Shown one piece after another: positions 1-64,000 of a stretch of DNA of 64,000 nucleotides; within the stretch, counting starts at the first letter, position 1, and each line of letters opens with the position of its first letter. Source of the DNA: Gemmataceae bacterium (GTDB lineage Bacteria; Planctomycetota; Planctomycetia; Gemmatales; Gemmataceae); contig JANWYO010000142.1 of assembly GCA_025055215.1 (NCBI GenBank), forward strand, positions 1 through 64,000, in the 5' to 3' direction. Made by a program: the position numbers and the translations under genes. The notes beneath the pieces were generated by a model. That model worked only from the letters and a program-made list of their open reading frames with translations, did no database searches and was not told where the DNA came from.

Positions 1-145
1 CATCGGGCTGGAGGTCAACGCCGCGGAGGGCGTCGGCTTTATAACCATGTCGGAGAACGGTGTCCAAGCCGGCCAAGGCTGCGGCTGCTACACTCAACTT
101 AAGACGGCGGCAACGAATGGCTCAGGACCAAGGCGGAACCGCGCC

Positions 146-1186
146 ATGAAAACCGCGGCGGCGGTATTGGTGGAGTTGGATCGGCCCCTGGAATTGTGGG
201 ACCTGGAAATACCCGTCTTGCGGCCCGGTCAAGTCCTGGTGCAGCTGGCCTACAGCGGCGTTTGTCACACTCAAGTCCTGGAAGCGCGGGGCAAGCGTGG
301 CCCTGATCGGTTCCTGCCTCACTGCTTGGGCCACGAGGGGAGCGGCTGGGTCCGGGAATGCGGCCCCGGCGTCACGCGGGTCCGACCGGGAGAGCCGGTC
401 ATCTTGTCGTGGATCAAGGCCCCGGGGATCGACGTAGCCGGATCGGTTTACACTTGCGGCGGCCGCAGCGTGAATGCCGGGGCCGTGACGACCTTCCAAG
501 ACTGGGCCGTTGTAAGCGAGAATCGGTTGACGCCCCTGCCTGGGGACTTCCCATTGCGGGAGGCGGCCTTGATTGGCTGCGCCGTCCCCACGGGGGTGGG
601 GGTGGTCTTGCACACGGCACGGCTGCAGGCTGGTGAGGGAGTGGCTGTCTTTGGCGTCGGCGGCATCGGCCTGTGCGCCGTGGCCGCCGCCCGCTTGGCG
701 GGCTGCTGGCCCATCGTGGCCATCGACGTGCGCGCGGCCAAACTGCGCTTGGCCACTCAACTAGGTGCTACCCACACCGTTGACGTCACCGTTACCGACC
801 CGGTCGCCTTTGTCCAGCAGTTGTGTCCGGGGGGAATCGATTGCAGCATTGAATGTTCCGGTCGGCCGAGCGTCATGCGCCAGGCCCTTGCGGCGGTCCG
901 GCCCCGCGGTGGCACGGCGGTCGTCGTCGGCAACGCCCCCGCCGGCGACCTCTTGGAGGTCGATCCGCGAGAGCTGAACCAAGGCAAGAGACTCCTCGGC
1001 AGCTGGGGAGGCGAAAGCGTTCCCGACCGCGACTTTCCCCGCTACTGCCGCCTGATGGCCGCCGGCCGTCTCGACCTCTCCCCGCTGCTGACTCGGGAGT
1101 ACACCTTAGACCAGATTAACCAGGCACTCGACGACCTGGAGGAAGGAAGGGCTTTCCGGCCGCTGATCCGGTTCCCTCCGGCGTAG
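146..1186 (+). CDS. Zinc-dependent alcohol dehydrogenase family oxidoreductase
   Basis: Medium-chain dehydrogenase of 346 residues, probably a cytoplasmic NAD(P)-dependent alcohol or sugar dehydrogenase. The N-terminal GroES-like half carries the catalytic zinc ligands in GVCHTQ and GHEGSG, and a third Cys in GCAVPTG. The Rossmann half begins at GVGGIG. The four-cysteine structural zinc lobe usual in classical ADHs is missing from the region after GEPVILSW. The frame is open back to the window edge, but the MKTAA start at 146 matches the family N-terminus; the ribosome site there is weak. It lies 62 bases before a sugar epimerase on the same strand, so a joint role in making a nucleotide or polysaccharide sugar is likely. 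The substrate cannot be told from sequence. Confidence 0.85.
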   Translation: MKTAAAVLVELDRPLELWDLEIPVLRPGQVLVQLAYSGVCHTQVLEARGKRGPDRFLPHCLGHEGSGWVRECGPGVTRVRPGEPVILSWIKAPGIDVAGSVYTCGGRSVNAGAVTTFQDWAVVSENRLTPLPGDFPLREAALIGCAVPTGVGVVLHTARLQAGEGVAVFGVGGIGLCAVAAARLAGCWPIVAIDVRAAKLRLATQLGATHTVDVTVTDPVAFVQQLCPGGIDCSIECSGRPSVMRQALAAVRPRGGTAVVVGNAPAGDLLEVDPRELNQGKRLLGSWGGESVPDRDFPRYCRLMAAGRLDLSPLLTREYTLDQINQALDDLEEGRAFRPLIRFPPA

Positions 1187-1248
1187 TGGACCCGCCGTGT
1201 TCGTGCCCTTGAAACCGCTCCGGCCAAGATCGGCGAAGGACCCTTGTC

Positions 1249-2247
1249 ATGACTCAGCACACGGTCGTTGTTTTGGGGGCCAACAGCTTCTCCGGTCAGG
1301 ACTTGGTGGACCTGCTGCTCGACGACCCGCGCTATCGGGTCATCGGCATCAGCCGGTCGCCGGAGCGCTCGGCCGTGTTCCTCCGCTACCGCCGACGGGC
1401 CGACTTGTCGCGCTACCAGTATCACGCCCTTAACCTGAACCGGGACATGCCGGCCATCTTGGAGCTGCTGGACCGCGAGCGGCCGGCGTTGATCGTCAAC
1501 TTCGCGGCCCAAAGCGAGGTGGCCCCGAGCTGGGAGTATCCCGAGCATTGGTATCAGACGAACACCGTCGCCCTGGCCCGGCTGGTGAATCATCTGCGCC
1601 GCCAGGATTACCTCCGACGCTACCTGCACATTTCGTCACCGGAAATTTACGGCACCTGCGTGGGCACGGTGCGAGAGGATGCCGTTCCCAACCCGAGCAC
1701 CCCCTACGCCGCCTCCAAGGCCGCGGCGGATCAGCTGCTCCACGTCTACCACAAGCAGTTCGGTTTTCCAGTGCTCTGGGTGCGGGCCACGAATGTGTAC
1801 GGGGCCGGCCAACAACTGTACAAGATCATTCCTCGCTCGATCATTTACATCAAGCTGGGGCGGACCATCGAGCTGCACGGCGGTGGCCGGGCGGTCAAGA
1901 GTTACATCCACATCCGCGACGTCTCCCTTGGCGAGAAGGCCATCCTGGAGCGAGGTCGGGTGGGGCAGATATACCACTTGTCTCCAGACGCCGGCGTCGC
2001 CGTTCGGGACGTGGTGGAGCGGATTTGTCGGCTCTTAGGCAAGACGCTGCCCGAGTGCACGCGCGACGTGGCGGAGCGCCCGGGGCAGGACGCTGCCTAC
2101 GTCATCGACTCGAGCCGCGCCCGCCAAGAATTGGGCTGGTCGCCGACGATTCCGTTGGAGCAGGGATTGGCGGAAGTCGTTGATTGGATCGATGCTAATT
2201 GGCAGACGATTCGCACCCTGCCGCTGACATATGAACATCGTCCCTGA
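1249..2247 (+). CDS. NAD-dependent epimerase/dehydratase (GDP-mannose 4,6-dehydratase-like)
   Basis: Extended short-chain dehydrogenase of 332 residues. The Rossmann nucleotide loop GANSFSG lies near residue 8, a serine-rich SSPEIYGT motif comes before the active site, and YAASK gives the catalytic Tyr and Lys. These are the hallmarks of sugar-nucleotide epimerases and 4,6-dehydratases. An AAGGA ribosome site precedes the ATG by about eight bases. It follows the zinc dehydrogenase gene closely and the two look like an operon whose upstream part lies outside the window. The exact sugar nucleotide is unknown; dTDP- or GDP-linked substrates are both possible. Confidence 0.88.
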   Translation: MTQHTVVVLGANSFSGQDLVDLLLDDPRYRVIGISRSPERSAVFLRYRRRADLSRYQYHALNLNRDMPAILELLDRERPALIVNFAAQSEVAPSWEYPEHWYQTNTVALARLVNHLRRQDYLRRYLHISSPEIYGTCVGTVREDAVPNPSTPYAASKAAADQLLHVYHKQFGFPVLWVRATNVYGAGQQLYKIIPRSIIYIKLGRTIELHGGGRAVKSYIHIRDVSLGEKAILERGRVGQIYHLSPDAGVAVRDVVERICRLLGKTLPECTRDVAERPGQDAAYVIDSSRARQELGWSPTIPLEQGLAEVVDWIDANWQTIRTLPLTYEHRP

Positions 2248-2317
2248 GCGCGGTGGAAACGGCGTGCAGGCCCCGCGGGCCGCCTCGGGGCTGTGGGGCA
2301 CTTCCGGGCAGGGGTCT

Positions 2318-5300
2318 TCAGCCGAACAGCATCCCGGCATAGCCGACGACCCGGCTGGTGTCGCCGGTGACGTCGGCGGATGTGGCATAGGCCACGCGCT
2401 CGGACCGGGTCGGTCGACCGAGCCGATGCAGCGTCTCGAGCACGATCACCGCCGGTAGGACGCCGCACATGCTGATGTTGTTCTCCATGACGGTGTCGTA
2501 GACGGCCTCGGGATCGAGCCGGTCGAGGGCGGACAGGGCGAGCTCGTCCAGCTGCCGCGTTTCTGCGTCGGTGGCGAAGTGGTTCATGTCACTGGAAATG
2601 ACCAGCAGCGGCTGCTCGTCCAGGCTGCGAAGGACACCGGCGAGGCCGTCGGCGAAGGCCCGGCAACTCTCCAAGTCGCCGCCGCCGATGGTGATGCCGA
2701 CGACGCGCGTTCCCGGGGCCAGCCGGGCCAACAGGGGCAATTCGACCTCGATGCCGTGCTCGCGTTGGTGGGCAGCGGCGTCGAGTTCCAGCCCGGGAAT
2801 GGCCTGGGCCAGCGCACGGGCCAGGGCCGGGTCCGATGGCAGGCTACCTCCCGGAAACGCCCAGGTCTCGTGCGGGGCCACCGCCCAATCCATGCCCAAG
2901 GAAGTGTGCTTCGGTCCCAGGATGATGACCGTGCGCGGGATACGGACCCGCCGCAAGACCTGGGCCGCAATCCGCCCGGAGTAAATCCAGCCGGCGTGCG
3001 GCACCATGACGGCCGGCCAATTCTCCGAACGCCGCTCCCCCTGGAGCAGGGTATCAAGCATTCGCTGCACGTCGTCGGGGGTGCCGGGATAGAAGGTGCC
3101 GGCCACGGCCGGGGGCCGAATGGCCGGCCCGGCCACGGGACGCGGGGCGGTCGAGAGCGCCACCCGCGGCTCGGTGGTGGCGCATTCCAGGCTGAAGACC
3201 GCTGACGACGCCGGGCGTGACACCCGGGCCTGTCCGGCGGCCAACTCCAGCAACCGCTCCGCAGGCTGTTCCGGGTCGCGGACAATGCCCATCTTATTCC
3301 GTTCCATCACCAGAACGGCCCGATGCTCCGGCTCAACGCCGGCCAAGTCAGGATCGGCCACGGTGCCGTGCAGCGACGTGTCAAAGAAGATCGACACACC
3401 AACGGCCAGCGATTCGAGTTCTTCCGCCGATATTCCGCGCGCCGCCAGGGCTTGAGCGGCGTTCTGCGACAGGGCGAACAGAGTTGATTGCAACGGTACT
3501 CCCGGTCGCATCGATAGCTGAAAGAAGTGCAGGGCGTCGGAACTTCTTGGCGGCCGAACGCTCACATGGACCCCGGCGACCTGACCGTCGGCCAGGCCGG
3601 GAAGATAGTAGATCGGAACGGCGCCGCACAGGTGGTTGATGATGTTGCGGCGACAGAAATCGGCATAGGCTTGCAGCTGCTTCGCCCCGGGCTTGGCGGG
3701 ACGCCGGGCCATCGAAGCGCCGTTGGCGTGGGGCTGAAGCCGGCCACGGATGACATCTCCCTCGAAACGGTACAGTTCCGTGGCGTCATCCTTCCACAAC
3801 GAAGGATGCAGACCTGCCTTGACGCATACCTGTTCGAGGAAAGTTCGCACGTCCCAGGCGTGATCGACAGGTACGCCCGGCAGGAGCAAGCCGCGGGCCT
3901 GACCGCGGACCACCTGCAAGCCGTGTCGGCCTATCGTCACCGCCTGAAGCCGTTCCTCACCGCGGGCTTCCACCCGCTCCGGGCGATGCAGTACCCAGAT
4001 TTCCAGCTTAAGGTGTTCCAGTTCCCTCCCTGAGACGGGAGGGAAACGGGCGTCGTCCCAGACGGTCCGTTCGACGGCGTCGTGTAAGGCCGCGGCCAAG
4101 GGAATGGCCGGGCCGAGCTGGCCGCAACAGCCGCGAAGATGCCGGCCGCGTTTCAGGCTGACAAACGCCCCGGCCACGGGCCGGTCAGCGGCCCCGGCCA
4201 GGGTGGGGTCCGACAGATAGGCCGGCCGGCGCTGCACGCTGGCATGGATCAACTCGGCCGTGGCCGTGAGAATCGCCCGTTCCTGCTCGGGAGAAAACCG
4301 GCTTGCCGGAGACGACGCGGCGGTCGGGGCGGTGGGGGTTGGCAGCGGCATGGTTTGCATCCCTCCGACGGCAACAGTGGGCTTCTCGACCTTGGGAATC
4401 GGCACTTCCGAGGGTGTCGTCATGGCTCGGGGCCGCCGCGACAGGTAGGCGCGCAGGTCGTTGCCGGTGCGGACCTCCTCGGGCGATTTCGGCCACACGC
4501 CCGGCAGGGGCGTTTGACAATCCGGACAGCGCCCCTCCGGCGTGATGCGGTACGACCGCACCAGGTAACCGATACGCTCAATCACCGTACTTTGGCACTT
4601 CGGACAGCGGGTGTTTTCCCACGGGCCGACCTCGCCCGGCCGGTTCCCCGCATAGACAAAGCGCAACCCCTCCTCGGCACCGATTTCCGCGGCCTCGATC
4701 AGCTGCCGGGCTGTGGTGTTGTCCGGCTCGGTCATGCGGTAATCTTTGTGAAAGGCGGTGACGTGCCAGGGAATGTCGGGGCTGACCGAGGCAAGAAAGC
4801 GGGCCGTGTCGCGCAGTTCCGCCGGGCTGTCGTTGAAGCCTGGCACGATCAGGGTCACGACCTCGAGCCAGATGCCGCGGTCGTGGATGCCACGGATGGT
4901 GTCCGTCACTTGGCGAAGTGTGCCGCCCAGGGTGCGGTAGTGACGTTCGCTGAAGCACTTCAGATCGACCTTGTACGCCTGGATCCACGGCTTGAGGAAG
5001 TCCAGCACTTCCGGGGTCGCGTTGCCGTTGGAGACAAAGGCGCACGTCAGGCCGGCCAGCGCGGCCTCCTGAAAGACGGCCACGGCCCATTCGGCGGTGA
5101 TGAGCGGTTCGTTATAGCTGGACACGACCAGCCGGGCGCCTTCACGCCGCGCCATGGCCACCAACTGGGCCGGGCTGACAGGACGGATGGGGGCCACGGC
5201 CTGCTCATCCCGCAAGGCTTGGCTGGTGAGCCAGTTCTGGCAGTAGGCACAGTGCAAGTCGCACCCCATCATGCCGAACGTCAGGGCGTCGCTGCTGGGG

Positions 5301-5584
5301 TAGACATGGAAAAACGGTTTTTTCTCCACCGGATCGCACTGCAAGGCCGCCACGTAGTGGAACGGCACCCGCAATTGGCCATCCCGTTCAAAGCGGACCT
5401 TGCAAATGCCGCGCTGCTCGGGCCCGATGAGGCAGCGGTGACCACACGCCACGCAGCGGATCCGCTCCCCCTCGCGGTGCCAGAGCGTCCCGATGGTCGT
5501 GTGACGGTCCAGGACCTCGGCCAAGGTCGGATTGGCAACCCGTGTTTTCATCGTTGGCAAACGTCGCAGTTGGAACGGAAGCAT
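2318..5584 (-). CDS. AmmeMemoRadiSam fusion: radical SAM + two AMMECR1-like domains + MEMO
   Basis: A single 1088-residue protein joins all three parts of the AmmeMemoRadiSam system. Residues 30-380 are the radical SAM enzyme: Cys108, Cys112 and Cys115 (CDLHCAYC) would bind the 4Fe-4S cluster, with Cys pairs at 44/47, 327/330 and 353/356. A Pro/Ala-rich linker (390-430) leads to an AMMECR1 domain (432-616; RHLRGCCGQL and DARFPP). A second, diverged AMMECR1-like segment spans about 637-800. Residues 822-1088 are a MEMO domain, with PHAGWIYSG, GPKHTS, SSDMNHF and MCG placing the conserved His, His and Cys. These parts are usually separate genes. The biochemical reaction is not established to my knowledge. 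ATG at 5584 or in-frame ATG at 5551 could be the start. Divergent from putA. Confidence 0.9.
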   Translation of the reverse strand: MLPFQLRRLPTMKTRVANPTLAEVLDRHTTIGTLWHREGERIRCVACGHRCLIGPEQRGICKVRFERDGQLRVPFHYVAALQCDPVEKKPFFHVYPSSDALTFGMMGCDLHCAYCQNWLTSQALRDEQAVAPIRPVSPAQLVAMARREGARLVVSSYNEPLITAEWAVAVFQEAALAGLTCAFVSNGNATPEVLDFLKPWIQAYKVDLKCFSERHYRTLGGTLRQVTDTIRGIHDRGIWLEVVTLIVPGFNDSPAELRDTARFLASVSPDIPWHVTAFHKDYRMTEPDNTTARQLIEAAEIGAEEGLRFVYAGNRPGEVGPWENTRCPKCQSTVIERIGYLVRSYRITPEGRCPDCQTPLPGVWPKSPEEVRTGNDLRAYLSRRPRAMTTPSEVPIPKVEKPTVAVGGMQTMPLPTPTAPTAASSPASRFSPEQERAILTATAELIHASVQRRPAYLSDPTLAGAADRPVAGAFVSLKRGRHLRGCCGQLGPAIPLAAALHDAVERTVWDDARFPPVSGRELEHLKLEIWVLHRPERVEARGEERLQAVTIGRHGLQVVRGQARGLLLPGVPVDHAWDVRTFLEQVCVKAGLHPSLWKDDATELYRFEGDVIRGRLQPHANGASMARRPAKPGAKQLQAYADFCRRNIINHLCGAVPIYYLPGLADGQVAGVHVSVRPPRSSDALHFFQLSMRPGVPLQSTLFALSQNAAQALAARGISAEELESLAVGVSIFFDTSLHGTVADPDLAGVEPEHRAVLVMERNKMGIVRDPEQPAERLLELAAGQARVSRPASSAVFSLECATTEPRVALSTAPRPVAGPAIRPPAVAGTFYPGTPDDVQRMLDTLLQGERRSENWPAVMVPHAGWIYSGRIAAQVLRRVRIPRTVIILGPKHTSLGMDWAVAPHETWAFPGGSLPSDPALARALAQAIPGLELDAAAHQREHGIEVELPLLARLAPGTRVVGITIGGGDLESCRAFADGLAGVLRSLDEQPLLVISSDMNHFATDAETRQLDELALSALDRLDPEAVYDTVMENNISMCGVLPAVIVLETLHRLGRPTRSERVAYATSADVTGDTSRVVGYAGMLFG

Positions 5585-5731
5585 CTCCCCGGTAGGCGTT
5601 GTGGGCCGCTCCTCAGCTCAGGCCGCCACCAGGGTTTCCTCCATTGTATCACCCCGGAGCGGCGCCATACGATAGGCCGTGCCCGCCGGTCCCGGCCAAT
5701 CGGCTGGGACCGGCGGCTGGGCAGGGCTGGC

Positions 5732-8700
5732 ATGGCGCGCGCTTCCCGAGATGTCGAAGAGCTGACCCAAGCCTTTGGCCGGGCGATCTTCTCCCGCCTC
5801 GACAGCGGCGGCCCGGTCCCCTGGGGACCGGCGTGGTGGCAAGAACGGCTGCTCGACCTGACCATGAGCGACGAAGCGGTCAAGGTCCAGCTGTTCCGCT
5901 TCATCGACGTCTTGCCGATGCTGCGGACGCCCGAGGCGATCTGTCGGCACTTGGGTGAGTATGGGACCGAAGAAGGCGTTCGCCTGCCGCCTTGGTTGCG
6001 CCGCTGGGGACGTCGGCTGCCCCGCTCGGGCCCGATGGCGCGACTGCTGGCGTGGCTGGCCCGCCGCCAGGCAGAACGCCTGGCCCGGCGGTTCATCGCC
6101 GGCGGCAACCTCGACGAGGCCCTGGAGGTCATCGCCCAGCTGCGGCAGCGGTCGCTGGCTTTTACTATCGACCGCCTCGGCGAGGCAACCATCACCGAAG
6201 CGGAAGCCGACCTCGCCCAGGCAGACTACCATCACCTGATCACCGGCCTGGGGCCGCACGTCAATTCCTGGCCCTACGAACCTCGGATCGACCGCGACGA
6301 CCAAGGTCCCTTGCCGCGGGTCAACATCTCCGTCAAGTTGTCGGCACTCTACAGCCAGTTCGACCCCATCGACCCCACGGGCACCAGCGCCGCGGTGCGT
6401 GCCCGGCTGCGGCCGCTGCTTCGGGCCGCCCGCCAGCAGCGCGTCTTCATCCACATCGACATGGAACATTATGCCGTCAAGGACCTGACGCTGCGGATTT
6501 TCCGCGACCTGCTTGAGGAAGAGGAGTTTCGTGACTGGCCCGACGTCGGCATCGCCATCCAGACCTATCTGCGGGAAACGATGACCGATCTCGAGGAGTT
6601 GGCCCGCTGGGTCGAACGCCGAGGGACTCCCGTCTGGGTGAGGCTGGTGAAAGGTGCGTATTGGGACTACGAGACGGTTATCGCCGCTCAGGAAGGTTGG
6701 CCGGTCCCGGTTTTCCTCCACAAGTCCGAAACCGACGCCCACTATGAGAATGCAACTCGCTTCCTCCTCGAGCAGCGGGCCCTCCTTCGACCGGCGTTCG
6801 GCACCCACAATGTGCGCAGCTTGGCCCACGTCCTGGCGTGGGCCGAGGTCCTCGGTCTGCCGGCGGGCAGCTTCGAGTTCCAGATGCTTTATGGCATGGC
6901 AGAGCCGATCAAGGAAGTCCTCGTCGGCCTGGGTCAGCGCGTCCGGGTCTACACGCCTTACGGCGAGCTGCTGCCCGGCATGGCCTATCTGGTGCGGCGG
7001 CTGTTGGAAAACACGGCTAATGAGTCGTTCCTGCGGGCGAGCTTTGCCGAACACGTGGCCGAGGAGAGATTATTGATGAACCCAAGTCAGCAATCCCACG
7101 CGGCGACATCAGCCCCTCGGGAACCCTTGCTACCAGCGATGCCCCCCGACACGTGCGCCATCTTTCGGAACGAGCCGCTCGCCGACTTCAGCCGGGCGGA
7201 AAATCGCCGAGCGATGCAGCGGGCGTTGGCCCAGGTCGCGGAGCAGTTCGGTCGATGCTATCCGCTGGTGATCGCTGGTCGAAAAGTCGAGACGGAGGGG
7301 GTCATCGAGTCGGTCAATCCGTCGCATCGGCGGCAGGTGGTTGGCCGCTGCGGGCGTGCGACGGCGGAGCACGCCCGCGCCGCCGTGGCGGCGGCGCGGG
7401 CCGCGTTCGCGTCGTGGCGCGACACCGAGCCCAGGCGCCGGGCGGAGTTCCTCTTCCGGGCTGCTGAGGTCCTGCGGCGACGCCGCTTTGAACTGGCTGC
7501 CTGGGAGGTTTCCGAGTGCGGCAAGCCGTGGCGCGAGGCCGACGCCGACGTGGCCGAGAGTATTGACTACTGCGTCTATTACGCCCAGGAGATGCTCCGG
7601 CTGGCCCAGCCCCGGCGACGCGATTTTCCCGGCGAAGACAACGCCTACTTCTACGAGCCACGCGGCGTGGCCGTGGTCATCGCGCCGTGGAACTTTCCGT
7701 TGGCGATCCTCTGCGGCATGACGACGGCCGCCCTCGTCACTGGGAACACCGTGATCATGAAGCCGGCCGAGCAGTCGTCGGTGGTCGCCGCCAAGCTGAT
7801 GGAAGTCTTTGAAGAGGTGGGCCTCCCCCCCGGAGTGGTGCACTATCTGCCCGGCATCGGCGAGGAGGTAGGCCCGGTGCTCGTGCAGCATCCGGACGTG
7901 GCGCTGATCGCGTTTACCGGCTCGAAGGCCGTCGGCTTGCTGATTAATCGTCAAGCCGCCGAGATGGTCCCCGGTCAGGATCACGTCAAACGGGTCATCG
8001 CCGAGATGGGCGGCAAGAACGCCATCATCGTCGATGACGACGCCGACCTGGACGAAGCCGTCCTCGGCATCGTGCGAAGCGCCTTCGGCTACGCGGGGCA
8101 GAAATGCTCGGCCTGCTCCCGCGTCGTCGCTCTGGCCGACATCCACGATGCGCTGCTGGCCCGATTGGTAGAGGCCACCCGCAGCTTGAAGATTGCCCCG
8201 GCCGAGGACCCCAGCTGCGGCCTCGGTCCGCTCATCGACGATGAGGCCCGCCAGCGGGTGCTGCGCTTCGCGGCCATCGGCCGGGAGGAGGGAAAATTGG
8301 CGTATGCAGCCGACGTCGGCCCGTGGGCCGACGAAGGCTTCTTCGTCGGCCCCCACATCTTCGCCGACGTGGCACCGACCGCCGTCATCGCCCAAGAGGA
8401 GATTTTCGGGCCGGTCTTGGCGGTCCTCAAGGCGCGGGACTTTGACCACGCCCTGGAGATTGCCAACGGCACCAGTTACGCCCTGACCGGAGGGCTGTAC
8501 TCACGAAGTCCCGGCCGCATCGCCCGCGCCAAAAAGGAGTTCCGGGTCGGCAATCTGTACATCAACCGCAAGATTACCGGGGCCCTGGTTGATCGTCAGC
8601 CGTTTGGAGGTTTCAAACTCTCCGGGATCGGCTCGAAGGCGGGCGGGCCGGATTATCTCCTCCAGTTCCTCCTCCCGCGAACCGTCACGGAGAATACCCT

Positions 8701-8749
8701 GCGGCGGGGCTTCGCGCCCTCTCCGTCGGCCCAGGCGGTTGCAGGATGA
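5732..8749 (+). CDS. putA: Bifunctional proline dehydrogenase / glutamate-semialdehyde dehydrogenase
   Basis: Oxidises proline to glutamate in two steps, P5C being passed between the two sites. The protein has 1005 residues. Residues 140-445 are the FAD-dependent proline dehydrogenase barrel (IDMEHYAVKD, RLVKGAYWDYE, FGTHN). Residues 475-990 are the aldehyde dehydrogenase, with catalytic Glu758 in EMGGKN, nucleophile Cys792 in GQKCSA, and an APWNFPL NAD-site motif. No N-terminal ribbon-helix-helix DNA-binding domain is present, so this is the short, non-autoregulating type. The frame is open far upstream, but that part is antisense to the neighbouring gene; ATG 5732 begins the family-like region. 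The 147-base gap to the divergent AmmeMemoRadiSam gene should hold both promoters. Confidence 0.93.
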   Translation: MARASRDVEELTQAFGRAIFSRLDSGGPVPWGPAWWQERLLDLTMSDEAVKVQLFRFIDVLPMLRTPEAICRHLGEYGTEEGVRLPPWLRRWGRRLPRSGPMARLLAWLARRQAERLARRFIAGGNLDEALEVIAQLRQRSLAFTIDRLGEATITEAEADLAQADYHHLITGLGPHVNSWPYEPRIDRDDQGPLPRVNISVKLSALYSQFDPIDPTGTSAAVRARLRPLLRAARQQRVFIHIDMEHYAVKDLTLRIFRDLLEEEEFRDWPDVGIAIQTYLRETMTDLEELARWVERRGTPVWVRLVKGAYWDYETVIAAQEGWPVPVFLHKSETDAHYENATRFLLEQRALLRPAFGTHNVRSLAHVLAWAEVLGLPAGSFEFQMLYGMAEPIKEVLVGLGQRVRVYTPYGELLPGMAYLVRRLLENTANESFLRASFAEHVAEERLLMNPSQQSHAATSAPREPLLPAMPPDTCAIFRNEPLADFSRAENRRAMQRALAQVAEQFGRCYPLVIAGRKVETEGVIESVNPSHRRQVVGRCGRATAEHARAAVAAARAAFASWRDTEPRRRAEFLFRAAEVLRRRRFELAAWEVSECGKPWREADADVAESIDYCVYYAQEMLRLAQPRRRDFPGEDNAYFYEPRGVAVVIAPWNFPLAILCGMTTAALVTGNTVIMKPAEQSSVVAAKLMEVFEEVGLPPGVVHYLPGIGEEVGPVLVQHPDVALIAFTGSKAVGLLINRQAAEMVPGQDHVKRVIAEMGGKNAIIVDDDADLDEAVLGIVRSAFGYAGQKCSACSRVVALADIHDALLARLVEATRSLKIAPAEDPSCGLGPLIDDEARQRVLRFAAIGREEGKLAYAADVGPWADEGFFVGPHIFADVAPTAVIAQEEIFGPVLAVLKARDFDHALEIANGTSYALTGGLYSRSPGRIARAKKEFRVGNLYINRKITGALVDRQPFGGFKLSGIGSKAGGPDYLLQFLLPRTVTENTLRRGFAPSPSAQAVAG

Positions 8750-8799
8750 GCGCGCCAGGCTCGCCGCGTTTTGCACCGACGGCCACCACCGGCACCGAC

Positions 8800-9546
8800 T
8801 CAGTTATTCGGCCGAACGATCCGCGGCGGCGGCTCGGTCTTGGGGGTGTCCGCCAAAGGAATGCGCTCGACGGTCCAGCCGGTGGGCAGACCCGGTGGGG
8901 CGAATTCGTGGCGGTTCACCGCGACATTACTGTCGATCTTCGGAATGTCCCATTTGATCTCGTTGCCATTGGGCTGTTCAAACCACAGTTCGCGCGGCAG
9001 GAACGTCTTGTTGTTGAGCACCAGGCGCGCCCTCTGGAAATCAGCCTTGTCCGCGGGAAGACGTGGCAGGATTTCCAGGTAGATGTACCACTGGTCTTCC
9101 TTGACCAGGCGGAGATCGAAGCGCTTCTTGGCCTCTTCCGCTTTCATGCCCAAAAGCAAAGACAATGGCCCGTCATCCGCGACGTTGCCCTGCCGCGCCG
9201 GTGGCAGCTCATGGACACGGATCTTCTTCTCCTTGGGGCGGTATTCGTACAGGAACGTGCCCGTGAGCACATACTTCTCGTAGACCTGGGGATTCGACTG
9301 CTTGACCATGTCGAGGACGGCGAGGTTGGGACGCATGTATTTTGCCGACCCGACAAAGGTCGTGGTCGTCATGTTGACCTTGTCCGTTTCCGTGCGGCTG
9401 CATTGCAGCACCAGGGTTTGCACGCTTTTCATCTCCTGCTCCCACCGCTGCAAGAGAGTATCGAGGCGGTTGGGCGCGGGTTGCTGGGCCGCCAGCGGGA
9501 GGGCGCCCAGCAACAAACTGGCGACACTGATCCAGTGCGAACGCAT
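8800..9546 (-). CDS. Secreted planctomycete-specific protein (TIGR03009-like)
   Basis: A 248-residue exported protein. The start at 9546 is favoured because an AGGAGAAGG ribosome site precedes it and a clean Sec signal follows (MRSHWISV...LPLAAQ). The body has RWEQEMKSVQTL and a fold pattern recalling outer-membrane lipoprotein sorting proteins (LolA/LolB-like beta sheets). It resembles the planctomycete conserved secreted family I know as TIGR03009, an assignment from memory of the family pattern. The function is unknown; binding of a lipid or hydrophobic ligand in the periplasm is conceivable. It is convergent with putA and divergent from the TolC-like gene. Confidence 0.72.
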   Translation of the reverse strand: MRSHWISVASLLLGALPLAAQQPAPNRLDTLLQRWEQEMKSVQTLVLQCSRTETDKVNMTTTTFVGSAKYMRPNLAVLDMVKQSNPQVYEKYVLTGTFLYEYRPKEKKIRVHELPPARQGNVADDGPLSLLLGMKAEEAKKRFDLRLVKEDQWYIYLEILPRLPADKADFQRARLVLNNKTFLPRELWFEQPNGNEIKWDIPKIDSNVAVNRHEFAPPGLPTGWTVERIPLADTPKTEPPPRIVRPNN

Positions 9547-9989
9547 AAGCCTTCTCCTGTGGGTCTGTTCCGCGAGAACGGGAGCGCCCCGCAACGGGGC
9601 GGCCGGCGCTGGCCCTGTTTATAGCATCCTACGTCTGGCCTGCAAAGGGCGCTCTGAACGCCGGAAGCTCTAAAGGCGAGCCGGGCCAGCTTCGCCTTGG
9701 TCCGTTTCTCCTCTTCGTCAGGGTGTTGGCGTCCTGCCTGGTCGCTAGTCCGTGCACGGTCAGCGGAATTCTCCCTGGCTCACGGGCTGGCCGTGAAACC
9801 GCAACCCACCCAAGCCACGCCAATCCCGGGGTCGGCGAGTGAGGGCCAGGCGGCACGGCGAAAACAATCGGCACATCCGCTTAACTCGCGCCAAAGTTTC
9901 CCACCAGACCATCCGATCAAACCAGAAGATGCCGCACCTACCGGGCGCTGGATCGAGCGCGCTCTTGGGGCGTCGGCAGGAGGGAGGGC
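9547..9989. other. Divergent intergenic region, no gene seen
   Basis: 443 bases separating two divergently transcribed genes, so it should hold promoters for both. A short GC-rich inverted repeat (GCCCCG-CAA-CGGGGC) lies near 9586-9600, just upstream of the secreted-protein start. I see no convincing promoter hexamers, RNA gene or coding frame with a ribosome site. Confidence 0.5.
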
Positions 9990-11510
9990 ATGGGCAAACC
10001 CGAGAGGGACTGGGGACGCAGGCAGCAGCGGCGTTGGCCGACCGTCCTCGCGGGGCTGTGGGCCGTGGGATTGCCGGCCCTGCTCGGGGGTTGCCGAGGG
10101 ACCAGCCCTTGCGTGCCACCCGTGGTAGCGGATGGCGGGCCGCCCGAACAGGTTCGGGCGGCCGACGACGAGTTGCCTCCGCCGCGCGTCGAGCCTTCGG
10201 CCGCCGAGGGTGGCTCCGGTGCTGCCAGCCATGTGGTGCCCATCAGCCTGGATACAGTCCTGCGTTTGGCCGAGGAACAAAACGCGCAGATTGCCATCGC
10301 CCGGGAGCGTGTCCGCGAAGCCTGTGCGGAAAGCGAGGCCGCCCGGCATCGCTGGATCCCGGACCTTTGGGTAGGGGCCGGGTGGTATCGGCACGAAGGC
10401 GGTATCCAGAACCCCGATGGTACGTTCATCCGCGCCAGCAGCGGCGCCCTGTTTGTTGGGCCGGAAATGCGAGGCAAATGGGATTGGCAGGAATGGGCCT
10501 ATCAGCGCGTCAGTGCCGAGCGGCGCGCCCGGCAGCAAAAAGGCGAGTTACACCGCATCACCAGCGAAACCCTGCTGGAAGCCGCCAGCACGTACATCGA
10601 CTTGTTGGCCGCACGCACCGGCGAGGCCATTGCGCTCGAGCAGGAGGCTCAGCTGAAGGCCCTGTTGGAGCGCTCGCAGAAGGTGGCCGACGTGGAGCCG
10701 GGCGCCCGGGTCGAAGTCCACCGGGTCGAGACGGAACTGCTGCACCGCCGCTGGAATGTGAGCCGCCTGCGAGAACAGGCCGCGGCCGCGTCGGCCAAGT
10801 TGGTCTATCTGCTCGGTCTCGACCCGAGCGTCGAGTTGGTACCGCTGGATGCGCGGTTGGACAGACTGGAGCTGGTCGATCCGCGGCTTCCCCTGGGAGA
10901 GTTGATCGCACGGACGCTAAGCTGTGGCCCGGGAATGGCCGAGTTAGCGGGCTTGCTCACTTTAGTCCACGAAGGCTTGGAGCAGTCCCACGGTATCGGC
11001 CCTTGGCTGCCGGTCGTGGAATTGCGGATGGCGGAAGGCGGCTTCGGGGCGGGCCCTGGGTCGGCCATGACCTGGGACAATCGCTGGGACCTGGGCTTGC
11101 AAGCCCGTTGGAACCTGACCCAATTCCTGGCGGTGAAGGAACGCCGGCAGGCTGCGGCCGCCCGCCTGGCTCAGCTCCACCTCACGTGCGACGACCTGAA
11201 ACGCAAGCTCGTCAACGGCGTGACCATTTCTCACCAGGCGATTCAGCGAGGCAGGGAACAGATCGACCTGAGCCAAGAGCAAATCCGCACGGCGCGGCAA
11301 GCCTACGAGAAAAGCCGACAACGCATGGAGAACAACCTCGGCACGACCAGCGAGGTGCTCTTGTCGCTGCAAGCCCTAGCCGCCGCCCAGCTCAATTACC
11401 TGTCGGCCCTCCGCGATTACGACAAGAATCAACTCAGGTTGATGCTGCTAGTCGGCCCCGGAACGTGCTCCCCCATGCCATCAAGAGCCGAAGTCGAATC
11501 CGTCCGCTGA
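9990..11510 (+). CDS. TolC-family outer membrane efflux lipoprotein
   Basis: A 506-residue outer membrane channel component, expected to work as the exit duct of a tripartite efflux pump or type I secretion system. The N-terminus has a hydrophobic stretch ending in a lipobox-like LLGGC near residue 35. The mature part is dominated by long alpha-helices with repeated Ala/Leu/Glu heptads, in two halves (DTVLRLAEEQNAQIA early; the AYEKSRQRMENNLGT type late), as in TolC repeats. An AGGAGGGAGGG ribosome site precedes the ATG. No membrane-fusion protein or inner-membrane pump gene lies next to it, so its partners are encoded elsewhere. Confidence 0.85.
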   Translation: MGKPERDWGRRQQRRWPTVLAGLWAVGLPALLGGCRGTSPCVPPVVADGGPPEQVRAADDELPPPRVEPSAAEGGSGAASHVVPISLDTVLRLAEEQNAQIAIARERVREACAESEAARHRWIPDLWVGAGWYRHEGGIQNPDGTFIRASSGALFVGPEMRGKWDWQEWAYQRVSAERRARQQKGELHRITSETLLEAASTYIDLLAARTGEAIALEQEAQLKALLERSQKVADVEPGARVEVHRVETELLHRRWNVSRLREQAAAASAKLVYLLGLDPSVELVPLDARLDRLELVDPRLPLGELIARTLSCGPGMAELAGLLTLVHEGLEQSHGIGPWLPVVELRMAEGGFGAGPGSAMTWDNRWDLGLQARWNLTQFLAVKERRQAAAARLAQLHLTCDDLKRKLVNGVTISHQAIQRGREQIDLSQEQIRTARQAYEKSRQRMENNLGTTSEVLLSLQALAAAQLNYLSALRDYDKNQLRLMLLVGPGTCSPMPSRAEVESVR

Positions 11511-11641
11511 CCCGGGCAACGACGGCAAGCCAGCCTCTAAAGTTCGCTGGAGTGAACGTCCGATAGACGGGAAGACGGGCTGAGCCGGTCCCGAGGCGGA
11601 GGTGTCCGCGCGGCAGCTTCGGAAACAAGGGAAACGGCGGC

Positions 11642-13099
11642 ATGAACGAGACCCAGCAACTCTTGAGCCAAATTGTGGCCCTGCGACGGCGGCTCGAGGG
11701 GGAACTGGCACCGCGGCGGCTCGTCGAGGGGGTCAGGGCGGAGGGGGGGCCTTCACCAACAGCCGAAGCCGCCGCCGACGAGCCGGCAACGGCCCTCGAA
11801 CGGCGCGTTGCCTACGGAACTTGGAGCCACCGCCTCCTCGACGACACCATCAAACGACTGGGCGAACAGACTGGCCCGGCCGAAAACCCGCCGACGCTCC
11901 CCAGTCAGTTGACGTCCCGGGTCCGCAGGCTCCTCTGCTTGGGTTACGAACAGCTGCAACAACTCCGCGCCTTGGCCGATGAACCGGTCCTTCAGTTGGA
12001 CGGTGACGACCCCTTGGCCACTTACTACCGCGAAACCGTGGCGATGGCGGATACGGCGCTGCGCATGGTGCAGGCGTATCCTGACGCCGCAAGCGTGCAA
12101 CTGCGGCTCTGCGATGGTTTGCAGGCAACGCTCCAGGTTGTCGGTGACCGGCTGGCCGCCCTCCAGGCGGCCGTCCGCAAGCGCCGCCGGGAAAACGACC
12201 AGATCGAGCGGTTGGCGAGCGGTCTGGTTGCGCTGGAGCGCGGTGAGGCGGTTGACGTGGCCTCGCTGCACGCCCTGGCGGAGGAAATCATCGAGGAAGC
12301 GCGGCAGGGCGAGCCGCTCCGCTTCCTGGCGGCGCCGGCCACGGAGCCGGCCCGGTTCATCGCCTGCCACAGCCTGGTCGTGGCCCAGGTCGTCGCTCGC
12401 CTGGTGCGCCATGACCTTGACCTGCGACATCGGCCCCGCGAAGTCGTCCTGGCGGCGCTGGTACACGACGTCGGCATGTTGCGCCTGCCTATGTCGCTGT
12501 TGAGTCAGGAAGGCCCGTTCAGCGACGACCAGCGGCGCCAGCTGGAGACGCACCCCCGCTTGGGCGCTGAACTGGTCGGCCGGTTGGGGGCCGAAAGCTG
12601 GCTCGTGGAAGCGACGGCGAATCATCACGAACGGCTTGACGGCACCGGCTATCCGGCCGGGTTGCGGGAATTACAGATTGCCCCGTTGGTGCGGCTTTTG
12701 GCCGTCGGCGATGTCTATGGTGCCCTGTGCTGTCCGCGGCCGCATCGCCCCGCCTTCGATCCCCGCACCGCCCTCACCGAGACCCTCCTCCTGGCCGAAC
12801 GCGGTACCCTGGATCGCCTCCAGGGGGAGCGGTTGTTGCAGCTGTCGTTCTACCCGGTTGGGACAGCGGTCGAGCTGGCCGACGGCTCCGTCGGCCTGGT
12901 CGTGGCGACCCACATGGCCCGCCGCGACCTGACCACGCCGGCCCGGCCGGTCGTGGCCTTGTTGACCGACGGTTTGGGCCAGCCCTTGCCGCAACCGCGC
13001 CATCTCGACCTCGCCGAGGTCGAGGGGCCGGCCATTGTTCGCTCGCTGCCAGCGGCGGAACGCCGCCGCCTGGCTCGGGTCCTTTTATCCCTCGCCTGA
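11642..13099 (+). CDS. HD-GYP domain protein (probable cyclic-di-GMP phosphodiesterase)
   Basis: A 485-residue soluble protein. Residues 1-230 are helical, without a recognisable sensor. Residues 235-385 are an HD-GYP domain: His243, the His275-Asp276 pair in VHDVGM, and HHERLDGTGYP at 328-338, which contains the GYP signature. HD-GYP enzymes cleave cyclic-di-GMP with a di- or tri-metal centre. The C-terminal 100 residues (VELADGSVGLVV and on) are a small beta domain often found behind HD-GYP in such proteins. No receiver domain is present, so input must come through the helical N-terminus. It lies about 130 bases downstream of the TolC-like gene. Confidence 0.85.
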   Translation: MNETQQLLSQIVALRRRLEGELAPRRLVEGVRAEGGPSPTAEAAADEPATALERRVAYGTWSHRLLDDTIKRLGEQTGPAENPPTLPSQLTSRVRRLLCLGYEQLQQLRALADEPVLQLDGDDPLATYYRETVAMADTALRMVQAYPDAASVQLRLCDGLQATLQVVGDRLAALQAAVRKRRRENDQIERLASGLVALERGEAVDVASLHALAEEIIEEARQGEPLRFLAAPATEPARFIACHSLVVAQVVARLVRHDLDLRHRPREVVLAALVHDVGMLRLPMSLLSQEGPFSDDQRRQLETHPRLGAELVGRLGAESWLVEATANHHERLDGTGYPAGLRELQIAPLVRLLAVGDVYGALCCPRPHRPAFDPRTALTETLLLAERGTLDRLQGERLLQLSFYPVGTAVELADGSVGLVVATHMARRDLTTPARPVVALLTDGLGQPLPQPRHLDLAEVEGPAIVRSLPAAERRRLARVLLSLA

Positions 13100-13177
13100 C
13101 TTTCCCAGAAGTCGCGCGAGAGTCGCACGGACGCCGCCGAGGCTCGCTTCCATGATGCTCGCTCCCTGGAGAGTGCC

Positions 13178-13906
13178 ATGCCTGGCGTGTTCGGCTACTT
13201 GGCCGCGACCCGGCATCCACTGCCCTGCCTGCTGTTTCTCTTGCCGCTGCTGGTGGGGTACGAAGCCGGCGTGCTCTGGCTCGGCGGCACCGATCCCGAC
13301 GCGGTCCGCAACGGTGCTGATACCTGGCTGCGCTGGGGCTTGGAGTCGTTCGGGCTCGCTCAACTGTACGGCTTGCCGGTGCTGGTGACGCTGCTGTTCC
13401 TGACCTGGAGTTGGTGGCGCTGGTGGGAGCGGCCGGACGACCTCCCGGGTGTCTTGGCGGGAATGGCCCTGGAGAGCATCCTCTTTGCCCTGGGGCTCTG
13501 CGGCTTAAGCCGGACCCTCGGCCCGATGCTCGACCGGCTGGGCGTGGCTTTGCAGACGTCCACTTGGCCGGAGGGCCTGCGCCACGCCGTGACCTACCTG
13601 GGCGCCGGCATCTATGAGGAACTCCTGTTCCGGATGTTACTGTTTGGTGGGCTGTTGGCGTTGTTGCAGATCTTGGGAGCACCGTGGCTCGCGGCGGCGG
13701 CCCTAGCCGCCGCCGCGTCGTCCCTCCTCTTCGCCGCCGCCCACCACGCCGGACCCTACGGCGAGCCGTTCGAGCGCTGCGTCTTCCTCTTCCGCACGTT
13801 GGCCGGGCTTTACTTCGTCGTCATCTATCAACTGCGGGGCTTCGGCATCGCCGTCGGCGCTCACGCCTGCTACGACGTGCTGGTGGACAGCTTCACCAGT
13901 GGATGA
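13178..13906 (+). CDS. CPBP-family intramembrane protease
   Basis: A 242-residue multi-pass membrane protein with about six hydrophobic segments. The CPBP (Abi/CAAX-protease-like) motifs are in order: Tyr-Glu-Glu in IYEELLFR, a His in FAAAHHAG, and GIAVGAHACYD near the C-terminus. The family contains type II CAAX prenyl endopeptidases and bacterial proteases of unknown substrate; the bacterial role here is unknown. GGAG lies just before the ATG. It sits 78 bases after the HD-GYP gene and is probably cotranscribed. The 3' end abuts the convergent msrB gene with no gap. Confidence 0.87.
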   Translation: MPGVFGYLAATRHPLPCLLFLLPLLVGYEAGVLWLGGTDPDAVRNGADTWLRWGLESFGLAQLYGLPVLVTLLFLTWSWWRWWERPDDLPGVLAGMALESILFALGLCGLSRTLGPMLDRLGVALQTSTWPEGLRHAVTYLGAGIYEELLFRMLLFGGLLALLQILGAPWLAAAALAAAASSLLFAAAHHAGPYGEPFERCVFLFRTLAGLYFVVIYQLRGFGIAVGAHACYDVLVDSFTSG

Positions 13907-14413
13907 TTACGGAGCCGTTTGCCGAGGAACGAGCTTGAGGGCGGCTGAGTTGATGCAATAACGCAGCCCCGTCGGTTTGGGACCGTCGTCGAAGACGTGA
14001 CCCAAATGGGCGTCGCAGCGGCTGCAAAGCACCTCCGTCCGCACCATGAACCAGCTGCGATCGTTTTGCAGCGAAATGGCGTCGTCATTGATTGGCTGCC
14101 AGAAGCTCGGCCAGCCGGTCCCGGAGTCGAACTTGGCCTGGGAGTCGAACAGGGGCTGACCGCAGCAGACGCACTGGTAGATGCCGTCGGTCTTGGTGTC
14201 CCAATAAGCCCCCGTGAACGCCCGCTCGGTGCCTTTCTTGCGGGTCACTTGGTACTGCAATTCGCTGAGTTGCGCCCGCCACTCGGCATCGGTTTTCTGG
14301 ATCTTTCCACCCATGGGGACCCCTCGTCGCTCCGGCAAGGCACCGGTCTGGAGTTGAAAGACCACCCAGAACGTGGCCGCGGCCGCGGCCAGGAACACCA
14401 GTGCCCGTTTCAT
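13907..14413 (-). CDS. msrB: Exported peptide-methionine (R)-S-oxide reductase
   Basis: Reduces methionine-R-sulfoxide in oxidised proteins. It has 168 residues. The first 22 form a signal peptide or membrane anchor ([15 protein letters not shown]), so the enzyme acts in the periplasm or is membrane-tethered. Zinc ligands are the Cys pairs at 81/84 and 130/133. Catalytic Cys153 sits in RYCINSAAL, the standard MsrB motif, and GTGWPSFW is the substrate-pocket signature. Electron donors are not encoded nearby. A perfect 34-base palindrome lies between this gene and the upstream DUF1080 gene on the same strand. Confidence 0.94.
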
Positions 14414-14473
14414 GCCTGCCTCCCTCTGGAGTCATTGTACCCCCTTGCCTGGCACCGGCGTTCCAGACTTTCC

Positions 14474-14507
14474 CCGGGATCGTGCCGCGGCCGCGGCACG
14501 ATCCCGG
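14474..14507. terminator. Perfect 34-bp palindrome, possible terminator of the DUF1080 gene
   Basis: The sequence is its own reverse complement across all 34 bases, centred on GCGGCCGC. It begins 13 bases beyond the stop of the DUF1080 gene and lies about 60 bases before the msrB start, on the same strand. There is no U-run after it, so it is not a canonical intrinsic terminator. It could act as a strong hairpin that stops or stabilises the transcript, or as a dimeric protein-binding site. Confidence 0.5.
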
Positions 14508-14519
14508 ACCAGAGCCGGA

Positions 14520-15842
14520 TCACTTGGGAGCATCGAGCCGCTTGACGGCGATGTGGCGGAATTCCACCGGGTCGCCGTGACCGGCAAAGCCGAAGTGGCC
14601 GGTCGTCCGGTCCTTTCCGGGGTGCGGCCGATTGCCCATGAATTCCTTCACCTGGCCCAAGTCGGTGTCGAGGATGATGGTGCCGTTAAGCTCGACCTTG
14701 ATGCGGGAGCCTTGCACCGTCACCTCCTGGAAATTCCATTCTCCCACTGGCCGCAGGTAGCCGCGATGGCTGGCCACCATCCCGTAGGCCGAGCCGTGAA
14801 ACTGTCGGGGATCGAGCTTGGCGTATTTGGGGGCGGTGTCGTCGAGGACCTGGAGTTCACACATGCCGACATAGGCCGGGTCGCCCTGACCCGGATAGCG
14901 AATGGCCAAGCCGTTGTTGCCCCCCGGAGGGAGTTTGAATTCGAGGCGGACGACGAAATCACCGTACTCGGCCTTGGTGAAGAGGGTGCCCCCCTTTCCG
15001 GGCTTGCAGACGATGGCCCCGTCTTTCACCTCATAGTTCTGCACCGCTCCCTCCCAGCCGGTCAAGTCCTTGCCATTGAAAATCGGCTCGAAGCCGTCGG
15101 CGTTGTGTTTGGCGAGAATGGCGTTAGCCTCGGTGGGGGGAATCTCCCGGACGAAGATATTCCGCCAACGGATCTCGCCGCCGTGGGTCTGAAGCTGGAT
15201 GGGGCCTTTGGCAAAGAGCGGCTTGCTCCGGTCCCAGAAGTTCTCCATGATGGCGTGGTTCACCACCAGCTTGTCGTTGAGGTACACCGTCGTGCGGGCA
15301 CCCACCTGGATGATCCGGAACTGGTTCCACTCGCCGAACGGCTTGTCCGCCAAGACGAGCGGGTCGCGTCCGGGCGCCCCTTTGCTGTTGTTGAACAAGC
15401 CGCCGGAGCCTTTGTCGGCCCCGCGGTCCCATTTTCCTCCTTCCTTGGTGTAGTCCCAGATCTGCACCTGCGGCGTGCCCCGCAGGTAGATACCGCTGTC
15501 CGCCTTCGGCACCGTCTTGTACTCGATCCACAGTTCGATGTCGCCGAATTCCTTCTCGGTGGTCGCGTAGGGTCCTTTGCCGTCGTTGACCAATTCGCCG
15601 TTCTGCACGCTCCAATGGGCGCGGAATTCCTTCATGTCGGCGTCGCGCTTTTTGGCGCGCTCCGCATCGGACATGGCCCACAGCTTCCGCGGATCGAAGT
15701 GCCCCAAGCCGTACCAGCCGGTGAGGTCTTTACCGTTAAACAGGGCCATGAAACCGGGGGGCGGGGTGGACTGGGCAAGGGTGGGAGCGGTCAGCGCCCA
15801 GGCGCTGAGCAGACCCAGTCCGGCGAGGCACGCAGCACGCAT
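14520..15842 (-). CDS. Secreted protein with two DUF1080 (3-keto-disaccharide hydrolase-type) domains
   Basis: A 440-residue exported protein. Start ATG 15842 gives a Sec signal (MRAACLAGLG...TLAQ) and has GAGGG upstream. Two DUF1080 beta-sandwich domains follow, each opening with FNGKDLTGW (mature residues near 30 and 250) and containing IELWIEYK- or FVVRLEFK-like strands and SGIYLRG / NGLAIRYP turns. DUF1080 is a concanavalin-like fold very abundant in planctomycetes, with members shown or proposed to act on 3-keto-glycosides. The substrate here is unknown and one domain may be only for binding. A 34-bp palindrome follows the stop. Confidence 0.85.
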   Translation of the reverse strand: MRAACLAGLGLLSAWALTAPTLAQSTPPPGFMALFNGKDLTGWYGLGHFDPRKLWAMSDAERAKKRDADMKEFRAHWSVQNGELVNDGKGPYATTEKEFGDIELWIEYKTVPKADSGIYLRGTPQVQIWDYTKEGGKWDRGADKGSGGLFNNSKGAPGRDPLVLADKPFGEWNQFRIIQVGARTTVYLNDKLVVNHAIMENFWDRSKPLFAKGPIQLQTHGGEIRWRNIFVREIPPTEANAILAKHNADGFEPIFNGKDLTGWEGAVQNYEVKDGAIVCKPGKGGTLFTKAEYGDFVVRLEFKLPPGGNNGLAIRYPGQGDPAYVGMCELQVLDDTAPKYAKLDPRQFHGSAYGMVASHRGYLRPVGEWNFQEVTVQGSRIKVELNGTIILDTDLGQVKEFMGNRPHPGKDRTTGHFGFAGHGDPVEFRHIAVKRLDAPK

Positions 15843-15958
15843 GGAAAAGCCCTCGATGTCTGACGACCAGGCTGGTCTCCGGGCCACCGATAGCCCGGGG
15901 ACCGATGCTGACAGACTACCGGGCGTTTCTTCCCTGGACAAGACACCGGCCGACCGTG

Positions 15959-17320
15959 CTACAGCGCGCTCCGCTGCTCGCGCAGTTTCGTCCAATAAGT
16001 CACCAGATCGATCCGGGTGATGATGTCCACGATCTTGCCCTCGGCCACCGCCAGGACGCCGGTGTGTCCCGCCAGCAGGAGGCGATAGGCTTCGTCGAGG
16101 TGGACCGAGACGTCGAGCTGCGGCAGGGGCCGGGCCATGATCTCGCCGATCTTGACCCCGGACGGGTCCCGATTGTCGTGCAGCAGCCGGGCCAGGGTTA
16201 CTTCCTGGATGCTGCCGACGGATCGCCCGTCTTGCAGCACCGGGAGCTGGGAGAAACCGGCCGACTGGAGGAGGGCGATGGCATCGGCAGCGGTGGCCTC
16301 GGGACTAATGGAAATCAACGGTCGATTGCCACGCATCTTCAGCAGATCGCCGACGGAATGGGCTGGTGGCTCCTGGTACAGCAGGTTATTGGCCGCCAGC
16401 CAATCATCGTCGAACATTTTGCTGAGGTAGTTGCGGCCGGTGTCGGCGCACAGGGCCACGACCAGATGATCGCTGCTCAGGCGGCGGGCGTAACGAAGGG
16501 CGGCGGCGACGGCCGTGCCGCTCGAGCCGCCCACCAGAATCCCCTCCCGACGGGCCAGCGCTCGGGCCACGTGGAACGACTCCGCATCGCTGACCCGGAC
16601 CCACTCGTCCACGACCTGACTGTTGAACGTCTTCGGGACGAAATCCTCGCCGATTCCCTCAACCTTCCACGGCTTGGGAGCGTCGCCGGAAAGGACCGAG
16701 CCTTCCGGGTCGGCCGCCACGACCCGGACATCGGGGTTCTGCTCTTTCAAGTAACGCCCCACTCCGGAGATGGTGCCGCCCGTGCCGACCCCGGCGACGA
16801 AGACGGTCACTCGGCCGTCGGTCTGCTCCCAGATTTCGTGGCCGGTGGTCCGGTAGTGGATTTCGGGATTGGCGAGGTTGGTGAATTGATTCGGTCGCCA
16901 GGCGCCGGGGATCTCGCGGGCCAGGCGATCGGCGACGCCGTTATAACTCTCGGGGGAGTCGGGCGGGACATTGGTGGGGGTGATGACGATTTCGGCGCCA
17001 TAGGCCTTGAGAAGGCTGATCTTTTCCTTGCTCATCTTGTCGGGGAGAACGAAGATGCAGCGGTAGCCTTTGACGGCGGCGGCCATGGCCAGGCCGACGC
17101 CGGTGTTACCGGCGGTGGCCTCGATGATCGTGCCTCCGGGGCGCAACCAGCCGCGGCGTTCCGCCTCGTTGACCATCGCCAGGCCCACGCGATCCTTGAC
17201 GCTGCCGCCGGGGTTCAGGGACTCCAGCTTCACGTAAATGCTCGCGGACAGCCCCTCGCTGACTCGGCGGAGGCGGACCAGGGGTGTATGACCGATGGTT
17301 TGCAGGATGGTTTCGTGCAT
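15959..17320 (-). CDS. Cysteine synthase / cystathionine beta-synthase-type enzyme with CBS pair
   Basis: PLP enzyme of 453 residues that either makes cysteine from O-acetylserine and sulfide or condenses serine with homocysteine. Residues 1-320 are the fold-type II catalytic domain: Lys42 in GGSVKDR binds PLP, ATAGNTG binds the substrate carboxylate, and GVGTGGTISG holds the phosphate. Residues 335-453 contain two CBS motifs, a common adenosyl-ligand-sensing module. The domain order matches cystathionine beta-synthase, but bacterial proteins of this layout can be either activity. A GGGAGGA site precedes ATG 17320; the longer open frame upstream is discarded. It is divergent from hemL. Confidence 0.9.
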   Translation of the reverse strand: MHETILQTIGHTPLVRLRRVSEGLSASIYVKLESLNPGGSVKDRVGLAMVNEAERRGWLRPGGTIIEATAGNTGVGLAMAAAVKGYRCIFVLPDKMSKEKISLLKAYGAEIVITPTNVPPDSPESYNGVADRLAREIPGAWRPNQFTNLANPEIHYRTTGHEIWEQTDGRVTVFVAGVGTGGTISGVGRYLKEQNPDVRVVAADPEGSVLSGDAPKPWKVEGIGEDFVPKTFNSQVVDEWVRVSDAESFHVARALARREGILVGGSSGTAVAAALRYARRLSSDHLVVALCADTGRNYLSKMFDDDWLAANNLLYQEPPAHSVGDLLKMRGNRPLISISPEATAADAIALLQSAGFSQLPVLQDGRSVGSIQEVTLARLLHDNRDPSGVKIGEIMARPLPQLDVSVHLDEAYRLLLAGHTGVLAVAEGKIVDIITRIDLVTYWTKLREQRSAL

Positions 17321-17530
17321 GGCGTTCCTCCCGCAGCGACGTCGCCGCCCGACCGATCCTTGACGTATTCTCCGGCAAGGTTTGCGGGCAGAGCAAGGGA
17401 AGTCGCGTCGGACGTGGGAATGAAGTGCCGGATAAGGGGCGGTGCTGTCGAGGGAGTTGGTTGCATACAATGTCTCGGCTGAGGCGGCGCCGCGGCGGCG
17501 GCCGCCGCACCTTCTCCCGCGAGACCGACC

Positions 17531-18817
17531 ATGCCGATGCCGCGACCGCGTAGCCAGCAAGCCTTCGAGCGGGCCCTCCGCGCCATCCCCGGAGGCGTCA
17601 ACAGCCCCGCCCGCGCCTTCGGCGCGGTGGGTGGCCAGCCGATCTTCATCGACCGGGGTGACGGCCCCTTCCTCGTCGACATCGACGGCCACCGCTACCT
17701 CGACTACGTCGGCTCCTGGGGCCCGCTGATCCTCGGCCACCGCCACCCGCGAGTGGTTCAGGCCGTTGAAGATGCCCTCCACAAAGGTGCCACCTTCGGG
17801 GCACCCACCGAGCTGGAGACCGAACTGGCCGAGCTGATCATCGCCTTGGTCCCTTCCATCGAGATGGTGCGCATGGTCAGCTCCGGCACCGAAGCAGCGA
17901 TGAGCGCCTTGCGGCTGGCGCGCGGCTTCACCGGCCGTGACGTGATCGTCAAGTTCGCCGGCTGCTACCACGGCCACGTCGATTCGTTGTTGGTCCAGGC
18001 CGGCTCCAGCGCCACGACCCACGGCGTGCCGACCAGTCCGGGCGTTCCTCGGAATTGTACCGCTGACACGCTGGTCCTGCGCTTTAACGACCCGCAGGGG
18101 TTGGTCGATGCTTTCCGCCTTCACGGGGAGCGGATCGCGGGGGTCATTGTCGAGCCGGTGGCGGGTAACATGGGACTGGTGCCGCCATCAGCCGATTTCT
18201 TGACGGAGTTACGCCGCCAGACCGAGCGTTACGGAGCGCTGCTGATTTACGACGAGGTGATGACCGGTTTCCGCCTCGCCTTGGGAGGCGCCCAGGCACT
18301 CTTCGGCCAGAAGCCGGACCTCACGGTCTTAGGGAAGATTGTGGGCGGGGGGCTGCCGGTGGGAGCTTATGGCGGCCGGGCTGACATCATGAAGCACGTG
18401 ATGCCGGCGGGGCCTGTGTTCCAAGCCGGAACGCTGTCGGGCAATCCGTTGGCGATGGCCGCCGGCCTGGCGACCTTGCGGGAGCTGCGCGACCATCCGC
18501 CCTACGCCCGGCTCGAGGAGTTGGGGCGGCGACTGGCAGACGGCTTGCGCGAGGCAGCGGCCCATTTGCCGCACCACCTCCAGCGCGTCGGCAGCATGTG
18601 GACCCTCTTTTTCACCGCTGCGCCGGTGGTGGACTACGATACGGCCCGATTGGCCGACACCGCCCGGTTTGCCCGGTTCTTCTGGGGCATGATGGACCGC
18701 GGCATCTACCTGCCGTGCAGCCAATTCGAGGCAGCGTTCCTGAGCACGGCCCACAGCGACGAGCACATTGCAGCGACCATCGATGCCGCTCGCGAGGTGT
18801 TGGCGGCCGAGAAATGA
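17531..18817 (+). CDS. hemL: Glutamate-1-semialdehyde 2,1-aminomutase
   Basis: Makes 5-aminolevulinate, the tetrapyrrole precursor, by the C5 route. It has 428 residues, the usual length. The N-terminal [12 protein letters not shown] and the DYVGSWGP motif are GSA-aminomutase signatures; PLP-binding Lys269 sits in VLGKIVGGG, and EPVAGNMG is conserved. No other heme gene is adjacent. The neighbour on the opposite strand (cysteine synthase) starts 210 bases upstream. A strong inverted repeat just after the stop should terminate transcription. Confidence 0.95.
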
Positions 18818-18819
18818 CT

Positions 18820-18851
18820 GCGGCCCACCCGGCTTCAGCCGGGTGGGCCGC
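18820..18851. terminator. Strong inverted repeat between convergent genes
   Basis: Two perfect 15-base arms (18820-18834 and 18837-18851) with a two-base loop, starting three bases after the hemL stop and 68 bases before the end of the convergent sigma factor gene. It is well placed to end transcripts from both sides. A U-run is lacking, as is common in high-GC genomes. Confidence 0.6.
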
Positions 18852-18918
18852 CCGAAAGCGCTGCGGCGCTCGCTTGCCGACGCAGTGGCCGTGAAGGTCG
18901 CTTAGCCAGCCGGCGGCC

Positions 18919-20709
18919 TTACATCCACTCCTGAAACCGCTCGCGGGCAATCGTCCGCAGCTTGTTCATGATGCGGGTGCTCAGCTGCCGCGCTCGCTCC
19001 TTCGTGAACCCGAACCGCTTGCCGATCTCCTCGAGCGTCATTTCGGAGTCGCTGTCCAAGCCGGCGCGCAGACGGATGATCTCGCGTTCGCGCGGCTCCA
19101 GGTATTCGAGCAGGCGATTGACGCGATGCTTGTTCTGCTCCTGCGTCTGGACGATTTCCTGCTCGTTGCTGCGGTTGTCGGGGGCCGTCTCGAAGAACTC
19201 CTCGTTGCCCGTCAGGTAGCGATCCCGGCGCATTTTGGCCTCCGGGATGCTGCGGGCGAAGTTCTTCATGATCGCCCAGCTGGCGTAGGTGCTGAACTTG
19301 TAGCCGCGGCTGAAGTCGAACTTCTCCACCGCGCGGAGCAACGACATGTTGCCGTCAGAGATCAACTCCCACAGGTTGTCCGCCTGGCTGGCGTGCCGTT
19401 TGGCGATCGACACCACCAGGCGCATGTTGGCCCGGATCAGGAGGTCCTTGACGGCCGCTGCCTTCTCCTGCAACTCCTCGATCTCTTTGATGTCTTGCGC
19501 CCGCGCCTTGGCCGGATCGAGCGCCTGCCGCAGCAGGCTGGCCCGGTACTTCAGGAAGTTCATCTGCCGGAACAGATGCTGCTCCTGCTCCTTGCTGAGC
19601 AACGGCATCTGGTACAAGGCCGCCATTTCCGGCGGCGCGTCCTTGGGGACGCGCATCTGCCGCGCCTGCTGTTCGTACTCCTCGGCATGGGGCATGGGCG
19701 CCAGGATGTCGGCCTCCATCGCCGGATCGTCGAACGACGGATGGTAGATGTATTCCAGGGGCTGGCTCAGCAGCTGCTGAGCCCGCACCTCATTGATCAC
19801 GCGGTAGACCGAGTTCCGCGTGCGTCCAAAGCGTTTAGCCAGCGTTTCCACGGAAATCCCTCGACGGTGCGAGGCGTAAATCGTCTGTTTGTCCTCGGCA
19901 CTGAGCGGCCCAGTCAAATGCGGGAACAAGGCCTGCTCCGGGTGCTCGCGGTCGAAATTCTTGATGGTGTAGCGGATCGTCTCGGGCGAGCGATGAAGCC
20001 GCCGGGCGATCCGCCGACTGATCTCCGTCAGCGTGCTGCCGCTCACTCGGGCCATCCGCCGAGCACGGCGCAGGATCTCCTCCTTCTCCGCCTCGGTCAG
20101 CTGCGAAAAGCGGCTGCTCCGCTCGACACGCTCCTGGTTGGCCGCCAGGAATCGCTCCACGGTGGACTTGGCGAAGCCCAGTTGCCTCCGTCCGTTGCAG
20201 ACGATGCGCCGGCCAACCAAGCCGCGCTCGCGCCAGCGGCTGATCGTCTTCGTCGACACGTTCAGCTGCTCGCTGATCTGTTCGAGCGTCAACATCGGCT
20301 CATCGATCTCTTCGATCGGAACCGGCGGCATCGACTTCGACAACTCCGCCATGAACAGGTACAAGTCGTGACGCAACTCCTCCCCGGGCAGTACCAAGTC
20401 GGGGTAGGACGTCGGCCGATAGTCCGTGATCCGATAGCAGACGAACTGGTACGGGTACGACTTGCCTGGCTCGATCTCGGCCAGGAGCCGTTCGGCGCGT
20501 ACCAGCTGCTCCTGCCGCCGCGCCGGCGGCGCGAAGCGAACCTGCTGGTCGGCTAACTCCTTCATCGCCTTGTGCTTGAACTGGTTCACCCTCTTCACTC
20601 CTTTGCTGACCGCCGCTCCCTTCGGGAGGCCGACGGTCGTGCGGTCGGCCGACGTGCCGTTGCCGGCCGTGCCTGTTTGTTCTCTGTCTGCCGCTCCATT
20701 CTCGGCCAT
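18919..20709 (-). CDS. Sigma-70 family RNA polymerase sigma factor with N-terminal HTH array
   Basis: A 596-residue transcription initiation factor. The C-terminal half is sigma-70: region 2 at about 425-490 (DLLIRANMRLVVSIAKRH, GYKFSTYASWAIMKNF) and region 4 at about 530-592 (LEPREREIIRLRAGL, FTKERARQL). The linker between them is short, with no obvious region 3. The N-terminal half is unusual for a sigma factor: a MerR/excisionase-like HTH (about 141-190, LEQISEQLNVSTKTISRW), a second basic helical repeat (205-255) and a homeodomain-like HTH (280-312, SVETLAKRFGRTRNSVYRV). This layout is seen in planctomycete sigma factors. ATG 20709 is chosen; the longer open frame begins with TTG. The target promoters are unknown. 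Confidence 0.9.
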   Translation of the reverse strand: MAENGAADREQTGTAGNGTSADRTTVGLPKGAAVSKGVKRVNQFKHKAMKELADQQVRFAPPARRQEQLVRAERLLAEIEPGKSYPYQFVCYRITDYRPTSYPDLVLPGEELRHDLYLFMAELSKSMPPVPIEEIDEPMLTLEQISEQLNVSTKTISRWRERGLVGRRIVCNGRRQLGFAKSTVERFLAANQERVERSSRFSQLTEAEKEEILRRARRMARVSGSTLTEISRRIARRLHRSPETIRYTIKNFDREHPEQALFPHLTGPLSAEDKQTIYASHRRGISVETLAKRFGRTRNSVYRVINEVRAQQLLSQPLEYIYHPSFDDPAMEADILAPMPHAEEYEQQARQMRVPKDAPPEMAALYQMPLLSKEQEQHLFRQMNFLKYRASLLRQALDPAKARAQDIKEIEELQEKAAAVKDLLIRANMRLVVSIAKRHASQADNLWELISDGNMSLLRAVEKFDFSRGYKFSTYASWAIMKNFARSIPEAKMRRDRYLTGNEEFFETAPDNRSNEQEIVQTQEQNKHRVNRLLEYLEPREREIIRLRAGLDSDSEMTLEEIGKRFGFTKERARQLSTRIMNKLRTIARERFQEWM

Positions 20710-21438
20710 TGGCCAGACCCAATTCCTTGCGTCTGCCGCTGGCGACGGGCGCCGCAAGGCCCTCCATCATGTACTACGCTCGCCGACGCCCTTTGTTGCA
20801 GAAAGATTCAAGTTTTCGCGTCGGTTTGCCGATCATGACCCTTTTGATTAGATGCTCCAGCCGTCCTCGCGGTTCGCCCCAAATCTCCCGAATTTACAAG
20901 ATTTGCCGCGCTACTGTCGCGGCGGCCACATCGTACCTGGCTGTCCTTGAGCTGATACCGATCCGCGCGGCCACCGCCGCGCCCGAGTATGCCCCGAAGG
21001 GGAATTGAAGCGGATGCTGAGCAAACCTTAGGCCAAAGAGTCCAAATACCGATCACCATTCCACAATCAATGCGGCATGATATGACACAACATGCTTTCT
21101 CAATTGGTTTTATGACAATGAAATGCCTCAATGGCCATCCCGGATACCTGCCAAGACGGTTGTCAAAAATACTCTTGCTACTGGACAAAAGTGTACATCG
21201 TCGTGCTGATGATTGACAAGCCTGGCGGGGCAAAACTTGCCCCCGGCGTACCATGTCATTGCGTTCCCACCACTCACCGCAGACGGCAAGGATTGCCCCT
21301 CGGCACCGTCGATTCCTCGCGATCCGGGCACAGGTCCAGCTGCGGCGGCCTGCCGGCGCGCTAAACTTCAATAGAGCCAAGTCCGTCGCCGGGCCGTGGC
21401 AAGTCGGCCCGCTTAAGTCTTCATGGCTGGAGGATGCC
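20710..21438. other. Long divergent intergenic region, no gene seen
   Basis: 729 bases between the sigma factor (leftward) and a secreted protein (rightward). The middle, about 21000-21220, is visibly richer in A/T than its surroundings and should contain regulatory DNA. Apparent reading frames lack family features and ribosome sites. I recognised no structured RNA. A palindrome with an adjoining TTGACA is listed separately. Confidence 0.5.
21213..21243. promoter_or_regulatory. Candidate operator palindrome next to a TTGACA box
   Basis: Perfect 7-base arms GGGGCAA and TTGCCCC separated by AAC (21227-21243), beginning eight bases after a consensus-like TTGACA at 21213. No good -10 hexamer lies at the right distance, so a promoter is not secure. 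The position would let a dimeric regulator block or activate the gene starting at 21439. Confidence 0.3.
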
Positions 21439-22794
21439 GTGTCTGGATGGCGCTGCCTAGTGTCGGGCTGGGTCGTCGTCTGGTCGCTCACCCGGGTGCC
21501 GGCAGTAGTTGCCCAGGAAGCCTGGATGCTTCGCGAACCGTTTCCGGTGGGGCACCGCTACCACGTCAGCGTGCGGGTGGAGCTTTCGGGTACGGTGACG
21601 GTCCCCTCCACGGAGGAAAAAGCCCCCGCCAAGACGTTGACCGTCTCCGGTTCCAGCACCATCGAATACGACGAGCGCGTCCTGGCACTGACAGAAGACG
21701 GCACCGTTCGCAAGACGGCCCGCATCTATCGTCAGATCGATTTCCGGCGCCAGATCGGCAGCGAACAACAGCGAAGCACCATCCGGCCAGAGGTGCGTCG
21801 CCTGGTGGTGCTCCGCCATCAGCATGTCGAAGTTCCGTTTTCGCCAGACGGCCCGCTCACCTGGGGCGAAATCGACTTGGTTCGGACCGATGTCTTTACC
21901 CCGGCCCTGGTCGGCCTGTTCGCCGACCGGCCGGTCCGACCGGGAGACCGCTGGAATGCCGCGACCCCGGTGGTGCATGAGTTGACCGATATCGACCGCA
22001 TCGACGACGGTCAGCTGTCGTGCCGCTTCGACGAGATCAGCCTGGTCGGTTCCCGCCGGTTGGCGCGCGTCTGCTTCACCGGGAGCATTCGCGGCACCAA
22101 CGAAGATGGCCCCAACCGCCAAGACCTTGACGGCTACTGCTACTTCGACCTCGAAGCCCGCCATCTCAGCTATCTGTTCATCCGCGGCTTCCACTACCTG
22201 CTCGACAAAGATGGCAAAGAGACGGGCCGCGTCGAGGGCCGATTTGTCCTGACCCGGCAAATCGCGGCTCGCGGGCCGGGCCTCGACGACGCCGACCTCC
22301 AAGGAATGGCCCAAGAGCCGACCTCGGACAATACCCTCCTCCTGTACGATAACCCCGCGCTGGGCGTCCGCTTTCTCCATCCCCGCCGGTGGCGGGTCGG
22401 GGTGGTGCGCGGCCGGCAAATCACCGTGGAGGAAGCCCACGGCAGCAGCTTGTTGATCACGCTCGATCGGCCGGACAAAGTCCCGACAGCAGCCCAATTT
22501 TTGGCCGACTCGAGGGAATGGTTCGCCCAGCAGAAACCGGCCGGCTCATGGAAAGCGGGGGCCCCGACCGGCCCGCACCGGCTGTCCGGGCCGCCGCGCG
22601 AGTTGGACCACTTCTCGTTTGAGGTGGAATCGCCGCAGGGCCGGGCGCTGATGGACTATTACGTGGTCCACCAGCAACCGGGCGGCGCCTTAATCGCCGC
22701 CCGGTTGGCGCCGGCGGACGCCACCGCCCTGCAGGCCGACGTTGCCCAAATGGCCCGCAGCCTGACGATAAACCGTCCCCTCGCCGACAAGTGA
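21439..22794 (+). CDS. Secreted protein of unknown function
   Basis: A 451-residue exported protein I do not recognise. The GTG at 21439 is chosen because GGAGG precedes it by five bases and the protein then opens with a good signal peptide (WRCLVSGWVVVWS...VVAQ). The mature part is mainly beta: strands such as YHVSVRVELSGTVTV near residue 40 and a DTGRVEGRF-like region, then a C-terminal domain from about residue 290 (LLYDNPALGVRFLHPRRWRV) that recalls the PsbP/DUF1795-like fold. It lies convergent with lepA, ten bases apart. A periplasmic binding role is possible, but no function can be assigned. Confidence 0.7.
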   Translation: MSGWRCLVSGWVVVWSLTRVPAVVAQEAWMLREPFPVGHRYHVSVRVELSGTVTVPSTEEKAPAKTLTVSGSSTIEYDERVLALTEDGTVRKTARIYRQIDFRRQIGSEQQRSTIRPEVRRLVVLRHQHVEVPFSPDGPLTWGEIDLVRTDVFTPALVGLFADRPVRPGDRWNAATPVVHELTDIDRIDDGQLSCRFDEISLVGSRRLARVCFTGSIRGTNEDGPNRQDLDGYCYFDLEARHLSYLFIRGFHYLLDKDGKETGRVEGRFVLTRQIAARGPGLDDADLQGMAQEPTSDNTLLLYDNPALGVRFLHPRRWRVGVVRGRQITVEEAHGSSLLITLDRPDKVPTAAQFLADSREWFAQQKPAGSWKAGAPTGPHRLSGPPRELDHFSFEVESPQGRALMDYYVVHQQPGGALIAARLAPADATALQADVAQMARSLTINRPLADK

Positions 22795-22804
22795 CCCCGG
22801 AGGG

Positions 22805-24604
22805 TCAGTCATTGTCCGTTTCCAGGACGGCGAGGAAGGCCTCTTGGGGGATTTCAACCTGGCCCACCTGCTTCATCCGCTTCTTTCCCGCCGCCTGCTT
22901 GGCCCAAAGCTTTCGCTTGCGGGTAATGTCGCCGCCGTAACACTTGGCGGTCACGTTCTTGCGGATCGGCGCAATGGTCTCTCGGGCAATCACCCGGCTG
23001 CCGATGGCCGCCTGAATGGCGATTTCAAACAGGTGTCGGTCGATCTCCCCGCGGAGTTTCTTGACGAGCTTTCGGCCGCGCTTCTCAGCAAACGCCCGGT
23101 GGACGATGGTGGACAGGGCATCGACCCGTTTGCCGTGCACGAGGATGTCGAGCCGCACCAGGTCGGCGGGGCGATAACCGATCATCTCGTAATCCATCGT
23201 GCCGTAGCCGTGCGTCACCGACTTGAGCTTGTCGTAGAGGTCGTAGATGACCTCCGCGAGGGGCATTTCGTAGACGAGCATGGCCCGGGTGGGACTGAGG
23301 TACTCGGTGCGGATGAAGGTGCCGCGGCGGTCGGAGCAGATTTTCATCATGTCGCCGATGTTCTCGGCGGGGATGAGGAAGCTGATGCGCACCACCGGTT
23401 CGCGGAACTCCTCGATCTGACCGGCATCCGGGACTTTCTGCGGATTGTCGATGGTCAGGATCTCGCCTTTGCGGGTCAGGATTTCGTAAGTGACGTTGGG
23501 GGCCGTCTGCACCAGCTCCAGCCCGCTGTCGCGTTCGAGGCGCTGCTGAATGATTTCCCGATGGAGCATCCCCAAAAAACCGCAGCGGAAGCCAAAGCCC
23601 AACCCCTCGCTGTTTTCAGGCTGGTAGGTGAAGCTGGCGTCGTTGAGGCGGAGTTTGGCCAAGGCCTCGCGCAGCGCCTCGAAGTCCTGGTTGTTGACCG
23701 GATACAAGCCGCTGAAGACCATCGGCTTCGGCTCCTTGTAGCCGGGCAGGGCGGTCGCCGTCGGCCGGGCCGCATCGGTGACGGTATCGCCGATGTGCAC
23801 GTCGCCCAGCGTCTTGATCTGGGCCATGAAGTAGCCGACCTGACCGGCGGACAACATCCTCACCGACGTCGGAGCCGGGCGGAACTGGCCAATCTCGATG
23901 ACCTCGTGTTCCGTCTGGCCGCGCATCAGCCGAATCCGCTGCCCCAAGGTCAGCCGTCCGTCCATGATGCGGACATAGACGACCACCCCTTTGTAGGTGT
24001 CGAAATGGCTGTTGTAGACCAGGGCCTTGAGCGGAGCTTCCGGATCGCCCGACGGCGGTGGGATGCGCTGGATGATGGCCCGGAGGACGTCATCCACGCC
24101 GGCTCCCGTCTTGCCACTGGCTCGCAGCACCGTGCTGGGATCGATCCCTAAAGCCTGCTGCATCTCGGCGATGACGTCGTCAGGCCGTGCCGTCGGCAGG
24201 TCAATCTTGTTGAGCACCGGCACGATGGTCAGGTCGTGCTCCATGGCCGCGAAGGCGTTGGCCACCGTCTGGGCTTGAACTCCTTGGAAGGCGTCCACCA
24301 GCAGGATCGCTCCCTCGCACGCCGCCAACGACCGGGACACCTCGTAGTGGAAATCGACGTGCCCGGGGGTGTCGATCAGGTTCAGCTCGTAGCGCTCGCC
24401 AGCATGCTCGTAGTAGATCGTTACCGGGTGCATGCGGATGGTGATGCCCCGCTCGCGTTCAAGGTCCATGGCGTCCAGGACCTGTGCCCGGAATTCGCGG
24501 GGCGAAATGGCCCCCGTCTTGAGCAGGAATTGGTCCGAGAGCGTGCTTTTGCCGTGGTCGATGTGGGCGATGATGGAAAAGTTCCGGATCCGCTGCGTGT
24601 CCAT
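22805..24604 (-). CDS. lepA: Translation elongation factor 4 (LepA)
   Basis: Ribosome-associated GTPase of 599 residues, the normal family length. The P-loop is AHIDHGKS and the switch I region contains RERGITIR; the NKID guanine-specificity motif is in PVLNKIDLP. The EF-G-like domains II, III and V and the LepA-specific C-terminus (GGDITRKRKLWAKQAAGKKRMK) are present. It influences initiation or back-translocation under stress; its precise role is debated. The start at 24604 fits other LepA proteins although its ribosome site is poor. An LRR membrane protein gene lies 172 bases upstream on the same strand. Confidence 0.96.
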   Translation of the reverse strand: MDTQRIRNFSIIAHIDHGKSTLSDQFLLKTGAISPREFRAQVLDAMDLERERGITIRMHPVTIYYEHAGERYELNLIDTPGHVDFHYEVSRSLAACEGAILLVDAFQGVQAQTVANAFAAMEHDLTIVPVLNKIDLPTARPDDVIAEMQQALGIDPSTVLRASGKTGAGVDDVLRAIIQRIPPPSGDPEAPLKALVYNSHFDTYKGVVVYVRIMDGRLTLGQRIRLMRGQTEHEVIEIGQFRPAPTSVRMLSAGQVGYFMAQIKTLGDVHIGDTVTDAARPTATALPGYKEPKPMVFSGLYPVNNQDFEALREALAKLRLNDASFTYQPENSEGLGFGFRCGFLGMLHREIIQQRLERDSGLELVQTAPNVTYEILTRKGEILTIDNPQKVPDAGQIEEFREPVVRISFLIPAENIGDMMKICSDRRGTFIRTEYLSPTRAMLVYEMPLAEVIYDLYDKLKSVTHGYGTMDYEMIGYRPADLVRLDILVHGKRVDALSTIVHRAFAEKRGRKLVKKLRGEIDRHLFEIAIQAAIGSRVIARETIAPIRKNVTAKCYGGDITRKRKLWAKQAAGKKRMKQVGQVEIPQEAFLAVLETDND

Positions 24605-24776
24605 GCCGCGAAGTTTACCGCCCGACGCCCCGTCTGAACAGGGGAACGACCTGACCTCTGAGCCTGCTGAACCGGCTGCGGCGAGTTGGCCCAAGGTCCG
24701 TCGCTGGTCGCGGTGCGAAGCATCCCCCCGAGGTCGGCCCTGCGGCCTGCCTGAGCCGCAGGGCCAGGGCAGAGGT

Positions 24777-25439
24777 TCAATCAAGGCACACGCGCCCGGG
24801 CTGGGCGTTCTTCCACTCCCGCTTGGTTTTGCTCTTGACCTCCGTGCCACTCAGGTCAAGGCAGCGGAGGGTAGGCTTGCGGGCCAAGTATCGACGAAAG
24901 CCCGCATCGGTGATCGACGTTCGGGCCAGCCGCAGCTCCTCGAGGCGGGGGAGTTCGGCCAGGACCTCGAGGCCGGCATCGGTGATTTGCGTCCCGCTGA
25001 GGTCCAGCTCGCGCAGCTGTGTCATGCCTCGCAAGAAGGTCAAGGTGGCATCATCAACGTCGGGATTGGCCATCTCAAGGACCACGACGTCCGGTTTGTG
25101 TTGCAGGAAGGAATAATCAGTCCCGTCCCAGCCGGTCAGGGTGATGTGTCGCTCACCGTCCACGATGCGCTCGAGGGAACCGAGGTCGATGTAATGGACG
25201 TGATACCAACGGGCTGCGTAGGGCACCGCCGCCACGATGGCCCCGAGCAGCAGCAGCAGGGCCGGCCGGCGAGCGGCACGCCAGTGGAGTGGAACATATG
25301 CCACGGCCAGGGGCGGACAGAGGAGCAGGGCGATCCCCCAGCAGAGGTGGGTCGTAAACGCGGCCGTGACGAGCCGCACGGCCGCCGCCGCAGCCACGAG
25401 TCCGCCAAAAAGGACGACGAACACGCCGACGGATTCCAT
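24777..25439 (-). CDS. Membrane protein with short leucine-rich repeat domain
   Basis: A 220-residue protein. The first 80 residues contain three hydrophobic segments (SVGVFVVLFGGLVAAAAAV, the LCWGIALLLCPP region, LLLLLGAIVAAVP). After a linker, residues 110-205 hold about four leucine-rich repeats of the bacterial ribonuclease-inhibitor type (LRELDLSGTQITDAGL, LEELRLARTSITDAGF). Such LRR proteins are numerous in planctomycetes and are thought to bind proteins at the cell envelope; the partner is unknown. It lies between rpsI and lepA on the same strand. Confidence 0.78.
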   Translation of the reverse strand: MESVGVFVVLFGGLVAAAAAVRLVTAAFTTHLCWGIALLLCPPLAVAYVPLHWRAARRPALLLLLGAIVAAVPYAARWYHVHYIDLGSLERIVDGERHITLTGWDGTDYSFLQHKPDVVVLEMANPDVDDATLTFLRGMTQLRELDLSGTQITDAGLEVLAELPRLEELRLARTSITDAGFRRYLARKPTLRCLDLSGTEVKSKTKREWKNAQPGRVCLD

Positions 25440-25769
25440 GCTCTGGACCCCGCGCCGAGCGTTGTCGTATGCCCCGAGGGATTGATCTGAACCATTGAAC
25501 CCGCCTCTCCCGGTTTGGTGCCGGGAGAACGGATCGTGATATGGCACTTTCAGTATAGGCCGTCGGTCAACAAGCGGCAAGGAAGACGCCCAGCGCCCCG
25601 GCGGTCGCTCCTTCCACCGGTTTCGCTCCGGCACTGCCGGCGCGGCAAACCCCCGACATCTTCCGGCGGAGGCATTGTTGAGTCGTCGTCGCTCCGGTCG
25701 GATGCCGCTACGGCGGTACGAAACCTGGGCACCGCCCGCGGCGGTAGGGAGGAGCGCGGGAGTCGTCGG
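25440..25769. other. Intergenic region downstream of rpsI
   Basis: 330 bases between rpsI and the LRR gene, both leftward. A 7-bp stem with a 7-base loop (25507-25513 and 25521-25527) could help end the ribosomal transcript or shape the LRR leader. No coding frame with a ribosome site and no RNA gene were recognised. Confidence 0.4.
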
Positions 25770-26231
25770 CTACCGCTTGGAGAATTGGAAGCTCTTGCGG
25801 GCCCCCTTCTTGCCGTACTTCTTGCGTTCTTTCATTCGGCCATCCCGGGTGAGGTAGCCGGAGTCGCGGAGCTTTTTCACCAGAGCAGGGGGGCTCGATT
25901 CTCCTTCCGGGGTGGACTCTGCAGCCGCGGCGTCGACCGGGCCGAAATACTCCTTTAGGGCGCGGGCCACTCCCTGACAGATGGCACCGCTTTGGCCCGT
26001 GAAACCGCCGCCCTTGACGTTGACGAAAACGTCAAACCGTCGCCGCATGTCGCACAGTTCCAGCGGCGCCACGACAGCCTGGCGGTCCTTCTCCTCGGTG
26101 AAGTAGTCTTCCAGCGATCGGCCGTTAATGCTGATTTGGCCCGTTCCCTCGGCCAAGCGAACCCGGGCGACGGCCGTCTTCCGCCGGCCGGTGCCCCAGT
26201 AGTACGTCTTCTTCGTCTTGACTTCCGCCAC
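25770..26231 (-). CDS. rpsI: Small ribosomal subunit protein uS9 with acidic insertion
   Basis: Component of the 30S head, whose C-terminal tail reaches the P-site tRNA. It has 153 residues, longer than the usual 130 or so. [10 protein letters not shown] and the C-terminal [11 protein letters not shown] are diagnostic. An Ala/Glu/Ser/Pro-rich insertion at about residues 100-117 interrupts the region between the conserved ARALKEYF helix and LTRDGRM. It starts with GTG at 26231, preceded by GGGAGA. It directly follows rplM (15 bases), the standard order in bacteria. Confidence 0.96.
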
Positions 26232-26246
26232 GGTCGATCTCCCGAC

Positions 26247-26681
26247 TCAGATGTCGAGCGTAAACGGTTGCGGTTGTTGGGCCTGATGGGGATGGTTGGG
26301 ACCGGCGTAAATTTTCAACTTGGACATCTGCTGCCGCCCCAGCCGGTTGCGCGGCACCATGCGCCGGACCGCCTCGCGAAGGATCCGTTCAGGGTGCTTC
26401 GCCATCAGGTCACGGGCAGAAACCTCCTTCAGGCCGCCCGCGTAATGGGTGTAGTGCCGGTAGACCTTCGTCTGCCACTTCTTGCCGGTGAAGCGGACCT
26501 TGTCCGCGTTGATGACGATGACGAAATCCCCCGTGTCGATGTGGGGCGTATACTCCGGCCGGTGCTTGCCTCGCAACAGCGTCGCGATGGTCGCGGCCAA
26601 CCGGCCAACGACCTGATCCGTTGCGTCGATGACATACCAGCGGCGTGTCACCGTCTCCTTCTTGGCCATGTAGGTTGACAT
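26247..26681 (-). CDS. rplM: Large ribosomal subunit protein uL13
   Basis: Early-assembling 50S protein of 144 residues. Signatures are RRWYVIDATDQVVGRLA at the start, HIDTGDFVIVINA, and AVRRMVPRNRLGR. ATG 26681 is used because AGGTG lies seven bases upstream and the family begins here. First gene of the rplM-rpsI operon; a well-formed promoter lies about 40 bases upstream. Confidence 0.97.
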   Translation of the reverse strand: MSTYMAKKETVTRRWYVIDATDQVVGRLAATIATLLRGKHRPEYTPHIDTGDFVIVINADKVRFTGKKWQTKVYRHYTHYAGGLKEVSARDLMAKHPERILREAVRRMVPRNRLGRQQMSKLKIYAGPNHPHQAQQPQPFTLDI

Positions 26682-26721
26682 CGCAGCACCTGTTCGCTCG
26701 GTGGTGATGTTCGAAACCATC

Positions 26722-26749
26722 ATCTTAGACCCACTCCCTGGGGCGTCAA
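26722..26749 (-). promoter_or_regulatory. Candidate sigma-70 promoter of rplM-rpsI
   Basis: On the minus strand TTGACG (26749-26744) and TAAGAT (26727-26722) are separated by 16 bases, close to the housekeeping consensus. It is placed about 40 bases before the rplM start, giving a short leader. Confidence 0.5.
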
Positions 26750-26813
26750 GGGCAAGGCCTCAGCGGCGGCCCTCTTCGCCCCTTCTCGCTTGGACGTCGG
26801 CGGAACAGGGGCA

Positions 26814-26999
26814 CGGCGGCGGGGATCGATTCATCGGCTCGCCCTCGCGCGAGGATGCAAGACGCTCTCGGGGGACATGCCGACCGCGAAACGATCAATC
26901 CCACGGCGGGCGCGAAGCGGCGAAGACCATTTCGTCAATTCGCCCTCGTCCGGTGGCGCGGTGCTCGCGCGGCATGCAGCGAACGCGAAACGAGAAATC
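26814..26999. repeat. Dispersed intergenic repeat, copy C
   Basis: Contains both boxes of a repeat family also found near 32911, 43787 and 63478. The box with CATCCTCGC...GAGGGCGAGCCGAT runs on the minus strand at 26814-26857. The box ending in GCGAACGCGAAACGAG runs on the plus strand at 26970-26999. A further GCGAAACGATCAATC lies at 26886-26900. The internal order differs from the other copies. Confidence 0.6.
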
Positions 27000-27030
27000 G
27001 TGTGAAGTGCCAACGCGAGGCGGCTGGGCC

Positions 27031-27777
27031 CTAACCCTTCGCGGTGGGATCCATCGACGGGGGCGCGTCCGCCGGGGCTGACATCCCCCCCGCGGGATAA
27101 GGCGGCCGGCGGAGAAATGACTCCATCAAGCCGATGCACACTGCCACCCACGCCAGTCCCGCGGCCAAGCCCCCAAGGACGTCACTCAACCAGTGAACCC
27201 CGAGGTAGACGCGGCTAAAGCCGATGATCGCGATCAGCACCGCCAACCCCACCACGGCCGCGCCCCGCTGACGGCGTGCCGGCAACCAGCGGGTCGCCAA
27301 GTAAGCCAATAGGCCGTAGACGACCATGGCACCGAAGGCGTGGCCGCTGGGAAAGCTATATGTCTGCTCGACGACGATCGGATCGACAAACTGCGGCCGC
27401 GGCCGTTGCCAAGCGTCCTTCATGATCTCCAGCAGCAGGCTGCCGCCGATCAGGGCGAAGAGCCAAATCAAGGCCCCTGCCCGTTGCCGCCATCGCCACA
27501 TCACGGCCGCCGTGACCAGGCCGACACCCGCCAGCGTGCGAGTCCGCCCCAACTCGGTCACCAGCCGATACGCGGCCGTCAGGCCCGGTGAGTGCAACGC
27601 CACGTCATGCAGGCGGCTCGCCACGGCACGATCCAGCTCGACCAGGGTGGTTGGCTGCATGACTTGGCTGCCGACCAGACCGAATAAGCCGCCGAACACC
27701 CCCGCCAGGGCGTACCACTTCCAGCCGAATCGGGTCGGACTGGTTGGCATGGTACCGGTTCCGGGCGACGACGACAT
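27031..27777 (-). CDS. PAP2-family membrane phosphatase
   Basis: A 248-residue membrane protein with about six hydrophobic segments. The three phosphatidic acid phosphatase motifs are present: KDAWQRPRP, PSGH and SRVYLGVHWLSD, which supply the phosphate-binding Lys/Arg and the two catalytic His. Such enzymes dephosphorylate phosphatidate, undecaprenyl diphosphate or related lipids outside the membrane. The substrate is not readable from sequence. ATG 27777 or 27750 could be the start; neither has a strong ribosome site. Confidence 0.88.
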   Translation of the reverse strand: MSSSPGTGTMPTSPTRFGWKWYALAGVFGGLFGLVGSQVMQPTTLVELDRAVASRLHDVALHSPGLTAAYRLVTELGRTRTLAGVGLVTAAVMWRWRQRAGALIWLFALIGGSLLLEIMKDAWQRPRPQFVDPIVVEQTYSFPSGHAFGAMVVYGLLAYLATRWLPARRQRGAAVVGLAVLIAIIGFSRVYLGVHWLSDVLGGLAAGLAWVAVCIGLMESFLRRPPYPAGGMSAPADAPPSMDPTAKG

Positions 27778-27951
27778 GGCCGCAAAATCGGGGCGTGACC
27801 GGGCCGTTCCCCCGCCTGGGGGCACGGCCCGCGGGCTGCTTCTCACTGTCGATCGATGTTACGTGACCCCAGGTCGCGTCGCAAGGGGCGGCCAGCCAGT
27901 CAAGGCCGAGGCGCGGGCGAACGGAGGCTGGCAGGCGGGGCAGTCCGCACC

Positions 27952-30900
27952 TCAGCCATTGACGAACGTCCCTCCGAGGAAGAGCGGATTGAAGGCGTAG
28001 AAGCTATCGAGCAGAGCGAGCGACAGTCCGTCAAAGATTTTGATATTCGGCCCCCCGGTCGGACCAGGCCCGGTCAGGAGGTCGCGTAGGTCGCTGCCGT
28101 TGGTATCGACCGAGCCGACGCGGACGCCGCCGCTGAACGTCGGGACGTAGGCATTGAAGCTGTGCAAGATGGTCGCGGGATTAGAGCCGTCGAAGACGCG
28201 GACGTTCGGCCCGGCCCCTGGTCCGGGACCGACGATGATGTCGGCGTGGGCGTCAAGGTTAACCCGGCCGCTGCCGACGAAAACACCGCCGATGAAGGTC
28301 GGGGCATAGGCGAAGAAGCTGGCCAGAATGGCGAGGTTGGTACCGTTGAAGACGCGGACATGCGGTCCGCCGCCGGGCCCAGCCCCCGTGATGATGTCGG
28401 CGAAACTATCGCCATTGATGTCGCCGACCGCCACCGAGACGCCACCGGTGAAATTGGGGGCGTAGGCATAGAAGCTGTAGATCGGCGCGGCGGTGCCGCC
28501 ACTGAAGACGCGGACGTGCGGCCCGCCGGTTTGGCCGGCGCCGGTGACGATGTCGGCCAAGCCGTCGTTGTTGATGTCGCCGGCGGCGACGAAGATGCCG
28601 CCGGTGAAGGTCGGGGCATAAGCGTAAAAGCTGGCCAGAATGGCCAGGTTGGTGCCGTTGAAGACACGGACATGCGGTCCGCCGCCGGTGCCAGCCCCGG
28701 TGATGATGTCGAGCACGCCGTCGCCATTGTAGTCACCGACGGCGACGCGCACGCCACCGGTGAACGTGGGGGCGTAGGCCAGGAAGCTGAATTTGAGCGT
28801 ACCGGTGAGAGCGTCGTAGACGTTGACCTCGGGCAGCGCGCCGGGGCCGGCCCCAATGGCGTAGATGGGAGTGCCGAGTGGGTTGCCGAACTCGGTGGCG
28901 CCGATGTCGGTCTGTCCGCCGAGGTTGCGGGGAAAACCGACTCCGCGCTGGTCGAAGGTGAGGACGAGGGGATTGGAGCCGTTGTTGATGGCGGGACTGC
29001 CGAAGTTCGGCAGGTGAGTCAAGGTCGGTCCGCCGTTGTTTTGGAGGGGGCCGAGGTTGGGGCTCAGGCCGACGAGGTTGCCGTTGACGCCGTTGGCGAT
29101 GGTGTGTCCGTTGGGACTTTCGATGAGGTTGAAGCTGGGGGGGCCGACCAAGAGGCCATTGTTGAACAGATCTTCGACATTGGTGTTGAGGCTGTTATTG
29201 TCGCCGATGATGGTGCTGGTGAGGGTCAGCAGCGCGTTGTTGGCCACGCCTCCGCCTTGGTCATGGCTTTCGTTGAGCGCGATGGTGGTGTTGAAGAGGC
29301 TGACATCGCCGAGGAAGTTATACACGCCACCGCCTTCGGAAATGCCGGCCAAGCCGGCGATTCCTGGCGGCACCCCAAGGCCGCCGAGGCCGCCGAGCCC
29401 GGGGGCTTGAGCGATATTCGTGGAGATCGTGCTGTTGACGATGGTGGTGGTGCCGGTGACGACGTGGATGCCGGCACCGACGATGCTGCCGCCGTTGCCA
29501 CCGGTCCCGCCAGCGCCCGGGTTGAGGACGGGCCCGCCATTGCCGCCGTTGCCGCCGACGCCGGCGTGGATGGCGGACAAGTTCTGGGCGATGGTGCTGT
29601 TGGTAATGACGGCGAGGGGATTGGAATAGCCGAGGTAGATGCCGATACCTTCGATGTCGCCGCCGTCGCCGCCGTGGCCGCCGTTGGCGGGGAAGGCAAA
29701 GCCGGCGGAGTTATTGAGAACACTGGATTGATCGAGGTTCAGCGAGCCGGCGCTGAGGTACAGACCGCCGCCCCTTATCGCGCCGCCGTCGCCGCCATTC
29801 CCGCCGTTGCCCGGTTGGTAAGCGGTGCCGAAGGCCAGTCCGCCCGTGTCGCCGGGGCCGCCATCGCCGCCGAAGCCGCCGTTGAGGGCGTTGGTACTCG
29901 ATTCGGACTTATCGAAGAGCACGAGGGCATTGCCGGCCCAGACGCCGCCGCCTTCGGCATCGCCGCCGGGGCCGCCATCGCCGCCGTTCCCACCGGTGGC
30001 CGCGGCCCCGCCGGGGCCACCGTCGCCGCCATGGCCGCCGTTGGCGCCGTTGAGGTTGATGACGCCGTTACGGACGTTGAGAGAGCCGGAGGGCAGGGCG
30101 ATACCGCCGCCTTGGGCGTGGCCGCCGGCGCCGCCGGCGCCACCGGTCCCTCCTTGCCCCGCGCCGAAGCCGCCCCCTCCGCCTCCCAAACCGCCCGCCC
30201 CGCCCATGCCGCCGTGGGCAAAATTGGCGAAGACGGTGGCGGAATTAAGGATCGAGAGATCGCCGAACTGCATCCAGATGCCGGCGCCTTGGGCATGGCC
30301 ACCATCGCCGCCGTCACCACCGGGCCCACCCGTGCCGCTGAAGAAGAGATTCGCCGCGCCACCCAGCCCGCCCGGGCCGCCGTGAGCGGCTATGACCCCA
30401 TTGGATTTGACACCGGAGCCGTGATCAACCACGGCGGTGGCGGCCTGGACCCAGAGACCACCCCCTTCGACATCGCCGCCGGCACCGCCGGCACCGCCGG
30501 CACCGCCGACCAGAGGACCGGATCCACCTGGACCACCGCCACTAAAGTTGATGGCGCTGGCGACGTTGTGGGAGACGTTGGACCCGTTATCGACCCGGAG
30601 GCTCCCGGAAACAAGCCAGAGGCCGCCGCCTTGAGAGCCGCCGCCGGGGCCACCATGGCCGCCGGCGCCGACGGTGCCGATGGCCGAGCCCACGTTACCC
30701 CCTGGACCGCCTTGGCCACCGCTATTGCCCTGGGCGAGATTCTGGTGGATGGTGGAGCCATTATCGAGCAAGGCGTTGACAAACAGGAGCCGGAGACCGC
30801 CCCCCTGGGCGGAACCACCGCTGCCACCGGCGCCGCCATCTCCGCCGCTGCTGGAGCCGAAGTTGCCGGCCCCGCCGGGGCCGCCGGTTCCGCCAATCGC

Positions 30901-32646
30901 CACATTGGCGTTGACGGTGGAGAATTCGTCGACCACCAGGTTACCCGACCAAAGCCAGATACCGCCGCCTTCAGCGGCGCCACCGTCACCGCCGGCTCCA
31001 CCGGGGCCTGCCAAACCGCCAATGGGCATGAGCGTCGCTGAGCCGCCGGCGCCACCATCTCCGCCATCTCCCCCGGTGGCGACATTGCGGTTCACACGAG
31101 AATTGATAACGATCGACACATCGCCAAGCTGGAGCCAAATGCCGCCCCCCCGAGCGGTGCCGCCGACACCGCCGCTACCCCCGGAACCGCCGGCCGAAGA
31201 CCCCGTGGCACCCAAACCGCCGTTGCCGCCATGGCCGCCGGTGGCTTCGTTGTTGTCGATGGCAGCGGTGTTCGAGGCCACCAAGTTGCCCGACAAGATG
31301 TGAAGGCCGCCGCCTGCGGCATCGCCGCCGGCTCCGCCGGGCCCACCCGCGCCGCCAGGACCGTTCGTCGGGACACTGCCGTCGCCGCCCTCTCCGCCTG
31401 AGCCGCCGACCGCGGAGTTTTCGTTAACCAGCGAGCCGATGAGGCTCACATCTCCGGCGAAAACAAACAAGCCGCCACCGCGAGCGTCCCCGCCCGCGCC
31501 GCCGACGCCCCCAGGCCTACCCACGGCGGGGCCGGAACCTCCGTCACCGCCATCTCCGGCGTCGCCGCCTGCCGCCAGATTGTCAATCACGGAGGACGGA
31601 TCGATGAAGACGTTGCCCTGGGTGACGAAGATGCCGCCTCCCCGTGCCTGGCCGCCATTTCCGCCGTCCCCGCCCGCGCCGCCGGCGGTGACGCCGCCGT
31701 CGCCGCCGTCGCCGCCGTTTCCGCCGTGGCCAGCGCGGGCCGAGTTGCTGTTAACGCTGGAGTCGTGGACGATGAGGTTGCCCTGAACGAGGTAGATACC
31801 ACCCCCCTCGGCCGAGCCGCCGTCGCCGCCGTCGCCGCCGTCGCCGCCAATCATCGTGGCCCCCGAGGCGCCGTTGCCACCGTTGCCACCGTCGCCGCCT
31901 TGCGCGAGGTTGTTGCGGAACACCGAATCCTCGATGGTGACGTTGCCTCCCGAGGAGTACAAGCCACCGCCGCGGGCGTGGCGGCCCGACGTTCCGTTCC
32001 CTCCGGGGTTGCCAACGCCCAAGCTCGCCCCGGTGCCATTGGGGCCGTTGGCCCCGTCAAAACCACGGGCTTCGTTGCTCAGGACTGCCGCACTCTTGAA
32101 GACCAAACCACCGCCCTGGTTGAGGATCCCACCGCCATGAGAATCGGTTTGGCCGATCGTGGCCCCGGCGGTGCCGTTGTCGATGGCGATGCCGTTGGAA
32201 ATGGTAATGTTGACGAAGCGGACGGTCACGTTGGGGCCAATAACGTGAATGATCCGGTCAAAATTCCCGGCCCCGAAATTGGCATCAATCGTGAACCCAA
32301 AGCCGTTGACGTTATAAATCTTGGTTGGCAGGGTGGAGAGGTTGAGGAAGTCAAGGTCCCCGGTCGCACTGAGGTTTTCCTGAGCCCCGCCCACATTCGG
32401 GGTGGTGAGAGTAATGTTGGCTGTCAGGTTGATGGTATTGACGATGTCGGTGTTAGTATTCGCTGCCTGGACGGCGGCGCGAAGCGCGGCCTCTGTGCCG
32501 GCGTTGAAGATCGCCGGGGTGGTTCGCTCCTCCAGGAGTTCGAACTTCGGGGAGAATCGACCCCGTCGGTAAGAGCGGCACTTCCTTGTTGCCGAGAACA
32601 AAACATGAATTTGTTTCAACCACCAGGAGCGAAGCGGTTTACGCAT
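27952..32646 (-). CDS. Giant glycine-rich repeat surface protein with C-terminal FG-GAP repeats
   Basis: A 1564-residue, probably exported protein. The N-terminus is basic (MRKPLRSWW) and reaches LLEERTTPA near residue 40, a signature I know from many large Gemmata-type secreted proteins. A beta-helix-like start (residues 45-150) is followed by 18 units of roughly 50-70 residues. Each unit is a GGGI/L strand segment with NxxxxS turns, then a run of GGxGGxGG resembling mycobacterial PGRS. Near residue 1200 is a DQRGVGFPR...DIGATEFG segment typical of planctomycete anchor-region proteins. The last 300 residues are six FG-GAP/VCBS-type repeats (GDYNGDGVLDIITGAG). An adhesive or cell-wall role is inferred. 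GGGAG precedes ATG 32646. Confidence 0.85.
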   Translation of the reverse strand: MRKPLRSWWLKQIHVLFSATRKCRSYRRGRFSPKFELLEERTTPAIFNAGTEAALRAAVQAANTNTDIVNTINLTANITLTTPNVGGAQENLSATGDLDFLNLSTLPTKIYNVNGFGFTIDANFGAGNFDRIIHVIGPNVTVRFVNITISNGIAIDNGTAGATIGQTDSHGGGILNQGGGLVFKSAAVLSNEARGFDGANGPNGTGASLGVGNPGGNGTSGRHARGGGLYSSGGNVTIEDSVFRNNLAQGGDGGNGGNGASGATMIGGDGGDGGDGGSAEGGGIYLVQGNLIVHDSSVNSNSARAGHGGNGGDGGDGGVTAGGAGGDGGNGGQARGGGIFVTQGNVFIDPSSVIDNLAAGGDAGDGGDGGSGPAVGRPGGVGGAGGDARGGGLFVFAGDVSLIGSLVNENSAVGGSGGEGGDGSVPTNGPGGAGGPGGAGGDAAGGGLHILSGNLVASNTAAIDNNEATGGHGGNGGLGATGSSAGGSGGSGGVGGTARGGGIWLQLGDVSIVINSRVNRNVATGGDGGDGGAGGSATLMPIGGLAGPGGAGGDGGAAEGGGIWLWSGNLVVDEFSTVNANVAIGGTGGPGGAGNFGSSSGGDGGAGGSGGSAQGGGLRLLFVNALLDNGSTIHQNLAQGNSGGQGGPGGNVGSAIGTVGAGGHGGPGGGSQGGGLWLVSGSLRVDNGSNVSHNVASAINFSGGGPGGSGPLVGGAGGAGGAGGDVEGGGLWVQAATAVVDHGSGVKSNGVIAAHGGPGGLGGAANLFFSGTGGPGGDGGDGGHAQGAGIWMQFGDLSILNSATVFANFAHGGMGGAGGLGGGGGGFGAGQGGTGGAGGAGGHAQGGGIALPSGSLNVRNGVINLNGANGGHGGDGGPGGAAATGGNGGDGGPGGDAEGGGVWAGNALVLFDKSESSTNALNGGFGGDGGPGDTGGLAFGTAYQPGNGGNGGDGGAIRGGGLYLSAGSLNLDQSSVLNNSAGFAFPANGGHGGDGGDIEGIGIYLGYSNPLAVITNSTIAQNLSAIHAGVGGNGGNGGPVLNPGAGGTGGNGGSIVGAGIHVVTGTTTIVNSTISTNIAQAPGLGGLGGLGVPPGIAGLAGISEGGGVYNFLGDVSLFNTTIALNESHDQGGGVANNALLTLTSTIIGDNNSLNTNVEDLFNNGLLVGPPSFNLIESPNGHTIANGVNGNLVGLSPNLGPLQNNGGPTLTHLPNFGSPAINNGSNPLVLTFDQRGVGFPRNLGGQTDIGATEFGNPLGTPIYAIGAGPGALPEVNVYDALTGTLKFSFLAYAPTFTGGVRVAVGDYNGDGVLDIITGAGTGGGPHVRVFNGTNLAILASFYAYAPTFTGGIFVAAGDINNDGLADIVTGAGQTGGPHVRVFSGGTAAPIYSFYAYAPNFTGGVSVAVGDINGDSFADIITGAGPGGGPHVRVFNGTNLAILASFFAYAPTFIGGVFVGSGRVNLDAHADIIVGPGPGAGPNVRVFDGSNPATILHSFNAYVPTFSGGVRVGSVDTNGSDLRDLLTGPGPTGGPNIKIFDGLSLALLDSFYAFNPLFLGGTFVNG

Positions 32647-32747
32647 GGGAAGGCTCCCGCTGACGCATGTGTTCAACAGCCGTTGACCTCACCTATCGGG
32701 GCAATGCGACCGTGGCTTACCGATTTCCCAGATTTGGCATGTTAGCT

Positions 32748-32776
32748 AAGTTAACCCGAAGCTTTTGGCGGTGCAA
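32748..32776 (-). promoter_or_regulatory. Candidate promoter of the giant Gly-rich gene
   Basis: On the minus strand TTGCAC (32776-32771) and TAACTT (32753-32748) are 17 bases apart, in a locally A/T-rich stretch about 100 bases before the start codon. Confidence 0.4.
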
Positions 32777-32910
32777 ATGAATTCTTTTGAAAACGTGAGC
32801 GGCGTTAGCGGCGCTGACGTCGCAAGGGGCGAGTGGGGTGGCGTTAACCGCTGTGGAGGCTAGCTTAGGTGGTATCACGCGATGCATGCGGGCGCGGGGC
32901 GAGTGCGGCG

Positions 32911-32929
32911 GAGCGCGAAACGACGAGTC
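32911..32929 (+). repeat. Dispersed intergenic repeat, fragment D
   Basis: GAGCGCGAAACGACGA is identical over 16 bases to the box in copy B near 63505, and a GGATGCAAGA just downstream recalls copy C. Only part of the element is recognisable here. Confidence 0.4.
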
Positions 32930-32981
32930 AAATGCGCGGCGCGCGGCCATTCGGGAACGCGGATGCAAGAGGGACGGCTGT

Positions 32982-33914
32982 GTGACGACGCCGATTCCGT
33001 TTGACCTTCAGGGCCACCGCGGGGCGCGTGGTCTGAAGCCGGAGAACACCTTGCCCTCCGTCGAGGTCGCCTGCGACCTGGGGGTCAGCAGCATCGAGCT
33101 GGACCTGCAAGTGACCCTGGACGGAGTCGTGGTGGTATACCACGACCAGCACCTCAATCCGCGCCAGTGTCGGGCGGTGCCCGGCCGGCCATTGGCCGAG
33201 CCGGGCAACCGACCGGCCATTGAGACCTTGTCGTTGCAGCAGCTGCGGGACTATGCGGCCGACCTCAATCCCGACCCTGAGCGTTTCCCTCAGCAGGACG
33301 CAATGGTGACGCCCCTGGCGCAGCTATTCGCGGCGCACCGAGACGTTCACCCTTACACGCCGCCGACGCTAACCGAAGTCTTGGCGTTTGTCGCGGCCTA
33401 CAGCGGCCCCCTGGGAGAGCGCGCGGGCAAGAGTGCAGCGCAGCGGAAGCGCGCGGGGGTGATCCGGCTTGACCTGGAGTTGAAACACCGTCCGTTCACC
33501 AGTTGCGCCGACGTCGACGAGACGGGGCACTTCGAGCGAGAGGTGGTCGCCGCCGTTCGGGCCGCAGGGATGCTCGGCCGAACATCGGTGCGCAGCTTCG
33601 ATCATCGCTTGGTGCGACGGCTCCGGCGGCTGGAACCGCAATTACGAGGCGCGGTGCTCATTGCCGAGACGGTGCCGGTCGATCCGGTGGCGGTCGTCCG
33701 GGCAGCGGAGGCCGAAACCTACTGTCCCAGCTACGATGCCGTTGATGGGCCGCTGGTCCGGGAGCTTCACGGCGCGGGCATCCGGGTCGTACCCTGGACG
33801 GTGAACAACAGGGAAGACCTGGAACGACTCCTCGACTGGGGCGTGGACGGGATCACGACCGATTTTCCGGACCGATTGGCGGTGGTGCTTGGAAGGCGAG
33901 GGATAGCGTGGTGA
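32982..33914 (+). CDS. Glycerophosphodiester phosphodiesterase family protein
   Basis: Hydrolyses glycerophosphodiesters to glycerol-3-phosphate and an alcohol. It has 310 residues. GHRGARGLKPENT near residue 10 holds the catalytic His and metal-binding Glu; IELDLQVTLDG and YHDQHL supply the second metal ligand and His. No signal peptide, so cytoplasmic. A GTG start at 32982 is chosen because GAGGG precedes it and the family begins at PFDLQGHRG. Its stop overlaps the start of the glycosyltransferase gene by a few bases, so the two are translationally coupled. Confidence 0.88.
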   Translation: MTTPIPFDLQGHRGARGLKPENTLPSVEVACDLGVSSIELDLQVTLDGVVVVYHDQHLNPRQCRAVPGRPLAEPGNRPAIETLSLQQLRDYAADLNPDPERFPQQDAMVTPLAQLFAAHRDVHPYTPPTLTEVLAFVAAYSGPLGERAGKSAAQRKRAGVIRLDLELKHRPFTSCADVDETGHFEREVVAAVRAAGMLGRTSVRSFDHRLVRRLRRLEPQLRGAVLIAETVPVDPVAVVRAAEAETYCPSYDAVDGPLVRELHGAGIRVVPWTVNNREDLERLLDWGVDGITTDFPDRLAVVLGRRGIAW

Positions 33915-35464
33915 GAGACGGGCCGCTGCTGTCGCTGGTCATTCCGGCCCGGAATGACAGCTACATGGGCGATTTTAAGTGGCGGTTTGCGACCTGCCTC
34001 AATTACCTGGCTCGGAACCTTGATCGGATTGGTCGGCTAGGTGATGTCGAAGTCGTCGTCTGTGACTGGAACAGCGACGTGCCGCTCCATCGGGAGCTGG
34101 AGCTGTCGCCGGCGGCGGCGGAGTTAGTCCGCTTTCTGGTGGTGCCGCCGGAGGTGGCTCGACCCATCCAGCGCGACAGTCCGTTTCCCATCGTGCTGGC
34201 CCAGAACGCAGCGATTCGCCGCAGCCGTGGGACATTCATCGGACAGACCGATTCAGACGTTCTGTACACGCCGGCCACGCTGTTGGCGCTGCTCAATTTG
34301 CTGGAAGGCCGGGTGCCCGGGGTGCCGATCGACCGGGCGTACTGGGCCGCACCGCGGCGGCAGTTGCCGTACCGGCAGGTGCAGCGTCGGCCGTCGTTGC
34401 GAGAGCTGGACGCTTACTTGCTGAGCAGCGGCAGCCTGCTGCCACAAGACCAGGTCGGGGCCGGCTACGCGGCCCCGACCGCCCTGGTGCTGCTCCACCG
34501 CGATATCTGGCATGCCTGCCGCGGTTACGACCAGCGCTTCCTCTATTGGGGCTGGATGGACATCGACCTCGCCCTCCGCGTGACGCAGCGGTATCCCCTG
34601 TTGTACCTGTCAAACTTCGGCGTCAATCTCATCCACCTCGAGCACTACGCTCAGCGGAATTATCAAGACCCGGAGCATCAGCCACGGCGGGCCAACTTCC
34701 CGGACGATGACCCGGCGTTTGAGGCGAACGACGCTGACTGGGGCTTGGCCAGTCATCAACTGGAGTTGGCTCGGGCAGAACGGGTGGTGGACGTTCCGGA
34801 GACGCCGCCCGCTGCGGCGGGCGGCGTGGTGGAGTGGGACCTCACGCCTTGGCAGGTGCAAGAGCAGCTCTACGCCTCGACGGTTCAAGGCCTTTTGCAG
34901 CAATGGCGGCAGGTCTGCCGAATCGATCCCGCGGACGGCAACGCCCTGACCGCCCTGGCGTGGTATGCCCTGACGCACACCCCGCGGCTGTACGTCGAGG
35001 CGGGGATGATCGGTGCGACCGCCGCGGCACTAGTGGCCGCAGCCAGCCCCGGGGTCGAAGTGATCGGCCTGGTCTGCTGGCACCGCGAGGTCCGCGATGA
35101 GACCTCCCTGGCATATGGCGCACACTACGTCTTGGCGGGTCTGGGCCGGCACCGCGCCGCCACCCGATTCCTCACGGGCGACCCGGCCACGGCCGTCGAA
35201 CGCTTGGCGGCGTCGCACCCGGGTCCCCTGACGGTGGACTTGGCCCTGGTGCGCGTCCGAGACGCGGCCACCTCGGCCGAGCAGGCCCGGCAGCTCGGTT
35301 TGTACCTGGCCCCGGGCGGCGCCTTGGTGTTGCTCGCCTCGGATGCCACTAGCTTGGCGCCGGCGGCTGAGGCGCTGCGGCAGCGACATCCGCAGTTCAC
35401 TTTTCTTCCGTTCAACGACGACATCACGATGCTGGTGCTGGCGGCCCGGCTGCGTAGCGGCTGA
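33908..35464 (+). CDS. Glycosyltransferase family 2 protein with methyltransferase-like C-terminus
   Basis: A 518-residue protein. Residues 8-260 are a GT-A fold: LSLVIPARND at the start, metal-binding DSD at 115-117 in GQTDSDVLY, and WGWMDIDLALR in the acceptor region, as in GT2/GT27-like enzymes. Residues 330-515 look like a degenerate Rossmann methyltransferase domain (YVEAGMIGATAAALVAAA, then LTVDLALVRV and YLAPGGALVLL); whether it binds SAM is unclear. It may start at either of two adjacent GTG codons, 33908 or 33911; the latter gives a GTGA overlap with the previous stop. It probably decorates a surface glycan, but donor and acceptor are unknown. Confidence 0.8.
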   Translation: MVRDGPLLSLVIPARNDSYMGDFKWRFATCLNYLARNLDRIGRLGDVEVVVCDWNSDVPLHRELELSPAAAELVRFLVVPPEVARPIQRDSPFPIVLAQNAAIRRSRGTFIGQTDSDVLYTPATLLALLNLLEGRVPGVPIDRAYWAAPRRQLPYRQVQRRPSLRELDAYLLSSGSLLPQDQVGAGYAAPTALVLLHRDIWHACRGYDQRFLYWGWMDIDLALRVTQRYPLLYLSNFGVNLIHLEHYAQRNYQDPEHQPRRANFPDDDPAFEANDADWGLASHQLELARAERVVDVPETPPAAAGGVVEWDLTPWQVQEQLYASTVQGLLQQWRQVCRIDPADGNALTALAWYALTHTPRLYVEAGMIGATAAALVAAASPGVEVIGLVCWHREVRDETSLAYGAHYVLAGLGRHRAATRFLTGDPATAVERLAASHPGPLTVDLALVRVRDAATSAEQARQLGLYLAPGGALVLLASDATSLAPAAEALRQRHPQFTFLPFNDDITMLVLAARLRSG

Positions 35465-35707
35465 GTCGCCCGGCGCGGCCTGCGGGTCGGCGGGAAACGC
35501 CGCCCCGCACAAACCCTACGCCACCGCAACGGGAAAACACCGGGGCCGAACCCTCGGCGCCCGCTCGTCGCCCAACCGGCGAACCCCTTCGCCGAGCCGT
35601 TCGCCCACCGCGGCGTGCCGGCCCCGGGGCCATCGAGGAGGCGGCTCAAGTCGGCCGCTTTGCGCAGTTTGTTGACCGAACCCCACGCTCAAGGTATGCT
35701 CCTGACC

Positions 35708-37000
35708 ATGAGAGTTGCCGGCATAGCTTTCGTGTGTGGGGTCGCCTTGAACGCTCATGCTCTTGCCCAGGCGCCCGGTGTGAATTACGACGAAGCCAAA
35801 GTCCGGCCGTACACACTCCCCGACCCTCTCGTCTGCCTCGATGGCACGCGCGTGACCGACGCGGAGACTTGGCAGAAAAAGCGCCGGCCGGAACTGCTGG
35901 AGCTTTTCCGTCACCACGTCTACGGCCGCAGTCCGGGGAGGCCGGCGGACTTGAAATTCGAAATCACCTCCGAAGACAAGACCGCCTTGGCAGGGCAGGC
36001 GACACGGAAGCTGGTCACGGTCTACTTGCTGGGCAAGAAGGACGGGCCGAGCATGGACCTTCTCTTGTACCTGCCCAACCAGGCGCCGCGGCCAGTTCCG
36101 GTGTTTCTGGGGCTGAATTTTGGCGGCAACCAGGCGATTCACACCGACCCAGGGATTCCGATCTCGACGCGGTGGATGCGACCGACCAAGGACAAGACCG
36201 TAGAGGACAATCGCGCCACGGAAGCATCGCGCGGCAAGGAGGCTAGGCGTTGGCAGGTGGAGAAGGTACTTGGCCGAGGCTATGGCTTGGCGACGGTCTA
36301 CTACGGTGACTTGGAGCCGGACCATCCTGAAGGCTGGAAAAGCGGTATCCGAGCCGCCCTGTCGCCGCAGGGGGCCGGGACGGAGTTTCCGCCCGATGCC
36401 TGGGGTGCGATTGGCGCTTGGGCCTGGGGGCTGAGCCGGGCACTCGACTACCTGGAAACCGATCGCGACGTCGATGCCCGGCGAGTGGCCGTGATCGGCC
36501 ACTCGCGCCTGGGCAAGACGGCGCTCTGGGCCGGCGCCCAGGACGAACGCTTCGCCCTGGTCATCTCCAACAACTCCGGCGAGGGCGGGGCGGCGTTGGC
36601 GCGGCGCTGGTTCGGGGAAACGACGGCGATCATCAACAAGGCCTTCCCCCACTGGTTCTGTGGCAACTTCAAGCAGTACGGCGGTCGTGAAGACCAACTC
36701 CCGGTCGATCAGCACGAACTGATCGCCCTGATGGCCCCTCGGCCGGTGTACGTCGCCAGCGCCGAGGAGGATCGCTGGGCCGATCCGCGCGGCGAATTCT
36801 TGGCGGCCAAGCACGCCGGGCCAGTCTATCGCCTCTTCGGCAAGGAGGGAGTTGGTGTCGAGGAGATGCCGCCTATCGATCGGCCGGTCGGTCAATTCGT
36901 CGGCTACCACATCCGCAGCGGCGGCCACGATGTCACCGCCTACGATTGGGAGCAATACCTCAACTTCGCAGACCGGCATCTCCGCGGTGGTAAACGCTGA
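35708..37000 (+). CDS. Secreted CE15-type esterase (glucuronoyl methylesterase-like)
   Basis: A 430-residue alpha/beta hydrolase with a Sec signal ([21 protein letters not shown]). The nucleophile Ser lies in GHSRLGK, matching the G-x-S-R-x-G-K pattern of carbohydrate esterase family 15. [10 protein letters not shown] and [10 protein letters not shown] (catalytic His) are further CE15-like features. CE15 enzymes cleave esters between lignin and glucuronic acid on xylan, and bacterial members may act on other uronate esters. The start at 35708 fits the signal peptide; an in-frame ATG at 35696 is an alternative. No other carbohydrate-active gene is adjacent. Confidence 0.85.
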
Positions 37001-37175
37001 AAGTCCCCGCGGAAGCCACGCTCTGGACACGTCAACAATCAACGACCTCTCGGCCCGGTTTTTCAGAAGGCCGTGACGCGGGGTTGGTTGAGGCGGAGCC
37101 GCGCTGGCGGCGGCGCCGTCGCTTGGCCGCTCCAGCGGTCTCAGCCTGGACTAACTTGAGGATGGTGAGGAAAGC

Positions 37176-37550
37176 TTAGCGTTGCGCCTCCTCCAGTTCG
37201 CGCAACCGCTTCGACAGCTCTGCAAAGACTTGAGCTTGCCACCGGGGACTTTCGGGTACTGGAGTCAGATCAGAAATGCTGGGGAGGTGAGCGACGCTCT
37301 GATCGGCGGTGACGAATCGCGGGGGCTTATGGGGAGGGACACGACTGGCCGCGACTCGCATCGCCTTCTCGACCCACCCGCGACACCACCTACACGCCGT
37401 TTGCCGCAGATGCGCCTCGACATCGCGTTTCACCCGGCTGTCGGCCTCGTCCAGACCGTACCGAATCAGGTCATCGACCGCCGGACAGTCGGTATATTTG
37501 TCCGCCAGCTGTTCCGCCTCGGCCGGTAAAGCAGGTTGCGCGTGGCTCAT
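37176..37550 (-). CDS. Small Cys/His protein, candidate anti-sigma factor
   Basis: A 124-residue soluble protein without membrane segments. HLRQTACRWC (His, then Cys-x2-Cys) resembles the zinc-binding motif of ZAS anti-sigma factors, with a longer His-Cys spacing than the usual three. It lies 56 bases downstream of an ECF sigma gene on the same strand, the standard position of a cognate anti-sigma. GGGGACC precedes ATG 37550. The assignment rests mostly on context; a DNA-binding or structural role is not excluded. Confidence 0.6.
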   Translation of the reverse strand: MSHAQPALPAEAEQLADKYTDCPAVDDLIRYGLDEADSRVKRDVEAHLRQTACRWCRGWVEKAMRVAASRVPPHKPPRFVTADQSVAHLPSISDLTPVPESPRWQAQVFAELSKRLRELEEAQR

Positions 37551-37606
37551 GACTTGGTCCCCGTCGTTGATAAAGGCGGTGAGTCCGATGTCACCGTTCC
37601 TAAGCC

Positions 37607-38284
37607 TCAAGGCTCGAGCATTTCCCGGAGAAGATAGCTGGCCTCGTGATACGATTGCGAGACGTATGCCTGGCTCACCCCCAACCGGTTGGCAATGTCC
37701 TTGCCTGACATTCCTTCCCGTTTCCACTGAACGATTGCCCGCTGCCTGGCCGGCAGGGAAGCAATCGCATTCTCCAATGCCTGTTGCCGCTCTTGCTCCA
37801 ACAGGATCTCATCGGGTCGAGGCTCGCGGCTGACAGCCTGCAGCCAGTTTTCCGGCTCGCCTTCGGGGCCGATTAGAGGGCCCGTGCTGCTCTCGGTGAG
37901 CTTGCGCCGCCGCAGGGCATCGACATATTCATTGCGGGCAATGCGGTACAGCCAACCCCAAAAGGAACGGTGCGGGTCAAATTGCTCGGCCCGCAGGTAG
38001 AGCTTCAAAAATACCTGTTGGAGCACGTCGTCGATCAGGTGGTCGTCCCGGCAGTGTAACCGCCGTGCCAGGTACTGCCGAAGCCGCTTGCCGCACCGAT
38101 TCAGCAGCTGCTCGAATGCCTCCTTGCGAACCTGGGCCAACCGCGCCGCCTCGCCCGTGGGGGCTTCCTGCTCTTGGGCCCAGACAAGGACCGTCATCAA
38201 TTGCGTCTCGGTCGCTCCGGGCAACCATTTCAGCAACTGCTCCCACGACTTGAACTCCACCGAGCTGGACGGGTTGACGGGCAT
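37607..38284 (-). CDS. ECF-type sigma-70 RNA polymerase sigma factor
   Basis: A 225-residue sigma factor with only the two core domains. Region 2 includes DDVLQQVFLKLYLRAEQFDPHRSFWGWLYRIARNEYVD-like helices (about residues 85-125), and region 4 has LPARQRAIVQWKREGMSGKDIANRLGVSQAYVSQ (about 170-215). A short helical extension of about 50 residues comes first. A strong GGGAGGGGG ribosome site precedes ATG 38284. It forms a pair with the following candidate anti-sigma gene. A promoter of housekeeping type lies about 150 bases upstream. Its regulon cannot be predicted. Confidence 0.92.
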   Translation of the reverse strand: MPVNPSSSVEFKSWEQLLKWLPGATETQLMTVLVWAQEQEAPTGEAARLAQVRKEAFEQLLNRCGKRLRQYLARRLHCRDDHLIDDVLQQVFLKLYLRAEQFDPHRSFWGWLYRIARNEYVDALRRRKLTESSTGPLIGPEGEPENWLQAVSREPRPDEILLEQERQQALENAIASLPARQRAIVQWKREGMSGKDIANRLGVSQAYVSQSYHEASYLLREMLEP

Positions 38285-38784
38285 TCATCCCCCTCCCGCC
38301 GCGGCGACCGGTGCCGGCGTGCCGAGTCACGCGGTCCCTTCTCCTACGATTGACGCATCGGACGCGGAAAAATTTACTCCTCGTCAGGCCGCCCTGGCCG
38401 GCGTGCCCGTCAATCCAAGCCACATCCCTTTCGCATTATTGACGTTCGGAGAGGTGATGTCAACGCGGCCAGCCCCCTTGCCATCGCATCCGCCCCCGAG
38501 AAGCGGCTAAGCTTGCCGCAACAGACCAACCCCTACCGGTGCCACGCCCGGGAAAATCCCTCGGTGAGACGATTTCTGCTTGCTTCCGGCGCAAAATGGA
38601 CTATCAATATAAATGTCCCGTCGTCGGGCGACTTCGGTGATGGGCGACACCGAGGAAGCCACGGCGGGACTTTTTCTTGCGCCCTCCAAGCCTCGGCTTA
38701 CCGGTTGGTTCGGGCCATTTTTTCCCGCCCAGGGAATCCTCCGAGGCAAACTGGCTGGCGTTCCACGAACGCAGCGGCTCGGCT
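38285..38784. other. Intergenic region upstream of the ECF sigma operon
   Basis: 500 bases between the sigma gene and the end of the LptC/LptA-like gene, all leftward. It contains the candidate promoter at 38435-38463. Reading frames in it are low-complexity and lack ribosome sites; no RNA gene or terminator with a U-run on the correct strand was seen. Confidence 0.5.
38435..38463 (-). promoter_or_regulatory. Candidate promoter of the ECF sigma operon
   Basis: On the minus strand a perfect TTGACA (38463-38458) and AATAAT (38440-38435) are separated by exactly 17 bases. The implied leader before the sigma gene start at 38284 is about 140 bases. Confidence 0.5.
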
Positions 38785-41700
38785 TCAGTTGCGAATGTCG
38801 ATGCGGTCGCCCCCTTCGATTTTGAATTCGTTTGTCCGACGCCAATAGGTGATTTTCCGTCCCTTGATCTCCTCCGGGGGCGCTCCGGGGGCCTGCACCC
38901 GGTAAAGCGCCGCCAAGTTGCCACCCACCCCCTCAAACACCACCTGGTCCTTGGCCTCGTCAAACTTGATCAAGTCCGCCCGACCCCAGAACTCCGCTGC
39001 CTGAACGACCGCCTTGCGATGGGCCTCCATTTCCTGAGTCGTTCGGCCATCGGCGTCCTTGCGGCTGTAGACCTTCAGTTGGTCGCATCGCAGATACAAG
39101 GCGCCTGGAGGAAGCCGATCAACGTCGATCGACACGTCAGGGTTGTCGGCCGGGACTTGGACGACCTCGACATTATCGTAGAAGATCGCTGTTCGCGTCT
39201 GGTTGTTGGCGAACATGCGGCCTAGATAGGTCACCCGGGTCAGGCGAAGCTGCTCCTGCGAGGGGGAAGACGGCTTGGCCACTGTGCCGGGGCGGGGCCC
39301 CGGCCCGTTCCCCGGAGCCAGCAGACGCACGACCCCAGGCCCAGGGGCGATCACCACCCCTTCCTGATTGTCCATCGACAATTCTCGCGACTCGATCCGT
39401 TGGTAGCGGGCCAGCCGACCGTTTTGATAGGCGACGTCCTCGATCCGCACGCTCTTGTCGCAGACCACTTTCTCAACCTTGGCCGGTGGCTGTCCCTTTT
39501 CTCCCTCTTTCAGCGACACTCGCCGGTCCAGAAAGACCTGAAGCGTCTGACACGCCAGGCGCGCGTGATCTTGTTCCGCCTGAATCCCGCCGTAAAACTG
39601 GGCATCCTTGCCGTTGAAGAACATGTTGCGGTTCCAGTAAATCGTGAGGTCGGACGTCCGCGACAGTCGCTCGCCGTGGAAATTGGTGCCGCTAGGGAGA
39701 CGCATGGCCCCGACGCCGTTGACCCACACCTGGTTTTCGCGTTGATCGACGTGAATTTCCGGCCCGATGATCGACACCTTGTCCAGATGCACCTCCGCCC
39801 GGTCGCCGGTGAGCACCAGGGTGTTGCCGTCGGGATAGCGGTTCAGCTGGAGGGTCTGGCCCCGCAGGTCGGTCCCTTTTTCCTGATTGGGGGCCGGCTC
39901 CTGACGAACGCGCACATGGCCTTCGCACCACAGGCGCTGAAGTTCGTTCTTGGCCGGCAACTGAACGACATGGGCCTCGATGGACCGGGCCGACAATTGG
40001 ATGGGCGATTTCGGTTTGGGCAACGGCTCGGGAGGCCGGCTCGGCAGTGGCGCCGGGGTGGTGTTCCCGGCCGGTCGTAAAGGCGGCAGCTGCCCGGGAG
40101 CGGGGGCCGCCTCCTGAAACCAGATCAGCAGCCGGTCGGTGTCGTGGATGACGAGATCCGGGGCCCAAGCCGCCACCTGCCCCCGGGCTTCGACACGCTG
40201 CGGCCGACGCCGCACAGGCTCGGCCGGCTGGCCGGCCTTCGTGTCCGCCGTCCTGACCGTTGTCCCCGCGTCATGGACTTCGAGCCACACCTTGAGCATG
40301 TCCGCCTGCAAACTCTGACCATGCTCCTGGTCCTCGAAAGCTGCCTCCCCCGTCAACGTCAGGACTTCCTGGCTCCCCTCCCGACCGAACAGCAGAGTAT
40401 CCTTCCAGCGGGCCTTGAGCGTTTTTCGACCCGAGCGACGGTCGCGGATCTCGATCCGGCCCGGTCCCCGAGCCGTCGCCTGGGGTGCTGAGCGGTCGCC
40501 AAGGCCGACCAGCACCAATTGCCGGGCGTAAATCTCGTTTCCATCCTTCATGGCCACCATCTCCGGCTCGCCGGATAGGATGGTTTGCCGGCTGTGCACG
40601 TCGTAGGTCAGGTCGGTTCCGAACGCAGTCAGCACCTCGGCGTCGGAGGTGATGATTACCTGATGACCGGTGGCGTGAACGCTTTCGATTTCCAGCTGCA
40701 CGCCTTCATCGCCGAGCGGGCTGGCGGGCGAGCCCGCTGCGGGCGGGAGGTCACGTTGTTTACGGCGGAATTGGAGTTCCAAGTGGTCGCAGACCAGCTG
40801 ATCGAAGGCTCCATTAGCGTCGTGCAGGCGTGTCACGCTGACGTGATTGGGGTGCGGGCCCGGGTGCTGGGAGATGTCGAACCGGGCGCGGTCGGTCCGG
40901 AGGTCGTAGGTAAACGGTCCCTGGGTCTTGATGACCACCTGCGACTTCTCCACGCTGCCGGGGGAATCGGCCGGCTTCGACGCGTCGGCCGAACGCTTGC
41001 CTGCCCCCAGAAAATCGGAACGCGCATCGACCCAAAGGTGCATGTCTACGTCGCCGCGGAGCGTCACCCGCTCGACGCCGCTGATGCCAGGCCCACGCCC
41101 CCCCGGCCGGGCCGGGGGGACTGGTCGCGGGGAGCCGTCCGACCCACCTGGGGTGGAGCGTGTGAAGTAAATGTCCATGCCTGTCGCCGACACGGTTGTC
41201 GGCTTGGGGCGGCTCGAAAGGTCGGTCAGTTGGACGGCCTGGGCGGTCCAGGCACGGTTCAGATTGTCGTCGTAGAACACCGGACCGCGGGTGAAAATCG
41301 ACAGGTCGTCGTCGCGCTCGGTCGTGCGGCGGTTGCAGACGATGCTGACACCGCCGATCTGCCCGCGGCGTTCGCCCTCGGCGGCGGGGTTGCGGTCTTG
41401 CACCAACTCGGCCCCCACCAGCCGCGCCTTCCCCATGTCCGCGATGTTGACGATGGGCCGGTCGAACGTCAGATAGGCCAGGTCACTGCGGATGGAGTGG
41501 ATCTCCGGCGGGCCGCCATCGCCGCGGGGCTTGCTGAACACGGCCAGGCTGAAGGGTGCTAGTTTGACTCGGCCATCCGGCTCGCAGTCGAACTGGTCGA
41601 AGGCGACAACGACTCCCTTGGCCCGGACTTCGAGTTTGATCGTTCGTTTCAGCTCCTGGCACTCTTCGCCGAACGCTTGGCGAAGGCGCTGATCGGCGAG

Positions 41701-41880
41701 GGTTTCGGGACGGACGGTAGGGGTGCTGAGGGGTTCGGTCGGTTCCGCGCGATGGACGAATTCCTCGGGAAGCTGCGGCAGACCGTCGACGCTCCCCAGG
41801 AAAAAGGCGTAGACCACGTAACCCGAGCCGAAGACGATCACGCCCAGTAGCCACAGGAGCACGCGCTTGGGGGTCCACAC
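38785..41880 (-). CDS. Large membrane-anchored LptC/LptA (OstA)-like protein
   Basis: A 1031-residue protein. One N-terminal membrane anchor (VLLWLLGVIVFGSGYVVYAFFLG) is followed by an all-beta periplasmic body. The body repeats OstA-fold phrases: GNEIYARQLVLVG, VLTLTGEAAFEDQ...LQADMLKVWL, LVLTGDRAEVHLDKVSIIGPEIHV, and TSDLTIYWNRNMFFNGKDAQFYGG. The anchor-plus-sheet start is LptC-like; the tandem sheets recall LptA and the N-terminal part of LptD, which carry LPS across the periplasm. It directly follows kdsC and kdsD, where lptC and lptA sit in proteobacteria. The GTG at 41880 has AGGTG upstream. Function is inferred from fold phrases and context. Confidence 0.72.
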   Translation of the reverse strand: MWTPKRVLLWLLGVIVFGSGYVVYAFFLGSVDGLPQLPEEFVHRAEPTEPLSTPTVRPETLADQRLRQAFGEECQELKRTIKLEVRAKGVVVAFDQFDCEPDGRVKLAPFSLAVFSKPRGDGGPPEIHSIRSDLAYLTFDRPIVNIADMGKARLVGAELVQDRNPAAEGERRGQIGGVSIVCNRRTTERDDDLSIFTRGPVFYDDNLNRAWTAQAVQLTDLSSRPKPTTVSATGMDIYFTRSTPGGSDGSPRPVPPARPGGRGPGISGVERVTLRGDVDMHLWVDARSDFLGAGKRSADASKPADSPGSVEKSQVVIKTQGPFTYDLRTDRARFDISQHPGPHPNHVSVTRLHDANGAFDQLVCDHLELQFRRKQRDLPPAAGSPASPLGDEGVQLEIESVHATGHQVIITSDAEVLTAFGTDLTYDVHSRQTILSGEPEMVAMKDGNEIYARQLVLVGLGDRSAPQATARGPGRIEIRDRRSGRKTLKARWKDTLLFGREGSQEVLTLTGEAAFEDQEHGQSLQADMLKVWLEVHDAGTTVRTADTKAGQPAEPVRRRPQRVEARGQVAAWAPDLVIHDTDRLLIWFQEAAPAPGQLPPLRPAGNTTPAPLPSRPPEPLPKPKSPIQLSARSIEAHVVQLPAKNELQRLWCEGHVRVRQEPAPNQEKGTDLRGQTLQLNRYPDGNTLVLTGDRAEVHLDKVSIIGPEIHVDQRENQVWVNGVGAMRLPSGTNFHGERLSRTSDLTIYWNRNMFFNGKDAQFYGGIQAEQDHARLACQTLQVFLDRRVSLKEGEKGQPPAKVEKVVCDKSVRIEDVAYQNGRLARYQRIESRELSMDNQEGVVIAPGPGVVRLLAPGNGPGPRPGTVAKPSSPSQEQLRLTRVTYLGRMFANNQTRTAIFYDNVEVVQVPADNPDVSIDVDRLPPGALYLRCDQLKVYSRKDADGRTTQEMEAHRKAVVQAAEFWGRADLIKFDEAKDQVVFEGVGGNLAALYRVQAPGAPPEEIKGRKITYWRRTNEFKIEGGDRIDIRN

Positions 41881-41994
41881 AGCTCGCACCTCACACCGGG
41901 TGAAGGCCACCGCCGGCACCGTGGTTTGTCATGGGGCGGCAACCACCGGGCCGCGGTGCTTCGGGGATGACGACGTCCCTGGCGGATGTTCGGG

Positions 41995-42528
41995 TCATAA
42001 GGTCTGCTCTTGATAGCCGCGGACTATTCGGGCCCAGGTTCCCTGCACTTTCAGAAGGCGTTCGATCACCTCGCGGACCGCTCCTTGGCCGCCCATCGCT
42101 CGGGTGACCCAGTGAGCCGCTGCCTGCACCTCGGGGCAGGCATCGGCGACGGCGACGGCCAAGCCGCAGTGGTGCATCAACGGCAAATCGGGGAGGTCGT
42201 CTCCCACGCAACAGACCTGCGCCGGTGCCAGGCCGCTCACTGCCAGCACCTCGCGATAAGCCACCAACTTGTCGGCTCGGCCTTGCAAGACCCATTGGAC
42301 GCCCAACTCGTTGGCCCGCACGTCCACGACCGGGGACGTGCGGCCGGTGATGATCGCCGACCGCTTGCCGGCTTGGTGCCACAGTTTCAGGCCGGAGCCA
42401 TCCCGCACGTGGAACCGTTTCAGCTCCGTGCCGTTGTCGAGATAGACGATGCTGCCGTCGGTCAAGACGCCGTCCACGTCGAGGACCAGCAACTCGATGG
42501 CGGCACCGCGAGCCGTCGCCTCACCCAC
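41995..42528 (-). CDS. kdsC: 3-deoxy-D-manno-octulosonate 8-phosphate phosphatase
   Basis: Removes phosphate from Kdo-8-phosphate in the third step of Kdo synthesis for LPS. It is a compact HAD phosphatase of 177 residues without a cap, the KdsC subfamily. DVDGVLTDG holds the nucleophile Asp and the acid/base Asp; ITGRTS, the Lys in GRADK, and VGDDLPDLPLM complete the HAD motifs. It starts with GTG at 42528, preceded by GAGGAG. It lies 30 bases downstream of kdsD and 114 bases upstream of the LptC/LptA-like gene. NeuA-associated relatives look similar, but the kdsD neighbour supports KdsC. Confidence 0.92.
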   Translation of the reverse strand: MGEATARGAAIELLVLDVDGVLTDGSIVYLDNGTELKRFHVRDGSGLKLWHQAGKRSAIITGRTSPVVDVRANELGVQWVLQGRADKLVAYREVLAVSGLAPAQVCCVGDDLPDLPLMHHCGLAVAVADACPEVQAAAHWVTRAMGGQGAVREVIERLLKVQGTWARIVRGYQEQTL

Positions 42529-42558
42529 GTTCGCTCCTCGACGGAACCGGCCTTGGTC

Positions 42559-43593
42559 TCACGCCACGCGGGCCAGGGGCTCGATCTCCTCGGCCGACAC
42601 CAGGCCGATCAAGTCGGTGATGTCGAGCAACCCCACCGGCCGACCGAGACCGTCGACGATCGGCAACTCGCTGATCTTGCACCGCCGCAGGATGTCGAGT
42701 GCATCGTTGAGGCGCGTGCCGTGCGGGACGGTGATCGGATTGGTCGTCATTACCTCGCGGATGGGCCGATCGAGGGCATGATCGCGCCGCTGTTCAAACA
42801 GCCGTGCCAGGTCGCTGTCGGTAAATAGCCCCGAGAGTCGTCCTTGGGCGTCAACCAACATCACCGCCCCGGTGCGACGGCCCCGCCGGGCGGCGCGGCT
42901 GAAGACGGCCCGCACCGTCTCATCTTCCGACGCGAGGCGCAGGTCCGCGCCGCGACGCATGACCGCCTCCACCTTGAGGAGTTTCCGACCCAAGCTGCCG
43001 GCGGGGTGAAAGCGGGCGAAGTCCTCGTGGCTGAACTGCCGCATTCGGCTGAGGACGAACGCCAGGGCATCGCCGATGGCGATCATGGCCGTGGTGCTGG
43101 TGCTGGGGGCCAACCCCAGGGGGCAGGCTTCCTGGAGCGGGCCATAGACCACGGCCACATCGGCTTGGCGGGCCAGGGTGCTGTGGGGATTGCCGGTCAG
43201 GCCGATGAGGGCCAGGGCCAGCTGCCGCATCGGCCCCAGCAGGCGGACGATTTCCTCGCTTTCGCCGCTGTGCGACAGCACCAGGGCAACATCGTGCGGA
43301 TGAACCATCCCCAAGTCGCCATGGACTGCCCGGGTGGCGTCCAGGAGGTAGGCCCGGGTGCCGGTGGAGTTCAAGGTGCCGGCAAGTTTCTGCCCAACGT
43401 CCGCCGACTTGCCGGTGCCGGTGATGGCCACCCGTCCAGGACAATGGGCCAGCAGATCGACTGCCTGGAGGAACGACTCATCCAGCCGGTCGGCGACGAC
43501 ATGCAAGGCGTCGGCCTCGGCGCGGATCACTTGCCGCGCATAGCTCAGGCGTCCTTCCGCGTCGTTGAACGGGGTGTGAACCTGGAGGGTCAT
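42559..43593 (-). CDS. kdsD: Arabinose-5-phosphate isomerase
   Basis: Converts ribulose-5-phosphate to arabinose-5-phosphate, the first step to Kdo. It has 344 residues. The SIS sugar isomerase domain (about 40-190) includes ITGTGKSADVGQKLAGTLNSTGT and SHSGESEE, and ends with HPAGSLGR. Two CBS domains fill residues 205-335, the layout of KdsD/GutQ. AAGGATG precedes the ATG. First gene of the kdsD-kdsC-lpt-like operon. No kdsA or kdsB is in the window. Confidence 0.94.
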   Translation of the reverse strand: MTLQVHTPFNDAEGRLSYARQVIRAEADALHVVADRLDESFLQAVDLLAHCPGRVAITGTGKSADVGQKLAGTLNSTGTRAYLLDATRAVHGDLGMVHPHDVALVLSHSGESEEIVRLLGPMRQLALALIGLTGNPHSTLARQADVAVVYGPLQEACPLGLAPSTSTTAMIAIGDALAFVLSRMRQFSHEDFARFHPAGSLGRKLLKVEAVMRRGADLRLASEDETVRAVFSRAARRGRRTGAVMLVDAQGRLSGLFTDSDLARLFEQRRDHALDRPIREVMTTNPITVPHGTRLNDALDILRRCKISELPIVDGLGRPVGLLDITDLIGLVSAEEIEPLARVA

Positions 43594-44236
43594 GCATGCA
43601 TCCTTGCAGCGCGGTGACGGCGGGCGGCCCGGCGCCGCCGCCCGCCTCAGCCCGCGACGACTATACCTCTCTGGGCAAGAAATACAACCGCAGCACGCAC
43701 CGGTGCAGCGATCGTTCGGGGCGGGGTTGGGTGCTCCAGGCGGCGGTTTTTCCCACCCCCTGCCGATTCTTCGTTTTCGCTCTCACGATTGATCGTTTCG
43801 CGCTCCCTGCGTGCCCAGTCCGCGTTTCCCAACCTCGCGCGAGCCGATCAATCCCTCTCCGCCGCGGCACCTTCACCCGGCGAAATCGGCAGGGACACCC
43901 GGGCGCACGGGTGGCCCCGATCCTCATCGGCCCGAGACCGGAGCACGGTTGACCGTAAGAAGATGGTTGGCCCCATTTCGCGCCGGAAGGTGGCGTTACC
44001 CGTGGAATTCCTCCTTATCCAGCCCGGACCCGGCAATTTAGGCAGACTGGTCGTCCCGGAACGCTTCACCGACCCAACTGGCATCCGCGAAACGGCTCCC
44101 TACAACAACCCAGGCTCGTCCTCTTTCGTCCAAAACGGACCAGTCCGCAGCCGACGAACCGGCGACGTTAGCCCGGGCGCTGGCGTCGCGCGGCAGAACA
44201 CAAACGGCCACGTGGTCCCACAGCCGCGGGTGCTCC
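43594..44236. other. Divergent intergenic region with dispersed repeat
   Basis: 643 bases between kdsD (leftward) and the ornithine cyclodeaminase-like gene (rightward). It contains repeat copy A at 43787-43871. Apparent reading frames are shadows without ribosome sites; no structured RNA was recognised. Promoters for both flanking genes are expected here. Confidence 0.5.
43787..43871. repeat. Dispersed intergenic repeat, copy A
   Basis: The GCGAAACGATCAATC box lies on the minus strand at 43787-43816 and matches the copy B box at 27 of 30 bases. The second box, at 43833-43871 on the plus strand, shares CGATCAATCCCTCTC exactly with copy B and continues into GCCGCGGCACC. The GAGGGC portion present in copies B and C is shortened here. 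Confidence 0.65.
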
Positions 44237-45193
44237 ATGACGGTGCTTTTCCTGACCGAAAGCGACGTGCGACGGATCCTGACCATGGACATGGCCCTGG
44301 AGGCTGTCGAGGCAGCTTTCAAACAGATGGCCCTGGACCAGGCGCAGAACATCCCCCGGGCTCGGGCCCAAGCCGGGGCCACTATGCTCCACCTCATGGG
44401 AGCGGCCCTTCACGAACCGCCCGTCGTCGGGAGCAAGGTTTACAGCACCACACGGCGCGACGCCCGATTCCTGCTCAACCTGTTCGACGGCACCACCGGC
44501 GAGCCGTTAGCCGTGATCCAGGCGGATTACCTTGGTCAGATGCGCACCGGGGCAGCCAGCGGCGTGGCCACCGAGTACATGGCCCGGCCCGACGCCTGCG
44601 AGGTCGGCCTCTTCGGCAGCGGCAAGCAGGCCCGCACGCAACTGCTAGCCGTCTGCCGCGTGCGCAAGATTCGCCGCGTACAGGTCTACAGCCGCAATGC
44701 CGACAACCGACAGCGCTTCGCCGACGAGATGAGCGAGTTGTGCCAGACCGAGGTCATTCCGGTGCCACGCCCGGAACTGGCGGCCGAGGACAAAGACATC
44801 GTCATTACCGCCACCACTAGCCGGGAACCGGTCCTCAGCGGCCATTGGATCGCCGAAGGGACGCATCTGAACGTCATCGGTTCCAATTTCCTGGGCAAGG
44901 CGGAAATCGATGCCGTGGCGGTCCGCCGCTGCGATTCCATCGTCGTCGACAGCAAGGACCAGGCCCGCCTCGAAGCCGGAGACTTCGCGCAGGCGCTGGA
45001 AGACGGCTCCATCCACTGGGCCGACATCCACGAATTGGGCCAGGTGATCGTCGGGCGATACACCGGCCGGGCCCATCCCGAAGACGTCACGCTTTTCAAG
45101 TCGCTCGGTATCGGCCTGGAGGACGTGGCCGTGGGCGCCCGCGTGTACGCGGCCGCCCGAGAGGCCGGCCTGGGCCACCGCGTTGAGTGGTGA
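44237..45193 (+). CDS. Ornithine cyclodeaminase / mu-crystallin family protein
   Basis: A 318-residue NAD(P)-dependent cytoplasmic enzyme. GSKVYST holds the active-site Lys; GLFGSGKQARTQ is the nucleotide-binding loop; and NVIGSNFLGKAEID near residue 215 supplies the conserved Asp. The family includes ornithine cyclodeaminase (ornithine to proline), alanine dehydrogenase and ketimine reductases, which cannot be separated by eye. If it makes proline, it would feed the PutA encoded earlier in the window, but that is speculative. It starts at ATG 44237. Confidence 0.88.
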   Translation: MTVLFLTESDVRRILTMDMALEAVEAAFKQMALDQAQNIPRARAQAGATMLHLMGAALHEPPVVGSKVYSTTRRDARFLLNLFDGTTGEPLAVIQADYLGQMRTGAASGVATEYMARPDACEVGLFGSGKQARTQLLAVCRVRKIRRVQVYSRNADNRQRFADEMSELCQTEVIPVPRPELAAEDKDIVITATTSREPVLSGHWIAEGTHLNVIGSNFLGKAEIDAVAVRRCDSIVVDSKDQARLEAGDFAQALEDGSIHWADIHELGQVIVGRYTGRAHPEDVTLFKSLGIGLEDVAVGARVYAAAREAGLGHRVEW

Positions 45194-45342
45194 GCGCCCC
45201 TGGTCTCGATTGAGCCTTCTGTTGACCGCACCTCGGGGTAAGATAATTCCTGGGGCCCCAGGATCTCCGACCAACCTGATGGTCGCGCTGACGATGACGG
45301 AGAGAGGGCCTCGGGCGCCGATCGAGGCGAGGCTTGCCCGCG

Positions 45343-46038
45343 ATGCTTCCGGAGCTGGAGATTCTCTACGAAGACAACCATTGCCTCGCCGTCAATAAGC
45401 CGGCCGGCATCGCCAGCGCCCATTTCCAGGGCCGAGAAGTTACCCTCGACCACGCCCTCAAGGCCTATCTCAAGGCGAAATACCACAAGCCGGGCAACGT
45501 CTTCCTCGGCATCGTGCACCGCCTCGACCGCCCGGTGTCGGGAGTCGTGCTCTTCGCTCGCACGAGCAAGGCGGCCGCCCGCCTGGCTGAGCAGTTCCGC
45601 CAAGGAAGTGTCGAGAAAGTTTATTGGGCGGTGGTCGAGGGACATGTCTCCCGCCTGGCTGGCTCATTGGAGGATTGGCTGGGGCGCGATCCGGGCAACG
45701 GCCGGCTAGCCGTGGTCCCGCCCTCGACCCGGCAGGCCCGGCAAGCCCTGCTCCATTACCACAAACGGGGCGAATACGGCGGCTTGACCTGGCTGGAGGT
45801 CCGCCCCCAGACCGGCCGACGCCACCAGCTCCGCGTGCAGTTGGCCCATCATGGCCACCCCATCTACGGCGACGCCCGGTATGGCTCGCTGTACACCTTC
45901 GGCCAGGCCATCGCCCTGCACGCCCGGTCGTTGACATTTCTGCATCCCGTCCGCCACGAACCAGTCACCTTGATGGCGGAATTGCCACGCGCCTGGCGTG
46001 GCCGCTTCGCCTACCTGCTTCGGGAGCAGTGCTCATGA
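45343..46038 (+). CDS. RluA-family pseudouridine synthase
   Basis: Isomerises uridine to pseudouridine in RNA. It has 231 residues. The catalytic Asp is in HRLDRPVSG, and PQTGRRHQLRVQL and the small N-terminal YEDNHCLAVNKPAG strand are RluA signatures. There is no N-terminal S4 domain, so it is a short RluA/RluC-like form. ATG 45343 is preferred; a TTG nine bases earlier is in frame. The last codons overlap the start of the D-glutamate cyclase gene (ATGA), which suggests coupled translation. The target RNA is unknown. Confidence 0.92.
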   Translation: MLPELEILYEDNHCLAVNKPAGIASAHFQGREVTLDHALKAYLKAKYHKPGNVFLGIVHRLDRPVSGVVLFARTSKAAARLAEQFRQGSVEKVYWAVVEGHVSRLAGSLEDWLGRDPGNGRLAVVPPSTRQARQALLHYHKRGEYGGLTWLEVRPQTGRRHQLRVQLAHHGHPIYGDARYGSLYTFGQAIALHARSLTFLHPVRHEPVTLMAELPRAWRGRFAYLLREQCS

Positions 46039-47054
46039 CCAACGATACGCTCGACAACATTCGCGAGGCGATTCAGGCGGACGTGGGGCGACGTGGCCTC
46101 CGCACCGATCCGAAAGAGAACCTGATCACGGCGACATTGGCCGACTTCGCGCTCGCCTGCCGAGGTCTGGCGGACCGACCAGATGCCAGCGTCGCCATCG
46201 TCACCGGCTTTTTCATCCCCGACGCCGAGCCACCCTGCGGCGAAACTGACGGCCCGTTGGGGGCCCTCTACCTCGCCCGGGCCTTGACGCCGTTGTCCAT
46301 GCGGGTGACTCTGGTCACGGACGAATTCTGCCAACACGCCCTGGAGGCCGGCTTGGCGGCGTGCGGCCTGCGCAAGCGGGTACCTCTCGTCAAGTTGCCG
46401 CCCGTGCACGAAGCGCTGGCGATGCCTGCCGACCATTACGTTCAGTACGTCCATGACCGCACCGGGCCCTTGACGCACCTGATTGCCCTGGAACGCGTCG
46501 GGCCCAGCCACACCCCGGAATCGCTCCTCGACCCGCCAGGGAGCGAAGCCGCCGACTTGGAGCGTTTCATTCGCACGGTGCCGACCGGCCATTACGACCG
46601 CTGCCACACCATGAAAGGACGGGACATCACCGTTCGCATGAGCCCGGCGCACCGGCTCTTTGAATCGACCGCCCGCCGCAGCCGCCCGCTGACCACCATC
46701 GGCATCGGCGACGGCGGTAACGAAATCGGCATGGGGAAAATCCCCTGGCGCATCATCGACCGCAACATTCCCCACGGGGGCCTCGTGGCCTGCCGGATAC
46801 CTGCGGACCATCTGATCGTCTGCGGGGTCAGCAACTGGGGAGCCTACGGCTTGGCGGCGGGGGTCTACCGACTCCGCGGCCAATCAATGGCGGGCGAGTT
46901 GGCCGACGTGGAGAAGGAGTACGAGCTGCTGCGGGTCATGGTGGAGAACGGTCCGTTAGTGGACGGTGTGACGGGGCAAGCCACCGTGAGCGTCGATGGC
47001 TTGCCCTTCCGCCAATATGCCGAGGTGCTGGAGCGCGTCGCCAGCGTCGGATGA
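46035..47054 (+). CDS. D-glutamate cyclase-like protein (DUF4392)
   Basis: A 339-residue protein of the DUF4392 family, whose characterised vertebrate homologue (DGLUCY) converts D-glutamate to 5-oxo-D-proline. Recognisable pieces are VTGFFIPDAEPPCGETDGPLGA-like glycine-rich N-terminal residues (about 55-80), HTMKGRDITVRMSPAHRLFE near 190, and GIGDGGNEIGMGK near 225. It starts at ATG 46035, overlapping the RluA stop by four bases; the longer open frame upstream is RluA in another frame. It is convergent, 33 bases apart, with a gene for a glutamine-amidotransferase-like protein. Confidence 0.82.
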   Translation: MTNDTLDNIREAIQADVGRRGLRTDPKENLITATLADFALACRGLADRPDASVAIVTGFFIPDAEPPCGETDGPLGALYLARALTPLSMRVTLVTDEFCQHALEAGLAACGLRKRVPLVKLPPVHEALAMPADHYVQYVHDRTGPLTHLIALERVGPSHTPESLLDPPGSEAADLERFIRTVPTGHYDRCHTMKGRDITVRMSPAHRLFESTARRSRPLTTIGIGDGGNEIGMGKIPWRIIDRNIPHGGLVACRIPADHLIVCGVSNWGAYGLAAGVYRLRGQSMAGELADVEKEYELLRVMVENGPLVDGVTGQATVSVDGLPFRQYAEVLERVASVG

Positions 47055-47087
47055 CGGCCCGCCGCTGGGGTGCCACCTCATGTCCGG

Positions 47088-47834
47088 TCAGCGGGCCAGG
47101 GCCATGGCCCGCCGACGTGTCGTGGCCCGCCGCGTGGAAACGGACCGGGCCGATCGGACCCGGCAGGCCTCGATGAGCCCTCGGAACAGCTGAATGTCGA
47201 GTCCTGAAGCGGTGGCCGAAGCGGGGTTCCACTGCACCCCCAGGGCGAACCAGTCGTCGTCCGCTTCCAGTGCCTCGATCACGCCGTCGAGGGCCACCGC
47301 ACTGACGCGGAAGCCTCGGGCCGGCCGCTGCACCGCCTTGCGATGTTCGCTGTTGACCACGACTTCGCCTTCGCCATACAAGGCCGCCAGGCGCGTGCCG
47401 CGGAGGACGTTAATGGCGTGCCGCAACCCTTCCTCGGGCGGGTGGCGGTGTTGCAAGGCCTCGTGCAGGTCGCGGCTCAAGTCGTGATACAAGGTGCCAC
47501 CGGCGAATTGGTTCAGCACATGCAAACCATGATCGACCCCCAAGAGCGGCAGGGCGTGTCGCTGGCACCAGTCGCACAACCGATCTTCAGTGGCGCGATG
47601 CCGCGTCGGGGCTTCCGACGAGCCGGTCAACACCAACCCGTCCAACTCGCCCATGACTTCGCTGAGAGATCGCCCAGCCAAGATTTCCGGAAGCAGCACC
47701 GGCTCACCGCCGGCATGGCTGATGGCGGCGGCGAAGCCCACCGGCCAAAGACTGCACCCGCGCCACGGCGTCGGGCCGGGGGGCACGTCGGGACCATAAA
47801 TGCCAATGCGGATTGGGCTGGCAGCAGTAGCCAT
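47088..47834 (-). CDS. Gamma-glutamyl hydrolase-like (PuuD/C26) protein lacking its catalytic triad
   Basis: A 248-residue class I glutamine-amidotransferase fold. Framework motifs of the C26 family persist: GELDGLVLTGSSEAPT, LPLLGV.HGLHVLNQFAGG, VVVNSEHRKAV, and FALGVQWNP. The three catalytic positions have changed, however. The nucleophile Cys is Asp101, the His is Asn203 and the Glu is Ala205, so hydrolysis by the normal mechanism is not possible. It is probably a binding or regulatory pseudoenzyme, or uses new chemistry. AAAGGAG precedes ATG 47834. Convergent with the D-glutamate cyclase gene, which suggests, without proving, a link to glutamate compounds. Confidence 0.82.
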   Translation of the reverse strand: MATAASPIRIGIYGPDVPPGPTPWRGCSLWPVGFAAAISHAGGEPVLLPEILAGRSLSEVMGELDGLVLTGSSEAPTRHRATEDRLCDWCQRHALPLLGVDHGLHVLNQFAGGTLYHDLSRDLHEALQHRHPPEEGLRHAINVLRGTRLAALYGEGEVVVNSEHRKAVQRPARGFRVSAVALDGVIEALEADDDWFALGVQWNPASATASGLDIQLFRGLIEACRVRSARSVSTRRATTRRRAMALAR

Positions 47835-48057
47835 GAGAGGACTCCTTTCCTCAAGGAAGGCCGTCAATGTCGGTCGCCCCAACAACCACGGCGTTGGGCG
47901 TCACCGGTCAAACCATCGGGGCCGAAGTGACGGTGTTATACCAGGATCGGCCGCCCGATGCCAAGAGAAAAATTCCAACTCAATGCTTCACCGCCAGTTG
48001 CGACCAAACTTCGGCCCTGTCCGTCTCTCCCCGCGCGCTCGCTCCCGCGCTTGAGTG

Positions 48058-48891
48058 TCAACGCAACGGCTTCAAGTCAATCTTGCGGAAGAAGATCTCC
48101 GCTCCCTCCGATTGGAACAGGATCTTTCCCCTCGACCGGCTGGCGTTGGTGGCGGCGTTCACGACCACGTCATTAAGCCGATAGGTGAGGTTCGACCCGT
48201 CACAGACGCACTCCAGCGTGTTCCATTCGCCGACAGGCTTTTCGACGTCGTTCTTGCCGCGGAAACCCCTCACGTCCTTCCACGCGGGATCGCGCCCAAA
48301 CCAGTTGATTCGACCCGCGGTGAACACCCGCGGTTCGCCCCCGGGGCTGTAGTAGGCTTCCTGACGCTCCTTGCCGCCGCCGGTGGTTGTCCTGTATACC
48401 GCGCGGACCGTCACGCTCGGCTTCGACTTACTGCCGACCAGGAGGATGTCGCCGGTCCCGCCTTCGATGATCTGGCACTCGATGGAATCCATCCACACGC
48501 CGCCAACGGCCCCTTCCTCTCCCACGCAGTGCAGGAGGATGCCGCTATCACGGGCGCGATCCTGGCGGGGAGGATACGTTTTCTCGCCCCAACGGAATTC
48601 AGTGATCAGGTGATAGTTCTCGTATTCCTTCTCGGTAATCAGACCGCCGAAGACTTTGCCGGAGATGTGGATCATGCCGTCGTGAACGGTAAAGACTTTT
48701 TCCGGATCGTTGTTCTTGCCATAAGGCGGCTCACCGGGGCGCGGGGCGGCGAGGTAGGTGTAGAAATTGCTCAGGTCTTTGCCGTTGAACAGGTGGATCA
48801 CGTCCGACGACGGGGCGTGGGCGTGCCCCAAAAGCGCAGCAGACACGACGGCGAGCAACAACGGAACGCTGATGAAGGCAGACGGTCTCAT
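48058..48891 (-). CDS. Secreted DUF1080 (3-keto-disaccharide hydrolase-type) protein
   Basis: A 277-residue exported protein. Start ATG 48891 follows a GAGGAG site and opens a signal peptide (SVPLLLAVVSAALLGHAHA). One DUF1080 domain fills the rest: FNGKDLSNFYTYL, YENYHLITEFRWG, RDSGILLHCVG, and SIECQIIEGGTGD. The longer open frame upstream is antisense to the next gene. It is unlike the other DUF1080 protein in the window in having a single domain. The substrate is unknown; the family is typical of planctomycete glycan degradation. Confidence 0.86.
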   Translation of the reverse strand: MRPSAFISVPLLLAVVSAALLGHAHAPSSDVIHLFNGKDLSNFYTYLAAPRPGEPPYGKNNDPEKVFTVHDGMIHISGKVFGGLITEKEYENYHLITEFRWGEKTYPPRQDRARDSGILLHCVGEEGAVGGVWMDSIECQIIEGGTGDILLVGSKSKPSVTVRAVYRTTTGGGKERQEAYYSPGGEPRVFTAGRINWFGRDPAWKDVRGFRGKNDVEKPVGEWNTLECVCDGSNLTYRLNDVVVNAATNASRSRGKILFQSEGAEIFFRKIDLKPLR

Positions 48892-49401
48892 GGCGCAACT
48901 CCTCGCAGAAGGGACGATAGCCACTCTACGGGGTGCGCGCCTGCTCGGCCACGCCAGCCGATGCCTTAGAAGCGCCAAGCGGTCGGCGGGGCGGGTGCCG
49001 GGGCCACCCGGGCCGCCGGTGCCGGCCCGGTGCGGGTCGCGGACACCACGCGACAGAAGATCGGACCGGACAAGAGGGTCCACAGGGTCATGAACATCAC
49101 CCAGCGGAATTCCATGACGCTGTTCTCCCTGGGGCCGGCCCGCAGCCGTGTCCAACGGCTGCGGTTGTCTGTCCTGGAAATGGAAGTCGGCGGCCTGCAC
49201 CGGCAAACGTGAAACATTGTGCAACCGGGGAAAATGACGGCAGTCGGGTAAGCCGCAGAGCCCTTCCCTCGGGAAAATCGCGTTCACCTCGTATTGACAG
49301 AGCGACTGGCGCGTCCTATCGTCTGCCCTCCACTTGTCCCGTTTTGCCAACGAGTCTCGGCAGGCCTGCCGCTGCGGCGGCGCGGCCACGGAGAATGTCC
49401 C
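48892..49401. other. Divergent intergenic region
   Basis: 510 bases between the DUF1080 gene and the FlgI-like gene. Apart from the small candidate frame at 48966-49115 I see no RNA, repeat or convincing promoter. Confidence 0.45.
48966..49115 (-). CDS. Candidate small membrane peptide
   Basis: A 49-residue frame starting at ATG 49115 with a good AGGGAGA ribosome site eight bases upstream. The first 25 residues include a hydrophobic segment (WVMFMTLWTLLSGPIFC), followed by a Pro/Ala/Arg tail. It lies just upstream of the DUF1080 gene on the same strand. I do not recognise a family; ribosome site and membrane segment are the only support. Confidence 0.42.
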   Translation of the reverse strand: MEFRWVMFMTLWTLLSGPIFCRVVSATRTGPAPAARVAPAPAPPTAWRF

Positions 49402-51225
49402 ATGGACCGGCGCGTTTGGGCCGTTGGGATGATCTGGCTCGGATTGACCGGGTGCCAGCACATGTTGCAGACCCGCGCTCAATGCGAGGATGAAGGCGAG
49501 CGGCCCCCGGAGGTCAAAACCATCGGCGACGTGACCACCGTCGCGAACGCCGAGCCTATCCCCGTCAGTGGCGTCGGCCTGGTCGTTGGCCTGGAGGGGA
49601 CAGGCGGCGGCGCCCCGCCCGGAGGCTTCCGCAGCATTCTCGAGGACCAGCTCAAGAAAAAAGGCATCGATAACGTCAAAGAGTTGCTCAACTCCCCCGA
49701 TTGCGCGCTGGTACTGGTCTCGGCGTTGGTCCCCCCCGGCGCCCGGAAAGGCGACCCGATCGACATCGACGTCTCCCTCCCCCCGCAAAGCCGCACTACC
49801 AGCCTGCGGGGGGGCCGACTCATCGAATGCTCCTTGTTCAATTACGACACCACCCGGAACCTCGACCCCAACTTTGCCGGCGGCAACACCCTGGTCAAAG
49901 GTCACACTCTCGTCAAGGCCGCCGGGCCGCTGCTTGTCGGCCTTGGCGACGCCGACAATGCCGCCGCCCTCAAGCAGGGCCGCATCTGGGGAGGAGGCCG
50001 CTGCCTCGTCGACCGTCCCTTCTACCTCGTCCTTAATGCCGACCAGCAGTATGCCCGCGTCGCCATGCGGGTGGCGGAACGCATCAACGAGACGTTCCAG
50101 AGTGGCTACCGCCTGGCCCCCGGGTCGGAGATCGCCTCGGCCAAGACGAAGACGGTCGTCACCCTGTCCGTGCCACGGCAATACCGGCACAACCTGTCGC
50201 ACTTCCTCCGTGTCGTGCGCCTGATTCCCTTGCAGGAGCAGCCACCGGCTCACAGCCCCTATCGGCGCCGTCTGGAGGAGGAACTGCTCGATCCGAAGCG
50301 GACCGTGACGGCGGCGTTGCGTCTGGAGGCCCTGGGCACCGAAAGTATTCCCGTGCTCAAGCAGGGACTGGCGAGCCGGCACGCCCTGGTGCGCTTCAGC
50401 TCGGCGGAAGCGCTGGCGTATCTCGGCGACCCGGCCTGTGGCGAGGAATTGGCCCGACTCGCCGAGCAACAGCCTATTTTGCGGGCTTACTGCCTCACCG
50501 CCTTGGCATCGCTCAACGAGAACATCTGTTACATGAAGTTAAAAGAGCTGTTGGCCTCGCCCTCGGCGGAAACGCGCTGCGGCGCCTTCCGCGCCCTCCA
50601 GGTCCTCGACGACCGTGATCCTCTGGTGCAAGGAGAGTGGTTGAACGAGTCGTTCCGACTTCACCAGGTCGCGCCAGATTCGCCGCCCCTGGTCCACATC
50701 TCGTGCAGTCGCCAGGCGGAGATCGTCATTTTCGGCGACGGCGTTGTGCTCGAGCCGCCCTTTTCGTTCCAGGCTGGCCCCCAGTTCACGGTCACGGCCA
50801 GCGCGGACGACGACCGCTGCACGGTCAGCCGGTTTTCCCTGGAGCAGGGCACGCGGCGGCGGCAGTGTTCGTTGCAACTGGCGGACGTGATCCGCACGCT
50901 CGCTGAGCTGGGCGCGACCTATCCTGACGTGGTGGAGTGTCTGAGGCACTGCGATCGCTGCCAATGCCTCAGCTGCCGCATCGCCATCGATGCGTTGCCG
51001 CAAGTCACGTCGATTCAGGAGCTGGCGCGGTCAGCCAAGAGTGAGGGGGATCTCCTAACCACGGACGCCGACATCCTTCGGGCCCGTGCGGACTTGTCGG
51101 GCCAACCGACACTGTTCGAGCTAGGGAGTCGGCGTCCGACGGCGCGGACGGCCCACTCGGCGGGCTTCGGCCGCGTGGCGGTATCGCCGGCGGTCACAGA
51201 GCCGGCGGCAGCGCGTCGCCGCTGA
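49402..51225 (+). CDS. FlgI-like (P-ring domain) lipoprotein with HEAT repeats
   Basis: A 607-residue predicted lipoprotein: lipobox LTGC places the modified Cys at residue 18. Residues 35-280 resemble the flagellar P-ring protein FlgI (VSGVGLVVGLEGTGG, VLVSALVPPGARKGDPIDIDVSLP, and GGNTLVKGHTLVKAAGP). Residues 290-400 are helical HEAT-like repeats (LRLEALGTESIPVLKQGL, VRFSSAEALAYLGDP). The C-terminus is beta-rich with a Cys cluster (CDRCQCLSC). FlgI itself is about 370 residues and not a lipoprotein, and no other flagellar gene is near, so this may be an envelope ring protein with a different use. CGGAGAA precedes the ATG. Confidence 0.75.
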   Translation: MDRRVWAVGMIWLGLTGCQHMLQTRAQCEDEGERPPEVKTIGDVTTVANAEPIPVSGVGLVVGLEGTGGGAPPGGFRSILEDQLKKKGIDNVKELLNSPDCALVLVSALVPPGARKGDPIDIDVSLPPQSRTTSLRGGRLIECSLFNYDTTRNLDPNFAGGNTLVKGHTLVKAAGPLLVGLGDADNAAALKQGRIWGGGRCLVDRPFYLVLNADQQYARVAMRVAERINETFQSGYRLAPGSEIASAKTKTVVTLSVPRQYRHNLSHFLRVVRLIPLQEQPPAHSPYRRRLEEELLDPKRTVTAALRLEALGTESIPVLKQGLASRHALVRFSSAEALAYLGDPACGEELARLAEQQPILRAYCLTALASLNENICYMKLKELLASPSAETRCGAFRALQVLDDRDPLVQGEWLNESFRLHQVAPDSPPLVHISCSRQAEIVIFGDGVVLEPPFSFQAGPQFTVTASADDDRCTVSRFSLEQGTRRRQCSLQLADVIRTLAELGATYPDVVECLRHCDRCQCLSCRIAIDALPQVTSIQELARSAKSEGDLLTTDADILRARADLSGQPTLFELGSRRPTARTAHSAGFGRVAVSPAVTEPAAARRR

Positions 51226-51281
51226 GCGGCCGCCTCCGCTCCTCCCACGGGCGCGGCGGCCGCCGGAGACGCCGGCGGGGC

Positions 51282-51299
51282 GAGCGGCCCCGGCCGCTC
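51282..51299 (+). terminator. Possible terminator hairpin after the FlgI-like gene
   Basis: Perfect 8-base arms GAGCGGCC and GGCCGCTC with a two-base loop, 57 bases after the stop. It has no U-run, and the surrounding DNA is very GC-rich, so similar stems can occur by chance. Confidence 0.35.
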
Positions 51300-51455
51300 C
51301 CCCCGCCTCCCCTTTTGGCTCAAGCCTCCGCCCGCCCTTGGCCGATCTCTGATCTGCCATCTCAGAGCGAGCGCCCCAGGTCCGCCTCAACGTGTTCCCC
51401 CACGATGCCGCTCCCGATAAGACTGTCAAGGTCCGCCCGGCCTTGAGGAAGCAGT

Positions 51456-54400
51456 ATGCTCAAGCGTCTCGAGCTGGTCGGCTTCAAGAGTTTCGCCGAC
51501 AAGACGCAATTCGAATTTCCCCGCGGCATCACCGCCATCGTCGGCCCCAATGGCTCCGGCAAGAGCAATATCGTCGATGCGGTCCGCTGGATCCTCGGGG
51601 AGCAGAGCGCCAAGAGCCTCCGCGGTGGTGAGATGGCCGACGTCATCTTCAACGGCTCCGCCTCCCGCCGCAGCTTCGGCATGGCCGAGGTAACGCTCAC
51701 TTTCGACAACCAACGCCGCTCCCTCCCCATCGACGCCGACGAAGTGCAGATCACCCGCCGGGTCTATCGCACCGGCGAGGGCGAATACCTCATCAACCAC
51801 CAGCCGAGCCGCCTCAAAGACATCAAGCAGCTCTTCCTCGGCAGCGGGGTCGGCCTGAATGCCTATTGCATCATCGAGCAGGGTCGCGTCGATGTCCTGC
51901 TGCAAGCGTCGCCCAAGGAACGGCGGGTCATCTTCGAGGAAGCCGCCGGCATCAGCCGCTTCAAGGCCAAAAAGATCGAAACCCTCCGCAAACTGGAGCG
52001 CGTGGAACAGAACGTCCAACGGCTTCGGGACATCATCGACGAGGTCGACAAGCAGCTGCGGAACGTCAAGCTGCAAGCCGCCAAGGCCCAGCGCTACCAG
52101 GAATACAGCGGTCGGCTCCAGGAGCTGCGCGTCGGTCTGGGATTGCAGGAGTACCATGAGCTGACCTTGAAACTGGACGCCGAGCGGGCCGTGCTCGAGG
52201 AACTGCGGGGCCGGCTGGCCGAGGAGGCCCGCCGGGCCGAATGGGGCGACGAGGAAACCCGCCGACTGGACCAGCAGCTGGCCGACGTGGACGACGCCGC
52301 CCGCGCCGAGGAGGCGCGGCTTGCTCGCGTGCGGCAACAAATAGCGGCGGCCGAGGGCACCCTGAGCCACGAACGTCAGCTGGTGGCCGACTTGGAAGCC
52401 AACTTGGCGGAGACGCGCGGTCGGTTGTCGGACTGGGCGTCTCAAGTGGCGACCCTCCTGGAAGCCGCTGCCCAAGCCGCCGAGGAGATTGGCCGCGTCG
52501 AGCAGCAATGTCAAGTTCGCCGCCAGGCGGTGCGTGTCTTGGAAGACGAGCTGAAGCAGGTCGTTCATCGCTTGGCCGAATTGCAGAAACAGGTACAGGC
52601 CGACAAGAACGAGCACCTGGAGCAAATGCGCTTGGCCGCCCGCTGGCAGAACGATGCCGTCAGTTACAAGGCCCAGCTCGACAATGTGCGCCGCGAGCGC
52701 GAGCGGCTGCGGCTGAAGAGCGCCCAGGCAACGGAGCAGCTGGCCAGCCTCGATGTGGAACTTCAGGAATTGGCCCAGGCCGACGAGGTGCTGCAAACCC
52801 GCTTGACGGAGGCACGGCAGACGCTGGCCGACCAAAGGCAGGCCCGCGACCGGCTTCAGCAGCAGGCAGAGGCCGCGGCCCAGCGCCTGGCCGATCTGAA
52901 GGCCCAGCGCAGCGGCTTGCTCAGCCGCATCGACGTTCTGCAAGACCTGGAACGCCGCCGGGAGGGACTCGGGGCCGGCGTCCGCGAAATGCTCGAGCTG
53001 CTCGAGCAAGCCGCTGGTCCTTGGCGGACCGTGGTGGGCATGGTGGCCGACCTGCTGACCGTTCGCCGGCGATATGCCCCGCTGGTCGATCTGGCCCTGG
53101 GAGAGCGGGCCCAGCGGTTTGTCGTCCGCGATCTGAACGAACTGGCCGTAGCCCTGAGTCAACGGCGTCGGCCCTTCGCCGGTCGGGTCACGTTCACTCC
53201 GATGACGTTCGGGCCGCGTCGGTCGGCCCCGAGCGAGGGTAATGGCAAGGTCGAAACCCTGCTGTCGGCCTTTCCCACGGCACGCCGCTTGGCGGAAGTG
53301 GTATCGTGCGATCATCCCGAATTGACCGACTTGGCGGAGCAGCTGCTGGGCAAGACCGTCTGCGTGCCGGACTTAGCCACGGCCCGACGTATGCAACAGG
53401 TCGAACGCCAGACGGTCGGCGATGGCTCGCCGACCGCCCTTCGCTATGTCACCGAGCAGGGCGAACTCCTCGAAGCTGACGGCACGCTCACGGTCGGCGA
53501 CCATCATGCCGAGACGGGCATCCTGTCGCGCAAGAGCGAACTCCGCGAACTGCGGCAGCAACTCGCGGAGCTGGATGACACCTGCCAGGAGTGTGAAGGC
53601 ACCCTGGCCCAGCTGCGGGAACAGGCCGCCGAATTCGATCGACGGCTCGGCGAACTCCGGGAGGAAATCGACGTCCTCACGGAGCAGGCGACCGACCTCC
53701 GCTCCCGCCTGACGCAGCGTCGCCAGCAACGGGAAGGGTTGCACGAGGAGGTCGTCCTGAGCCGGTCGGAAATCCAAGGTTTGGAGCAAGAACTGACCAC
53801 CCTGGAGGCGCGCTGGCGGCAGGCCAAGGCCGACGCGGAGTTGGCGGAACAGCAGGTCCAGGTGTTACACGCTCGCTTGGAACAGGCCGACCGCGAGATT
53901 CGAGAACGGGACCAATGGCGCGTGCAGCGGCAGCAGGAGTGCACCGCGGCCCAGGTGGCCCTGGCCCAGGTCGAGGAACGCCTCCGGGCCCTGCGCGCCC
54001 GCCAAGAACAGGTGGAAAACGACCTCGAGCAACGTCGCGCCGAACGCGCCCGCGGCGAGCAGCATCTCGCCGCCAGTCTGGCCCGAATCGAGGAGAGCCA
54101 GCGCATCATGCTGGAAGCCTCGGCGGAATTAGCTCGCGGCTATCTCGAGAAGGAATCAGCCGAGGCGAATCTCGCCCGGCTCCTCGAGGAACGCGACCGC
54201 CTTCGTGCACAGCGCCAAACCTGCTCCGAGCGCTCCCAAGCTGCTCGCGCGGCCTGGCAGGCAGAGCAGCAACGCGCCCACGAACGTGAGCTGGCAGTCA
54301 ACGACCTGCGCCACCGCCGCGACAGCGTGGCGGAACGCCTGCGCGATGACTATCACATCGACTTGGCCGACCTGTATCGCCAGTGGCGGGCACGAGACTC

Positions 54401-55157
54401 CACCGGCGATGCCGCCGCCGCCTCGCGGCCGGTCCTGGACCCGGCCGCGACGCAGGAAGAAATCGACGACCTTCGCCGGAAACTGAGCCGGCTGGGAAGT
54501 GTCAATCTCGACTCGCTCCAGGAGCTGGCCGAGTTGGAAGCCCGGGCGACTTCCTTGCAGACACAGTTCGACGACCTGACGTCGGCCCAGCGTTCCCTCC
54601 AGGAGATCATCGATCAGATCAATCGCGACAGTCGGCGACTCTTTACGGAATCGTTCCAGGCCATCCGCGGTCACTTTCAAGAGCTGTTCCGCAAACTCTT
54701 CGGCGGCGGCATGGCCGACATCGTCCTCGAAGACGAAAACGATGTGCTGGAAAGCGGCGTGGAAGTGGTGGCCAAGCCACCCGGCAAAGAGCTACGCAGC
54801 ATCTCCCTGATGTCGGGAGGCGAAAAGACGCTCACCGCCGTGGCGTTGCTCCTGGCGATTTTCCGCAGCAAGCCAAGCCCGTTCTGCCTGCTCGACGAAG
54901 TTGACGCCGCCCTCGACGAGGCGAACATCGGTCGCTTTACCGCCGTGCTGCGCGAATTCCTCGACCAGTCGCAATTCATCATCGTCACCCACTCCAGGAG
55001 GACGATGGCCTGCGCCGACGTGCTGTACGGGATCACCATGCAAGAGTCCGGCATCTCCAAGCGCGTGGCGGTCCGCTTCGAGGATTGGCCCGATGAGTCG
55101 AGGAACGGCACAGCCTCGGAAGGCCCGGCGATGGAAGAGGCGGCGACCGGGGGCTAA
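51456..55157 (+). CDS. smc: Chromosome segregation protein SMC
   Basis: Condensin ATPase of 1233 residues that organises and segregates the chromosome. The N-terminal ATPase half has Walker A GPNGSGKS near residue 32; about 300 residues of coiled coil follow. The hinge spans about 500-690 ([16 protein letters not shown]...[12 protein letters not shown]), a second coiled coil runs to about 1040, and the C-terminal ATPase half has the signature [11 protein letters not shown] and Walker [23 protein letters not shown] precedes the ATG. No scpA or scpB is in the window. Its stop codon overlaps that of the convergent DUF1501 gene (CTAA). Confidence 0.97.
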
Positions 55158-56599
55158 TGCAGGGTCGGCGGCCCAGACGGCGCCGCCGTGCCCTCCGGGC
55201 ACGGCGGCGGACAGATCCCGGACCGTGAGAGCAACTCGCTGATCGGCGTGGGGTCGTCGAGGACATTGACCGGCCGACCGCTCGGGTCGAGCAGCTGCAA
55301 CTTCGGATCGATCCCCAGGACGTGGTAAATGGTGGCGTGGATGTTCGCGGGGACCAGGGGACGGCTCGCCGGCCTCGTCCCGAGGCGGTCGGTCGAGCCA
55401 ACGATCTGGCCCCCTTTGACGCCGCCACCGCCCAGCAGGCAGAACATGGCGTGGCCCCAGTGATCGCGCCCCGGCGTGCCCATGCTGCCGGGCGGGCCGC
55501 CGTTGCCGCCGTCGTTCATCTTCGGTGTGCGGCTGAATTCACCGCACAACACCACCAGCGTCTTCTCCAGCAGACCTCGGTCGTCGAGGTCGGCGAAGAG
55601 GGTGGCCACCGCCGCGTCTACCTTTGGCAGGTGATTCTCCATTCCCGACTTCAGGTTCCAGTGGTGGTCCCAGCCGCTGAATTGCACGGTCACGAACGTG
55701 GCCCCCGCCTCGACCAGCCGGCGGGCCAGGAGCGTGCTTTGGCCCCAGCTGTTCCGGCCGTAACGGTCGCGGAGCTTAGGGTCCTCGCGGTGGATGTCGA
55801 ACGCCAAGCGGGCGCGGGGACCACTGACGAAATCAAACGCCTCCTGGCTGAACCGGTCCATCGCCTGCACGTCAACACGTTCGTCGAGGAAGCGCCGGGC
55901 CGAATCGAAATGCCGCACCAGGCTGCGGCGATCTTCCAACTTTTCCAGGGTCAGGCCGCTGGCCAAGTTGAGGTTCTGCACGGCGAAGCGTGGGTTGTTC
56001 GGATCCCCCCCGGTCTGGAAGGGGTTGTACTGGGCGCCGAGCATGTGCCCACCGAAGTAGCCGGGTGTCAACCCGATGCTGCTGGCCACCGGGACGCTGA
56101 CGTACGCCGGTACTCCCGGGTGCCGCGGCCCCAATTCCCGGGCGACGATGGCCCCGATGCCCGGAAAGCGCCCCTCGGGATTTCCCCCACTGACACCCAT
56201 GTCCTTACTCGTCAACATCCGGTGCCCGCCGGCGAAGTGGTCCCCGGTGTCGTGGTGCAGCGAGCGCACGATGGAAAACTTATCCGTCACCTGCGCTTGC
56301 AGGGGGAACAGCTCCGTGATGTCAAACCCTGGAACCTTGGTGCGGATCGGCTTCCAGATGCCCCGGTACTCTTCCGGCGCCTCCGGCTTCATGTCGTACA
56401 GGTCCATGTGGCTCGGGCCACCATCGAGCCAGATGAGAATGACGCTCGTGTCCTTCCGCGAGGTTCCCGAGGCCGCCCGTGCCGCGGCCAACTGTGCCAA
56501 GCTGACGCTGGCCATGCCGGCGACACCCAGTTGCAGAAAGCTCCGCCGGCTCATCCCGTCGCAATACCGACGGCTGGAGCCTGAACTCAGTCGAAACAT
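55154..56599 (-). CDS. Tat-exported DUF1501 protein (sulfatase-like fold)
   Basis: A 481-residue protein with a twin-arginine signal ([13 protein letters not shown]). The DUF1501 family has an alkaline-phosphatase-like fold; here [18 protein letters not shown] near residue 57, [19 protein letters not shown] and GEFSRTP are the conserved metal- or substrate-site segments. The family is very common in planctomycetes, usually cotranscribed with DUF1553/DUF1549 cytochrome proteins, which are absent here. Hydrolysis of a sulfate or phosphate ester is plausible but unproven. Its 3' end overlaps that of smc. Confidence 0.9.
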
Positions 56600-56719
56600 G
56601 GAGCCCCCCCTTCAGAGCAAAGACGAGAGGAATGCAGGTGGGATACTTTGGCAGCACCCCAACATTAGCCCAGGTCTCCCCCCTTGGCAAGGGAAAACTG
56701 CTCCTCGTGACAAGAGGGC

Positions 56720-57235
56720 TCACAAGACGACCGTTTCCGTCACCATTGGGCCAATCGGGAAGTAGCCGCGGTTGTCGTAGTGGTGGATCAGCGCCTCGGG
56801 GCCGTTGCGCAGCACCGCCCCCAGCAGCAGGGCCATGGCAATCGGCACGTTCGTAAACATGTACACCCGCGTAGCCGCCAACTCCCGGGCCTTCCGCACC
56901 TCGTCCTTGAATTGGTCCAGATAACTGATCCAGGCCGCTTCGTCTCTGGGAAATGGATCTTCCCGATGCACTTTGAGTAGCGGGATGTTGTCGCAGCCCG
57001 TTGCCCTCAGATAGTTCTTTACCGTCTCCTCGATGTCCGTTCCCACGGAGGCCACCAGGGCCACCTCCACCCGGTTGCCGTGCCGGCGGGCGTACTCCGC
57101 GGCTTGCCGGATCAGGCGGCGGCGGACCAGTCGCAACCAGTAAAGTCGGCAGGCGTTGTAGGTGACAAACGACAGGATGGCTGTGATGACCGTGATGACG
57201 GCCTTGATCGGCAAATCGCTCAGCAGCTGATCCAT
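56720..57235 (-). CDS. Membrane-anchored SAVED-like domain protein
   Basis: A 171-residue protein. Residues 10-27 form one membrane segment (KAVITVITAILSFVTYNA), followed by a basic helix. From residue 55 (VEVALVASVGTDIEETV) to the end it looks like a single Rossmannoid half resembling a SAVED domain, with the typical closing pattern RVYMFTNVPIAMALLLGAVL...LIHHYDNRGYFPIGPM. SAVED domains bind cyclic oligonucleotides in CBASS defence effectors. No nucleotide cyclase or nuclease domain is present here. GAGGGAAG precedes the ATG. It lies 163 bases downstream of a solitary DNA methyltransferase gene on the same strand. The SAVED match is by eye and needs a profile search. Confidence 0.55.
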   Translation of the reverse strand: MDQLLSDLPIKAVITVITAILSFVTYNACRLYWLRLVRRRLIRQAAEYARRHGNRVEVALVASVGTDIEETVKNYLRATGCDNIPLLKVHREDPFPRDEAAWISYLDQFKDEVRKARELAATRVYMFTNVPIAMALLLGAVLRNGPEALIHHYDNRGYFPIGPMVTETVVL

Positions 57236-57398
57236 GTTGTCTTCCCTCGAGAGAGTACTTGGTCTTCTCCCGGGAAGAAACGCTCCGGCGCCGTCGAAGC
57301 TGACACTCTAGCCACGCTCGACAGACGCCGGGAACCTCCCCCGTCCGCGTCTCATCCTGAGTCGGTCAGGGGGCGGGGCGCGCCGTGGTTCGGTTGCT

Positions 57399-58331
57399 TC
57401 ACGGGGGGGCCCGGTCGCTGAAGGGCAAGTCGGGGACGGTGGCTGCTCGGCGGCGGTTGGCGAGGCGCTGCGTCGGCCCCGGCCGACGCGGCGTCGGCGG
57501 GGCGCTCCGCGTCGGCTCCTCCGCGCCTTCCAGCGGCTGGCCCTCCCGACACTGCGCCAACCGTTCCCGCACCCGGGCCGCATAGTTCGGCGACAGCTCA
57601 AACCCCAAATAGCGCCGACCCAGCTTCTTCGCCACCGCCAGCGTCGTGCCGCTCCCGGCAAACGGGTCGAGCACCACGTCGCCCGGGTCGCTGCACGCCC
57701 GGATGATCCGCCCCAACAGCTGCTCCGGCATCTGGCAGCCGTGCCACCCCGCCCGTTCGCGAAACGTCCCGCAGACGCGGGCAAAGTACCATGTGTCTTC
57801 GTGGGGCTGGAAGCCATCCGGCAAATCCTGGGGCCGGAGGACCCAGGTATCGTCCGGCAGCCGGCCGCGATGGTCGGCCCGCCGGTCGGCATACACCAGC
57901 TGCCGGGCCGACGGGACGCGCACCGCGTCCGCGTTAAACTTGAATGCCTTCGGATCGACGACAAAGTAGAAGAGATGGACGTGACTGCGGCTGAATTTGC
58001 GGCTGCAATGGACCCCGAAGGTGTAATACCAGACCACCCAATTCCGGCAGGTGAACCCCAACTCTCGTTGGAAGAGAAGCTTCAGCTCCGCGGCGAACTC
58101 ATCCCCGATCGCCAGCCAGAACGTGCCCGTCGGCTTGAGGACCCGCCGCACCGCCCGGCCCCAAAGCGCCGACCACTCCAGGTACTTGTCCGCTTCCTGC
58201 GAGTCCTGGTAGATGTCGTACTCGTACCCGATGTTGAACGGGGGATCGGCGAATACCAGATCGACCGACCCGGCCTCCAGCCGATTCATCCCCTCGATGC
58301 AATCGCCCTCGTAGAGACGATCCCACTCCAC
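57399..58331 (-). CDS. Site-specific DNA methyltransferase (beta class, N4/N6)
   Basis: Methylates adenine N6 or cytosine N4 in DNA. It has 310 residues. Catalytic motif DPPF (29-32) comes before the SAM-binding motif [10 protein letters not shown] (221-230), the order of beta-class enzymes; the segment between them, about 130-215, is the target-recognition part. [19 protein letters not shown] is conserved in related N6/N4 enzymes. The last 50 residues are Pro/Arg-rich and look disordered. It starts with GTG at 58331, preceded by GGAGGG. No restriction endonuclease gene is adjacent, so it is an orphan methyltransferase; a SAVED-like membrane protein follows. Confidence 0.9.
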
Positions 58332-58381
58332 GGCGACCCTCCGTCACCCGATTGACCGCGGCCCACGGCGAGGGTCACTCG

Positions 58382-61300
58382 TCAGTGGCCGTGGTGACGC
58401 CCCGACCCGGCGAACAAAGGATGGTTGCGGTCTCCCTTGGCCAGCACGTAGGCGATCAGGTCGAGGATTTCGTCGCGGGTCAGCTTGTCGAGCAGGCCCT
58501 TCGGCATCATGGAAATGGGCGATTTCTGCCGCTCCTCGATGTCGGCAACCTTGAGGACCAGCGGTTCGGTCTTGGCCAAGGGGTTCTCGATGACTTTAAC
58601 TGCCTCCTTCGTTTCCTCCAGCACCAGGCCGGTGACGACCTTCCCCGAGGTCAGCAGGAACGTGTGCGACTGGAACTTTTCGTTGATCCGCGCCGACGGA
58701 TCGAGCAGTTCTTTCAGGATGTCGATCGGCGTCCATTTGGGGTCAATCTGGGTCAGGTCCGGGCCGAACTGATTGCCGACGCCTTCCAGCCGGTGGCAGG
58801 CCACGCACGTCGCCACCGTGAACATCTGCTTGCCGTTGCTGTACGAGCGGCCGTTGCTCATCCCCGCCACTGCACTGGCCAAGTCCTCGAACTTCCACTC
58901 GGTGCGCGGCCGATTGTCCTTCAGCAGCGCGTCCTTGATCGGCATCGGATGTCGGGCAAGGTAGCCTTCGGGATCGGCAAGGTAGTCGTCGAGGTCGGCG
59001 ACCACATACAGCGCCCCGAACATCCGCCGCCAGTGGCCGGGATAGGTGCAGACGTAGGGATAAACTCCCGGCTCTTTCGGGGCTTCGAAACTGAGCTTCT
59101 CCGACTGATGCGGCTGAAGCAGCGAACTGGCCAGCAAGATTTTGTTAGATCGAGGGACGTAATGTCGCGCCTGGGCGTCGGGCGACGTGGCGGTCTGCTC
59201 CGCCAAGAGGCCGATCTCCTCCAACGCCCCGGGTTGCACGATGACAAAGTTGTGCGGCATCAGGTCGGTGTTTTCAAAGATGAATTCGACCGGCTTGCCC
59301 ACTTTGACCACCAGGAGCTCCTTGTCGTAGGCCATGCGCTCGAAAAGCGTGCCGATACGGAGCACGCGGACGCCCAACTCGCCGAGTTCAGCGCGGACTG
59401 CCTTGGCCTCGGCCGGCGGCAGCAGGGTGGTCAGAGCGTCGGCAAACTCCAAGGCATCGAGGGCCGCCGGCGAAGTTCGCTCCGCCGGCGGGATTCGGCG
59501 GATATGCTCCAACAGCACGGTCACCAGCGGTTGGGCCTGCTCCTTCGGCCAAGCTGAGCGAGGCAGGCGTTGCAAGGCCCGAATCGCGGCATGCCGGTCG
59601 ATGTCGTCGCGAACAAAAGGCACCAGCAGCTGGAAGGTCTTCGACTCCTCGCCGCGCACCGACGTCAAGGCGTTCATGGCGGCCCGACGTACCAGTGCTT
59701 GTGCGCCGCCGCCGCTGAGGGTGAATTCCACCTTCTGTTTGGGGGCCGGAATGCGATCCTGCTCGAAGACAATGGTTCGCTTGGTGTCCAGAACTTTGAT
59801 GAGGAAGCCGTCGAGCCGCTGGCCGAGCTGACCGTCGGTGCGGTTGTAGACGACGATGCGATCGATAGGCGTGGGCTTGCCGAGGTCCACCTCCCACCAG
59901 GGATGGACCTCGTTTTCTTTGGTGTAAGTCACGCTGCCGTTGCTGAATTGGCCGTCGGTCTTACCGTCAATGGCCCTGGCGGCGTCGCCGCCGTGGGCCG
60001 TGCTCTTCTGCCGCGCTCGGCCCTGGCGGGCGACGTTGCGGCCATCGCTGTAGACTTCGACCTCGGCGAGGCTGAGCGTTTTGTCCCGCCCCGGTAACTC
60101 GATGCGGACAAATCGGCCGATAGTCGCCTTCGCCCCTTTGTCCGCCGCGAGCGAGGCCGGCAGCCCGTGCAGAAGAGGTTCCACCTTGGGATACATCCGG
60201 GCGCGCAGACCGGGGTCGGAGATCAGGGGAACGGCGTTGAGCAGGTCGATCAGCGACCCCGCCGAACGCATGCCCAAGTCCCAGGCTTTATCGACCGAGC
60301 CGTCCACGGTCACCAGGGCGACGAAACCGATCTGCCGGAGCTGCGGCCGCTTCGCCTGGGTCGCCAGCTTCTCCAGGTCGGCTCGGACATGAGCCAGTCC
60401 GGCCGGCTCCTGCCCGGCCAGGAGCCGGATCAGATCGAACACCGCGGCCTGATCCTGGCTGGCCGGCTTGTCGTCCAGGCTAGCCAGGGCGTCGAGGATG
60501 ACGCGCGGCTCGGACTTGCCGTCAGCAGCGGCCAAGCCGCGAACGGCGCCGCGGCGGACGTCGTCGGGAACGTGGGGCCGAAAAAGGAGTTCCAGGTTGA
60601 CCGCTCGGCTGCGGGGAAGTTTGAGCAGCTGGTCGGTCGGCGTCTTTTGCAACTGATACCGCAACCCGGCATCGGTGACGAAAGCCACTTTCTCGCCCCT
60701 GGCGACCGCGGCGCGATACACGGGTTCCAAGACCTTCAGGGTCTCGCCCAGGGTGTAGTCGAGGTAGGGGTCGCGCGGCATCTCGGCAGCGAGGAGCGCC
60801 ACCTCCAGGGCCTCGGGCTGGCGGAAAAAGCTCGCCGCCCGGATCGCCTCCAGCCGCACTCGCGGGTGCGGGTCGGTCGCCAGCTTGCGGAACAGTTCGA
60901 GGGCGTTCGACACCCGGTCCCTTTGATAACAGAGCACCCGCGCCGCGGCGGCCCGGGCCCGGAAATCAGGCGACGCCAGCACGCGCTCCAGCAAGGCGAC
61001 CTTGACGACGTTGTGGGCCTGATACGTCCACAGCGCCTCCAACAGCTGATGTTCGTGCTCCGGGTCTTTCGGGTCGAGCGCCGCCACCCACTTCTCCAAC
61101 GCCGTCACCACCTCCTCCGTCGGCCGGGCGTTCAGCTCCAGCCGCGCCCGGTAGCGCACCCGGTTTTCCGGTTCCTTCAGGAGGTCGAGAAGTTTGTCGA
61201 TCGGTTCGCCGGCAATCGGCAGAGGCTTCAGCAGCGGCCGACCTTCGTAGGTGACCCGATAAATCCGACCATGCTCGCGGTCGCGGCTGGGGTCTCGCAA

Positions 61301-63313
61301 GTTGTGCTGCATGTGCCCAATGATTGGGTTGTGCCAATCGAGGAAGTAAATCGCCCCGTCCGGGCCGATCTTGATGTCCGAAGGCCGAAAATTCGGGTCG
61401 GTCGACGAGACGATTGACTCGACTTCGGTCCCCACGAAGCTGGCGCCGCGGTCCTCGATTCGGTATTGGAGGATGCCCTGGAAGCCGATGACGTTGGCCA
61501 CGAGCAGGTTCCCTTGCATGTCGGGGGGGAAGTGCCGGCTGGAGAGGATTTCCATGCCGGGGCAAGGGCGCGTCCGCTGCTGGTAGACCTGCGGCGGACG
61601 GGCGTGCTTCTGCGGGAACTCGATGTACCCGGAGAACAGGGCTGCGTGGTACGGGTTGGCACCGGTGCCATCGATGACGATGTCCTGGCCCCAGCGATCA
61701 AAGACGTGCCCGTGAGGGTTGGCGAAGGCGTAGGCCACGTACACCTCGAACTTGCAGGTCCGTGGCTCGAAGCGGAAGACGGCCGCGTTGGCGCTGCGAA
61801 CCGGTGGCCCCCAGGGCGTCTCGACCTGGGTGTGATGGAACGTCCCCTCCTGGAAGTAGAGGGCCCCGCCGGGGTCATAGGTGAAGCTATTGGCGGTGTG
61901 GTGGGTATCGGCCGAGTCGATGCCGCTGAGCACCCGCTCGCGGAAGTCCGCCTTGCCGTCACCGTCGGTGTCCTTCAGGAAGAGAATGTCCGGGGCCTGG
62001 GCCACGAGCACGCCGCCGTTCCAGAACTCGAACCCCGTGGGATTGTGCAGCCGATCGGCGAACACCGTTCGCCGGTCGGCCTTGCCGTCGCCGTCGGTGT
62101 CTTCCAGGACGAGGAGCTTGTCGTTCATCTCCTCTTTCGGTTTCCAATGCGGATAGGTGGGCCAGACGGCGACCCAGAGGCGACCCCGCGTGTCCCAGGC
62201 CATTTGGACAGGGTTGACCAGGTCGGGGAACTCCTTCTCGGAGGCAAACAGATTGATCCTCAGGTTGCGGCCCAGGGTCATTTTCTTGATGGCCGCCTCG
62301 CCATCGAGAAACAGGTGCTTGCCGCCCGGCAGCGGCCCTGGCTTGTTGGTAATCACCGGGATGAACGGCGGCGTCGCGTCCACCAGCCGGAAGCGCTTGC
62401 CCTGCGCCGCCGCCCAGATGCCGGGATCGCGGTTGGCCGTCATGGCGTCGAGCACCTCCATCTCGCGCTCCATGACGACGCGGTTGGTTTGGCCGTTGAC
62501 AAACTTGAGATCGGCCCGACCGCCATAGATCGAATAGCCGTCGGTGGTGCGGTAGCGCTGAAACCAGTGGAAATTCTTGTCGAGCACCGCTTGGCGGATC
62601 CTCTCCAGGCGGGCCGGGTCGTAGGCCGGCGCCGGCCCGAACAAGGCCCGATCGATGATTTCCGCTAAACGTCGGTTGCCTTCCTCGGTGAGATGGATAC
62701 CGTTGATCGTCAGCGGTCGGGAGGCACGTCGGTACAATTCCCGGGTCGGCGTGAACAGGTCCACGAAAACGACCTCATGCGCGCGGGCGACCTCGGCCAT
62801 CGCTGTGGTGTACAGCTGAATCCGAGCATTGTTCTCGCGGCCGTCCGGGAGATTGGGGTCTTTCAAGTCCTCATGCGCGATGGGCGAAAAGAGCACCAGC
62901 CGGGGGGGAGTGCGACCGTTGTACTTCTCCCGTGTCGTGTGCTGAATGAAGTCCGTCAGGTCTTTCTTGAACTTCTCCAGACCTTCGCGTCCGGCAAACG
63001 ACTCGTTGTAGCCGAAAAATGCCAACACGACGTCGGCCCGCACCCGGCGGAGCCAATCGTCGGGAGTGCCGAAGTCTTGGGAGCGCAACCGTAGCGTCAG
63101 CTCATCGCCGGCGTAGCCCAGGTCGCGATAAACGATCCGATGCTCTGGGAAGCGCGCCTGGATGAGCGTTTCCAGCCAGCCGTGGTGCTGCATTCGATCG
63201 GCGAGCGTGTTGCCGATGACGCCAATGTGGTCGCCCGGGTGCAGCTCCAAGATGCCAGCGCGGGTCGAGCCGACGAGAAGGAACAAGCCCACAATCGAAA
63301 CCACGGTACGCAT
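58382..63313 (-). CDS. PVC-type multidomain protein: SGNH hydrolase, propeller dehydrogenase, HEAT, discoidin, cupredoxin, cytochrome c
   Basis: A 1643-residue exported protein (signal MRTVVSIVGLFLLVGSTRAG). In order: SGNH/GDSL-like hydrolase (about 25-250; IGVIGNTLADRM, GYAGDE, NGIHLTEEG). Next a beta-propeller of the Pirellula/Verrucomicrobium membrane-bound dehydrogenase type (about 330-690; LLVLEDTDGDGKADRR). Then HEAT-like repeats (about 700-1080), a discoidin-like domain (about 1090-1210) and more HEAT. A cupredoxin domain follows, with Cu ligands Cys1422, His1427 and Met1431 in CTYPGHWRRM. Last is a cytochrome c domain with heme motif CVACH at 1503-1507 and a possible Met ligand in SMMPKGLL. 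It is probably a periplasmic enzyme that oxidises a sugar or polysaccharide fragment. GAGGA precedes ATG 63313. Confidence 0.87.
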   Translation of the reverse strand: MRTVVSIVGLFLLVGSTRAGILELHPGDHIGVIGNTLADRMQHHGWLETLIQARFPEHRIVYRDLGYAGDELTLRLRSQDFGTPDDWLRRVRADVVLAFFGYNESFAGREGLEKFKKDLTDFIQHTTREKYNGRTPPRLVLFSPIAHEDLKDPNLPDGRENNARIQLYTTAMAEVARAHEVVFVDLFTPTRELYRRASRPLTINGIHLTEEGNRRLAEIIDRALFGPAPAYDPARLERIRQAVLDKNFHWFQRYRTTDGYSIYGGRADLKFVNGQTNRVVMEREMEVLDAMTANRDPGIWAAAQGKRFRLVDATPPFIPVITNKPGPLPGGKHLFLDGEAAIKKMTLGRNLRINLFASEKEFPDLVNPVQMAWDTRGRLWVAVWPTYPHWKPKEEMNDKLLVLEDTDGDGKADRRTVFADRLHNPTGFEFWNGGVLVAQAPDILFLKDTDGDGKADFRERVLSGIDSADTHHTANSFTYDPGGALYFQEGTFHHTQVETPWGPPVRSANAAVFRFEPRTCKFEVYVAYAFANPHGHVFDRWGQDIVIDGTGANPYHAALFSGYIEFPQKHARPPQVYQQRTRPCPGMEILSSRHFPPDMQGNLLVANVIGFQGILQYRIEDRGASFVGTEVESIVSSTDPNFRPSDIKIGPDGAIYFLDWHNPIIGHMQHNLRDPSRDREHGRIYRVTYEGRPLLKPLPIAGEPIDKLLDLLKEPENRVRYRARLELNARPTEEVVTALEKWVAALDPKDPEHEHQLLEALWTYQAHNVVKVALLERVLASPDFRARAAAARVLCYQRDRVSNALELFRKLATDPHPRVRLEAIRAASFFRQPEALEVALLAAEMPRDPYLDYTLGETLKVLEPVYRAAVARGEKVAFVTDAGLRYQLQKTPTDQLLKLPRSRAVNLELLFRPHVPDDVRRGAVRGLAAADGKSEPRVILDALASLDDKPASQDQAAVFDLIRLLAGQEPAGLAHVRADLEKLATQAKRPQLRQIGFVALVTVDGSVDKAWDLGMRSAGSLIDLLNAVPLISDPGLRARMYPKVEPLLHGLPASLAADKGAKATIGRFVRIELPGRDKTLSLAEVEVYSDGRNVARQGRARQKSTAHGGDAARAIDGKTDGQFSNGSVTYTKENEVHPWWEVDLGKPTPIDRIVVYNRTDGQLGQRLDGFLIKVLDTKRTIVFEQDRIPAPKQKVEFTLSGGGAQALVRRAAMNALTSVRGEESKTFQLLVPFVRDDIDRHAAIRALQRLPRSAWPKEQAQPLVTVLLEHIRRIPPAERTSPAALDALEFADALTTLLPPAEAKAVRAELGELGVRVLRIGTLFERMAYDKELLVVKVGKPVEFIFENTDLMPHNFVIVQPGALEEIGLLAEQTATSPDAQARHYVPRSNKILLASSLLQPHQSEKLSFEAPKEPGVYPYVCTYPGHWRRMFGALYVVADLDDYLADPEGYLARHPMPIKDALLKDNRPRTEWKFEDLASAVAGMSNGRSYSNGKQMFTVATCVACHRLEGVGNQFGPDLTQIDPKWTPIDILKELLDPSARINEKFQSHTFLLTSGKVVTGLVLEETKEAVKVIENPLAKTEPLVLKVADIEERQKSPISMMPKGLLDKLTRDEILDLIAYVLAKGDRNHPLFAGSGRHHGH

Positions 63314-63694
63314 GAACGCAATCCTCGGCACGAGGTCAAAGCACGCAGGGCAGAGCGCCTTGAGAATGATACACAGCCGACGGCCGCGGAGCGAGCTTTT
63401 CGCCCTTGCGGGTGCGCCCGTCGTTTACTGCAAGGTTCGGCGCTTCAGACGACGGTTTCTCCGCCGCACCGACTTACCGTTTCGCACTCGCTAGGGCACG
63501 CAGCGAGCGCGAAACGACGAATCTCCCTGCCTGCCTGGCATGTGTCTCCCATCCTCGCCCGAGGGCGAACCGATCAATCCCTCTCGGCCGCGGCACCCCC
63601 GGCCCGCGGAGCTCCCCAGGGACATCCGCCGTTCCGCCGGGCGCGCCCTGCTCGCCCCTTGCGTGGGAGCGGTCGCGGCGTCTATATCAGCCTC
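63314..63694. other. Divergent intergenic region with dispersed repeat
   Basis: 381 bases between the PVC-type gene (leftward) and the APH-type kinase gene (rightward). It contains repeat copy B at 63478-63597. No gene or RNA was recognised; promoters for both flanking genes are expected. Confidence 0.5.
63478..63597 (+). repeat. Dispersed intergenic repeat, copy B
   Basis: The best-formed copy. Arms at 63478-63492 and 63502-63516 form an imperfect inverted repeat (one wobble mismatch) around a nine-base loop, containing AGCGAGCGCGAAACG. The second box, 63553-63597, has CATCCTCGCCCGAGGGCGA just upstream of CGATCAATCCCTCTC and ends in GCCGCGGCACC. Matches to copies A and C are described in those entries. 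Confidence 0.65.
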
Positions 63695-64000
63695 ATGCGG
63701 GAACTCACGGCCGAGAACGTGATCGACTACTTGCGCGAGCAGGGCTGGATCGGCCCTGAGCCGGCCCGGGCCGAGGCGCTGAGCTGGGGCGTATCCAATG
63801 CCGTGCTTCGTGTGGAAACACCGACGCGCAAGCTGGTGGTGAAGCAGTCCCGGCCACAGCTGCGCACCCATGACGCCTGGTTTAGCGACTTGAACCGGGT
63901 CTTCCGCGAACAGGAGGTCATGCAGGCGCTCCAGCCGCTCTTGCCCGCGGAGACGGTGCCTGCGGTGTTGCATGCTGATCGTGAGAATTACGTTTTCGCC
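63695..64000 (+). CDS. Aminoglycoside-phosphotransferase-fold kinase, N-terminal part
   Basis: The first 102 residues of a protein cut by the window edge. GVSNAVLRVETPTRKLVVKQSRPQ is the nucleotide-binding strand-loop of the APH/choline-kinase fold, with Lys in VVKQ as the ATP-binding residue. Small-molecule kinases such as S-methyl-5-thioribose kinase begin this way (ENVIDYLREQGW-like opening), so that is one candidate. The catalytic loop lies outside the window, so the substrate cannot be determined. Confidence 0.75.
   Translation, partial: MRELTAENVIDYLREQGWIGPEPARAEALSWGVSNAVLRVETPTRKLVVKQSRPQLRTHDAWFSDLNRVFREQEVMQALQPLLPAETVPAVLHADRENYVFA

Follow-up and report, generated by a model that had tools for sequence, protein, structure and literature searches.

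The AmmeMemoRadiSam system (AmrA/AmrB/AmrS; TIGR04335, TIGR04336 and TIGR04337) is typically encoded by neighbouring separate genes. Both MEMO and AMMECR1 are conserved as far as humans and are linked to disease, and to our knowledge they have no agreed reaction; a search of the literature for a reaction shared by the AmmeMemoRadiSam components likewise found none. A locus in a 64,000-nucleotide stretch of Gemmataceae bacterium DNA (assembly GCA_025055215.1, contig JANWYO010000142.1, positions 1 to 64,000; the window) holds all three families in one open reading frame, together with a further segment, here called MID. This raises the question of what the frame encodes, and whether joining the components in one chain fixes their ratio.

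A four-part open reading frame

The frame is free of internal stops and carries the following features.

2318..5584, minus strand: whole fused ORF, 1088 aa; start ATG 5584, possibly ATG 5551
4475..5482, minus strand: radical-SAM domain (AmrS-like), aa 35-370, subfamily rS1 (TIGR04337, 263 bits; tree)
5240..5263, minus strand: CDLHCAYC, the [4Fe-4S]-binding CxxxCxxC motif, aa 108-115 (sequence; kept in 54/54 fused proteins)
3752..4267, minus strand: AMMECR1 domain (AmrA), aa 440-611 (PF01871, E 2e-37; TIGR04335)
4121..4138, minus strand: LRGCCG motif, aa 483-488 (sequence; L, R, C486 and G kept in 54/54)
2324..3118, minus strand: MEMO domain (AmrB), aa 823-1087, with metal ligands H863, H893 and C1040 (PF01875/TIGR04336)

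The first-pass annotation had placed radical SAM, AMMECR1 and MEMO in a single 1088-residue frame, and a profile search of each segment bore this out. Pfam matched Radical_SAM at residues 107-264 (E 9e-16), AMMECR1 at 470-611 (E 2e-37) and Memo at 825-1085 (E 2e-56). Scores with the NCBIfam models were 263 bits for TIGR04337 (cut-off 220), 125 bits for TIGR04335 (cut-off 99) and 263 bits for TIGR04336 (cut-off 26). The motifs it had named were all found (CDLHCAYC at 108-115, LRGCCG at 483-488, PHAGW, GPKH and SSDMNHF). The gene thus resembles the AmmeMemoRadiSam system in having all three families above their curated cut-offs with motifs intact; it differs in being one ORF rather than separate genes, in an extra degenerate AMMECR1 and in a predicted internal start.

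Examination of 54 fused proteins revealed that C108, C112 and C115 of the radical-SAM domain were invariant, as were its N- and C-terminal Cys clusters, the LRxC and G positions of AMMECR1, and H863, H893 and C1040 of MEMO. Because these residues are invariant, each part of the fusion is predicted to be, and should be, active. The three MEMO residues align with the ligands of human MEMO1, in which H49, H81 and C244 bind Fe at a site resembling that of extradiol dioxygenases (PMC11081632). The human protein (PDB 7KQ8, 3BCZ) shares the fold family and the His/His/Cys metal ligands with the window's MEMO domain, but it is a separate protein of ~294 aa, whereas the domain described here is fused behind two AMMECR1 folds.

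No component of the system was found elsewhere in the same genome, and the fused ORF is its sole copy. It converges on a NAD-dependent epimerase/GDP-mannose dehydratase-like gene, diverges from putA and is therefore very likely monocistronic. A long ORF antisense to the fusion (4139-8749, plus strand) simply extends putA in an open frame on its 5' side; putA, which has PutA_N, Pro_dh and Aldedh domains, probably starts at ATG 5732.

The distribution of the fusion was analyzed in the best 80 loci from a set of 84,980 species, each represented by a single genome. In about 72 of these best 80 loci, a single ORF of some 1050-1200 aa carried radical SAM, AMMECR1, MID and MEMO, and in a few AMMECR1-MID-MEMO was a separate gene. 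The survey of fused architectures that the first-pass annotation had proposed thus found the four-part chain to be common in Planctomycetota, the phylum of nearly all carriers, and the rarity that the annotation had implied was not borne out. The four-part fusion is the standard planctomycete form and no oddity of the window. In a phylum sample, MID occurred in 13/392 genomes compared with 176/394 for a radical-SAM relative. These counts also bear on the concern that a frameshift or assembly artefact had merged neighbouring genes. The window's genome is a draft of 347 contigs, which would speak for such an artefact, but the same long ORF recurs in dozens of independent assemblies and is carried by single-contig genomes (G050, G054, G350, G289, G435 and G358); an artefact is therefore excluded, and we regard its probability as vanishingly small.

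Several other arrangements were observed. A two-domain MEMO-AMMECR1 fusion (e.g. L034, G052, 572 aa) likewise joins two components, but in the opposite domain order and lacking both MID and the radical-SAM part. In L131 (Fuerstiella), the radical-SAM gene (4661-5983) and AMMECR1-MID-MEMO (5809-7953) lie in overlapping separate frames; its close relative L138 is fused, and the split is either natural or a sequencing error in the linker. A MID-containing long ORF was present in 2/95 genomes labelled Candidatus Rokuibacteriota (L228 and L229, in G656 and G724), reflecting lateral transfer or misbinning. A MID-like match in G035 (L035) lacked a coherent ORF and was rejected as chance. No conserved operon partner that would explain the function was found, the commonest neighbour occurring in 15/80 loci. 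This neighbour belongs to a family of small proteins (one member carries GGTEFVIDFVQNLGAPAHVVARVVMP) whose genes share the strand of the fusion and lie immediately before it, at most about 200 nt away (e.g. L132:1116-1811); it is absent beside the window's gene.

A degenerate AMMECR1 fold

The segment between AMMECR1 and MEMO had been described in the first-pass annotation as a diverged second AMMECR1-like copy (637-800).

3152..3691, minus strand: MID, second degenerate AMMECR1-fold domain without LRGC(C)G, aa 632-811 (profile-profile comparison, AlphaFold2, Foldseek)

Pfam matched no family on residues ~632-811, the PF01871 model matched 0/17 MID members, and a MID profile, for which homologues were gathered from relatives, had no match among PDB sequences. 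Profile-profile comparison of MID with the adjoining AMMECR1 domains gave an end-to-end match over 168 collinear columns (P = 2.5e-6; 1.6e-5 and 4.7e-7 with other sequence sets), while ten column-shuffled controls gave 0.1-0.5 and a reversed control 0.23. The domain was modelled with AlphaFold2 (pLDDT 90.3; 79 sequences in the alignment) and compared with the PDB using Foldseek. Only AMMECR1 structures matched with E<0.001: 1vaj, chains A and B of 1zq7, and 1wsc, at E 8e-7 to 7e-5, TM 0.45-0.51 and a probability of 1.00. These are the closest solved structures to the AMMECR1 domain and, by fold, to MID. Since the profile-profile match and the fold match both lead to AMMECR1, MID is a real, degenerate, duplicated AMMECR1 fold in which LRGCCG has been lost. 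The claim of a second copy therefore stood on profile-profile comparison and on fold, but not with the Pfam model PF01871.

Unlike the three AMMECR1 structures, MID has no LRGC(C)G and goes unrecognised by PF01871. Alignment with AMMECR1 confirmed that the LRGC(C/I)G motif is absent and that the conserved residues of MID differ; its own conserved positions are G654, P657, D666, P697, Q699, G740 and S798. MID is also more variable than its neighbours, with a top-residue frequency of 0.49 compared with 0.67 for AMMECR1 and MEMO. The same domain order with a strongly diverged MID was found in L025 (G046) and L225 (G628), and an AMMECR1 HMM failed to recognise either. Most likely, MID would partner the active AMMECR1 domain in a structural or pseudo-subunit role, which suits its lost motif and kept fold at least as well as docking of a substrate or partner would.

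The linker and its candidate internal start

The radical-SAM domain is separated from AMMECR1 by a linker that contains a candidate translation start.

4304..4462, minus strand: disordered P/T/A-rich linker, aa 375-427 (pLDDT about 30 over model residues 345-395; sequence unconserved)
4362..4366, minus strand: internal Shine-Dalgarno (SD) GGAGG, predicted -10.0 kcal/mol with the anti-SD
4349..4351, minus strand: candidate internal start ATG (Met412), 10 nt after GGAGG
2318..4351, minus strand: predicted second product AMMECR1-MID-MEMO, Met412-1088, 677 aa (stand-alone gene versions exist)

In the whole-chain model, ~50 residues between radical SAM and AMMECR1 had a pLDDT of about 30, while AMMECR1-MID-MEMO was mostly above 90; with a pTM of 0.64, the model leaves the arrangement of the domains relative to one another uncertain. 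Homologous linkers share 31-38% nucleotide identity, which is near-random, and their purine content peaks at -13 to -9. An 'ESALQWLA'-like peptide is conserved in the linker of one clade (L084, L086, L091, L096, L105, L114 and L121), following the internal ATG in the majority of those seven genes.

SD strength was calculated with the anti-SD ACCUCCUUUCU taken from the genome's own 16S gene, whose tail ACCTCCTTTCT is present in that genome. An in-frame ATG was found in 58/66 non-redundant linkers, mostly 16-21 codons before AMMECR1, and linker ATGs were biased towards the reading frame (83 in frame versus 34 and 4 in the two alternative frames). An ATG with an SD of -5 kcal/mol or stronger was present in 47/66 linkers, compared with a mean of 13.5 and a maximum of 23 after codon shuffling; at -8 kcal/mol or stronger the count was 28/66, compared with a mean of 3.1 and a maximum of 9. 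The median SD energy was -7.35 at linker ATGs and -2.7 at the in-frame ATGs that these genes carry outside the linker (P = 5e-21, with related genes counted as independent). The enrichment was retained in a stricter set of 42 more divergent genes (25 versus 7.7 shuffled, maximum 14) and on synonymous resampling of the linkers (39 observed, mean 25, maximum 33). SD cores of at least 5 nt preceded 25/83 linker ATGs compared with 25/1574 elsewhere, and no SD-ATG enrichment was detected at the other two domain junctions. T, A or S directly followed the linker ATG in 26/42 cases, versus about a third across the linker. In 14 Gimesia-group genes, AGAAAGGT...ATG was invariant and the rest of the linker variable.

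The SD and in-frame ATG are thus beyond chance and kept across relatives, as looked for in genes with an internal start. About a quarter of the linkers have no good SD-ATG, and 8/66 have no ATG, so the internal start is not universal. The GGAGG-ATG spacing of 10 nt in the window's gene is rather long, and its SD strength is attained in 7.5% of synonymous resampling trials. Because the linker holds a conserved SD and in-frame ATG, the fused gene probably also makes an AMMECR1-MID-MEMO protein free of radical SAM (677 aa here). Stand-alone AMMECR1-MID-MEMO genes were found in G052, G004, G002 and L106.

We consider it likely that the gene encodes a single-chain system in which radical SAM is tethered to an AMMECR1-MID-MEMO block and an internal start gives two products. 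The protein would comprise two mechanical units, an N-terminal radical-SAM enzyme on a flexible tether and a well-folded C-terminal block. Ribosomes would also initiate at the ATG in the tether, giving the full-length enzyme and AMMECR1-MID-MEMO without radical SAM, and the ratio of radical SAM to core would be set by two initiation rates and not fixed at 1:1. In the order of chemistry that we infer, the AMMECR1 unit, with MID as its pseudo-partner, would hold the substrate; a 5'-deoxyadenosyl radical generated by the radical-SAM domain would act on it, and a coupled redox step would take place at the non-heme His/His/Cys metal site in MEMO.

Two other readings were weighed against this one. 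The gene could be a plain fusion with one product, its SD-ATG the unused relic of the start of a separate AMMECR1-MID-MEMO gene. Such genes exist, so a start of this kind once existed, and the tree allows fusion and splitting to recur; however, a relic in a fast-evolving linker is expected to fade, whereas the SD and ATG persist in linkers that are otherwise near-random and form the invariant part in the Gimesia group, and we regard this reading as rather improbable. The first-pass annotation had proposed that fusion fixes a 1:1:1 complex in which MID docks a substrate or partner. That one chain holds all components, and that MID is kept as a domain despite its variable sequence, would agree with this proposal, but no docking or binding motif turned up in MID, the tether is flexible, and the predicted second product argues against a fixed 1:1:1 complex. 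We therefore think the proposal unlikely: the one-chain fusion and the diverged AMMECR1 fold stand, while the fixed stoichiometry is doubtful given the disordered linker and conserved SD-ATG.

Two radical-SAM subfamilies and the meaning of the fusion

Phylogenetic analysis revealed two radical-SAM subfamilies among the fusions, rS1 and rS2, which form separate, fully supported clades. The window's gene and the fusions of G464, G482 and G480 carry rS1, and the remaining fusions examined carry rS2; the TIGR04337 score was 263 bits for the window's domain compared with about 600 for most planctomycete fusions. The rS1-fusion lineage corresponds to family f1, taken as Gemmataceae from one member. 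In the tree the rS1 fusions fall within stand-alone rS1 enzymes from other planctomycetes, and an rS1 gene adjoins the split system of G004. Their AMMECR1-MID-MEMO cores, in contrast, are close to rS2-fused cores (MEMO about 60% identity), and the core tree agrees. Because the radical-SAM clades are distinct, yet the attached cores are close, the module of the rS1 fusions was either exchanged or independently joined. The rS1 fusions were nested among rS2 fusions in the free tree, but an AU test retained an rS1-first alternative (P = 0.77), so that replacement and independent fusion are indistinguishable. Stand-alone rS1 enzymes without a nearby AMMECR1 or MEMO gene occur in many planctomycetes (L032, L033, L029 and L206-L219). 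No shared neighbours of these enzymes were found, and the G040 and G041 genomes contained no MEMO or AMMECR1 match to the window's protein.

Taken jointly, two proteins made via a selected internal ribosome-binding site, a MID pseudo-subunit and a radical-SAM domain exchanged in the window's lineage form a combination that we hold to be somewhat more probable than its failure in any part. A Memo/PCAD superfamily survey by Burroughs et al. (2019) reportedly covers Memo-AMMECR1-radical-SAM associations. No description of the internal start or the radical-SAM exchange was found in the literature searched, which did not extend to the main Memo survey; the AmmeMemoRadiSam system is already known, and these two features appear to be new. 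In PMC11899642, Cas11 from type I cas8-like genes similarly arises as a shorter second product from an in-frame internal start; the proteins are unrelated, and internal translation is experimentally demonstrated there, whereas it is predicted for the window's gene.

A gene with all parts settles which proteins act together and offers a single construct for expression, and heterologous expression of the fusion may give two products. That a degenerate AMMECR1 stands next to an active copy is a hint that AMMECR1 operates in pairs. From the conserved internal start, one would predict that the AMMECR1-MEMO core and the radical enzyme are required in unequal amounts, which would provide a mechanistic clue.
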